Shown: positions 1 through 33,186 of the stretch, piece after piece
Layout: the number at the start of each line of letters is the position of its first letter
Position numbering within the stretch: position 1 is the stretch's first letter
DNA from: Candidatus Baltobacteraceae bacterium
Lineage (GTDB): Bacteria; Vulcanimicrobiota; Vulcanimicrobiia; Vulcanimicrobiales; Vulcanimicrobiaceae
Assembly (NCBI GenBank): GCA_036559195.1
Contig: DATBTN010000014.1
Location: 1-33,186 of the forward strand
Reading direction: 5' to 3'
Length of the DNA stretch: 33,186 nucleotides
Position numbers and translations under genes: made by a program
Notes under the pieces: model-generated
What the model was told of the DNA's origin: nothing
What the model saw: the letters and a program-made list of their open reading frames with translations, nothing else
Databases searched by the model: none

Positions 1-1
1 G

Positions 2-349
2 CTCGCGCGCGGCTTTTTGCATCATGCCGAAACGCTCGCTCCCAGTGCCGGCAATCTGCTCGTAGGCGCCGTCGTTTCCCTTGGGTGCAATCTGCTGAAC
101 AATCTGCCGATCGCCGTCGTAACGGGCTACGCGCTCTCGGCGGTTCCGGTCGCGCCGCATCTGGCTCACGCCGCGCTCGTCGCGGTCGATCTCGGTCCGA
201 ATCTCTCCGTGACCGGATCGCTTGCAACGCTGCTCTGGCTCATCGCGCTGCGCCGCAGCGGCGTCGTCGTGACGCCGCTGCAATTTCTCAAGGTCGGCGC
301 CTGCGTGCTGCTGCCAAGCGCGCTCGTGACCCTGTTACTCGTTCGTTAG
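2..349 (+). CDS. ArsB/ArsB-like anion permease, C-terminal part (5' end outside window)
   Basis: The frame is already open at the left edge, so this is the C-terminal ~115 residues of a larger membrane protein. It contains the signature NNLPI followed by VDLGPNLSVTGSLATLLW, characteristic of the ArsB arsenite efflux permease in the ArsB/NhaD (ion transporter) superfamily, plus hydrophobic helices up to the C-terminal LLLVR. A TTG at 17 could mimic a start, but the preceding codons are coding-like and the family is about 400 residues long. The stop lies 6 bp from the stop of the convergent cupredoxin gene, with no room for a terminator. Family assignment is strong. Substrate (arsenite or another anion) cannot be settled from the tail alone. 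Confidence 0.85.
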   Translation, partial: LARGFLHHAETLAPSAGNLLVGAVVSLGCNLLNNLPIAVVTGYALSAVPVAPHLAHAALVAVDLGPNLSVTGSLATLLWLIALRRSGVVVTPLQFLKVGACVLLPSALVTLLLVR

Positions 350-355
350 GCGTTT

Positions 356-1414
356 CTAGTTGACGACGACGGTATCGATCATGCCGGATGCGTCGTGGAA
401 CAGACACCGGTACGTATAGACGCCGCGCTTGGTGAACGTGAGGCTGAACGATTGGCCCGGGGCCAGGACGCCTGAGTTTACGAGCGCCGTGCCGTCGTAG
501 GTTTGTCCGGACGGCGGCCCGGTCGGCGGCGAGAATGGATTTCCCGGCACCGGTTGCCCCTGCGGCACGAACGTGACGGTATGCGGTTCGTTCAGCGTGA
601 GGTTCGTCCACGTGAGGGTCGATCCGAGCGCGACCGTCAAGACGGATGTGTGGCTCGTCGTAGGCGCAAACGTCGTGCTATCGATGAAGCGCAATACGGT
701 TGCGTTCGACGGGGGACCCATTGCCAGGCCCGGTGCGATGCCCGCAGCCAGATGCGTTCCGCCGTTGGCATAAGGGAACAGCGCGACGGAGTTTTTTGCG
801 TTTTGCAGCGTCTGGTCGAGAGCCATCCGACCTTCATTGAGGTAGAACGAACGCGAGTGCGGATATTTCGTGCCCGCCGGCTGCACGGTAACGATGCCGG
901 TCATCACCGGCTGGTGGAGCAGACACAAATACGCATAGGTTCCGGCCTTGGGAAACGTTAGCGTGTATGTCGCGCCCATCGCGAGAAAGCCCGAATTCGT
1001 AAAGACCGTGCCGTCGTAGGACGATCCGCCGGCCGGATTCGCGTTGAGCGGATTTCCCGGAGCGGGCGGCTTGGTCACGGGGCCAAGGAACGTGACGGTA
1101 TGCGGTTCGGCGTTCGCCGGATCGGTGTTCCAGGTCACGCTGTCGCCGGCATCGATCGTGATGTTTTCGTCGAAGAAATCCAACGCTTGGAGCGCCTGGT
1201 CCGCCTGTTGGCCGCCGGCGTCCACGTCCCAAGCGGTGGCGCGCGTGCTCCTGCCCCCCGTCGTGCCGGTGTTCCCGACGCCTTGCGCGCCGGCACCGAG
1301 CGGCGAGGCGCTCTGCGGCAAGCTCGCCTGGCCGCCGCCTCCGCCGCAGGCCGTCAACGAGCCCGCAAGTGCCAACGCGCAGGCCCATACTGAAAACAGA
1401 CGTGGTGTCTTCAT
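356..1414 (-). CDS. Lipoprotein with two tandem cupredoxin (plastocyanin-like) domains
   Basis: A 352-residue exported protein. The start is the ATG at 1414, preceded by a GAGAGAAG-type Shine-Dalgarno; the open frame upstream is low-complexity and lacks this signal. The N-terminus is a lipoprotein signal peptide with lipobox LTAC (Cys23), followed by a Gly/Ser-rich linker. Domain 1 (about 82-178) and domain 2 (about 255-352) each carry a full type-1 copper ligand set: His105, Cys164, His167, Met171 and His278, Cys337, His340, Met345. Both share the local motif EPHTVTF and a YDGT...NSG loop, so the second domain looks like an internal duplication. Expected role: periplasmic or surface-attached copper electron carrier. 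The redox partner is unknown, and neighbours give no clue. Confidence 0.88.
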   Translation of the reverse strand: MKTPRLFSVWACALALAGSLTACGGGGGQASLPQSASPLGAGAQGVGNTGTTGGRSTRATAWDVDAGGQQADQALQALDFFDENITIDAGDSVTWNTDPANAEPHTVTFLGPVTKPPAPGNPLNANPAGGSSYDGTVFTNSGFLAMGATYTLTFPKAGTYAYLCLLHQPVMTGIVTVQPAGTKYPHSRSFYLNEGRMALDQTLQNAKNSVALFPYANGGTHLAAGIAPGLAMGPPSNATVLRFIDSTTFAPTTSHTSVLTVALGSTLTWTNLTLNEPHTVTFVPQGQPVPGNPFSPPTGPPSGQTYDGTALVNSGVLAPGQSFSLTFTKRGVYTYRCLFHDASGMIDTVVVN

Positions 1415-1575
1415 CTTCTCTCTACGCTCCAATCTCGCTACAGGACCGGGCGCGAAAACCGCGCCACCGCGTGAGTTTAAACCCGCGGCACCCAACGAGC
1501 CAGAGGCCTTGGTCCCGGCCCCACCCGGATAGATTTAAACCGCCGCCTCCCGCGACGCGCCGGTCCCCAAGAAAT
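1415..1575. other. Intergenic region with two TTTAAAC boxes
   Basis: About 160 bp separate the cupredoxin start from the stop of the DNA glycosylase, both on the minus strand. It must hold the cupredoxin promoter unless the genes are co-transcribed. The visible signals are two TTTAAAC sequences at 1476-1482 and 1534-1540 (plus-strand numbering). No rho-independent terminator was seen. Confidence 0.3.
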
Positions 1576-2520
1576 TCACGGCAGCCAACCGCGCGTGACG
1601 TATAACCAGAACGCGAGGCCGGCGAACGCTCCGTATGTGTTGAAGGCGCGCTCGATGGAGCGGTCCGAACTGCGTTTCTTGCCGGCGATCGCGAGATAGG
1701 TGGGTCGCGTCCACGAATCGAGCACGAGTCGACGATAGCGCCCCAGCAGCATCATTACGTGCGCGCACGCATACGGACCGACGCCCGGCAACGCGAGCAG
1801 CACTTCTTCTACCTCGGCGTCGGTCGCACCGCCGTTTGGCCGCAGCGCCTCGAGGTCGAGTTCGCGCCGCGCGACCATCCGCGCGAGTTCGCGCAGGTAG
1901 GCACCGCGATATCCGGCGCGCGCGACGTCGCGATAGAACGCTTCCGGCGCCTTTGACATCTGCAACGGCGTTGGAAAGGCGCCGCCGCCGAGCTCGCGTA
2001 CGAGCGCGCCGACCATGCGAATCGTTCCCGACCAGGCGCAATTCGTCGTGCAGATCGTCTTTACGACGTCCTCGAACACGGTGGGACTGGCCATCATGCG
2101 CCCCGCACCGGCGACGACCCAGCCGAGTCGCGCGTCGTCTTTAACCGCGGCATAAAACGCGTGAAAGTCCTCGTCGAGCCGGAACATTCGCCGCACGGCC
2201 GCTTCGATCTCCGAAGCCTCTCGAGCGCTGAGTTTCGACGGCGATTCGATACGGAGCAGGCCGTTACGTTCGCGCATTTCGATCGTGCGGATGCGGTCCG
2301 CTACGCGGATTGCGGTTCGATACCAGCGATGCTCGCCGTCGATGACTGCCGGCGCGAGATCCGCGCACCCATGCGATCGCAGCGTGCGCGCGAACGAAAC
2401 CGGCTCGCCGGACGGGCCCGCGAGCCGGAATTCGCTAACTAACGTAGCTGACGTTGACGGAGACTCCCGCCGCTTCGGCGCGCTGCAGAACGACCAGCAC
2501 GCGATCGAGTTCTTCTTCAA
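1576..2520 (-). CDS. HhH-GPD superfamily DNA glycosylase (AlkA/OGG-like)
   Basis: A base-excision-repair glycosylase. Near the C-terminus it has the helix-hairpin-helix LPGVGPYACAHVMML followed by the catalytic Asp in LVLDSWTR, the HhH-GPD arrangement. In OGG1 the residue after GVGT is the Schiff-base Lys; here that position is Tyr (GVGPY), as in monofunctional AlkA-type enzymes, so pure glycosylase activity is expected. CTTNCAWSG and the preceding helices fit the OGG/AlkA core. The start is uncertain. The family-like N-terminus (EFRLAGPSG) begins at about 2433, exactly where the upstream gene stops, but no ATG/GTG/TTG lies there; the only in-frame upstream start is TTG at 2520, giving an 86-bp overlap. 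Coupling to the upstream gene is likely. Confidence 0.85.
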   Translation of the reverse strand: MKKNSIACWSFCSAPKRRESPSTSATLVSEFRLAGPSGEPVSFARTLRSHGCADLAPAVIDGEHRWYRTAIRVADRIRTIEMRERNGLLRIESPSKLSAREASEIEAAVRRMFRLDEDFHAFYAAVKDDARLGWVVAGAGRMMASPTVFEDVVKTICTTNCAWSGTIRMVGALVRELGGGAFPTPLQMSKAPEAFYRDVARAGYRGAYLRELARMVARRELDLEALRPNGGATDAEVEEVLLALPGVGPYACAHVMMLLGRYRRLVLDSWTRPTYLAIAGKKRSSDRSIERAFNTYGAFAGLAFWLYVTRGWLP

Positions 2521-2854
2521 TCGAGACGATCTCGCGTGCGCTTACGCCGACCGGCGCGGCATTCTCCCAGAGGACGCGCCGCGCGATTTGCAAGGCGGCG
2601 CGCAATCGTTGGGGCGTCGATTCTAGAACCGGCCAATCGTCGAGCGATGCGGGCGGCACGATGCGCCAGCCGCGCCCCGACTGCACGTCTTCGTCGAAAA
2701 AGGCGTGCGGGATGGCGGCCAGCATCTCGAGCGCTTCGCGATCCTCCGATCGCAGCGTGAGTTCGGCCTCAGCCAGGCGCACGATATACCGAAAGAACGA
2801 CGCGTTGCCGACGGTACAGGCACCGGCCGGCGACGCGACGTTGACGTGAACCAT
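2435..2854 (-). CDS. Uncharacterised protein, about 139 aa
   Basis: I do not recognise the family. The product is soluble, with no signal peptide or membrane segment, and ends in a predicted amphipathic, Glu-rich helix. The ATG at 2854 is chosen; a TTG at 2875 would add seven residues. It lies between the Ldh2-type dehydrogenase (stop 10-30 bp upstream, depending on start) and the DNA glycosylase whose frame overlaps its 3' end, so the three are probably one transcript. Codon usage resembles the neighbours. Two MHD/SHS-like stretches are absent, and no catalytic motif stands out, so no function is proposed. Confidence 0.65.
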   Translation of the reverse strand: MVHVNVASPAGACTVGNASFFRYIVRLAEAELTLRSEDREALEMLAAIPHAFFDEDVQSGRGWRIVPPASLDDWPVLESTPQRLRAALQIARRVLWENAAPVGVSAREIVSIEEELDRVLVVLQRAEAAGVSVNVSYVS

Positions 2855-2884
2855 GCCCCAAAGCGGGTCGTGCAACGGCCGCCC

Positions 2885-3976
2885 CTACCGCGCCAAGTCG
2901 AACGGAATGTCCAACTCGCCGGCGAGCTTCTGCAAACCGTCCCAGACTTTTACGTGCACGGGAACGCCGGTCTCGCGGTGGTAAGCCGCCTTTTCGAATT
3001 CGATCTCGCCGGCCACGTAGATGCGATCCGCTCCGCGGACTTTTTGGCTATCTTTGAAAGCGCGCAGTTCTTTATCCATATCGGCTTTGAACGCATCGAC
3101 GTCGCGAAAGCCGTCTACGCGAAACGCACCGAACCAATGCGAGATCGCGCCCTCCATCGTATCCTTGACCAGCGGCAAGCCGTTGCCGAACGCGCCGCCC
3201 GAAAGAACGCCGCAGAGGATGTCGACCAGCATGCCGAGTCCGTAGCCTTTGTGGCCGCCATTATCGGTACCGAACCCGCCCAATGGAAGCAGCGCACCAC
3301 GCAACGCCTCATCAGGATCGGTCGTCATCTCGCCGTGCTCGTCGATCGCCCAGCCGGAGTTCAACGGTTTTCCCTTGCGCTTGTACACTTCGAGCTTGCC
3401 CTTCGGCACGGTCGTCGTCGCGAAGTCCAGCACGAATGCCGGCTCGTTCCCGGTGGGAATGGCGTACGCTAGCGGATTGGTACCCAGCATCACGCTCTTG
3501 CCGAACGTCGGCGCGCCGTAGCGCACCGAATTGGTCGACGCCATGCCGATCATGTCGTGTTCGAGCGCCATCATGGCGTAGTAACCGGCGATACCGAAAT
3601 GATTCGAATTGCGAACCGCGCCGAAGGCCGCGCCGTGCTTGCGGGCCTTCTCCAGAACGTTCTGCATCGCGAGCTTACCCACGGGATGGCCGAGTCCGTT
3701 GCCGGCGTCGTAGAGAACCGAGGTCTCGGTCTCGCGTACGATCTCGTAGTTCGGTTTCGCTGCGAGCTTGCCGCCGCGAATGCGGCTGACGTAGTACGAC
3801 TCTAAGCGCGCGACGCCGTGCGACTCGATTCCGCGCAGATCGGCGGCGACCAGCACGTCTCCGACGACGGCGGCCTGCTCCGGCGCCACTTCGACCTTCG
3901 CGAGCGCGGCGCGAACGAAATCTTTGAGCTTCTGTTCGGTCGAAAGGTGATAGTCGGTCGTGACGGCTTCGGGCAA
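2885..3976 (-). CDS. Ldh2/AllD-family NAD(P)-dependent 2-hydroxyacid dehydrogenase
   Basis: A 363-residue member of the malate/L-lactate dehydrogenase type 2 family (Ldh2, AllD, ComC, YlbC), which oxidises or reduces 2-hydroxyacids with NAD(P) and is unrelated to classical lactate dehydrogenase. Family hallmarks are RGIESHGVARL with the conserved SHG, NSNHFGIAGYYA, LGTNPLAYAIP, VLDFATT and the Gly-rich NGGHKGYGLGM. The start is TTG at 3976, placed by a strong GGAGGT Shine-Dalgarno 9 nt upstream; a TTG at 4030 lacks such a site. It is transcribed divergently from the GlcF-like gene, suggesting joint control of hydroxyacid metabolism. Substrate (malate, lactate, ureidoglycolate or sulfolactate type) cannot be read from sequence alone. 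Confidence 0.9.
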   Translation of the reverse strand: MPEAVTTDYHLSTEQKLKDFVRAALAKVEVAPEQAAVVGDVLVAADLRGIESHGVARLESYYVSRIRGGKLAAKPNYEIVRETETSVLYDAGNGLGHPVGKLAMQNVLEKARKHGAAFGAVRNSNHFGIAGYYAMMALEHDMIGMASTNSVRYGAPTFGKSVMLGTNPLAYAIPTGNEPAFVLDFATTTVPKGKLEVYKRKGKPLNSGWAIDEHGEMTTDPDEALRGALLPLGGFGTDNGGHKGYGLGMLVDILCGVLSGGAFGNGLPLVKDTMEGAISHWFGAFRVDGFRDVDAFKADMDKELRAFKDSQKVRGADRIYVAGEIEFEKAAYHRETGVPVHVKVWDGLQKLAGELDIPFDLAR

Positions 3977-4066
3977 GTCTCTAGAACCTCCGCAAGATGA
4001 AGTAGGGTGTATTCGGATCGGACATCCCAAAATGCTTCAGCATTTTCAGAAGCGAACGTCGCCGCT
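3977..4066. promoter_or_regulatory. Divergent promoter region with perfect palindrome
   Basis: Ninety bases separate the divergent dehydrogenase and Fe-S genes. Bases 4029-4046 form a perfect inverted repeat: AAAATGC, spacer TTCA, GCATTTT. This could be an operator for a regulator acting on both genes, or a hairpin in the plus-strand leader. No convincing -35/-10 pair was identified. Confidence 0.4.
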
Positions 4067-5389
4067 ATGATCGAGGCGCCGCTTCACGGCTTCACCGGCA
4101 CCGACTCTCCGTCGGCCGCCATCTACGACCAGTGCGTACGCTGCGGGCTCTGCCTGCCTACCTGCCCGACCTACCTAGAGACTATGACAGAAACCTCAGG
4201 GCCGCGCGGCAGGATTAGTCTCATCAAAAGCGTTGCCGAGGGGCACCTCGACCTGCTCTCGCCCGGCTTCGTGCATCAGATGTCCGAGTGCTTGGATTGC
4301 CGGGCGTGCGAGGCCGTCTGCCCCTCCGGGGTGCGCTACGGCCAACTCATCGAGACCGCGCGCGCGCAGATCGACCGCGCTCAAAGCCCCACGCGATCGC
4401 CGTCGATTCGCTTGCTGCGCTGGTTCGGGTTGCGCGTGCTTTTTTCGCGACCCGCTACGATGCGCGCGTTCGCCGCGCTTCTGCGCTTCTACCAGCGCTC
4501 CGGCCTCCGCTCGCTCGTTCGCGCCAGCGGCGCGCTCCGATTGCTCGGCCTGGCGGAAGCCGAGCGGTTCGCGCCCACGATCTCCGACCGTCCGTTTGCA
4601 GCCCGCGGACAATCGTTTCCGGTTGCGAACGCAAAATGCACGGTCTTTTTTCACGTGGGCTGCGTGATGCACGTTGCTTTCGCGCAGGTCAACGAAGCAA
4701 GCGTCCGCGTTCTGGGTCGCGCCGGCTGCAGCGTCGTGATTCCGGCGGCGCAAGGATGTTGCGGCGCCATCGGCGTCCACGCCGGCGACATCGAGTTCGG
4801 ACGCGAACTCGCAAAGCGCAACATCGCCGCGTTCGAAGCCTCGGGCGCGGATTTCTACGTCGTCAACGCCGCCGGCTGCGGATCGGCGCTCAAAGAATAT
4901 GGAACGCTCTTTGCGGAGGACGCACGGTGGGCGTCGCGCGCGGCCGCATTCTCGACTCGCGTTCGCGACATTCTCGAATTGCTCGATGCCGTCGGCATCG
5001 ATCCGCGACTCGGACGCATCGACCGCACGATCACGTATCAAGAGCCGTGTCATCTGGCCCACGCCCAACGGATTACGGCGGCTCCGCGGCGCCTGCTCGC
5101 GCGAATTCCGGGATTGCAATTGATCGAGATGGCCGAGAGCAGCGTCTGCTGCGGCAGCGCCGGGATCTACAACGTGACCGAGCCCGAGATGGCCGGCCGT
5201 TTGCGGCACCGGAAAATCGCCAACGCCACCGCGACGAACGCCGAGATCTGCGCGACGGCGAATCCCGGCTGCGCCCTACAAATGGAAACCGGCCTGCGGG
5301 AGGCCGGTAGTGAGATGGCGATCAAGCACGTCGTCGAGTTGATCGACGAATCGTACGCCGCTTACAGCGCGGCCGCGACGCGATCCTGA
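4067..5389 (+). CDS. GlcF-like (Fe-S)-binding subunit of a 2-hydroxyacid oxidase
   Basis: A 440-residue protein of the GlcF/LutA/GlpC family, the iron-sulfur electron-transfer subunit of glycolate or lactate oxidising complexes. Two 4Fe-4S motifs sit near the N-terminus: CVRCGLCLPTCP (Cys23, 26, 29, 33) and CLDCRACEAVCP, with SGPRGRISLIK between them. Two CCG (cysteine-rich) domains follow, ending in GCCGAIG and in VCCGSAGIYN. The start is ATG 4067; the upstream GTG at 4007 would translate through the palindrome, and ATG 4067 gives an N-terminus of the length seen in E. coli GlcF. No GlcD/GlcE flavoprotein subunit is in the window. The 3' end overlaps the convergent STAS gene by 28 bp. Exact substrate unknown. 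Confidence 0.88.
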   Translation: MIEAPLHGFTGTDSPSAAIYDQCVRCGLCLPTCPTYLETMTETSGPRGRISLIKSVAEGHLDLLSPGFVHQMSECLDCRACEAVCPSGVRYGQLIETARAQIDRAQSPTRSPSIRLLRWFGLRVLFSRPATMRAFAALLRFYQRSGLRSLVRASGALRLLGLAEAERFAPTISDRPFAARGQSFPVANAKCTVFFHVGCVMHVAFAQVNEASVRVLGRAGCSVVIPAAQGCCGAIGVHAGDIEFGRELAKRNIAAFEASGADFYVVNAAGCGSALKEYGTLFAEDARWASRAAAFSTRVRDILELLDAVGIDPRLGRIDRTITYQEPCHLAHAQRITAAPRRLLARIPGLQLIEMAESSVCCGSAGIYNVTEPEMAGRLRHRKIANATATNAEICATANPGCALQMETGLREAGSEMAIKHVVELIDESYAAYSAAATRS

Positions 5390-5736
5390 TCCTTCAACGC
5401 TGCCGCGACGGAGTGGTAGACGCCGAAGACGCGCATGAGTCCGGTAATATTGAGCAGTCGCGCGATCGGACCGTCGGCGATCACGAGCGCGACCCGGCCG
5501 CTTTTTTCAAGCGCCCGGCGATGTGCGCCGATGAGCGCTCCAAGACCGGTCGAGTCGAGAAACTCCACGTGCGTAAGGTCCACGATAATCTCGTGTTTGT
5601 TATCGTCGGCGGCCTCGAGCAGAGCGGCTCGGACCGACGGCGCGGTCGCCAAGTCTAGACTTCCGCGCAACGTAAAGACGAGCGCGTCGCCATTGCGTTC
5701 CGATTTGATATCGATGGAAAGCTGATCGTGAGTCAT
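5362..5736 (-). CDS. STAS-domain protein (anti-sigma factor antagonist type)
   Basis: A 124-residue single STAS domain like SpoIIAA/RsbV. The segment VDLTHVEFLDSTGLGALIGA carries the conserved DST motif whose Ser is the usual phosphorylation site, preceded by LRGSLDLATAP. Such proteins release a sigma factor by binding an anti-sigma kinase when dephosphorylated. No RsbW-type kinase is adjacent. A SigB/SigF-like sigma factor is encoded about 22 kb away in the pilus operon; linking the two is speculative. It lies 25 bp downstream of the NTF2-like gene on the same strand, so they may be co-transcribed. Its last 28 bp overlap the convergent glcF-like gene. Confidence 0.9.
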   Translation of the reverse strand: MTHDQLSIDIKSERNGDALVFTLRGSLDLATAPSVRAALLEAADDNKHEIIVDLTHVEFLDSTGLGALIGAHRRALEKSGRVALVIADGPIARLLNITGLMRVFGVYHSVAAALKDQDRVAAAL

Positions 5737-5761
5737 CGGTTGGCGTTCTCCAAGGAAGCAG

Positions 5762-6103
5762 TCAAGCTTGGTACTCGCGCCAGAAGCCGATCGACCCGTC
5801 TAGGCGATGGACTATGGCACATCCCGCGCGTTCGCGCCACGCGTCGGCAGTGCCTTTGACCGCAAACCGGTAGCCCACGGCAGCACGCTCACCTTGCACG
5901 ACCACATCGTCGACCTCGAATCGCCAGAGCGGTCCGTCCCGGAAAAACCGCGCGAAATGCGCGTAGATTGCCTCACGGCCCACAATCGGCTCGCGTCCGG
6001 CCTCGTGATAAACCCCATCCGGCGCGAAGAACGCGCAAGCACGATGAGCGTCGCCGGTACGCCACGCGTCGATGAGGGCCTCGATCAGTTGCTCGAACGT
6101 CAT
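5762..6103 (-). CDS. SnoaL/NTF2-like fold protein
   Basis: A 113-residue protein beginning MTFEQLIEALIDAW at ATG 6103; an upstream in-frame codon would add 27 unconvincing residues. The pattern of an N-terminal helix pair, FFAPDGVYHEAG, IVGREAIYAHFARFF and then beta strands ending GFWREYQA is typical of the SnoaL-like/NTF2 superfamily (cone-shaped ligand-binding or isomerase fold). Family members have diverse functions, and substrate-binding residues cannot be assigned. It is divergent from the H1-like gene with a 71-bp gap and precedes the STAS gene in the same direction. Confidence 0.75.
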   Translation of the reverse strand: MTFEQLIEALIDAWRTGDAHRACAFFAPDGVYHEAGREPIVGREAIYAHFARFFRDGPLWRFEVDDVVVQGERAAVGYRFAVKGTADAWRERAGCAIVHRLDGSIGFWREYQA

Positions 6104-6174
6104 ACGTTGGGTCTCAATTGGGTACACGTATTGCCAAGATTCCTCTCCGGCACGCCAACATAGAAGGGGGACGT

Positions 6175-6531
6175 ATGGCAGCAACTCGCAAGAAAGCTAC
6201 CCGCAAGAAAGCGACTCGTAAGAAAACGACCCGCAAGAAAACGACCCGCAAGAAGGCGGCGCCGCGTAAGAAGACGACCGCTCGTAAGAAGACGACCTCT
6301 CGTAAGAAGACGACCGGCCGGAAGAAAACGACGCGCAAGAAAGCCTCGACGCGAAAATACTCGCGCAAGGCCGGCAAGAAAGTCGAGACTGCGGTTCGCG
6401 AAATGAAGGCGGGGAAATTACGCTCTGGAGGCTCGGGTAAACGCGTCACGAGTCGCAAACAAGCCATTGCGATCGGGCTTTCCGAGGCCCGCAAAGAAGG
6501 CGACAAAGTTGCAAATCCTAAGGACCGTTAG
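6175..6531 (+). CDS. Lysine-rich histone H1-like repeat protein with DUF6496-like C-terminus
   Basis: A 118-residue, extremely basic protein. ATG 6175 follows a strong AGGGGGA Shine-Dalgarno, overriding the open frame from 6118. Residues 2 to about 60 are repeats of (T/A/S)RKK(T/A), resembling the C-terminal tail of histone H1 and bacterial H1-like proteins, probably a DNA-binding or compacting tail. The last ~45 residues (VETAVREMKAGKL, SGKRVTSRKQAIAIGLSEARKEG) resemble DUF6496, a small domain often attached to such tails. The stop overlaps the stop of the convergent DUF1835 gene. A nucleoid-associated role is inferred from composition only. Confidence 0.8.
   Translation: MAATRKKATRKKATRKKTTRKKTTRKKAAPRKKTTARKKTTSRKKTTGRKKTTRKKASTRKYSRKAGKKVETAVREMKAGKLRSGGSGKRVTSRKQAIAIGLSEARKEGDKVANPKDR
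6184..6360 (+). repeat. In-gene tandem repeats encoding RKKT units
   Basis: Degenerate 12-18 nt tandem repeats rich in aagaaa/aagaag encode the (T/A)RKK units of the H1-like protein. Copies differ mostly at synonymous sites. The repeat number is likely to vary between strains by slippage or recombination. Confidence 0.7.
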
Positions 6532-7493
6532 AGCGTAGCGCCCGCGCGTTCGACGAACGTGCGGGCCTCTTCATCCCAACGCCAGTGGTGCGTCGTTTCG
6601 AGATGCATGCCGCCGATATAGCGCTCGAGCGGTTGGAATTCGAGCCAGTCCGCGTCACCCGCGAGCACGCGCCGGCCGAGGACCGTGGGCACGTAGCCGT
6701 CTTCGAGTTGAGCGACGAGCGGTGCCGGATCCGCGCGAAGCTCGGCGAGCTTCTTCAAGCAGGCCGCCTCGCCTAGGAACGCCGCATCTTCGCGCCCCTG
6801 CGAGCGTTTGAACACTTCGTCGTCATCGCGCGCGCCCTGCGCGACGGCTTCGAGGATTTGCCGCTGGGTGCGTGAGAGGCCGTTCTCGACTGCGGGAAAC
6901 TCTTCGCAAAGCCGTTGCAGCCCGGATTGCATGAACGGCAATCCGGGGTAGGTTTCGTCACACGCCGCGCGAAGCGCCGCCGGATCCGAACCGGTAAACG
7001 CGAGCCACGCACGGTGCGCTCCGGCCGCGACGGCGGACGTCAGCGAACGTCGTTTCGGCAGCAGCGCGAGCGCCTCGTCGGTCGTTAGCGTTCCGAGATA
7101 GTGTTCGGAGTTGATGAGCTGCACGGTTCCGGCTCCAAGGCCCATCTCGCGCACGACCGAGAGAATCTGTAAGAGTTGCAGTTGATCGTAGAGATCGTGT
7201 TCGAACCACAGCACGACTTCGTCGAACTCGGCGGCTTTTCGCATCGCGGCGTCTCGCCGCTCGAATTCGCGGTTGATTCGAATCGCGTTGCCGTAGCCTT
7301 CGTGCGCCAAGAACGACGCGCGAATAACCGACATCGCTTCGAGGGGACGATCCCCGAGCACCGGACCATCGTGCAGCATATCGCGCCACGCCACGTGGGT
7401 TCCGAGTAACCCGGCCTTCTTCCACAGGTACAACGCCGAGTCGCCGTTCGTGATATGAAGCGTCTTCGAATTCACTTCGCGCGTCTTTGCCAC
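6528..7493 (-). CDS. DUF1835 domain-containing protein
   Basis: A 321-residue soluble protein. The N-terminus [19 protein letters not shown] and the later [19 protein letters not shown] match the DUF1835 family pattern, whose biochemical role is not established. The middle and C-terminal parts hold helices ([18 protein letters not shown], resembling a winged-helix-like segment) and end in [13 protein letters not shown]. The GTG start at 7493 has no clear Shine-Dalgarno; a slightly later start cannot be excluded. Stops of this and the H1-like gene overlap (TAA/TAG sharing bases 6529-6530). It lies immediately downstream of the tRNA-Gln/repeat region. Confidence 0.82.
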
Positions 7494-7528
7494 AAACGAA
7501 GATTAGTCATGGTGCGAGAGCCGAACCA

Positions 7529-7588
7529 CGTCCTTCGACAGGCTCCGTCCTTCGACAGGCTCCGTCCTTCGACAAGCTCAGGATGACA
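7529..7588 (-). repeat. Dispersed repeat, copy 1 (three 17-nt units plus a 9-nt cap)
   Basis: Three tandem near-identical 17-nt units (cgtccttcgacaggctc, at 7529, 7546 and 7563; the third has one change) are followed by aggatgaca. The same element occurs inverted at 20651-20705. It lies between the tRNA-Gln 3' end and the DUF1835 gene. The core CCTTCGACAAGCTCAGGATGA is familiar as an intergenic dispersed repeat in several GC-rich bacteria (from memory, not searched). Confidence 0.75.
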
Positions 7589-7599
7589 AAGGGGGAATA

Positions 7600-7671
7600 C
7601 TGGGGTGGCTGGATTCGAACCAACGAATGGCGGATTCAAAGCCCGCTGCCTTACCGCTTGGCGACACCCCA
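7600..7671 (-). tRNA. tRNA-Gln (anticodon TTG)
   Basis: A complete cloverleaf on the minus strand. The acceptor stem TGGGGTG pairs perfectly with CACCCCA. The anticodon stem GCGGG/TCCGC closes the 7-nt loop CTTTGAA, giving anticodon TTG. The T arm includes GGTTCGAATCC. The discriminator base is G, as in tRNA-Gln. The 3' CCA is not encoded. The only tRNA in the window. Confidence 0.95.
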
Positions 7672-7691
7672 ATAGTTCGCGGCGAACCTGA

Positions 7692-7925
7692 TTATCGTTT
7701 TGCGCCGACTCTCCTGTTCCACGCGGCGACGATCGGGATTTCGAAGGTTTCGCCGCGCGCGGCTCGTTTACTATACGCGACCGCGCGGACCAGCCATAAG
7801 ACGAAGAGCGCAACGTCGATGCACAGCGCGAGGGCGTAGATCGCGAGGGTCGCGGTGAGGTTTCCCAGGAGCAGCGAAGCCGCGAGCGGCCACACCAGCG
7901 CGACGAGCCAAACCAGGCTGACCAT
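7692..7925 (-). CDS. DUF4870/Tic20-like small membrane protein (N-terminus uncertain)
   Basis: From the first ATG (7925) the product is 77 aa: two hydrophobic helices and a C-terminal tail [15 protein letters not shown]. This matches the second half of DUF4870-like proteins. The frame stays open upstream to beyond 8120 and encodes the missing part, including LGYLAWPAALYERL and [14 protein letters not shown], typical of the family's first helix and conserved H-x-x-QAL region. No ATG, GTG or TTG exists in that extension near the stop of nlpC (8072), so either a rare start codon is used or a small frameshift or sequencing error is present. The natural protein is probably about 125-130 aa. It follows the NlpC/P60 gene on the same strand. 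Confidence 0.75.
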
Positions 7926-8071
7926 AAGGCCAAACCCGAGTGCTTGCCGCGTATGAAACTCGAACCAACTGGATTTGGCTTCCCGCTCTACGAGCCGTTC
8001 GTAGAGCGCCGCCGGCCAGGCGAGGTAGCCGAGCGCCGCGCGCCGTTGTTCGGCTGCGGCGCGTTCTGGAT

Positions 8072-8707
8072 CTACCGCGATGCGATCAGACGCTTCGCGC
8101 CGATGAATTTCGGTCCCCAGTACGAATCGCTCAGACTGCTGACCATAACGCCGTGACTCGAACTGGCATGAACGAAACGCCCGTGTCCGAGGTAGATGCC
8201 CACGTGGGATGGGCCGGGTTCGTAGGTCTGAAAGAACACCAAGTCGCCGGGGCGCATTCCGCCGACGGGCTTATGCCCGGCGTAGAATTGGGCGTCCGCC
8301 GTGCGTGGAATGCTCACACCCATCATGGCAAAAACGTGCTGAACGTAGCCCGAGCAGTCAAAGCCCGACGTGCTGGTCCCGCCGAAGACATACGGCGTGC
8401 CCAAAAAGCGCAACGCACTGCGGGTCAAGCTTTTAGCGATGGTGGAGGTACGAGCCAGAATCCGGCTCGCAAACTTGTTCATGTCGTGGTGGGCCGCGAT
8501 GCGGTGGTGGGCGGTCGCTCCCTCGTGGGTCTCCGACTCGGTGGCGGTCCACTGGGCCACGTCCGGGCTGATCGCCGCGGCGAACGGGAGGGAATGCTGC
8601 GAGGCGGATACGGCGTGGTGGTGATGGGTTACGGGGGAGGCGAGTGCGGCGACGCTCGTGCCGCCCAGCAGAAATGCCAACGCCCCGGTAACTAGTAGAT
8701 AACGCAA
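8072..8707 (-). CDS. Secreted NlpC/P60-family peptidoglycan endopeptidase
   Basis: A 211-residue exported wall hydrolase. A signal peptide (residues 1-24, ending AALASP) precedes a His-rich linker. The NlpC/P60 domain spans about 95-210, with Cys118 (FDCSGYVQ), His168 (PSHVGIYLG) and His180 (FVHAS) as the catalytic triad; GTPYVFGG and RPGDLVFF are family signatures. It should cleave peptide stems (D-Glu to diaminoacid bond). The start is TTG 8707, fixed by AGAGGAG 7 nt upstream. The leader holds a cyclic di-AMP riboswitch, a common arrangement for such hydrolases. The stop lies inside the open N-terminal frame of the downstream DUF4870-like gene. Confidence 0.93.
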   Translation of the reverse strand: MRYLLVTGALAFLLGGTSVAALASPVTHHHHAVSASQHSLPFAAAISPDVAQWTATESETHEGATAHHRIAAHHDMNKFASRILARTSTIAKSLTRSALRFLGTPYVFGGTSTSGFDCSGYVQHVFAMMGVSIPRTADAQFYAGHKPVGGMRPGDLVFFQTYEPGPSHVGIYLGHGRFVHASSSHGVMVSSLSDSYWGPKFIGAKRLIASR

Positions 8708-8724
8708 AAAGCTGCTCCTCTTTC

Positions 8725-8841
8725 AAACACTTGCGGGGTTAGTTGACGGGTTCGGACGTGAAAGATCGCCCTAGAGCCGACCGGCTCATTCACCCCTACC
8801 TGTATGTCCCCCGCTCCGGACGGCGCCCGGATTCAGTGATT
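8725..8841 (-). promoter_or_regulatory. ydaO/yuaA-type cyclic di-AMP riboswitch
   Basis: On the minus strand the leader of the NlpC/P60 gene contains the conserved blocks of the ydaO motif in order: CACTGAATCCGG, GCGGGGGACA, AGGTAGGGGTGAAT, a GAGCCGGTCGGCTC hairpin, TAGGGCGATC, and CCGAACCCGTCAACTAACC followed by CCGCAAGTG. The ends form P1: AATCACT (8841-8835) pairs with AGTGTTT (8731-8725) with one mismatch. The Shine-Dalgarno AGAGGAG begins only about 3 nt after P1, so ligand binding may control translation initiation. Known family members are OFF switches responding to c-di-AMP. A covariance-model hit to RF00379 would confirm it. Confidence 0.92.
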
Positions 8842-8950
8842 CCTATGGCAGGTTTAGATGCGCTGCGGTATGGGTACCGTCAGCGCTCGGTCCACCCTTT
8901 AGACCATATCGGCTATTCCCCTCCCCGAGATTAAGAGCTTTTGGGACTTT
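8842..8950 (-). promoter_or_regulatory. glmM-riboswitch spacer with strong hairpin
   Basis: Between the glmM stop and the riboswitch, bases 8886-8860 (minus) fold as GCGCTG / CGGTA / loop CCCA / TACCG / CAGCGC with one bulged A, 11 base pairs. There is no U-tract, so it is not an obvious intrinsic terminator; it could stabilise the glmM 3' end or the riboswitch leader. No clear promoter for nlpC was found, so read-through from glmM is possible. Confidence 0.5.
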
Positions 8951-10315
8951 CTAACCAGAGGCTGCCGGGGAAGTCGCAGCTGCGGCAATCTTCGCGGCCA
9001 GATCGTTCGCGAGCGCCGAAATGGTCTCGAGGTTCTCACCCTCGATCATCACGCGGATCAGCGGCTCCGTCCCCGACGGGCGGATCAGGAGCCGGCCCGT
9101 GCCCGCCAGCAGGGCCTGGGCATCTTCGACCGCGCGGCGGATCGACGGCGACTGCAGCACGTCTTTGCGCGCCGTTTTGACGTTGACGAGGATCTGCGGA
9201 TAGACCACCATCTCGGCGCAAAGTTCGTGGAGCGTTTTGCCGCTGCGAACCACCTCGCTAAAGAGCGCGATCGCGGTCATCGGGCCGTCGCCGGTCGTGT
9301 TGTTGTGCAGGTTGATGATGTGACCCGATTGCTCGCCGCCTAAAAGGTACCCGCCCGCGCGCATCTGCTCGAGAACGTATCGGTCGCCGACCGGAGCGCG
9401 CAGCAGCCGAACCCCGTAGGGCGCGAGTGCCCGCTCGAGGCCGATGTTGCTCATCACGGTGCCCACGATCGCGTCGCCCGGCAGTTCGCCGCGTGCGTGC
9501 AGCGCGCGACCGAGCACGAACATCACGTGATCCCCGTCGAGCGCCGTTCCCGTTTCGTCCACGAACATCGCCCGGTCCGCGTCGCCGTCGAACCCGACTC
9601 CCAGAACGTGTCCGTTGCCGAGCGCGGCGAGTTCGCGCACCCGGTCGCGTACCTGCGCCAGGTTGGTCGCACCGCAATCGACATTGATTCGCGCGCCGTC
9701 GTTTTCGCAATGGAGTTCGTGGACGACCGCTCCGAGTTTTTTGAGCGCGTAGGGAGCGATCGCGTAGGCCGCGCCAAACGCACCGTCGACGACGACGGTG
9801 AGCCCGTTGAGATCCGCCGCGCGCTCGTAGAGCTCGTCGTAGTAGTGTTTGGCCAGATTCTGCGCCAAACGCGCGGTTCCGATCTCCGTCCCGGTCGGGC
9901 GCGGCAGGTCGCTCGAGCCGATTAAGGACTCGATCTCGTCTTCGATTGCATCCGAGAGTTTAAAGCCGTCGGGGCCGAAAAACTTGATGCCGTTGTCGGC
10001 GATCGGATTGTGCGACGCACTGATCATCACGCCCGCCGCCGCTTGCGTGCGCACCGTAACGGTGGCCACCGCCGGCGATGGCACGATCCCGATCGAGACG
10101 ACGTCGCGCCCGACCGAGGTAATGCCCGCAACGATCGCGCCTTCGAGCATCGTTCCCGAGAGGCGCGTATCGCGCCCCAGGATGATGGGGCGATGCCGGT
10201 CGCTGGTGTGCGCGAGCACCGTCGCGCCCGCCCGTCCGATGGCGAAGGCGAGTTCGGGCGTGAGATCGGTGTTGGCGACACCGCGCACGCCATCGGTTCC
10301 AAAGATGCGGCCCAT
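8951..10315 (-). CDS. glmM: Phosphoglucosamine mutase
   Basis: A 454-residue enzyme converting glucosamine-6-phosphate to glucosamine-1-phosphate for UDP-GlcNAc and peptidoglycan synthesis. All four family landmarks are present: N-terminal FGTDGVRG, phosphoserine loop SASHNP with active Ser101, metal loop GFDGDADR, sugar-binding GGEQSGH, and C-terminal phosphate loop RPSGTEPLIRVM. ATG 10315 has AAGGA 8 nt upstream and lies 3 bp after the ybbR stop. This is the classical cdaA-cdaR-glmM cluster, in which GlmM can also bind and restrain CdaA. Full length for the family. Confidence 0.97.
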   Translation of the reverse strand: MGRIFGTDGVRGVANTDLTPELAFAIGRAGATVLAHTSDRHRPIILGRDTRLSGTMLEGAIVAGITSVGRDVVSIGIVPSPAVATVTVRTQAAAGVMISASHNPIADNGIKFFGPDGFKLSDAIEDEIESLIGSSDLPRPTGTEIGTARLAQNLAKHYYDELYERAADLNGLTVVVDGAFGAAYAIAPYALKKLGAVVHELHCENDGARINVDCGATNLAQVRDRVRELAALGNGHVLGVGFDGDADRAMFVDETGTALDGDHVMFVLGRALHARGELPGDAIVGTVMSNIGLERALAPYGVRLLRAPVGDRYVLEQMRAGGYLLGGEQSGHIINLHNNTTGDGPMTAIALFSEVVRSGKTLHELCAEMVVYPQILVNVKTARKDVLQSPSIRRAVEDAQALLAGTGRLLIRPSGTEPLIRVMIEGENLETISALANDLAAKIAAAATSPAASG

Positions 10316-10318
10316 CGT

Positions 10319-11008
10319 TTAGTCCTTCGCTCCCGTTCCACTGGTAAAGTGCGCTTCCACCCGAACGAGATCGGGCGAGACTTGCAGGCCGCTCACGTCG
10401 CGACCCAACGAGTCCACCGGCACCGGACGGATCATTTCGTCGAGCGGGGAGGCGTCGGCGGGCAGCGGGACGTCGACCCGTACGCCCGCAACTTGCGCGA
10501 GCGCGTCGGCCGCTCCGCGAACCATCGCACTCGAGGGCGTGAGGGTCACTTGGCCGCGCACGACGACGGTCGATTGCTGCTGCTCGCTATAATGTACGGC
10601 TAGCGGAACGTTCTTCTGTTCGATCTTCTCGATCGTTACCGTTACCGACGCCGGACTGAGCGACTGCAGGACGACGTTGGGCGCCACCGGCGTGACCGGT
10701 ACGGTCACCACGGTATCCGCCGCTACCGGCGCGACGGTCTTCGATAAGTCCACCACCGCTTTAATCTCGTCCGGCTTGACCTGGGCCTGCCCGCTCTGCG
10801 GCGAAATGGCGACGATCGCTTCTTTATCGGCAACGTGCGCGACGTAGCCGACCGGAACGTTGATGACCGAGATCGGGACGCTGAGCTGCTGGTCGGCGCG
10901 CGCGGCCAAGAGCGGGTTGCTCGCGTAGCGGAAATACGCCCACCCGATGATTGCGAGGGTGAGCGAGAGGACCTTAAGTGCGAAGTTCCGACGGATGATC
11001 TGTAACAT
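10319..11008 (-). CDS. cdaR: YbbR-domain regulator of diadenylate cyclase (CdaR)
   Basis: A 229-residue protein with an N-terminal transmembrane helix (about 9-27, LKVLSLTLAIIGWAYFRY) and an extracytoplasmic part containing YbbR repeats (VPISVINVPVGYVAHV, VPVTPVAPNVVLQSLSP, VPLPADASP). Bacillus CdaR has the same topology and modulates CdaA activity. ATG 11008 lies inside the 3' end of cdaA (35-bp overlap), indicating tight coupling. It is shorter than Bacillus CdaR (about 480 aa), with fewer YbbR repeats. The N-terminal motif NFALKVLSLTLAIIGW is very typical of YbbR proteins. Confidence 0.9.
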   Translation of the reverse strand: MLQIIRRNFALKVLSLTLAIIGWAYFRYASNPLLAARADQQLSVPISVINVPVGYVAHVADKEAIVAISPQSGQAQVKPDEIKAVVDLSKTVAPVAADTVVTVPVTPVAPNVVLQSLSPASVTVTIEKIEQKNVPLAVHYSEQQQSTVVVRGQVTLTPSSAMVRGAADALAQVAGVRVDVPLPADASPLDEMIRPVPVDSLGRDVSGLQVSPDLVRVEAHFTSGTGAKD

Positions 11009-11873
11009 GTTTTTCTTGCGAGCGGCGCTGTTGGGGCGTTAGGCGCGATGCGAATTGCGTCACGAGATCGTTGCCGCGCAGCCGCGGGCCCACTCGCGGA
11101 GGGCGCGTCGAAGCGAGCAGCACTTTGACCAGACGCGTCTCCTCTTCGATCGCTCGCGAGAGTTTGCCCTCGCGCGCGACCGCGATATTTCCGCTCTCTT
11201 CCGAGACGACGACGATGACGGCATCGGTCTGCTCCGCGAGTCCGAGCGCGGCGCGATGGCGGGTTCCGATGCGCCGTTCGGTCAGCGACTGCTCGGCGAG
11301 CGGCAAGAAACACCCCGCGGCCTCGATGATGTTCTCGCGCACGATGACGGCGCCGTCGTGCAGCGGCGAGCGCGGCACGAAGAGCGAGAGCAGCAGCTCG
11401 GCGGAGAGTTCGGCGTTAAGCGTCGTGCCGCTCTCGACAAACTCCTTAAGGCCGGTCGCCTGCTCGATAACGATGAGCGCGCCCAACCGGTTGCGCGAGA
11501 GCAGAAACGCCGCTTTCGCGATCATCACGATCGACTTGTCTTCGGGGCGGACGCGCTCGCGTTCGCTCGAACTTCGAAAGAACCAGCCGCGGCCGATCTG
11601 CTCGAGCGCGCGCCGCAATTCGGGTTGGAAGACGATCGGGAGCGTGACCGCCGCGCCGACCACGATCACTTGCAAGATCGAACCCAACAGCAGCAGATTC
11701 AACAGTTTGGCGATGCCGAGCAATCCGACGAGCACCAAAACGCCGGTGAGAATCTGCACGGCGCGCGTGCCGCGTATGATCAGCAGCACGTAATAAATCA
11801 ACACGCTGGTCGCAACGATATCGAGCGCGTCGGTTACGCCTAAGGTATGGAGGAGGTTATTGAGCGTCTGCAC
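10974..11873 (-). CDS. cdaA: Diadenylate cyclase CdaA (c-di-AMP synthase)
   Basis: A 299-residue membrane enzyme making cyclic di-AMP from two ATP. Three N-terminal hydrophobic helices (about 15-90) precede the DAC domain. The catalytic motif DGA (173-175, in SPLHDGAVIV) and RHR (205-207, in IGTRHRAALG) are both present, as is the characteristic IVFQPELRRALEQIGRG linker. The start is GTG 11873 with GGAGG about 12 nt upstream; the upstream unknown gene overlaps it by 17 bp. The 3' end overlaps cdaR. Together with the riboswitch upstream of nlpC about 2-3 kb away, the window encodes both source and sensor of the second messenger. Confidence 0.96.
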   Translation of the reverse strand: MQTLNNLLHTLGVTDALDIVATSVLIYYVLLIIRGTRAVQILTGVLVLVGLLGIAKLLNLLLLGSILQVIVVGAAVTLPIVFQPELRRALEQIGRGWFFRSSSERERVRPEDKSIVMIAKAAFLLSRNRLGALIVIEQATGLKEFVESGTTLNAELSAELLLSLFVPRSPLHDGAVIVRENIIEAAGCFLPLAEQSLTERRIGTRHRAALGLAEQTDAVIVVVSEESGNIAVAREGKLSRAIEEETRLVKVLLASTRPPRVGPRLRGNDLVTQFASRLTPQQRRSQEKHVTDHPSELRT

Positions 11874-12405
11874 GGGCGAGCAACGCCTCCAGAACGCGAT
11901 CGGCGGCGATCTCCGGAGCCTGTAAGCCGTCCGCGGCGATGCGGGCGGTGACGTTCAGCGGCAGCGGCGAGAGTAATTGCGTGCGGCGAGTGCCGCCGGT
12001 TCGCCGCAGTTCGATATCCAAAATCGTTGATACGAGCGCGAACGGCGTTACGCTCGGGCGTACCTCCAGAACGAGCGTGGACTCGAAGCGATCGCAACCC
12101 GCGATGCCGGCCGGCCGTCCCCGTCCGCCGAGAGCCGATTCGCAGGCGCGCAAGGCATCTACCGGCGATGGTTCAATTGCAAGAGCGATGATTGCTTCGT
12201 CGTACAGCCGGCCTCCGGGAATGCGCTCGATCAGCGCGTCGGGGTCGATGTCGTCGCCGGCTTCGAGCAGCGCGTACGTTCGCGGCAGCGAAGATGAGGG
12301 CCCGAACACGATGGCGGCGCCGGCTTCGCGCAATGCGGCGGCCAGGCCGGTACGATTCTGCTCGTCCAACGGCGCATCGACGCGAAGCGTACGGGCCCAA
12401 CCCAC
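11857..12405 (-). CDS. Uncharacterised protein heading the cdaA operon
   Basis: I do not recognise this family. It is about 182 aa, soluble, without signal or membrane segments. Start chosen at GTG 12405 because AAAGGTGA lies 8 nt upstream; ATG 12462 would add 19 residues but overlap the divergent rsgA start. The first ~80 residues include WARTLRVDAPLDEQNRTGL, AAIVFGPSSSLPR and PDALIERIPGGRLYDEAI; the rest looks like alternating strands and helices ending in EALLARADAQ. The stop overlaps the start of cdaA by 17 bp, so it is translated with the cyclase and may act on c-di-AMP, wall or folate-linked metabolism, but this is only context. Confidence 0.7.
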   Translation of the reverse strand: MGWARTLRVDAPLDEQNRTGLAAALREAGAAIVFGPSSSLPRTYALLEAGDDIDPDALIERIPGGRLYDEAIIALAIEPSPVDALRACESALGGRGRPAGIAGCDRFESTLVLEVRPSVTPFALVSTILDIELRRTGGTRRTQLLSPLPLNVTARIAADGLQAPEIAADRVLEALLARADAQ

Positions 12406-12447
12406 GATAGGCTCACCTTTAGCCGTGCGGTACGGCCACTCTTGCGA

Positions 12448-13329
12448 ATGAACGAAACTCATCGAGCGCGCGTGGTCTCGGTCGGAAAAAACGCTGCCTG
12501 GGTGGTACTCGATACCGAGAACGTCCCCCGCGTCGCGCAGCTCAAGCGCATGAGCGGCAAACGCTCGATGCTCGCGCCCGGCGACGCAGTCTTCGTGAAA
12601 CTTCTCGAAGACGACAAGGCGCTCGTCGAACGCGTAGAACCGCGAAGCTTCACGCTCGAACGCCGCACGGTCGACGGGCGGGCGAAGACCATGGCGGCCA
12701 ACGTCGATGCGATGATCACCGTCACGGCCCTTGCCGATCCTCCGCCTCGCCTCACCACGCTCGACCAGCTTCTGGCATTCGGCGAGTTGCAGAGCATCGA
12801 AGCGATCGTGATCTTCACCAAACCCGATCTGGCCGCCCAGCCCGCACGCGCCGCGCTGGCGGAGCTGTACGAAGGACTCGGCTACACCGTCACGGTCGTC
12901 AATCCGAAGAGCGGTGAAGGTATCGACGGGCTTCGCGCCTACCTGCAAGGGCGGCACGCCCTCTTGTGCGGCGTCTCCGGCGTGGGCAAGAGCTCGATCT
13001 TTCGCGCGCTGGGAGGGCAGGCCGTGGTCGGCGACCTCTCGCGGCGCGGCCTCGGCCGCCAGACTACCTCGGCTTCACGCCTCTATCGTCTCGACGACGG
13101 CTTCCTTATAGATAGCCCGGGCGTCGCGGAGTTCGGGCTGGGCGCGATCGGCGCCCAAGAACTCGTTGGGGGCTTTCGCGAGATGGCCGAGCCCGCCACG
13201 CACTGCCGCTTCACCGATTGCAGCCATTCGCACGAGCCCGACTGCGGCGTGCAGGCCGCCGTCGCCGACGGCCGAATCGCCCAGAGTCGGTATGCCAGCT
13301 TCCAGAAGATTTTGGAGACGGCAAGCTAG
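12448..13329 (+). CDS. rsgA: Ribosome small-subunit-dependent GTPase A
   Basis: A 293-residue circularly permuted GTPase that helps 30S subunit maturation. An OB fold (about 5-70) is followed by the permuted G motifs: G4-like TKPD (124-127), G1/P-loop GVSGVGKSS (175-183) and G3 DSPG (222-225). The zinc site CRFTDCSHSHEPDC shows the exact C-x4-C-x-H-x5-C spacing (Cys253, Cys258, His260, Cys266). The start is ATG 12448; TTG 12442 is possible. It is transcribed divergently from the cdaA operon and is followed by rpsT with its own promoter, consistent with a ribosome-related neighbourhood. Confidence 0.95.
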   Translation: MNETHRARVVSVGKNAAWVVLDTENVPRVAQLKRMSGKRSMLAPGDAVFVKLLEDDKALVERVEPRSFTLERRTVDGRAKTMAANVDAMITVTALADPPPRLTTLDQLLAFGELQSIEAIVIFTKPDLAAQPARAALAELYEGLGYTVTVVNPKSGEGIDGLRAYLQGRHALLCGVSGVGKSSIFRALGGQAVVGDLSRRGLGRQTTSASRLYRLDDGFLIDSPGVAEFGLGAIGAQELVGGFREMAEPATHCRFTDCSHSHEPDCGVQAAVADGRIAQSRYASFQKILETAS

Positions 13330-13333
13330 AGAC

Positions 13334-13363
13334 TAGACCCCGTCCGGGCAGGTATGCTATACT
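13334..13363 (+). promoter_or_regulatory. Predicted sigma-70-type promoter of rpsT
   Basis: An extended -10 element TGCTATACT (13355-13363) lies 18 bp after TAGACC (13334-13339), a four-of-six match to TTGACA. It sits just after the rsgA stop and 35-60 bp before the rpsT start, as expected for a highly expressed ribosomal-protein gene. Confidence 0.65.
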
Positions 13364-13397
13364 GCGCCTCGTGCCCTAGAGCCAAGGAGTAGAACCG

Positions 13398-13715
13398 TTG
13401 CCGAATATTAAGGCCGCCGTAAAGTGGGTGCGGCAGAGCGAAAAACGAACCAAGCGAAATCTCGATGTGAAGTCGCGTCTCAAGACGTTGTACAAGAAGG
13501 CCGCGCATACCCAAGATGCGGAGCTGACCACGTCGGTCGAATCGCAGTTCGATAAAGCCGCGCAAAAAGGTATCATCCACCCGAACAAGGCGGCGCGCAA
13601 GAAATCGCGCCTAGCCAAAGCCGTGAAAACCTCGGCAGCGGCGCCGGTAAAGAGCGCGCGTTCGGGAAAGAAAAAAACGAGCAAACCGGCCGCGAAAAAG
13701 AAAACCGGCAAGTAA
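13398..13715 (+). CDS. rpsT: 30S ribosomal protein S20 (bS20)
   Basis: A 105-residue basic protein matching bS20: PNIKAAVKWVRQSEKRTKRN at the N-terminus, the helix-rich AAQKGIIHPNKAARKKSRLAK core, and a longer-than-usual Lys/Ala-rich tail (about 20 extra residues, ending KKKTGK). It binds 16S rRNA in the small subunit. The start is TTG, as in E. coli rpsT, preceded by AAGGAG. A promoter lies upstream and an intrinsic terminator follows, so it forms its own transcription unit. Confidence 0.95.
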   Translation: MPNIKAAVKWVRQSEKRTKRNLDVKSRLKTLYKKAAHTQDAELTTSVESQFDKAAQKGIIHPNKAARKKSRLAKAVKTSAAAPVKSARSGKKKTSKPAAKKKTGK

Positions 13716-13732
13716 GCCCGACGACGAATTGC

Positions 13733-13761
13733 AAAAGGCCGCCCTCACGGGCGGCTTTTTT
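13733..13761 (+). terminator. Rho-independent terminator of rpsT
   Basis: Stem GCCGCCC / GGGCGGC (13738-13744 with 13749-13755) with loop TCAC, preceded by A residues and followed by six T (13756-13761). The clearest intrinsic terminator in the window. Confidence 0.93.
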
Positions 13762-13786
13762 CGTTTGGGGTGAAATACTCACTCGC

Positions 13787-15043
13787 GTGAGCGACGAGCG
13801 TTCTCGCACGGTCTCAGCGATTCAAGACGACCCGAAGGCGGTCCTGATCACCCTGCTCGCGCGCGAACTCCACCGCGCCGGCGTCGCATCGGATCAGCTC
13901 GAAGAGACGATTACGTCGGCGGCCGACATGCTGGGCTTGCAGATCGAGATTTTCGCGCTGCCGACGAACGTGCAGATCGCGATCGGCCCGCGCTACGCGC
14001 AGCAGATCGTTATGCTGCGCCTGCAGCCGGGCGCCGTTAATCTGCGCCGCCTTGCGGTCATCAACGATACGTTCGATCAGCTTCAAAGCGGAAAGATCGA
14101 TATCGCGGCCGCGACCGAGCAATTGCGGCACATCGATCGGCGGACGCCGCTGCCGTTCCCGCTGCTTTCGATCGCATCCCTCGCGATGGTTGCCTTCGGC
14201 GTGGCCGTTATTCTGGGCGGCGGCGTGAACGAACTCGTCGTCGCCGCGCTCATCGGCGCGGTAACCGGCATCATCTCGGCTTTCGGGCGGCGCTTCGCCG
14301 TCGTCGATCGCCTCTTCGAAGTCATCGCCGCGTTTACCGGCACGCTGATCGTCGCTGCCTACACGCACTGGGTCGCTCCGACGAACCTGTACATCTCGAT
14401 CGTCGCCGGCGTCGTCGTGCTGTTGCCTGGGTATTCGCTCACGCTCGCACTTCACGAACTCGCCAACCAAGACTTGATTGCGGGAACGGCGCGCCTAGGC
14501 CGGGTGCTGATGATTTTGCTCTCGCTCGGGTGCGGAGCGCTGCTGGGTTTTGCCGTCGTCGGCCCGCACTTTCTGGATGCCGCGCAGATCGTGCCGCATC
14601 CGGTGCGCTCGACCTTCTGGATCGCCGCAGCCGTCATCATGTCGATCGGACTCTCGATCGATCTCAACGCGCGCCGGCGCGACGTCGTGTGGGTCTTTCT
14701 CGCGTGTTTCGTGGCGCTCGCGTCCTCGCACGTCTTCGGCGATCTTCCGATTCACCAAGTCGGCGCGTTCATGTCGGCCTTTATCTGCGGCTTAGTCGCC
14801 AATCTCGGCGCGCGTTTCTTACGCGTTCCGCAACCGGTCTTTTTGGTACCCGCGCTGCACGTGCTGGTCCCCGGATCGCTGAGCTATCGCAGCGTGCTCT
14901 ACATCTTCTCCGCCAAATACGACGATGCCGCGACGCTTGCGTTTAACGCGATCGTCGTCGGCATTCTCATCGTGGCCGGTCTGTTGCTCTCGCAACTGAT
15001 CGTTCCGGCGAGCACGCTGCGCTTCCAGCGCCATCGCGCCTGA
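13787..15043 (+). CDS. ThrE/YjjP-type threonine/serine exporter family protein
   Basis: A 418-residue protein with the two-part architecture of ThrE exporters. The N-terminal cytoplasmic domain (to about 110; LARELHRAGVASDQLEETI, GLQIEIFALPTNV) is the ThrE/DUF1212 hydrolase-like part. About ten hydrophobic helices follow, including VVLLPGYSLTLALHELANQDLIAGTARLG, split by the second ThrE_2-like half. Expected role: efflux of threonine/serine or related small metabolites across the inner membrane. The GTG start sits only about 25 bp after the rpsT terminator and has no strong Shine-Dalgarno. The stop abuts the stop of the convergent priA. Confidence 0.88.
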   Translation: MSDERSRTVSAIQDDPKAVLITLLARELHRAGVASDQLEETITSAADMLGLQIEIFALPTNVQIAIGPRYAQQIVMLRLQPGAVNLRRLAVINDTFDQLQSGKIDIAAATEQLRHIDRRTPLPFPLLSIASLAMVAFGVAVILGGGVNELVVAALIGAVTGIISAFGRRFAVVDRLFEVIAAFTGTLIVAAYTHWVAPTNLYISIVAGVVVLLPGYSLTLALHELANQDLIAGTARLGRVLMILLSLGCGALLGFAVVGPHFLDAAQIVPHPVRSTFWIAAAVIMSIGLSIDLNARRRDVVWVFLACFVALASSHVFGDLPIHQVGAFMSAFICGLVANLGARFLRVPQPVFLVPALHVLVPGSLSYRSVLYIFSAKYDDAATLAFNAIVVGILIVAGLLLSQLIVPASTLRFQRHRA

Positions 15044-17413
15044 TCACGGATCGACGTTCACGGCGAGCCGGGTAGCGCGCTCGACGCGCGCGAGCGGCAA
15101 CACGAACTCGCGAATCGCGGAGCGCAGCCGCGCGCCGTCGTCGCCCTTGAACGCGATGCGAAAGCGCCATTCGTTGTTGAGCCGCGCGATCGGGTACGGC
15201 GCGGGACCCAGCACCTCACCGGCGCCCGTCGCTTCGAGCGTCCGCGCGTAGGTTTGCGCTTGCGCGAGCGCCGCGGGGCGCGAGCGCCCGATGATGCCGA
15301 GGTAGACGAGATCGCGTGCCGGCGGATATCCGAGTTCGCTCCGTTCGTCGAGTTCGCGCCGCGCGAAGCCGGCGTAATCGTGAGCGGCGGCATGGAGAAT
15401 CGCCGGGTGCGAGGCCGAGTACGTTTGCACGATCGCCTCGCCGGGCCGCGCACGGCCGCTGCGTCCGCAGACCTGGGTCACGAGATCGAAGGTGCGCTCC
15501 GACGCGCGAAACTCCGCCGCGTGCAAGCCGATATCGGCCGCAATCACGCCGACGAGCGTCACGGTCGGAAAATCCAAGCCCTTCGCGACCATCTGGGTGC
15601 CGACGAGCACGTCGCCGTCGTCGCCGAACGCATCGAGCAGCCGCGCGTGATCGCCGATGCGCGTCGTGGTGTCGCTATCCATCCGCACGACGCGCGCCGC
15701 GGGATAGAGGCGGGCAACTTCTTCCGCGACCTTCTCCGTGCCGACGCCGAACTCGCGGATCGTCCGCTGTTTGCAGACGGGGCACGCGGCCGGAATCGGC
15801 CGCTGCGCGTCGCAGTAGTGACAGCGCAGCAGTCCCTCGGAGCGATGCACCGTCAACGACACGCTGCAGCGTTCGCATTCGGGAACGTATCCGCACGCGC
15901 GACAGAGCATGAAGCCCGCGCTGCCGCGGCGGTTGACGAAGAGCACCACCTTTTCCTTACGTTCGAGCCGGTCGGCGAGCGCCTGCGCGAGCGGCGTGCT
16001 GAAGATCCGGCGATTCCCGGCCTCGAACTCGCGCGCCATATCGACGACGCGTACTGCGGGCAACGCCTGCCTGGTGGCGCGCTCGCGCAATTCGAGCAGT
16101 TCGATGCGGCCGTCGATTGCCCGTGCGTAGCTCTCGAGCGACGGCGTGGCGCTGCCGAGAACGAGTACGCCGCCTTCGATGCGCATGCGTTCGCGCGCGA
16201 CGCGCACGGCGTGGTAGCGCGGTGAGCTCTCCTGCTTGTACGTGCTCTCGTGCGCTTCGTCGACGACCAGCAACCGCACGTTTGAAAGCGGGGCGAAGAC
16301 CGCGCTGCGCGCGCCGACCACCACGTCGACGTCGCCGTTCGCGCACGCCTGCCACGCATCGTACCGTTCGCGCTCGGAGAGTGCCGAATGCAGGATGGCG
16401 ACGCGTTCCCCGAAGACGGTCTCGAATCGACGCGCCGTCTGCGGCGTGAGCGAAATCTCCGGCACGAGCACGATCGCGCGGCCGCCGCGCTCGACCACGT
16501 GCCGAATGGCCTCGATATACACGAACGTTTTTCCACTGCCGGTGATGCCGTGGAGCAGCGTCTCGTGAAACGCCCGCCGATCGAGATGCTCCACGAGGCG
16601 ATCGATCGCCGCGCGCTGCTCGCCCGTCGCCTGCAGATTGGCGGGTGCGAGTGGCCGCCGCGCCGAGGAGCGCGCGGGCGCCAGCTCTTCTTCTCCAATC
16701 GCGCCGGCTTTGATCGCGCGCGCGATGATGGCGGCGGAAAATCCGGCGAGCAGCGCGTCCGCGCGCGGCGCGCCCGGATTCGCGCGTACGAACTCGGCGA
16801 GCGCCAGCGCCTTCGGGCCCTTGATGGCGACCGTTCCCGGCTGCAGCACTTTGATGCGATACTCGTGGGTGCGCGGTTCCACGAACCGCCGTTCGCGCCG
16901 AAGCTCGCCGCTGCGCACGAGCGCGCTCAAATGGCGAAGCAACGTAGCGCGATCCCCCGTGCGGCGCGCGTCGGGATGACGCAGCAGCGCTTCGAGCCCG
17001 AACCCGTCGGCAAGTTCCTCCCAGATCAGCGAAACGAATCGACCCGGAACCGACGGATAGCGCTGCCGATTCGGTTGCGCTATCGTTCGCACGAAGGTAT
17101 CGAGCATGCGCGGAACCGCGCCCCCAAGCACCACCGCCGAAAGCGCCTCGCTCAGCGTGCAGACGTAGTGCTCCGAAACGAACGTTGCGAGCGCCAGGCC
17201 CGTTGGCGTAAACGCGCGCGGCGCTGTGCTGCGTTCGAGCACGGCGCGCAGCGGCGATTCGCTCTCGACGCTCTCCGGCTCGCAGAGCACGAAAGCCAGC
17301 ACTTCGCGCGAGCCGAGCGGTACTCGCACCACGTCGCCGACGTGCAGGTCCACATCGCGGGCATCGTAGCTAAGCGGAAGATCGAAGCGCGACGAGCGGA
17401 TCGTCGCCAGCAC
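15044..17413 (-). CDS. priA: Primosomal replication protein N' (DNA helicase)
   Basis: A 789-residue superfamily 2 helicase for replication restart at stalled forks. Walker A GITGSGKT is at 289-296, DEAH at 385-388 and SAT at 421-423. Eight Cys (504, 507, 513, 516, 531, 534, 544, 547) form the two zinc sites specific to PriA. The N-terminal DNA-binding domain begins at once. Start GTG 17413, 14 bp after aroB. It is somewhat longer than E. coli PriA (732 aa). Last gene of the aroC-aroK-aroB-priA transcript. Confidence 0.96.
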   Translation of the reverse strand: MLATIRSSRFDLPLSYDARDVDLHVGDVVRVPLGSREVLAFVLCEPESVESESPLRAVLERSTAPRAFTPTGLALATFVSEHYVCTLSEALSAVVLGGAVPRMLDTFVRTIAQPNRQRYPSVPGRFVSLIWEELADGFGLEALLRHPDARRTGDRATLLRHLSALVRSGELRRERRFVEPRTHEYRIKVLQPGTVAIKGPKALALAEFVRANPGAPRADALLAGFSAAIIARAIKAGAIGEEELAPARSSARRPLAPANLQATGEQRAAIDRLVEHLDRRAFHETLLHGITGSGKTFVYIEAIRHVVERGGRAIVLVPEISLTPQTARRFETVFGERVAILHSALSERERYDAWQACANGDVDVVVGARSAVFAPLSNVRLLVVDEAHESTYKQESSPRYHAVRVARERMRIEGGVLVLGSATPSLESYARAIDGRIELLELRERATRQALPAVRVVDMAREFEAGNRRIFSTPLAQALADRLERKEKVVLFVNRRGSAGFMLCRACGYVPECERCSVSLTVHRSEGLLRCHYCDAQRPIPAACPVCKQRTIREFGVGTEKVAEEVARLYPAARVVRMDSDTTTRIGDHARLLDAFGDDGDVLVGTQMVAKGLDFPTVTLVGVIAADIGLHAAEFRASERTFDLVTQVCGRSGRARPGEAIVQTYSASHPAILHAAAHDYAGFARRELDERSELGYPPARDLVYLGIIGRSRPAALAQAQTYARTLEATGAGEVLGPAPYPIARLNNEWRFRIAFKGDDGARLRSAIREFVLPLARVERATRLAVNVDP

Positions 17414-17427
17414 CTCGACGCGCCGGA

Positions 17428-18510
17428 CTAGTGGAATTCGCGCGCTCCGGGCAGCTGCGTGCAGCGAGCCAGAACGCCGCGAACCGTCGCGGGTGGCGCG
17501 AGCACGCCGTATTCTACGTCGCCGATCGCGTTGGGGACCACGAACCGCAGCGTTCCGTTACGCCGTTTTTTATCCGACGACATCGCAGCGAAGACGTCGT
17601 CCGGCAGCTCGCGCGTGCGCATCGGAAGGTTCAACAGCGCGAGCAGCGCTAAGACGCGCAGATGATCGTCTTCGCCGTAGCGGCCCAGTCGCATCGCGAG
17701 CAGGCCTGCCGCGCGCAGGCCGATCGCGACGCCGGCGCCGTGCGTGACGCGGTAGGCGCTCGCGCGCTCGATCGCGTGACCGAAGGTGTGTCCGAGATTG
17801 AGCGTTTCGCGCGCACCGCGCTCGGTTCGATCGTCGCTCACCACCATCGTTTTAACCTTGATGGCATCGTAGACCAGCGTCTCCCACGGCCATTTGTGGA
17901 ACGGGTGCGGCGCCAGCACTTCGAGCGCTTCGAACAGATCGTGCCCTTCGATCACACCGTGTTTGACGACTTCGGCCAGGCCCTCGCGCAGATTGCGATA
18001 CGGCAGCGTTCGCAGCGCACCGACGTCGGCAAAGACCGCCAACGGATCCGCAAAGGTGCCCGCAAGATTCTTGCCCGCGACGAGATCGACGCCGTTCTTG
18101 CCGCCGATCGCCGCATCGACCATGGCGACGAGCGAGGTTGCAACGTGCAGGTACGGAACCCCACGCATATAGACCGCCGCGGCGAAGCCGAAGAGATCGC
18201 TCGCAACGCCGCCGCCGACGCCCACGATCGTCGTCGTGCGATCGGCACCGGCGCGCACGAGCGCGTCGAGCACGTCTTCGAGCGTCGAGAGCCGCTTGCG
18301 TTTCTCACCGAGCGGAAACGCGAGCACGGCGATCCGCCCGGGAAGTCCGCGCGTGAGCGCCCGCGCGTAACTCGCGAGGTTCGCATCGCAGAGCACGATA
18401 CAGCGATCGATCGGTGCATCGCGAACGAACTCGCGTAACGACGCTCGGATCGACTCGCCAACGACGATCGGATAGCCCAAATCGTCGTTGACGAGGGTCG
18501 AATCGATCAC
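17428..18510 (-). CDS. aroB: 3-dehydroquinate synthase
   Basis: A 360-residue enzyme of the shikimate pathway converting DAHP to 3-dehydroquinate with NAD and a divalent metal. Visible hallmarks are VGVGGGVASDLFGFAAAVYMRG (NAD and phosphate binding), TSLVAMVDAAIGGKNGVDL, LREGLAEVVKHG with catalytic Lys/His, and metal-binding NLGHTFGHAIE. The start is GTG 18510, whose bases overlap the aroK stop (GTGA, 4 nt); a GTG at 18537 would add nine residues inside aroK. Consistent with translational coupling in the aro operon. Confidence 0.95.
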   Translation of the reverse strand: MIDSTLVNDDLGYPIVVGESIRASLREFVRDAPIDRCIVLCDANLASYARALTRGLPGRIAVLAFPLGEKRKRLSTLEDVLDALVRAGADRTTTIVGVGGGVASDLFGFAAAVYMRGVPYLHVATSLVAMVDAAIGGKNGVDLVAGKNLAGTFADPLAVFADVGALRTLPYRNLREGLAEVVKHGVIEGHDLFEALEVLAPHPFHKWPWETLVYDAIKVKTMVVSDDRTERGARETLNLGHTFGHAIERASAYRVTHGAGVAIGLRAAGLLAMRLGRYGEDDHLRVLALLALLNLPMRTRELPDDVFAAMSSDKKRRNGTLRFVVPNAIGDVEYGVLAPPATVRGVLARCTQLPGAREFH

Positions 18511-19031
18511 AGCTCGATGTTCTTTTTGTGGACCCACGTAACGATGTGGTCCACGATCTGCGCCGTGGTCATGTCGTCGGCTTCAACCACCAGATCGGCG
18601 TGCGCGTATTTTGGCAGGCGCGCGGCGTAGAGTTCCTTGATCTTCTGCAGCGACGGCGTCGGCCCCAGAAGCGGGCGAATGCGCGGGCTGCGACGCAGGC
18701 GTCCCACGATCTGTTCGGGCGGCACCTTGATGAAGACGCGGTAGGTGCGCTTCTTGAGCAGTTTGAGGTTATCGTCGTTCGTAACCGCCCCGCCGCCAAG
18801 CGCGATGACGCCCGGTTCCTCATCTTCGATGACGTGCTCGATCGCATCGTGCTCGTAGCGGCGAAACGCCGCCTCACCTTGCGCGTAAAAGATGTCGCTA
18901 ATCGCCCCTTGCCGCTCGACGACCAAGTCGTCGACATCGAAGAACGCGACTTTGAGTTTGCGCGCGAGCTTCTTGCCGATCGTGGACTTGCCTGCGGCCA
19001 TGAATCCAGTGAGCGCGATGTGTCTTCTCAT
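18507..19031 (-). CDS. aroK: Shikimate kinase
   Basis: A 174-residue kinase phosphorylating shikimate at O3. Walker A GFMAAGKST (9-17), the substrate Asp pair in FFDVDDLV, FRRYE with the substrate Arg, ALGGGAV (shikimate-binding glycines) and the LID segment RPLLG are all present. The ATG at 19031 overlaps the aroC stop by 4 nt, and its own stop overlaps the aroB start. Usual length for the family. Confidence 0.96.
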   Translation of the reverse strand: MRRHIALTGFMAAGKSTIGKKLARKLKVAFFDVDDLVVERQGAISDIFYAQGEAAFRRYEHDAIEHVIEDEEPGVIALGGGAVTNDDNLKLLKKRTYRVFIKVPPEQIVGRLRRSPRIRPLLGPTPSLQKIKELYAARLPKYAHADLVVEADDMTTAQIVDHIVTWVHKKNIEL

Positions 19032-20200
19032 GACCTCTCCTTCGATGCCATAGAACCGAATAACGCCAACGCGGCTTCGCTGCTGCGTCGCAGGTTCTCG
19101 CGCGTCTCCTCGATCGAATCGCCGCCGTACTTTTCGAGTACCGGTGCGACGAGCGCGAGCCGAACCATCGCCTCGCCCACGATGGCGGCGGCCGGCACCA
19201 CGCAGACATCGCTGCGAACGATGCTCGCCGGCGCGTCGGTCTGGGTGTGCAGGTTTACCGATGGCAGCGCCTTCATAAGGGTAGGAATCGGTTTGACCGA
19301 GACGCGCAGCACGATTGGCTGCCCGTTACTCATGCCGCCCTCGATGCCGCCCGCGCGATTGCTGCCCCGCACGATCTCGCCGCCGGCCAGGCCAAAGGTG
19401 TCGTGCGCCGCGGAGCCCGGCCGCGAGGCGACGTCGGCCCCGAGGCCGACCTCGACGGCCTTCACGGTCTGCATCGCCATCAGCGCGCCCGCAAGGAGTC
19501 CATCCAGGCGCTGGTCGGGCTGCCGGTTGCTGCCGATGCCGACCGGCATCCCATCGACGCGCACGATATATTGCCCGCCGAGCGTGTCGCCGGCGGCCTT
19601 CGCCTCGTCGATCGCCGCGATCATGCGCGCTTCCGCCGCCTGGTCGGCGCAGCGCACGTCGCTCGCCTCCACGTCGTCTTGCGAAAACTCGTCCACATCG
19701 GCTGCCTCGACCGCACCGATGCGGTGCACGTACGAGCGCGTCGTGATGCCGAGCGCATCGAGCAGCTGTCCGCAGATCGCGCCCAAGCAGACGCGCATCG
19801 CCGTCTCGCGCGCGCTCGCGCGTTCCAGAACATTGCGCAGGTCGGTCTGGCGGTATTTTAGCGCACCCGCGTAGTCGGCGTGGCCGGGGCGCGGATTGGT
19901 GAGCGGTTTGCCGGCGCCGGTGAGCGGATCCATCAGCGCGCGCACGTTCTCGAAATCCCGATTCCGAATGGCGACGGCGATGGGGGAGCCCAGCGTCTGC
20001 GAGCCGCGCACGCCGGCGAGAAACTCAACCTCGTCGCGCTCGATTTTCATGCGGCCGCCTCGGCCATAGCCGCCTTGCCGCCGCGCCAGCGTTTGATTGA
20101 TCGCCTCGGCATCGAGCGCCAAGCGCGCCGGGATGCCGTCGAGGATTCCGACGAGGGCCGGGCCGTGCGACTCGCCGGCCGTTAGATATCTGAACACCAC
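19028..20200 (-). CDS. aroC: Chorismate synthase
   Basis: A 390-residue FMN-dependent enzyme making chorismate from EPSP. Signatures are FRYLTAGESHGPALVGILDG at the N-terminus, RRQGGYGRGGRM, RPGHADYAGALKY, RNVLERASARETA and GGEIVRGSNRAGGIEGGMSNGQPI split over the conserved regions. The first two codons are both GTG (20200 and 20197), so the exact start is ambiguous by one residue; no strong Shine-Dalgarno was found. First gene of the aroC-aroK-aroB-priA unit; the upstream AT-rich region with TGTAAA repeats may hold its promoter. Confidence 0.96.
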   Translation of the reverse strand: MVFRYLTAGESHGPALVGILDGIPARLALDAEAINQTLARRQGGYGRGGRMKIERDEVEFLAGVRGSQTLGSPIAVAIRNRDFENVRALMDPLTGAGKPLTNPRPGHADYAGALKYRQTDLRNVLERASARETAMRVCLGAICGQLLDALGITTRSYVHRIGAVEAADVDEFSQDDVEASDVRCADQAAEARMIAAIDEAKAAGDTLGGQYIVRVDGMPVGIGSNRQPDQRLDGLLAGALMAMQTVKAVEVGLGADVASRPGSAAHDTFGLAGGEIVRGSNRAGGIEGGMSNGQPIVLRVSVKPIPTLMKALPSVNLHTQTDAPASIVRSDVCVVPAAAIVGEAMVRLALVAPVLEKYGGDSIEETRENLRRSSEAALALFGSMASKERS

Positions 20201-20338
20201 GTAGGTTTAAACTCGCGCCATGCCGCGGCCTTTTGTAAACCTTATGTAAAATAACGATTATGTCTTACGCCGAACGCGCGGGTTTCGATACGATACGCGC
20301 GGCCCAACAACTCCCATCCATGGAAGGATCTGACGTTC
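20201..20338. promoter_or_regulatory. AT-rich divergent intergenic region
   Basis: Separates aroC (minus) from the small secreted protein (plus). It holds a TTTAAAC box (20206-20212) and two direct TGTAAA repeats (20234-20239 and 20245-20250) spaced 11 bp apart, one helical turn. Base composition is clearly AT-rich against the surroundings. No confident -35/-10 pair. Confidence 0.35.
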
Positions 20339-20617
20339 GTGCGCAACGCGCTGGCAATCACCGCCCTCCTCGCCGCAACCCTCGCCCCCATCGCCGCCCT
20401 GGCGAACACGGTCGACGCATCGCTTATCCCCGACGGCACCTACACGGTCAAAGTCGAAAAAGTTCAGGATAACGCGCACATCACCGTCAAGATGGACAAC
20501 GGCATCGAAACCACGCTCGCGGCCCGCCCCGGCGTAAGCTTCGGCAAAGTTAAAAGCAACGACACCGTAAAACTCTCGGTCGTCGGCGGCAAAGTCCCCG
20601 TCTACATCGTAGAGTAA
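20339..20617 (+). CDS. Small exported protein, unknown function
   Basis: A 92-residue protein with a signal peptide (RNALAITALLAATLAPIAALA, likely cleavage after ALA at about 22). The mature ~70 residues are beta-rich with alternating charged and hydrophobic residues (DGTYTVKVEKVQD, ITVKMDNGIETTL, VKLSVVGGKVPVYIVE), resembling a small OB- or SH3-like barrel, though no family is recognised. GTG 20339 follows GGAAGGA by about 10 nt. It stands alone between aroC and the dispersed repeat. Confidence 0.7.
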   Translation: MRNALAITALLAATLAPIAALANTVDASLIPDGTYTVKVEKVQDNAHITVKMDNGIETTLAARPGVSFGKVKSNDTVKLSVVGGKVPVYIVE

Positions 20618-20650
20618 CCCGCCCAAAGCAGAAGGCTCCGCCAAAAACAT

Positions 20651-20705
20651 TGTCATCCTGAGCTTGTCGAAGGACGGAGCTCGTCGAAGGACGGAGCTTG
20701 TCGAA
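20651..20705 (+). repeat. Dispersed repeat, copy 2 (inverted)
   Basis: Reverse complement of the element at 7529-7588: cap tgtcatcct (20651-20659), then gagcttgtcgaaggacg at 20660, a variant at 20677 and a partial third unit ending about 20705. It lies in the 93-bp gap between the small secreted protein and the small membrane protein. Confidence 0.75.
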
Positions 20706-20710
20706 CCTCC

Positions 20711-20920
20711 CTACTCGATCGTTTGCGAACGTCTTCCAAACGCGGACCGGTTGCGGTATGCCATCGCCGCGGCTGCAACCGACAACAGGATCGGCGGGAC
20801 GAGCGAATCCGCTTGGCTATTATGGCCCGTAGCGAGCCACAACATCCATGCGGCTACTGCAACGACCAGCATGATGAGGGTGTACAGCCTGCCCCGTGAC
20901 CGAGGAACGTCGCCATTCAT
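20711..20920 (-). CDS. Small two-helix membrane protein, unknown
   Basis: About 69 residues from ATG 20920 (TTG 20941 possible). There are two predicted transmembrane helices (LYTLIMLVVAVAAWMLWLA and LVPPILLSVAAAAMAYR) with a short loop and a basic C-terminus. No family recognised, and the Shine-Dalgarno is weak, so it is less certain than its neighbours. It sits immediately downstream of the secretin gene on the same strand; the gap is about 45 bp, so it could be the last gene of the pilus operon. Confidence 0.5.
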   Translation of the reverse strand: MNGDVPRSRGRLYTLIMLVVAVAAWMLWLATGHNSQADSLVPPILLSVAAAAMAYRNRSAFGRRSQTIE

Positions 20921-20965
20921 GATCGACGCAATTCGGCGCAACGGGTCCGTTGCCTGGGTTCTGTT

Positions 20966-22357
20966 TTAGCGTATCGATGTGGGCGGCGGTGTATCGGGAT
21001 ACAACACGTGCGGCGTGATGAGGAATACCACTTCATCGCGTTCGTGGGTCTTCTGCCTGTTCTGGAAGATCTTGCCGAAGACCGGAATGTTTGCTAGGCC
21101 GGGCAGCTTGGTAATCGTTTCCGAATCGATGTCGCGTAACAGGCCGCCGAGCACGATCGTTTCGTTGTCTTTTACGCGCAGCGTCGAATCGACTTTGCGA
21201 TTTGCGAGTACGGGGTAGCCGCCAACAAAGGTTTGAATCGCGCTGTACTCGGGGTGCATTTCCGCAGTTACGCTGCCGTCGGAACCAATCGTCGGAGTCA
21301 GCCGCAGCTTCACTCCGACGTCGACGAACTGGACCTGCTGGCCGCCCAAGCGGGCGTCGTAATAGACCACCGGGTACGTCTGGCCGATGAGCAGGTCGGC
21401 CTCTTTGTTATTGAGCGTGACGAGTTTCGGCGTGGCGAGAATCTGCGCGTGACCCGAGCTCACCATGGCGTTGAGTCGCGCATTAATCGCAACCGAATTC
21501 TTTGCAAACGCATAGGTTGCGGCGCCGGAGATCGGCTGGCCGCTCAGATCGTATCCTCCAAATTCGAAGCCGACATCGCTTTGATCGTTGACGGGTTGAA
21601 GATCGGCAACCCGAACCTCGAACATCACTTGCGGGCTTGGAACGTCGAGGCTCTTGATAAAACTTTGCGCGTTCTCTTGAACTTCGGCATTACCGCTAAC
21701 GACGATCGCGTTCTGCCCGTCGTCGGCGACGTACGACCCGTCCGGCAACACGCCCTTGAGTTCGGGCGCGACGAGGCTCGGTCGCAGATAGCGTAAACGG
21801 TAGGCTCGAGCCAACCCTCCGGAGCCGCCGGGAGCATATCCCGGTGCGTCCAAAGCGCGGACCAAGCGGCGCGCCCGGGCCACGGTCGTTGCATCGCCGC
21901 TCACGATCACGGCGCTCGTCCGTTTGTCTGAAACGATGACGGTTCCCGCCGTTAGCCCATGCGTAAGTTCCTTGGCTACATCGTCCGGCGAAGCGTGCGC
22001 GAGAGAAAGCACGGCGGTCTGCGCGCTGCGAGGATCGTTTGCATCGCCGTAACGACGGTTCATCGATTCGCTGCTTCCGACGATTAGAATGGCTCCGTCG
22101 CGACGAACCTGCAAGTCGTGGGAGTTCACGATCGCGTCGAGCGCTTCGTCGAACGTGACCGCGTGGAGGTGCAGCGTGACCTTATCGGGCTTGAGCGATG
22201 CATCGGCAACGAGGTTTTTCCCCGATTCGGAAGCCAGCAAGGCGATGACGTCAGACAAGTCGGCATCGTGAACGTCCACGTTGAGCAGTTGCGACGCACG
22301 TACCGGAGCGGCGAGCAGCAGCCCCAAAAATAGTGCGAGCAGAATTCTTCGATTCAC
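20966..22357 (-). CDS. pilQ: Type IV pilus secretin (PilQ-like)
   Basis: A 463-residue outer-membrane channel subunit. Signal peptide (1-21, ending VRA), then an N0/STN domain (LLNVDVHDADLSDVIALLA), two N1-type domains (ending SAVIVSGDATTV and NAIVVSGNAEV), and the secretin core from about 250 (MFEVRVADL, ILATPKLVTLNNKEADLLIG, VDVGVKLRLTPTI, VLANRKVDSTLRVKDNETIVLGGL, FLITPHVLY). It is short: no AMIN domains and no obvious long tail. The start is GTG 22357, overlapping the pilP-like stop by 4 nt. Its presence is the best evidence for an outer membrane. A T2SS GspD is the alternative, but the context is type IV pilus. Confidence 0.93.
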   Translation of the reverse strand: MNRRILLALFLGLLLAAPVRASQLLNVDVHDADLSDVIALLASESGKNLVADASLKPDKVTLHLHAVTFDEALDAIVNSHDLQVRRDGAILIVGSSESMNRRYGDANDPRSAQTAVLSLAHASPDDVAKELTHGLTAGTVIVSDKRTSAVIVSGDATTVARARRLVRALDAPGYAPGGSGGLARAYRLRYLRPSLVAPELKGVLPDGSYVADDGQNAIVVSGNAEVQENAQSFIKSLDVPSPQVMFEVRVADLQPVNDQSDVGFEFGGYDLSGQPISGAATYAFAKNSVAINARLNAMVSSGHAQILATPKLVTLNNKEADLLIGQTYPVVYYDARLGGQQVQFVDVGVKLRLTPTIGSDGSVTAEMHPEYSAIQTFVGGYPVLANRKVDSTLRVKDNETIVLGGLLRDIDSETITKLPGLANIPVFGKIFQNRQKTHERDEVVFLITPHVLYPDTPPPTSIR

Positions 22358-22893
22358 GGCGTGGCCGATTCGAGTGGATAGATCTGCCCGCTCGACAACT
22401 CGACGCCAAACGCGTCAATCCGCCGGACCTTCGCACCGTCGATCGTATCGCCGGCGGCGACAACGCGAGTCGTGCCGTCGGCGTCGATTAGCGCGCGCGA
22501 GCGCTCGCCGGTCACGACCGCTCGCACCACGATCGCGCCCGAACCGAGAACCCCAAACTGTGGCAGGGCCATTTCCGTCGCACCGCGATTTGCCGGCAGC
22601 GCAAAAGCCGTCGTCGGAATAGTCGGGAGATTGGGATCGCCAGGGGGGCTCGCCGGAGGCGTGCTTACCGCGACGTCCGCTACGAACGGGTCGCGCCGTA
22701 CGGCTATCTCCCCTCGCACGTGCGTCGGAAGCACCGGGGGAGCCATGAGTCCGCTCCCAAACGCACCGCGCTCGCGGCCGATCTCGATTGACGTCTGTCC
22801 GGCTAGCGGCGCGAGCAACAGCGAGGTAGCGCAAAGCAAGACCGCGGCGCGAACGAGCCGCGCGCGTTGGCACTCATCGATTGAGCCGAGCAT
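22354..22893 (-). CDS. PilP/GspC-like pilus assembly protein
   Basis: About 179 residues from ATG 22893, which has GGAGG 6 nt upstream. A single N-terminal helix or signal (LVRAAVLLCATSLLLAPLAG) is followed by a Pro-rich linker with RRDPF, a PilP hallmark, and a C-terminal HR-like beta domain (IVVRAVVTGERSRALIDADG, TRVVAAGDTIDGAKVRRI, VELSSGQIYPL). PilP normally is a lipoprotein linking PilN/O to the secretin; no lipobox Cys lies at the end of this signal. The start overlaps pilO by 20 bp, and the stop overlaps pilQ by 4 nt. Assigned by domain pattern and position. Confidence 0.8.
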   Translation of the reverse strand: MLGSIDECQRARLVRAAVLLCATSLLLAPLAGQTSIEIGRERGAFGSGLMAPPVLPTHVRGEIAVRRDPFVADVAVSTPPASPPGDPNLPTIPTTAFALPANRGATEMALPQFGVLGSGAIVVRAVVTGERSRALIDADGTTRVVAAGDTIDGAKVRRIDAFGVELSSGQIYPLESATP

Positions 22894-23503
22894 CAGAAAC
22901 CTCCGAACGTCTTGGCGGGGCGGCAAGGCGGTAGAGCGTTGCGTGAACGGTAGCCTCCAACTCGGGTGTGGATCCTACTGCATCCGCTGCCTGGTTGCCG
23001 AGCGCGAGCTGCGTGTCTGAAATGAAGAGCAGCACTCCGTGGTGCGATAGCTCCTCGATGCAATGTAAGAGATCTCGAAAGCGCCCACGCAGGCGGATCT
23101 CGACGTCGCTGCCGACGAGCGGCGGCGGCGGCTCCGATGCGTCGGATGCCGGGCGGGGTGCATCGCCTGCGGGCGCAACCGAAATGGCGTGCGCGTGGTA
23201 TCGGGCAGCGACCTCGGCGACGGATACCAGGAGGGCGGCGGTGCCGGCGGCTTGCGCGCGCGCCGGCCGGGCCCGCGCGATGTCGGTCTCAACACGGCTT
23301 TCGATGTGCCGCAAACGAACCGCTTGGTCGATAATTCGCTCGTTTGCGCTCGCGCGTTCGTAGAGCCCCTGCGCCGCTTCGCCGGCAGCATCCACCGCCC
23401 GTTGGTAACGAACGCCTAACGGGTAGTAACCTGCGAGCAACACGAGGCCGGCGCAGAGCCACACAAACCGAGCGCTTTGCGTCACGTCTATCGATGGTTT
23501 CAC
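22874..23503 (-). CDS. pilO: Type IV pilus inner-membrane protein PilO-like
   Basis: A 209-residue protein starting at GTG 23503, whose GTGA overlaps the pilN stop; longer open frame upstream (to 23929) is a shadow of pilN. One transmembrane helix (FVWLCAGLVLLAGYYPLGV, about 13-31), a coiled coil (AAGEAAQGLYERASANERII) and a C-terminal ferredoxin-like domain (SDVEIRLRGRFRDLLHCIEEL, LLFISDTQLALG) form the PilO layout. It pairs with PilN in the alignment subcomplex. Sequence identity is low in this family, so position supports the call. Confidence 0.85.
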   Translation of the reverse strand: MKPSIDVTQSARFVWLCAGLVLLAGYYPLGVRYQRAVDAAGEAAQGLYERASANERIIDQAVRLRHIESRVETDIARARPARAQAAGTAALLVSVAEVAARYHAHAISVAPAGDAPRPASDASEPPPPLVGSDVEIRLRGRFRDLLHCIEELSHHGVLLFISDTQLALGNQAADAVGSTPELEATVHATLYRLAAPPRRSEVSDARLNR

Positions 23504-24060
23504 GGACGTACGCCATCGAGATGCACCCGGTAGCGGATCTCGCCGTCTCCATCTGCTTGCGAAACGCTCGATGCTTCGAGTAACGTGGGATTTTGCAGAA
23601 GCGCGCTCTTTGCGAGTCCGCCGATCGTACGGCCGACGACCGTGAAGTCCCGCGCTCTCCCTTCGATCGCAATTCCGCCGGCGTCGCGAGAAATCGACGT
23701 CAGCCACGCGTGCGGCGGCAACCGGTTGGCGATCTCGGCCAGGCGGCTCGCATCGTCGTTGCCGGAGCGTTCGATCGTTGCGATTTGGCTGTCGAGAGCC
23801 ACCATTCGCTGCAAGCGATCGTAAGCAACCTTCGTTCGGGCGAGCTCGATGACGCTGCGATCGAAACGCGTTTGATAGCGCGACTCGACCTCGTCGGCCT
23901 GGCGCAAACGATACGATTCGATCCCCCACGTGCCCGTCAAAACGACGAGCGCTCCGGCCAAACCGAGTATCGCATTCTGCACCGCACCCGGGATGCGCAT
24001 TTCGAGAACACGACGCACGTACGCCGGACGCGGATCGTGCAGGAAATCAAATTGGATCAC
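23500..24060 (-). CDS. pilN: Type IV pilus inner-membrane protein PilN-like
   Basis: A 186-residue protein beginning IQFDFLHDPRP after GTG 24060 (GTGA overlap with pilM). The short cytoplasmic N-terminal motif (normally INLLP-like) binds PilM. A single helix (NAILGLAGALVVLTGTW) follows, then a coiled coil and a C-terminal PilN domain with RLPPHAWLTSISRDAGGIAIEGRA, a strong family match. An upstream extension to 24102 lies within pilM and was rejected. Confidence 0.9.
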   Translation of the reverse strand: MIQFDFLHDPRPAYVRRVLEMRIPGAVQNAILGLAGALVVLTGTWGIESYRLRQADEVESRYQTRFDRSVIELARTKVAYDRLQRMVALDSQIATIERSGNDDASRLAEIANRLPPHAWLTSISRDAGGIAIEGRARDFTVVGRTIGGLAKSALLQNPTLLEASSVSQADGDGEIRYRVHLDGVRP

Positions 24061-25025
24061 GCCGCAAGCCCCCACAACGCAAGGCCGCTTGCGAGACTCC
24101 AATCCGGCGCGCTGGCACGGAGCACGTCGTCGGGGTAGGCTCCTCGGAGCGCGTCGCTAGCCGGAAGTTCCACGATCGCGCCTGTCGCCGATTCGATGTC
24201 GGCGGCGAGCCCGGGGAGGCGAGCCCCGTTCCCGACCAGAGCGATGTGTCCAAGTCGAGCTCGTCGGTTGCGCGCCGTTTCAATTAAGGACGCGATGTCC
24301 GCTGCCAACTGGAGACGAGCGGTTTCGCCGGCGCCGACCGTACCCAGGATTCGTTTCCGTTTTTCGGCCGAACGCTCGTCGATGGAAAGGTCGCGTTCGA
24401 TACCGCGCGTTATCTCCGCTCCGCCGGAATCGACGTGCAGCGTTGATGGGATTCCGCTCTCGAACACGTGCAGGCTGCTGCGCCGATGACCGACGTCGAC
24501 CACGGCATCGAACGTGCCAAAAAGCCGGGCGAAGGCGCAGGCTTCGTGATCCATTGCTATCGCTTTAAGGCCGGCGGCTCGGAGAACCCCGGCCCGACTC
24601 GCCAGGGCGGCGGCACGCGCGATTCCCAGTGCGTGGACGCCCGGCAAATGCGGGCCGGCCGGGTAGATCCGAACGGCCGCTTCGTCGAGGGGAAACGCCG
24701 CATATCGCTGCGCTTCAAAGCGGGCAACCCGAATGCGCTCGGGCGCCGTCATCGGCGGCAACACGATCGAGCGCAGCGTCGCATCGGGCTCGCCGATCGC
24801 GCAGATGCAGCGCCGTGCGCGCGTTCCAAGCTCCGCGACGGTTTCTTCCAAAAGCGCGGCGACGTAGTCGGGTTCGGGTATTTCGCCCGATGACGACGAG
24901 CCGGCGGCGATATCGCGCACGGCCACCGCCGCGATACGGCTCTTCGACCCGTCCGTTTCCGACAGAGCCACGCGCAGGCGCGTCGTCCCGAGATCGACGC
25001 CAAGCTGTGAGATGATTCTCTTCAC
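24057..25025 (-). CDS. pilM: Type IV pilus assembly ATPase-like protein PilM
   Basis: A 322-residue actin/FtsA-fold protein. Phosphate-1 loop GVDLGTTRLRVAL opens the protein; later come AVVDVGHRRSSLHVF (phosphate 2) and HIALVGNGARLPGLAADIE (adenosine motif). It binds the cytoplasmic tail of PilN. The start is GTG 25025 (GTGA overlap with pilD); the long upstream extension to 25616 is the shadow of pilD. Usual length is about 350 aa. Confidence 0.92.
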   Translation of the reverse strand: MKRIISQLGVDLGTTRLRVALSETDGSKSRIAAVAVRDIAAGSSSSGEIPEPDYVAALLEETVAELGTRARRCICAIGEPDATLRSIVLPPMTAPERIRVARFEAQRYAAFPLDEAAVRIYPAGPHLPGVHALGIARAAALASRAGVLRAAGLKAIAMDHEACAFARLFGTFDAVVDVGHRRSSLHVFESGIPSTLHVDSGGAEITRGIERDLSIDERSAEKRKRILGTVGAGETARLQLAADIASLIETARNRRARLGHIALVGNGARLPGLAADIESATGAIVELPASDALRGAYPDDVLRASAPDWSLASGLALWGLAA

Positions 25026-25636
25026 GCGACCGCACCAAGAAGCAGAGCGAGTACCATGCCCGAGGTCAGGTATGGCGCGAAACGAATCGCGTCTCCGCGC
25101 GATGCACGGCCGGTCGCCAGTTGGTAGAGCCCGTATGCGCCTCCGAGCACGAACGCGGCTCCCAGTGCAACGGCGGCGCCGAATGCTCCCAACGACGCGC
25201 CGATACACGCGGCGAGCTTTACGTCCCCGAGTCCGATTCCGCGACCGCCGCTTGCGGCAAATAGGGCCAGCAGAATCCCTCCTCCGCTGGCGCCCCCCGC
25301 AATCGCCGCCGGGAGCGTGCCGCCGATTGCGGCGCATGCGACAATCGCAATGAGGGCCGGCCTGGTTACCCGATCGAAAACGTACCCAGTTTGCGCGTCG
25401 GTTACGGCGCACACGATCGCCGCCGCGAGACCTACCGTAATTCCGGCCTTTTCCCAAGCGGCGCCGGCGTTTGCGAGCAGCGCTCCCCCGATCGATCCGA
25501 ACGCGAGTGCGGCAGCGGTCGCAACCCCGCCGAATCGCAGTGGCAGCGATTGACGACGCGCCTCGTCGTCGGCCGCCAGCACGAATGCGACGATGACGCA
25601 AACGTTCAGCGCGCATGCCAAGATTTTCTCGATCAT
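25022..25636 (-). CDS. pilD: Prepilin peptidase (A24 family), no methylase domain
   Basis: A 204-residue membrane aspartyl protease that would cleave prepilins after Gly. It has the A24 catalytic pair: Asp in AVTDAQTGYVFDRVTRP and Asp in GIGLGDVKLAACIG. About six hydrophobic helices. The N-terminal methyltransferase domain with CxxC pairs found in PilD/GspO is missing, so N-methylation may be absent or done elsewhere. ATG 25636 overlaps the TPR stop (ATGA). Lying inside the operon with one pilin supports the role. Confidence 0.88.
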   Translation of the reverse strand: MIEKILACALNVCVIVAFVLAADDEARRQSLPLRFGGVATAAALAFGSIGGALLANAGAAWEKAGITVGLAAAIVCAVTDAQTGYVFDRVTRPALIAIVACAAIGGTLPAAIAGGASGGGILLALFAASGGRGIGLGDVKLAACIGASLGAFGAAVALGAAFVLGGAYGLYQLATGRASRGDAIRFAPYLTSGMVLALLLGAVA

Positions 25637-26160
25637 AACGTCACCTCGCGCAGCGCGTATCGTGCCGGGCGGAAGCGAGGATCGATCGTAAGCGCGCGAT
25701 CGAACAGGTCCCGGGCAACGCTCTCGCGTCCGGCGCGTAGGGCCGCCCAGCCGGCGAACGTGAAGTATCGGGGATCGCGGGACGCTCGCGCCGCTCGTTC
25801 GAAATCCGGCTCGGCTTTGTCGTAACGCCGTTCGATCAGATACGCGAGCGCGCGATCCGCCAGGATCGCGCCGTCATCGGGATGGCGCCGCAAATAGGCC
25901 GAGGCAACGCCGATCGCGGCATCGAGAGAGGCGTGCGTTCGCACTTGCAGGCCGAAAAACACGTAACGGTCTGCCGCACTCTCGCTATCGGGATCGAATC
26001 GAAGCGCTCGCGCGTAATACGTGCGCGCCTGGCGCGCGTCGCTGCGATATAAGAAATCATCGCCGCGCACGACCAGCGCCGCCCCAAGTTGCGCTCTGAA
26101 GAGCAACGCCGCAACACTCAGGCTCGCGGCGGCTACGAGAAAGCGCCTGGCCCGCGTCAC
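25633..26160 (-). CDS. TPR-repeat protein with N-terminal membrane anchor
   Basis: A 175-residue protein starting at GTG 26160 (GTGA overlap with the CcdA-like gene). A hydrophobic anchor (FLVAAASLSVAALLF) precedes three to four tetratricopeptide-like repeats: SDARQARTYYARALRFDPDSE, AAIGVASAYLRRHPDDG, RRYDKAEPDFERAARASRD and ESVARDLFDRALTIDPRFR. TPR proteins (PilF/PilW type) often aid secretin assembly or fimbrial stability, but whether this is an analogue is inference. Position is between the pilin and prepilin peptidase genes. Confidence 0.8.
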   Translation of the reverse strand: MTRARRFLVAAASLSVAALLFRAQLGAALVVRGDDFLYRSDARQARTYYARALRFDPDSESAADRYVFFGLQVRTHASLDAAIGVASAYLRRHPDDGAILADRALAYLIERRYDKAEPDFERAARASRDPRYFTFAGWAALRAGRESVARDLFDRALTIDPRFRPARYALREVTL

Positions 26161-26822
26161 GCGATGACCGCGTAATAGCCGGCCAATGCCACCATGAGCG
26201 CGGCGTTCACCACGTTCGCTGCCTGCCGGAGCGCGGGGCGCCGCAGGGCCGAACATACCCCCGAGGCGCCCGCGCCAGCGAGCAGTACCGGCGCGCTATG
26301 CCCGAGCGCGAATGCGCCAAGCAAGAACGCGCCGTATCCGGGATCGCCGAGACCGGAAGTATAGGCGAGAATGCCTACGAGCAACGGCGTGCAACACGGG
26401 GAAACCACCAGTGCGAACGATGACCCGAGCAAGAACGTCGCGCCAAACGATGGCGCCCCTGCCGAAGCGCGTGAATAATGAAGACAATCCGATGGCGAGC
26501 GCCAAAGCGAGATTAGGCCGCCGAGAAGCATGCCCGTTCCAACCACCGCATAAATTGCGTGAGAGATCGCTACCAGACGTCCAACTAGTGCCGCAACGAC
26601 GCCGAATCCGACGTACGCGCTCGCTAACCCGAGAATAAACACGAGCGAGATCCCGAGCGCCTCCCGGCGAGGCCGATTTGCGGCCAGGGCGGCGACAGCG
26701 ATAAAGCGCGGCGCGACGCACGGCCCGACACTCGACGCCAGACCCGCAAGCAAAACCAACCCGGGCGCTTGCGCAGAATGGGAACTCACGGCCCGCAGTC
26801 CGCCGGCGATTGGATCGAACAC
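26157..26822 (-). CDS. CcdA/DsbD-family thiol-disulfide membrane transporter
   Basis: A 221-residue membrane protein with about six helices. It has paired reactive-cysteine motifs of the CcdA/DsbD membrane domain: GPCVAP (Cys35) and SPCCTPLL (Cys143, with an adjacent Cys144). Such proteins pass reducing equivalents from cytoplasmic thioredoxin to extracytoplasmic thiol proteins. The GTG start at 26822 lies 4 bp after the pilin stop, and the stop overlaps the TPR gene by 4 nt, placing it firmly inside the pilus operon. The neighbouring pilin has two cysteines. No thioredoxin-like partner is in the window. Confidence 0.85.
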   Translation of the reverse strand: MFDPIAGGLRAVSSHSAQAPGLVLLAGLASSVGPCVAPRFIAVAALAANRPRREALGISLVFILGLASAYVGFGVVAALVGRLVAISHAIYAVVGTGMLLGGLISLWRSPSDCLHYSRASAGAPSFGATFLLGSSFALVVSPCCTPLLVGILAYTSGLGDPGYGAFLLGAFALGHSAPVLLAGAGASGVCSALRRPALRQAANVVNAALMVALAGYYAVIA

Positions 26823-26826
26823 GGTG

Positions 26827-27306
26827 TTACGAACCCTGCCCCGAAACCGCGCTCAATCCGTTCACGTTATCGTAGCGCAAATATTTGGAGGTCGTTCCGG
26901 GACTCACGCTTTGCAGCGTGTTGGGGTCGTGCGTGCCGGGACACCAGATCTGATACCCGGCTACGCCATTGTTCGCCGTCGTGCTCTGCGTCGAGTATTC
27001 GTAACTGCCGGACCCGCCGGCGGCCGGATCCACCGGAACTTGATTGAGGTATCCGTTGAGCGGACTGCCCGTTGCCTGCAGGTAGGTTTTGTCGATCGCC
27101 TGCGTTGTCGCGGTCGGGTAGTACTGATGATCTGTATAGTACAACTCGAGCGCCGTGCCAATCGTCTTGAGGTTCGATATGCACGTCGCCGTTTGGGCTT
27201 GCGCCCTCGCACGTGAAAAATTCGGAATCAGCAGCGCTGCGAGGATGGCGATGATCGCCACGACGACCATCATTTCTATAAGCGTAAATCCGCGCTGATT
27301 CTTCAT
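26827..27306 (-). CDS. Type IV pilin (class III signal peptide; GspG/PilA-like)
   Basis: A 159-residue prepilin. The short basic leader MKNQRG is followed by FTLIEMMVVVAIIAILAALL: cleavage is expected after Gly6, and mature Glu5 is conserved. The globular part has GspG-like features (YYPT, PLNGYLNQVPVDP, GSGSYEYS). Exactly two Cys remain: Cys42 near the helix end and Cys122 (IWCPG), a plausible disulfide. ATG 27306 has GGGAG 6 nt upstream and overlaps the sigma-factor stop (ATGA). It is the only pilin in the operon, so it is either the major pilin or minor pilins lie elsewhere. Confidence 0.94.
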   Translation of the reverse strand: MKNQRGFTLIEMMVVVAIIAILAALLIPNFSRARAQAQTATCISNLKTIGTALELYYTDHQYYPTATTQAIDKTYLQATGSPLNGYLNQVPVDPAAGGSGSYEYSTQSTTANNGVAGYQIWCPGTHDPNTLQSVSPGTTSKYLRYDNVNGLSAVSGQGS

Positions 27307-28064
27307 GACGTACTCCCGTCGACGATTGCCGCTACGTCGACGGAAGTGCCCGCAGGTTGCGTTTTCTGGACCCACACCGGTTGCATCTTCTTTAACGCCC
27401 GCGCATGCAAGCGAGAAATGTGCCGTTGCGAATAGCCGAGCCGGCGCGCAACCTCCAACTGGCTATAGCCGCGAGCGTAGTGGGCCAAGATGATGGTCCG
27501 TTCGGTCGGAGTGAGCCGTTCCAGCGCGTGCTCGAGCATGAGGCGATCCTCACGATCGTCCATCGTATAGGCCGCCGGCCGCAGTTGGCGCGGATGGAGA
27601 TCGTGAAGCGGCGTCGGAACCGCGCGCTCGCGGTACGCGCGCACCTCTTCCAGCGTCTCGGCAGTGACGTCCATCCGCTCGGCGAGTTCGCAGCCCCGCG
27701 GCTCGCGTCCAAGCTCGACGGTTAAGGCGTCGTACGCTTCTTGCCAACGACGCTCGAGCGATCGCAGTCGCCGCGGCGGCCGCACCATCCGCTCATAGTC
27801 GCGAACGTAGTGCATGAGTTCGCCGAGCACGAAGAGCCACGCAAACGCTTCGAACGGCGTCGCTTGGCGCGAGTCGTAGCGATCGCAAGCCTTGAGCAGC
27901 CCGATTGCCGCAACCTGTTCGAGATCCGCGCGCTCCACGCCCGGCCGATAGAACTTGCGGGCCGCGCGCACGCAGAGGTAACGATATTGAGCGACGAGGC
28001 GGTCGCGATTTTCCGGCGAGCGCTCTCCGATCCAAAATCGAAGTGCCGCATCTATTGCAATCAT
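27303..28064 (-). CDS. Sigma-70 family RNA polymerase sigma factor (SigB/SigF-like) inside the pilus operon
   Basis: A 253-residue sigma factor lacking region 1. Region 2 (about 20-105) has DLEQVAAIGLLKACDRYD and FEAFAWLFVLGELMHYVRDYERMVRPPR, the layout of general-stress/sporulation sigmas. Region 3 includes LTVELGREPRGCELAERMDV. Region 4 is LERLTPTERTIILAHYARGYSQLEVARRLGYSQ with the helix-turn-helix and RHISRLHARALKKM. ATG 28064 overlaps the pilC stop, and its own stop overlaps the pilin start, so synthesis is tied to pilus gene expression. No anti-sigma factor is adjacent; the STAS protein at 5362-5736 is a distant candidate. Confidence 0.9.
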   Translation of the reverse strand: MIAIDAALRFWIGERSPENRDRLVAQYRYLCVRAARKFYRPGVERADLEQVAAIGLLKACDRYDSRQATPFEAFAWLFVLGELMHYVRDYERMVRPPRRLRSLERRWQEAYDALTVELGREPRGCELAERMDVTAETLEEVRAYRERAVPTPLHDLHPRQLRPAAYTMDDREDRLMLEHALERLTPTERTIILAHYARGYSQLEVARRLGYSQRHISRLHARALKKMQPVWVQKTQPAGTSVDVAAIVDGSTS

Positions 28065-29284
28065 TTAATATTCCCAATCAGCGTATAGAGTGGAATAAAG
28101 ATGGCCGAAACGATGAATCCCACGATGCCGCCGAGGAGCACGATCGTGACGGGTTCGAGAATCGAACCGAGTGCGCCGAGTGCGGCCTCTACGTCCGTCT
28201 CGTAGTACTCTGCAACCCGAGCGAGCATCGAATCGAGCGCGCCGGTCTCCTCGCCAACGCGAATCATTTGCACGAACAAGGGATCGTAAAGGCGGCTGGT
28301 TGCCAGCGGAGCCGCTAGCGTGTCGCCATGTGCCAGAGCCACGCCTACGAGCGCGAGATGTTCTTCGTAGATCACGTTTCCAACGACGCCCGCGACCACG
28401 TCGAGAGCCGCAACCAGCCCCACCCCGGATCGCAGAAGAATCCCGAGCATGCGAGCCATTCGCGCCAGCGTGGCCTTGCGCGCGATAGCTCCGAGAACGG
28501 GAACCCGGAGTCGCGCCGCGCCGAGTGCGCGCGCCGAGGCAAGCGCCTTCCGAAACCGGGTGCAGCAGACGAGCCCGCTTATCGCGACGACCCCGACGGC
28601 TGCCCAGAGCTTTGCGCTTCGAAGCGCCGCGCCCAGATGAATCAGAAACGATGTAATCGGCGGCAGCGCGACGTGCATCTGCTGGTACATATTTTCAAAC
28701 ATGGGCACGACCGATGTCAGCAAGAACACCACGAGCGAACACGCCGTAAGGGCCACTACTGCAGGATAGGCCAGCGATGCGGCCACGCGCTTGCGAAGGC
28801 TGCGATCGCGCTCGAGAAAGGCAGCCAGCCACTCGAGGACCTCGTCGAGCACGCCGCCCACTTCTCCGGCACGCACCATTGCGACGTAGAGCCGATGAAA
28901 TTCACGGGGATGCCGGGCCATCGCATCGCTCAACGTATTGCCGCCTTCGATGTCGTGAAGAATTCCGCGAAGCGCCTCGCCGAGCCGTGCATCCGTTCCC
29001 TGCTCGATCGTCACCTCGAGCGACCGCCGCATCGCAACGCCGGCCGAAAGCAGCGTCGCAAACGAACGAAAGAATGCGACGAGCGCGGCTTGCTTGACGG
29101 AGCCGAACTGCAACGCTCCCACGAGGGTGCCGCGCGCCGTTCCGGCCCGCTCGAGCGACGTAACGAACAAGGCTCGCGTTCGTAAACTCGCGAGTGCCGT
29201 CGCGTCGCTCACCGCCTCAACCGACCCCCGAACGAACGCGCCGCGGACATCCCTCGCGGTGTAGTAAAAGAGCTGACCCGTCAT
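28061..29284 (-). CDS. pilC: Type IV pilus inner-membrane platform protein PilC (GspF)
   Basis: A 407-residue polytopic protein with two T2SSF domains. N-terminal YTARDVRG and first domain FFRSFATLLSAGVAMRRSLEV, MVRAGEVGGVLDEVLEWLA; the second domain LARMARMLGILLRSGVGLVAAL, MIRVGEETGALDSMLARVAEYYE, and three transmembrane segments. It anchors the PilB/PilT motors. ATG 29284 overlaps the pilT stop (ATGA). Confidence 0.95.
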   Translation of the reverse strand: MTGQLFYYTARDVRGAFVRGSVEAVSDATALASLRTRALFVTSLERAGTARGTLVGALQFGSVKQAALVAFFRSFATLLSAGVAMRRSLEVTIEQGTDARLGEALRGILHDIEGGNTLSDAMARHPREFHRLYVAMVRAGEVGGVLDEVLEWLAAFLERDRSLRKRVAASLAYPAVVALTACSLVVFLLTSVVPMFENMYQQMHVALPPITSFLIHLGAALRSAKLWAAVGVVAISGLVCCTRFRKALASARALGAARLRVPVLGAIARKATLARMARMLGILLRSGVGLVAALDVVAGVVGNVIYEEHLALVGVALAHGDTLAAPLATSRLYDPLFVQMIRVGEETGALDSMLARVAEYYETDVEAALGALGSILEPVTIVLLGGIVGFIVSAIFIPLYTLIGNIK

Positions 29285-30366
29285 GCGGACGCATCTCGTT
29301 CGAAGAGCCGCACCTCATTCGGCCGCTCGGCAAAGCGCTTAGCCGTTTCTATGTCCACCTCGCGCCGCAATACGAGGTCCGTCAAGTGCGATTCAAGCGT
29401 CTGCATACCGACGTGGCGGCCCGTCGAAATCGCATTGCGCAGTTGATGCGTCTTGCCTTCGCGTATGAGGGAGCGAACCGCATCGGTGGCGACCAGCACC
29501 TCGGCTGCGGCCCTGCGCCCGCGGCCATCGGATCGGGGAATCAACCGCAGACAGACGACGCCGGCCAGCACTTGTGCGAGCGCGACCCGGACTTGATCCT
29601 GCATGCCGCCGCTGAATGCGCTAATCACACGATCGACCGTTTGCGGAGCATCCGCGGTGTGAAGGGTTGCAAAGACCAAATGACCGGTTTCGGCGGCGGT
29701 GAGCGCCGCATGCATCGTATCGGACTCGCGCATCTCCCCCACCATGATCACGTCTGGATCGCTTCGCAGCGCTCCGTGGATCGCGGCCGAAAACGAAACG
29801 ACGTCGCGGCCGACCTCGCGCTGGCTCACGATCGAGCGCATGGATCGATGTTCGTACTCGACGGGATCTTCAATCGTAACGATGTGTCGCGACTCGTTCC
29901 GGTTTATCGCATCTACGAGCGCGGCGAGCACGGTCGACTTCCCGCTGCCGGTGGGACCAGCGAAGAGCACGAGGCCGTTCGCCCGCTCGCCAAAGGCCCC
30001 TACGGCTGGGGAGAGCTGCAGCGTTTCGAGAGACGGCACGCTCTGCGCGAGTGCGCGAATCGCCAAAGCTATGCCGCCGGCCGTGCGATAGGCGTGAACG
30101 CGAAAGGAGCCGGACTCTGCGTCCCGATAGGTCGCCGTCGCGTCCCCGGTTCGCGCCAGCCGTTTCGCTGCGTACGCATCCAGGAGTGCGTTGGCGATCC
30201 GTTCGACTTCGCCGGCCGTCGGCGCCATCGTCGTCTGCGTTTCGAGGCTCCCATCGACGCGCAGCACCGGTCTATAGCTTGGTGCGATGTGAACGTCCGA
30301 CGCGTTGCGCAGGCGCGCGAGTCGCAAGACCTCATCGACGCGGACTTCCGCAAGAGCCGCGCTCAC
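29281..30366 (-). CDS. pilT: Type IV pilus retraction ATPase PilT
   Basis: A 361-residue hexameric ATPase of the GspE/PilT superfamily. Start GTG 30366 overlaps pilB by 4 nt; an upstream frame to 30573 is a pilB shadow. The N-terminal PAS-like domain (RNASDVHIAPSYRPVLRVDG) is typical of PilT. Walker A GPTGSGKST is at about 137-145, followed by IEDPVEY (Asp box), VGEMRESD (Walker B) and HLVFATLHTADA (His box). No zinc cysteines, unlike PilB. Its presence argues for a retractile pilus, not a type II secretion system. Confidence 0.94.
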   Translation of the reverse strand: MSAALAEVRVDEVLRLARLRNASDVHIAPSYRPVLRVDGSLETQTTMAPTAGEVERIANALLDAYAAKRLARTGDATATYRDAESGSFRVHAYRTAGGIALAIRALAQSVPSLETLQLSPAVGAFGERANGLVLFAGPTGSGKSTVLAALVDAINRNESRHIVTIEDPVEYEHRSMRSIVSQREVGRDVVSFSAAIHGALRSDPDVIMVGEMRESDTMHAALTAAETGHLVFATLHTADAPQTVDRVISAFSGGMQDQVRVALAQVLAGVVCLRLIPRSDGRGRRAAAEVLVATDAVRSLIREGKTHQLRNAISTGRHVGMQTLESHLTDLVLRREVDIETAKRFAERPNEVRLFERDASA

Positions 30367-31808
30367 GATTCGGTTTCGATCGTGAGAACGCGACGGAGCT
30401 CGTCGAAACTCGTCTCTCCCGCAAGCGCTCGCCTCACGCCGTCGGCGAGCAGCGGCTCGTAGCCGGTTTCGCGGGCGATAGCGGCGATCTGCACGCTGGA
30501 TGCGCCCCGCGCTATGGCGTCGCGTAGAGCGTCGTTGGCGAAGATAAATTCGAAGATGCCCGTTCGGCCGCAATAGCCGGTTCCGTTACAACTGCCGCAT
30601 CCACGCCCGAAGTAGACGAGACTCGTATCGGCTACGCCGAATTCGATCGCCGCGTTTGAGTCGATCGGGCGCATCGATCGACATTCGGAACAAAGACGGC
30701 GCACCAATCGTTGCGCGACGATCGCCGTCAGGCCGGCCGCGATCGAATGGCGAGTGATGCCGAGTTCCAGCAGCCGTTCGAGCGTGCGCGGTGCGTCGTT
30801 GCTGTGCAGCGTCGTTAGAACGAGCGACCCGCTCAGCGCCGCCGATACGGCGGTGGAAGCCGTTTCGGCATCGCGCATCTCACCTACCATGATGACGTTG
30901 GGATCTTGACGCAAGAAGCCGCGCAGCGCCGAGGCAAACGTAACGCCGGCTCGCGCGTTGACCTGCACTTGGGCCACGCCGGGAATGCGAACCTCCACCG
31001 GGTCCTCGACGCTGCACAGATTTTGCGCGTCGATGTTGCGCTCTGCCAGAGTCGCATAGAGCGTCGTCGTCTTGCCGCTGCCCGTGGGACCGCAGACGAC
31101 GACGAAGCCGTGAGGAGCGTGAACCAGGCGGCGATAGCGCTCCAACGTTCGCGCGGGCATCCCCAAGCTCTCCAGACTTGGAATCCGCGTCTGGTGATCC
31201 AGCAATCGCACGACGAGTTTCTCGCCGAAGACCGTCGGCATCGAACTAACCCTCGCATCGATCGCCCGATTCTCGATGTCGATGGTGTACCGGCCGTCTT
31301 GCGGTGCCCGCTTGTCGGCAATGTCCATTCCCGCGAGCAATTTGACCCGCGAGACAACGTGAGTGAAGAGTTCCTCCGGGAGGCGCTGCACTTCGTGCAA
31401 GATGCCATCGAGACGCTCCCGAATTCGGCCGCCGCCACGGATCGGTTCGATGTGCACGTCGCTTGCGTTCGCGCGAATTGCCCGCTCGTGCATTCGCTCG
31501 AGGGCCCGCACCGCCGGCGCTTCGTCCTGCCCTTCCGCATCATAGGCTTCGGCCAGTTTCGCGCGGATCGCGTCGCGCGGGGCGCGCAACGCCCGCACGT
31601 GCATACCCGTCGCGAGTCTGACGCGATCGAGGGCCTCCTGATCCTCAAGATCGGGAACCGCGATCGTTAATACGTTTCCATCGCTCGCGATCGAGAGCAC
31701 GTCGTGCCGCATCGCGAGGTGGCGCGGCACGCGCCGAAACGCCTCCGGTTCTAACAAAACCGCGGAGAGGTCGGCGAGCCCGGACGGTCCTTGTCCGTTC
31801 AATGTCAC
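30363..31808 (-). CDS. pilB: Type IV pilus extension ATPase PilB (GspE)
   Basis: A 481-residue motor. Start GTG 31808 has GGAG 7 nt upstream; TTG 31826 lacks a site. A short GspE N-terminal (MshEN-like) domain (LEPEAFRRVPRHLAMRHDVLS) is followed by ASDVHIEPIRGGGRIRERLDG. Walker A GPTGSGKTTT lies at about 240-249, SVEDPVE, VGEMRDAETAS, LTTLHSNDAPRTLERL. A tetracysteine zinc motif (CSECRS and CGSCNGTGYCGRTG) is the extension-ATPase hallmark. First gene of the operon. Confidence 0.95.
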   Translation of the reverse strand: MTLNGQGPSGLADLSAVLLEPEAFRRVPRHLAMRHDVLSIASDGNVLTIAVPDLEDQEALDRVRLATGMHVRALRAPRDAIRAKLAEAYDAEGQDEAPAVRALERMHERAIRANASDVHIEPIRGGGRIRERLDGILHEVQRLPEELFTHVVSRVKLLAGMDIADKRAPQDGRYTIDIENRAIDARVSSMPTVFGEKLVVRLLDHQTRIPSLESLGMPARTLERYRRLVHAPHGFVVVCGPTGSGKTTTLYATLAERNIDAQNLCSVEDPVEVRIPGVAQVQVNARAGVTFASALRGFLRQDPNVIMVGEMRDAETASTAVSAALSGSLVLTTLHSNDAPRTLERLLELGITRHSIAAGLTAIVAQRLVRRLCSECRSMRPIDSNAAIEFGVADTSLVYFGRGCGSCNGTGYCGRTGIFEFIFANDALRDAIARGASSVQIAAIARETGYEPLLADGVRRALAGETSFDELRRVLTIETES

Positions 31809-32016
31809 ACCCTGACTCCAGCTCAAGTTAGCGATATAACGGCCGTGCTGTAAGGGTTTGAGAACGGCCGTAGGTATTTTTTACCACACCTTGTCAATAT
31901 CTCCGACACAATTTCCGTCCCAAAAACCTTAATGTCCGAGCGGCGATGGGCGCGGGTACTTGGCTAGGCCGCTCCCGGCTTGCTTAGGCGGCGACGCGCG
32001 GGGGAATAGGCTCCCC
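31809..32016. promoter_or_regulatory. Divergent promoter region, pilus operon versus lipid kinase
   Basis: About 208 bp between pilB and the lipid kinase. Two copies of the 8-nt palindrome ACGGCCGT lie at 31839-31846 and 31864-31871 (centre-to-centre 25 bp), a candidate dimer operator. On the minus strand a perfect TTGACA occurs (31897-31892), but the matching -10 is poor. Downstream, 31935-32016 includes GAGCGGC/GCCGCTC potential pairing and a GGGG/CCCC hairpin (32001-32016) touching the kinase ATG. No gene seen here. Confidence 0.45.
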
Positions 32017-32910
32017 ATGCAAGATGTCGTTCTTATCGCCAGCCTCCATGCGCGTCATGGTGCGGAGGATTTCGAACGCGCGAAGGGTCTCCTCACGGAG
32101 AAGGGATTGCGCGTGGTCGAAGCCCATCCGGTTCCGGATAAAAAACAGATGCGCAAGCGGGTCCGCGAGGCGATCAAATCCGGGCACAAACTGATCTGCG
32201 TGGCCGGCGGTGACGGCAGTCAAACCTCGGTGGTCGGATATTTCGCGCACACCGACGCCGTACTCGGCGTACTCCCGGCCGGCACCGGAAACAGCTTCGC
32301 GATGAGCCTCGGCATCGCGGGCGAAATCGAAGCGGCGGTCGACGTCATCGCCAACGGTAAAGTCGCCGAAGTCGATCTCGGCAAAGCCGACGATAAGTAC
32401 TTCGCGAATTTCGCGACCATCGGTTTATCCTCGGAGATCGCCGAAGAAACGCCGCACGGGCTCAAAGCCGTGCTCGGACCCATCGCTTACGGCGTAGCCG
32501 GCATCGGACCGATGCTCGCGCACAAACCGTTTACGGCGAAAGTGTCTTGGAAAAGCAACGTTCTCGAACTCGAAACCCATCAGATCATCGTGGTGAACGG
32601 CCGGTATTACGGGCACGAGCCGATCGCGCCGGATCAAACGCCCGTAAACGGCACGCTGGCGTTCTTCGCCACGAGCGGCACGACGCGCATGGATATCGTG
32701 CGCACCTATTTCGCGCTGCTGCGGGGCCAACAGGCCGACCTGCGCGACGCGCATACGTTTTACGCAAAGAAGATCACGGTGAAAACCAAAGGTACGCACC
32801 AACCGGTAAGTATCGACGGCGACGCTCTTTGCGATACACCGATTACGTTTTCGGTCGCCCCGAAGGCGCTGCGCGTGATGGTTCCAGCGAGTTTTCCCGA
32901 GGGCATCTAA
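32017..32910 (+). CDS. Diacylglycerol kinase/YegS-family lipid kinase
   Basis: A 297-residue soluble kinase. VAGGDGSQTSVV (GGDG motif) and LPAGTGNSFAMSLGI are the nucleotide-binding signatures of DAGK catalytic domains. The C-terminal beta domain includes QIIVVNGRYYG and IDGDAL, as in DgkB/YegS. It would phosphorylate diacylglycerol or a related lipid at the membrane. ATG 32017 is used because upstream codons are unlike the family; its Shine-Dalgarno is weak (TAGG within a GGGG/CCCC hairpin). One base separates its stop from the downstream PAP2 start. Confidence 0.9.
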   Translation: MQDVVLIASLHARHGAEDFERAKGLLTEKGLRVVEAHPVPDKKQMRKRVREAIKSGHKLICVAGGDGSQTSVVGYFAHTDAVLGVLPAGTGNSFAMSLGIAGEIEAAVDVIANGKVAEVDLGKADDKYFANFATIGLSSEIAEETPHGLKAVLGPIAYGVAGIGPMLAHKPFTAKVSWKSNVLELETHQIIVVNGRYYGHEPIAPDQTPVNGTLAFFATSGTTRMDIVRTYFALLRGQQADLRDAHTFYAKKITVKTKGTHQPVSIDGDALCDTPITFSVAPKALRVMVPASFPEGI

Positions 32911-32911
32911 C

Positions 32912-33186
32912 GTGCCGTTTGAGGACCGCCTATGGGCGCTGGCGGCGAGTTTTTTCCTACTCTTTATCGCTCTTGGAATCGCCGTTTCCATCCGGCCGGC
33001 GAGCCGGCTCGAACTGCTCGGCGCCGGCGTGCGCGGCCATGCGACCGATCTCGCGATCGCGTTAACCACGAGCGGGCGCGGCCCGTTTCTGCTGGCGTTT
33101 AGCGTCGTTGCCTGCGTCGCGTTTGCGGTCGCGCGCGAGAGCGTGCTCGTGCCCGTCGGCGTCATCGTTTCGCAGACGCTCTCGCA
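32912..33186 (+). CDS. PAP2-superfamily phosphatase, N-terminal part (runs off window)
   Basis: GTG 32912 opens a frame that stays open to the end of the window (91 codons). It is rich in hydrophobic helices (LWALAASFFLLFIALGIAV; FLLAFSVVACVAFAV), with a luminal segment GVRGHATDLAIALTTSGRGP typical of the first part of PAP2 (phosphatidic acid/undecaprenyl pyrophosphate phosphatase) proteins. Catalytic motifs (KxxxxxxRP, PSGH, SRxxxxxHxxxD) lie beyond the edge. It starts one base after the lipid kinase stop, so the two probably act together in lipid phosphate turnover. Confidence 0.65.
   Translation, partial: MPFEDRLWALAASFFLLFIALGIAVSIRPASRLELLGAGVRGHATDLAIALTTSGRGPFLLAFSVVACVAFAVARESVLVPVGVIVSQTLS

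What the first reader, a model, noticed from the sequence alone, without database searches (positions are those of the whole stretch)
8725..8841. c-di-AMP riboswitch controlling NlpC/P60, about 2 kb from the c-di-AMP synthase gene
The minus-strand leader contains all conserved ydaO blocks and a pairing P1, ending right before the Shine-Dalgarno. With cdaA, cdaR and glmM upstream on the same strand, messenger source and wall-hydrolase sensor are co-located. That arrangement in a secretin-bearing (diderm) organism is uncommon, since ydaO switches are best known in Gram-positives.
Basis: partly seen in the sequence, partly recalled or inferred. Interest (0 to 1): 0.65.

Follow-up and report, generated by a model that had tools for sequence, protein, structure and literature searches.

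The report
c-di-AMP riboswitch on wall-hydrolase gene
A known kind of RNA sensor for the signal molecule c-di-AMP sits between the genes that make the signal and a cell-wall-cutting enzyme in an uncultivated two-membraned bacterium; relatives show the arrangement is conserved across its class, the RNA probably shuts the enzyme off by hiding its ribosome-binding site, and lineages that lost the signal-making gene also lost the RNA.

Summary
RF00379 (c-di-AMP, ydaO/yuaA) matches the minus strand at 8848-8713, full length, 90.4 bits against a cut-off of 38. It follows cdaA-cdaR-glmM and precedes an NlpC/P60 gene. The genome belongs to Candidatus Eremiobacterota. It has one diadenylate cyclase, one c-di-AMP riboswitch and one NlpC/P60 gene, and a diderm envelope (secretin, Omp85).

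(1) The arrangement is class-wide: 99 of 149 phylum genomes have the riboswitch; 90 of 107 sites precede NlpC/P60; 72 of 92 testable sites have cdaA and glmM directly upstream. (2) The aptamer continues to 8713. A loop-to-tail pseudoknot (8765-8759 with 8725-8719) abuts the Shine-Dalgarno, and its pairing covaries between relatives. No terminator was found. The likely mechanism is a translational OFF switch. (3) The start codon is conserved UUG (84 of 90). (4) Eremiobacteraceae that lost the cyclase keep glmM-nlpC but have no riboswitch.

It is a new member of a known family. A translational c-di-AMP riboswitch on nlpC is already reported in Corynebacterium, and Solirubrobacterales share the architecture. 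The synthase linkage and the co-loss are the new parts. Ligand binding and the direction of regulation are inferred.

The parts
8713..8848 (-). c-di-AMP (ydaO/yuaA, RF00379) riboswitch aptamer, complete
   Evidence: 90.4 bits, E 3.8e-20, model 1-134; single copy in genome
8835..8838 (-). P1 5' strand (CACU)
   Evidence: pairs with 8731-8728 in the RF00379 alignment
8728..8731 (-). P1 3' strand (AGUG)
   Evidence: RF00379 alignment
8759..8765 (-). pseudoknot loop strand UCUUUCA
   Evidence: 7 Watson-Crick pairs with the tail; covaries across relatives; duplex -10.9 kcal/mol
8719..8725 (-). pseudoknot 3' strand UGAAAGA, abutting GGAG of the Shine-Dalgarno
   Evidence: the T. tengcongensis crystal construct has the same arrangement CUCCUUCG / CGAAGGAG (PMC5393176)
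8715..8720 (-). Shine-Dalgarno GAGGAG, 7 nt before the UUG start
   Evidence: sequence
8072..8707 (-). NlpC/P60 endopeptidase gene, UUG start, signal-peptide-like N-terminus
   Evidence: PF00877 114.1 bits; only NlpC/P60 in the genome
8951..10315 (-). glmM, phosphoglucosamine mutase
   Evidence: TIGR01455 525.8 bits over cut-off 447.55
10319..11008 (-). cdaR (YbbR family)
   Evidence: 6 of 7 aligned orthologues match PF07949; YbbR structures match the profile
10974..11873 (-). cdaA, diadenylate cyclase (the only DAC in the genome)
   Evidence: TIGR00159 231.9 bits, PF02457 and CdaA_N, sole DAC
8859..8888 (-). hairpin just upstream of the aptamer, no U-run; function unknown
   Evidence: stable hairpin at this place in 41 of 60 relatives against 6 of 60 in the preceding 50 nt

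Best explanation
This is a c-di-AMP riboswitch of the ydaO class placed inside, or directly behind, the cdaA-cdaR-glmM operon. It acts on translation of the nlpC gene. When c-di-AMP is low, the tail of the aptamer is free, the ribosome binds GAGGAG and starts at UUG, and the secreted endopeptidase is made. When CdaA makes c-di-AMP, two ligand molecules stabilise the aptamer, including the pseudoknot between loop UCUUUCA and tail UGAAAGA. That buries the bases next to and partly within the Shine-Dalgarno, and NlpC translation stops while cdaA, cdaR and glmM upstream are not affected. Wall opening is thus coupled negatively to the messenger made by the neighbouring operon. Shown: riboswitch class, operon order and its conservation, pseudoknot covariation, its position against the Shine-Dalgarno, no terminator found, co-loss with the cyclase. 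Inferred: ligand binding by this RNA, OFF direction, co-transcription with glmM, cleavage of peptidoglycan by this NlpC.
For: RF00379 full-length 90.4 bits. Loop-tail helix averages 6.17 bp against 5.33 +/- 0.09 with tails swapped between genomes (maximum of 500 swaps 5.61). In a MAFFT alignment of 86 distinct sequences the seven pseudoknot pairs are standard in 81.6% of cells (shuffles 75.1 +/- 0.9%, 0 of 500 as high) with 77 double changes (32 +/- 10, 0 of 500), and sliding the partner by 1-3 columns lowers both. The helix ends at GGAG in most sequences; UCUUUCA/UGAAAGA, UUCUUCC/GGAAGAA and UCUUUCUC/GAGAAAGA are alternative versions. UUG is the only Shine-Dalgarno-spaced start in 84 of 90 nlpC genes, whereas glmM starts are GTG 27, ATG 21, TTG 2. 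No terminator-like or promoter-like site in 8600-9100. Synteny 72 of 92. Cyclase-less Eremiobacteraceae keep glmM-nlpC without any RF00379 match at E<=1. Precedent: the C. glutamicum nlpC ydaO riboswitch represses translation, not transcript level (PMC9960051).
Against: No binding or expression data. In the window the pseudoknot overlaps only the first two bases of GAGGAG, so blocking would rest partly on steric hindrance. The extra-pair-type count did not exceed shuffles (12 observed, mean 14). Part of the co-occurrence of riboswitch and cyclase follows from physical linkage. One relative with a cyclase (G023) has no riboswitch found next to glmM and its nlpC lies elsewhere.
Confidence: 0.77

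Rival explanations
1. The riboswitch works on transcription: c-di-AMP binding causes RNA polymerase to stop (intrinsic, Rho-dependent or pausing) before nlpC, as in B. subtilis kimA or as proposed for Streptomyces rpfA.
For: Terminator-linked members exist in the same phylum: by reading, terminator hairpins with a U-run follow the aptamer in G058 (kdpA) and G059 (lytic transglycosylase-like). Terminated transcripts were reported in vitro for the S. coelicolor riboswitch (cited in PMC9960051).
Against: The Shine-Dalgarno begins inside the model and the start codon follows by 7 nt, so there is no room for a terminator; none is found by scan; the spacing is kept in 84 of 90 relatives.
Confidence: 0.15
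2. It is an ON switch: ligand binding frees the Shine-Dalgarno from an alternative pairing.
For: The Shine-Dalgarno strand could have other partners that were not searched exhaustively.
Against: The covarying partner of the tail is the loop of the pseudoknot itself, which is part of the ligand-bound crystal structure described in PMC5393176. The members described in PMC9960051 are OFF switches.
Confidence: 0.05
3. nlpC has its own promoter between glmM and the aptamer, so source and sensor share only genome position, not a transcript. This does not exclude the best explanation; it changes only the operon part.
For: 102 nt of intergenic sequence with a conserved hairpin position; G003, G007, G103 and G046 have about 2 kb inserted between glmM and the aptamer, and in G010, G021 and G031 the two are on separate loci, yet the riboswitch-nlpC unit is intact.
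Against: No sigma-70-type promoter found (but consensus scans may not cover this phylum); adjacency kept in 79 of 100 sites with at least 1.7 kb upstream.
Confidence: 0.4
4. The match is a decayed or chance aptamer without function.
For: None found.
Against: Score 52 bits above the gathering cut-off, conserved in 99 of 149 phylum genomes, covarying, lost together with the cyclase in near-complete relatives.
Confidence: 0.01

Closest known systems
Corynebacterium glutamicum nlpC (cg2402) ydaO/kimA-type riboswitch (PMC9960051)
   Same: Same riboswitch class, NlpC/P60 target, translational OFF action shown there, pseudoknot between CUCC and the RBS proposed there
   Different: Actinobacterium with DisA as its cyclase; here a CdaA operon directly upstream, diderm host, single NlpC/P60, conserved UUG start, covariation evidence for the pseudoknot
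B. subtilis ydaO/kimA riboswitch and T. tengcongensis crystal structure (RF00379; PMC5393176)
   Same: Same aptamer blocks, P1 and loop-tail pseudoknot (CUCCUUCG/CGAAGGAG in the crystal construct)
   Different: kimA platform is a transcription terminator; here none was found
Streptomyces rpfA c-di-AMP riboswitch (discussed in PMC9960051)
   Same: Controls a cell-wall hydrolase; no canonical terminator
   Different: Reported effect on transcript; different hydrolase family
Solirubrobacterales ydaO-nlpC leaders
   Same: CUCUUUC/GAAAGAG pseudoknot strands, start codon a few nt after GAAAGAGGA, NlpC motif protein
   Different: Linkage to cdaA-glmM was not examined there
B. subtilis cdaA-cdaR-glmM-glmS operon with glmS ribozyme (own knowledge)
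   Same: RNA-controlled last gene behind cdaA-cdaR-glmM
   Different: Ligand is glucosamine-6-phosphate and the RNA is a ribozyme

Membership tests
c-di-AMP riboswitch RF00379 | covariance-model score over the curated threshold, full length | tested here: met
   90.4 vs 38 bits, positions 1-134
c-di-AMP riboswitch RF00379 | loop-to-tail pseudoknot | tested here: met
   7 bp in the window; covariation in relatives
c-di-AMP riboswitch RF00379 | organism makes c-di-AMP | tested here: met
   one CdaA with DAC domain, by sequence only
c-di-AMP riboswitch RF00379 | binds c-di-AMP | not testable with these tools
   needs in-line probing or ITC
c-di-AMP riboswitch RF00379 | OFF regulation of the downstream gene | not testable with these tools
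   needs a reporter
translational riboswitch | Shine-Dalgarno next to or within a ligand-stabilised helix, no terminator | tested here: met
   pseudoknot abuts and overlaps GAGGAG by 2 nt; no terminator; sequestration itself is inferred
CdaA diadenylate cyclase | DAC domain with DGA and RHR motifs and N-terminal membrane domain | tested here: met
   PF02457, PF19293; DGAVIV and RHRAA read in the translation
CdaR/YbbR | YbbR repeats | tested here: inconclusive
   window copy below Pfam threshold; 6 of 7 aligned orthologues match PF07949
NlpC/P60 endopeptidase | NLPC_P60 domain with Cys-His-His | tested here: met
   PF00877 complete 1-105; DCSG, SHVG and VHAS read in the translation

The most novel reading that the evidence does not exclude
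In class Eremiobacteria the riboswitch arm of c-di-AMP signalling is, in most members, one minimal circuit in one locus: the only cyclase, the wall-precursor enzyme GlmM and the wall hydrolase are linked, and the hydrolase is gated by an aptamer whose own pseudoknot serves as the expression platform. The aptamer is discarded when the cyclase is lost.
Probability: 0.5. Interest if true: 0.6.

Novelty: new member of a known kind. Interest (0 to 1): 0.47.

Why it matters
It extends c-di-AMP riboswitch control of wall hydrolases to a diderm phylum, where c-di-AMP biology is hardly studied. It gives comparative evidence for the pseudoknot-over-Shine-Dalgarno mechanism that was only proposed for Corynebacterium. 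It also offers a natural experiment (cyclase loss with aptamer loss). A cultivated member of the phylum exists (Vulcanimicrobium alpinus, Gram-negative wall seen by microscopy, 3.50 Mb genome, PMC9758169), and G008 (3.5 Mb, one contig) may be it, so the idea can be tested.

Tried and rejected
First pseudoknot parser had a regex fault, repaired. Nelson et al. 2013 and Jones and Ferre-D'Amare 2014 are not held. 'd2' (7472-7933) was treated as a gene at first; its matches are short and fall on the tRNA-Gln, so it was dropped. Absence of RF00379 in many same-family genomes was considered as real loss and rejected for most: contigs end before the expected place (G015, G039, G053, G077, G090, G096, G101, G106, G109, G118). 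A CUGC/GCAG pairing between leader and Shine-Dalgarno seen in the window is not kept in other genera, so it was not pursued. A paper search for Eremiobacterota with c-di-AMP gave nothing.

Full report
Observation. Rfam's c-di-AMP model RF00379 matches the minus strand at 8848-8713 over its full length with 90.4 bits (cut-off 38, E 3.8e-20). It is the only match in the 2.48 Mb, 97% complete genome.

Surroundings. On the same strand, 5' to 3', lie cdaA (10974-11873), cdaR (10319-11008, overlapping cdaA), glmM (8951-10315), 102 nt, the aptamer, and nlpC (8072-8707, UUG start). CdaR is assigned by orthology: 6 of 7 aligned orthologues match YbbR, the window copy alone does not. A tRNA-Gln gene follows at 7599-7672. 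The genome has one DAC, one NlpC/P60, a DHH-DHHA1 protein that could be the phosphodiesterase, an Omp85 gene and a secretin in the window. Titles of matching contigs place the relatives in Candidatus Eremiobacterota. A cultivated member of that phylum has a typical Gram-negative wall with outer membrane (PMC9758169).

Conservation. 99 of 149 phylum genomes carry the riboswitch, mostly one copy. At 90 of 107 sites the next gene is NlpC/P60. At 72 of 92 sites with 3.3 kb or more upstream, cdaA and glmM precede it on the same strand with glmM within 700 nt. Some class members carry extra copies before other genes: PF04185 phosphoesterases, a family-4 glycosyltransferase, and a group of exported proteins without a Pfam match. 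Outside the class the aptamer is found before kdpA (Pfam), an alanine-racemase-like gene and a lytic-transglycosylase-like gene (the last two by reading).

Mechanism. The loop of the hairpin after UAGGG (UCUUUCA, 8765-8759) pairs with the tail UGAAAGA (8725-8719), which runs into GGAG (8718-8715) 7 nt before the UUG start. The same loop-tail arrangement (CUCCUUCG with CGAAGGAG) can be read in the T. tengcongensis construct solved with c-di-AMP, whose pseudoknot is described in PMC5393176. In the relatives the two strands change together. Best loop-tail helices average 6.17 bp; tails swapped between genomes give 5.33 +/- 0.09 and never more than 5.61 in 500 trials. On an alignment of 86 distinct sequences, 81.6% of pseudoknot cells are standard pairs (shuffles 75.1 +/- 0.9%) and 77 are double changes (shuffles 32 +/- 10), with 0 of 500 shuffles as high for either; slid partners do worse. 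The count of extra pair types does not exceed shuffles, and the shuffles do not correct for relatedness. Predicted duplex energies are -10.9 kcal/mol for loop-tail and -8.3 for a generic anti-Shine-Dalgarno, so the two could compete; ligand is expected to tip the balance. No terminator or promoter consensus lies in 8600-9100. UUG is the only suitably spaced start in 84 of 90 sites, against 2 TTG, 27 GTG and 21 ATG for glmM, which suggests selection for a weak start. C. glutamicum's nlpC riboswitch was shown to act at translation, and its authors proposed a pseudoknot with the RBS (PMC9960051). The covariation here supports that mechanism for this lineage.

Natural experiment. Five Eremiobacteraceae genomes (four at 96-97% completeness) have no DAC domain anywhere. 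All five have glmM without cdaA or cdaR in the fetched upstream sequence, and in four of them nlpC still follows glmM. Rfam finds no c-di-AMP aptamer in those loci even at E<=1, though it finds a neighbouring tRNA in four of them. A GlmM tree places four in one clade and leaves G042 unresolved at the base, so one or two losses. Most class genomes that have a DAC but no riboswitch match end their contig before the expected site; G023 is a real exception. Across the class the two-by-two table is 93, 12, 2, 10 (Fisher p 4e-7), but physical linkage and incomplete assemblies inflate that number. The near-complete genomes are the real evidence. The family name Eremiobacteraceae is inferred from the contig title of G044 ('Candidatus Eremiobacter'), which is in the same family.

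Comparison. The tail pattern also occurs in Thermoanaerobacter and Paenibacillus, where the gene usually starts about 100 nt or more later, and in Solirubrobacterales, where a start codon follows within about 10 nt, often for an NlpC motif protein. The architecture is therefore shared, and the object is a new member of a known family. What I did not find described is the synthase linkage in a diderm class and the co-loss; the search covered open-access papers only.

Physiology (inference). GlmM feeds UDP-GlcNAc synthesis and is reported to inhibit CdaA in B. subtilis and S. aureus (titles of PMC8573169 and PMC6368335). If that holds here, wall-precursor supply would set c-di-AMP, and c-di-AMP would in turn limit NlpC. 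That chain is untested.

Noticed in passing
window 8888-8859 (-) and the same place in relatives: A hairpin of changing sequence sits within 48 nt upstream of the aptamer: z below -1.5 in 41 of 60 glmM-linked sites against 6 of 60 in the preceding 50 nt. No U-run; it may be a decay barrier, processing site or extra aptamer helix.
   Followed up: partly
L046, L047, L048, L033, L031, L043, L055, L068, L135, L136: Second c-di-AMP riboswitches in some class members precede PF04185 phosphoesterases, a family-4 glycosyltransferase, and exported proteins of about 430-650 aa, one of which was scanned and had no Pfam match.
   Followed up: partly
L077 (G058) and L058 (G059): Outside the class the riboswitch precedes kdpA and a lytic-transglycosylase-like gene, with a hairpin and U-run after the aptamer that look like terminators, so both platforms occur in the phylum.
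   Followed up: partly
L137, L146, L155, L158, L167, L169, L193, L200, L221, L224, L228, L232, L236: Actinobacterial (mostly Solirubrobacterales, where titles were shown) contigs with the same pseudoknot tail and a start codon within about 13 nt, followed by proteins with an NlpC motif.
   Followed up: partly
G023 (L290): cdaA-cdaR-glmM present but nlpC lies on other contigs and no RF00379 match was found.
   Followed up: partly
window 7599-7672 (-): A tRNA-Gln gene follows nlpC; a tRNA is also found in the nlpC loci of the cyclase-less genomes, and short matches at that place occur in many relatives.
   Followed up: no
window 11857-12957 (-): ORF overlapping the cdaA start, conserved upstream of cdaA in many relatives (26-45% identity), no Pfam or NCBIfam match.
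   Followed up: no
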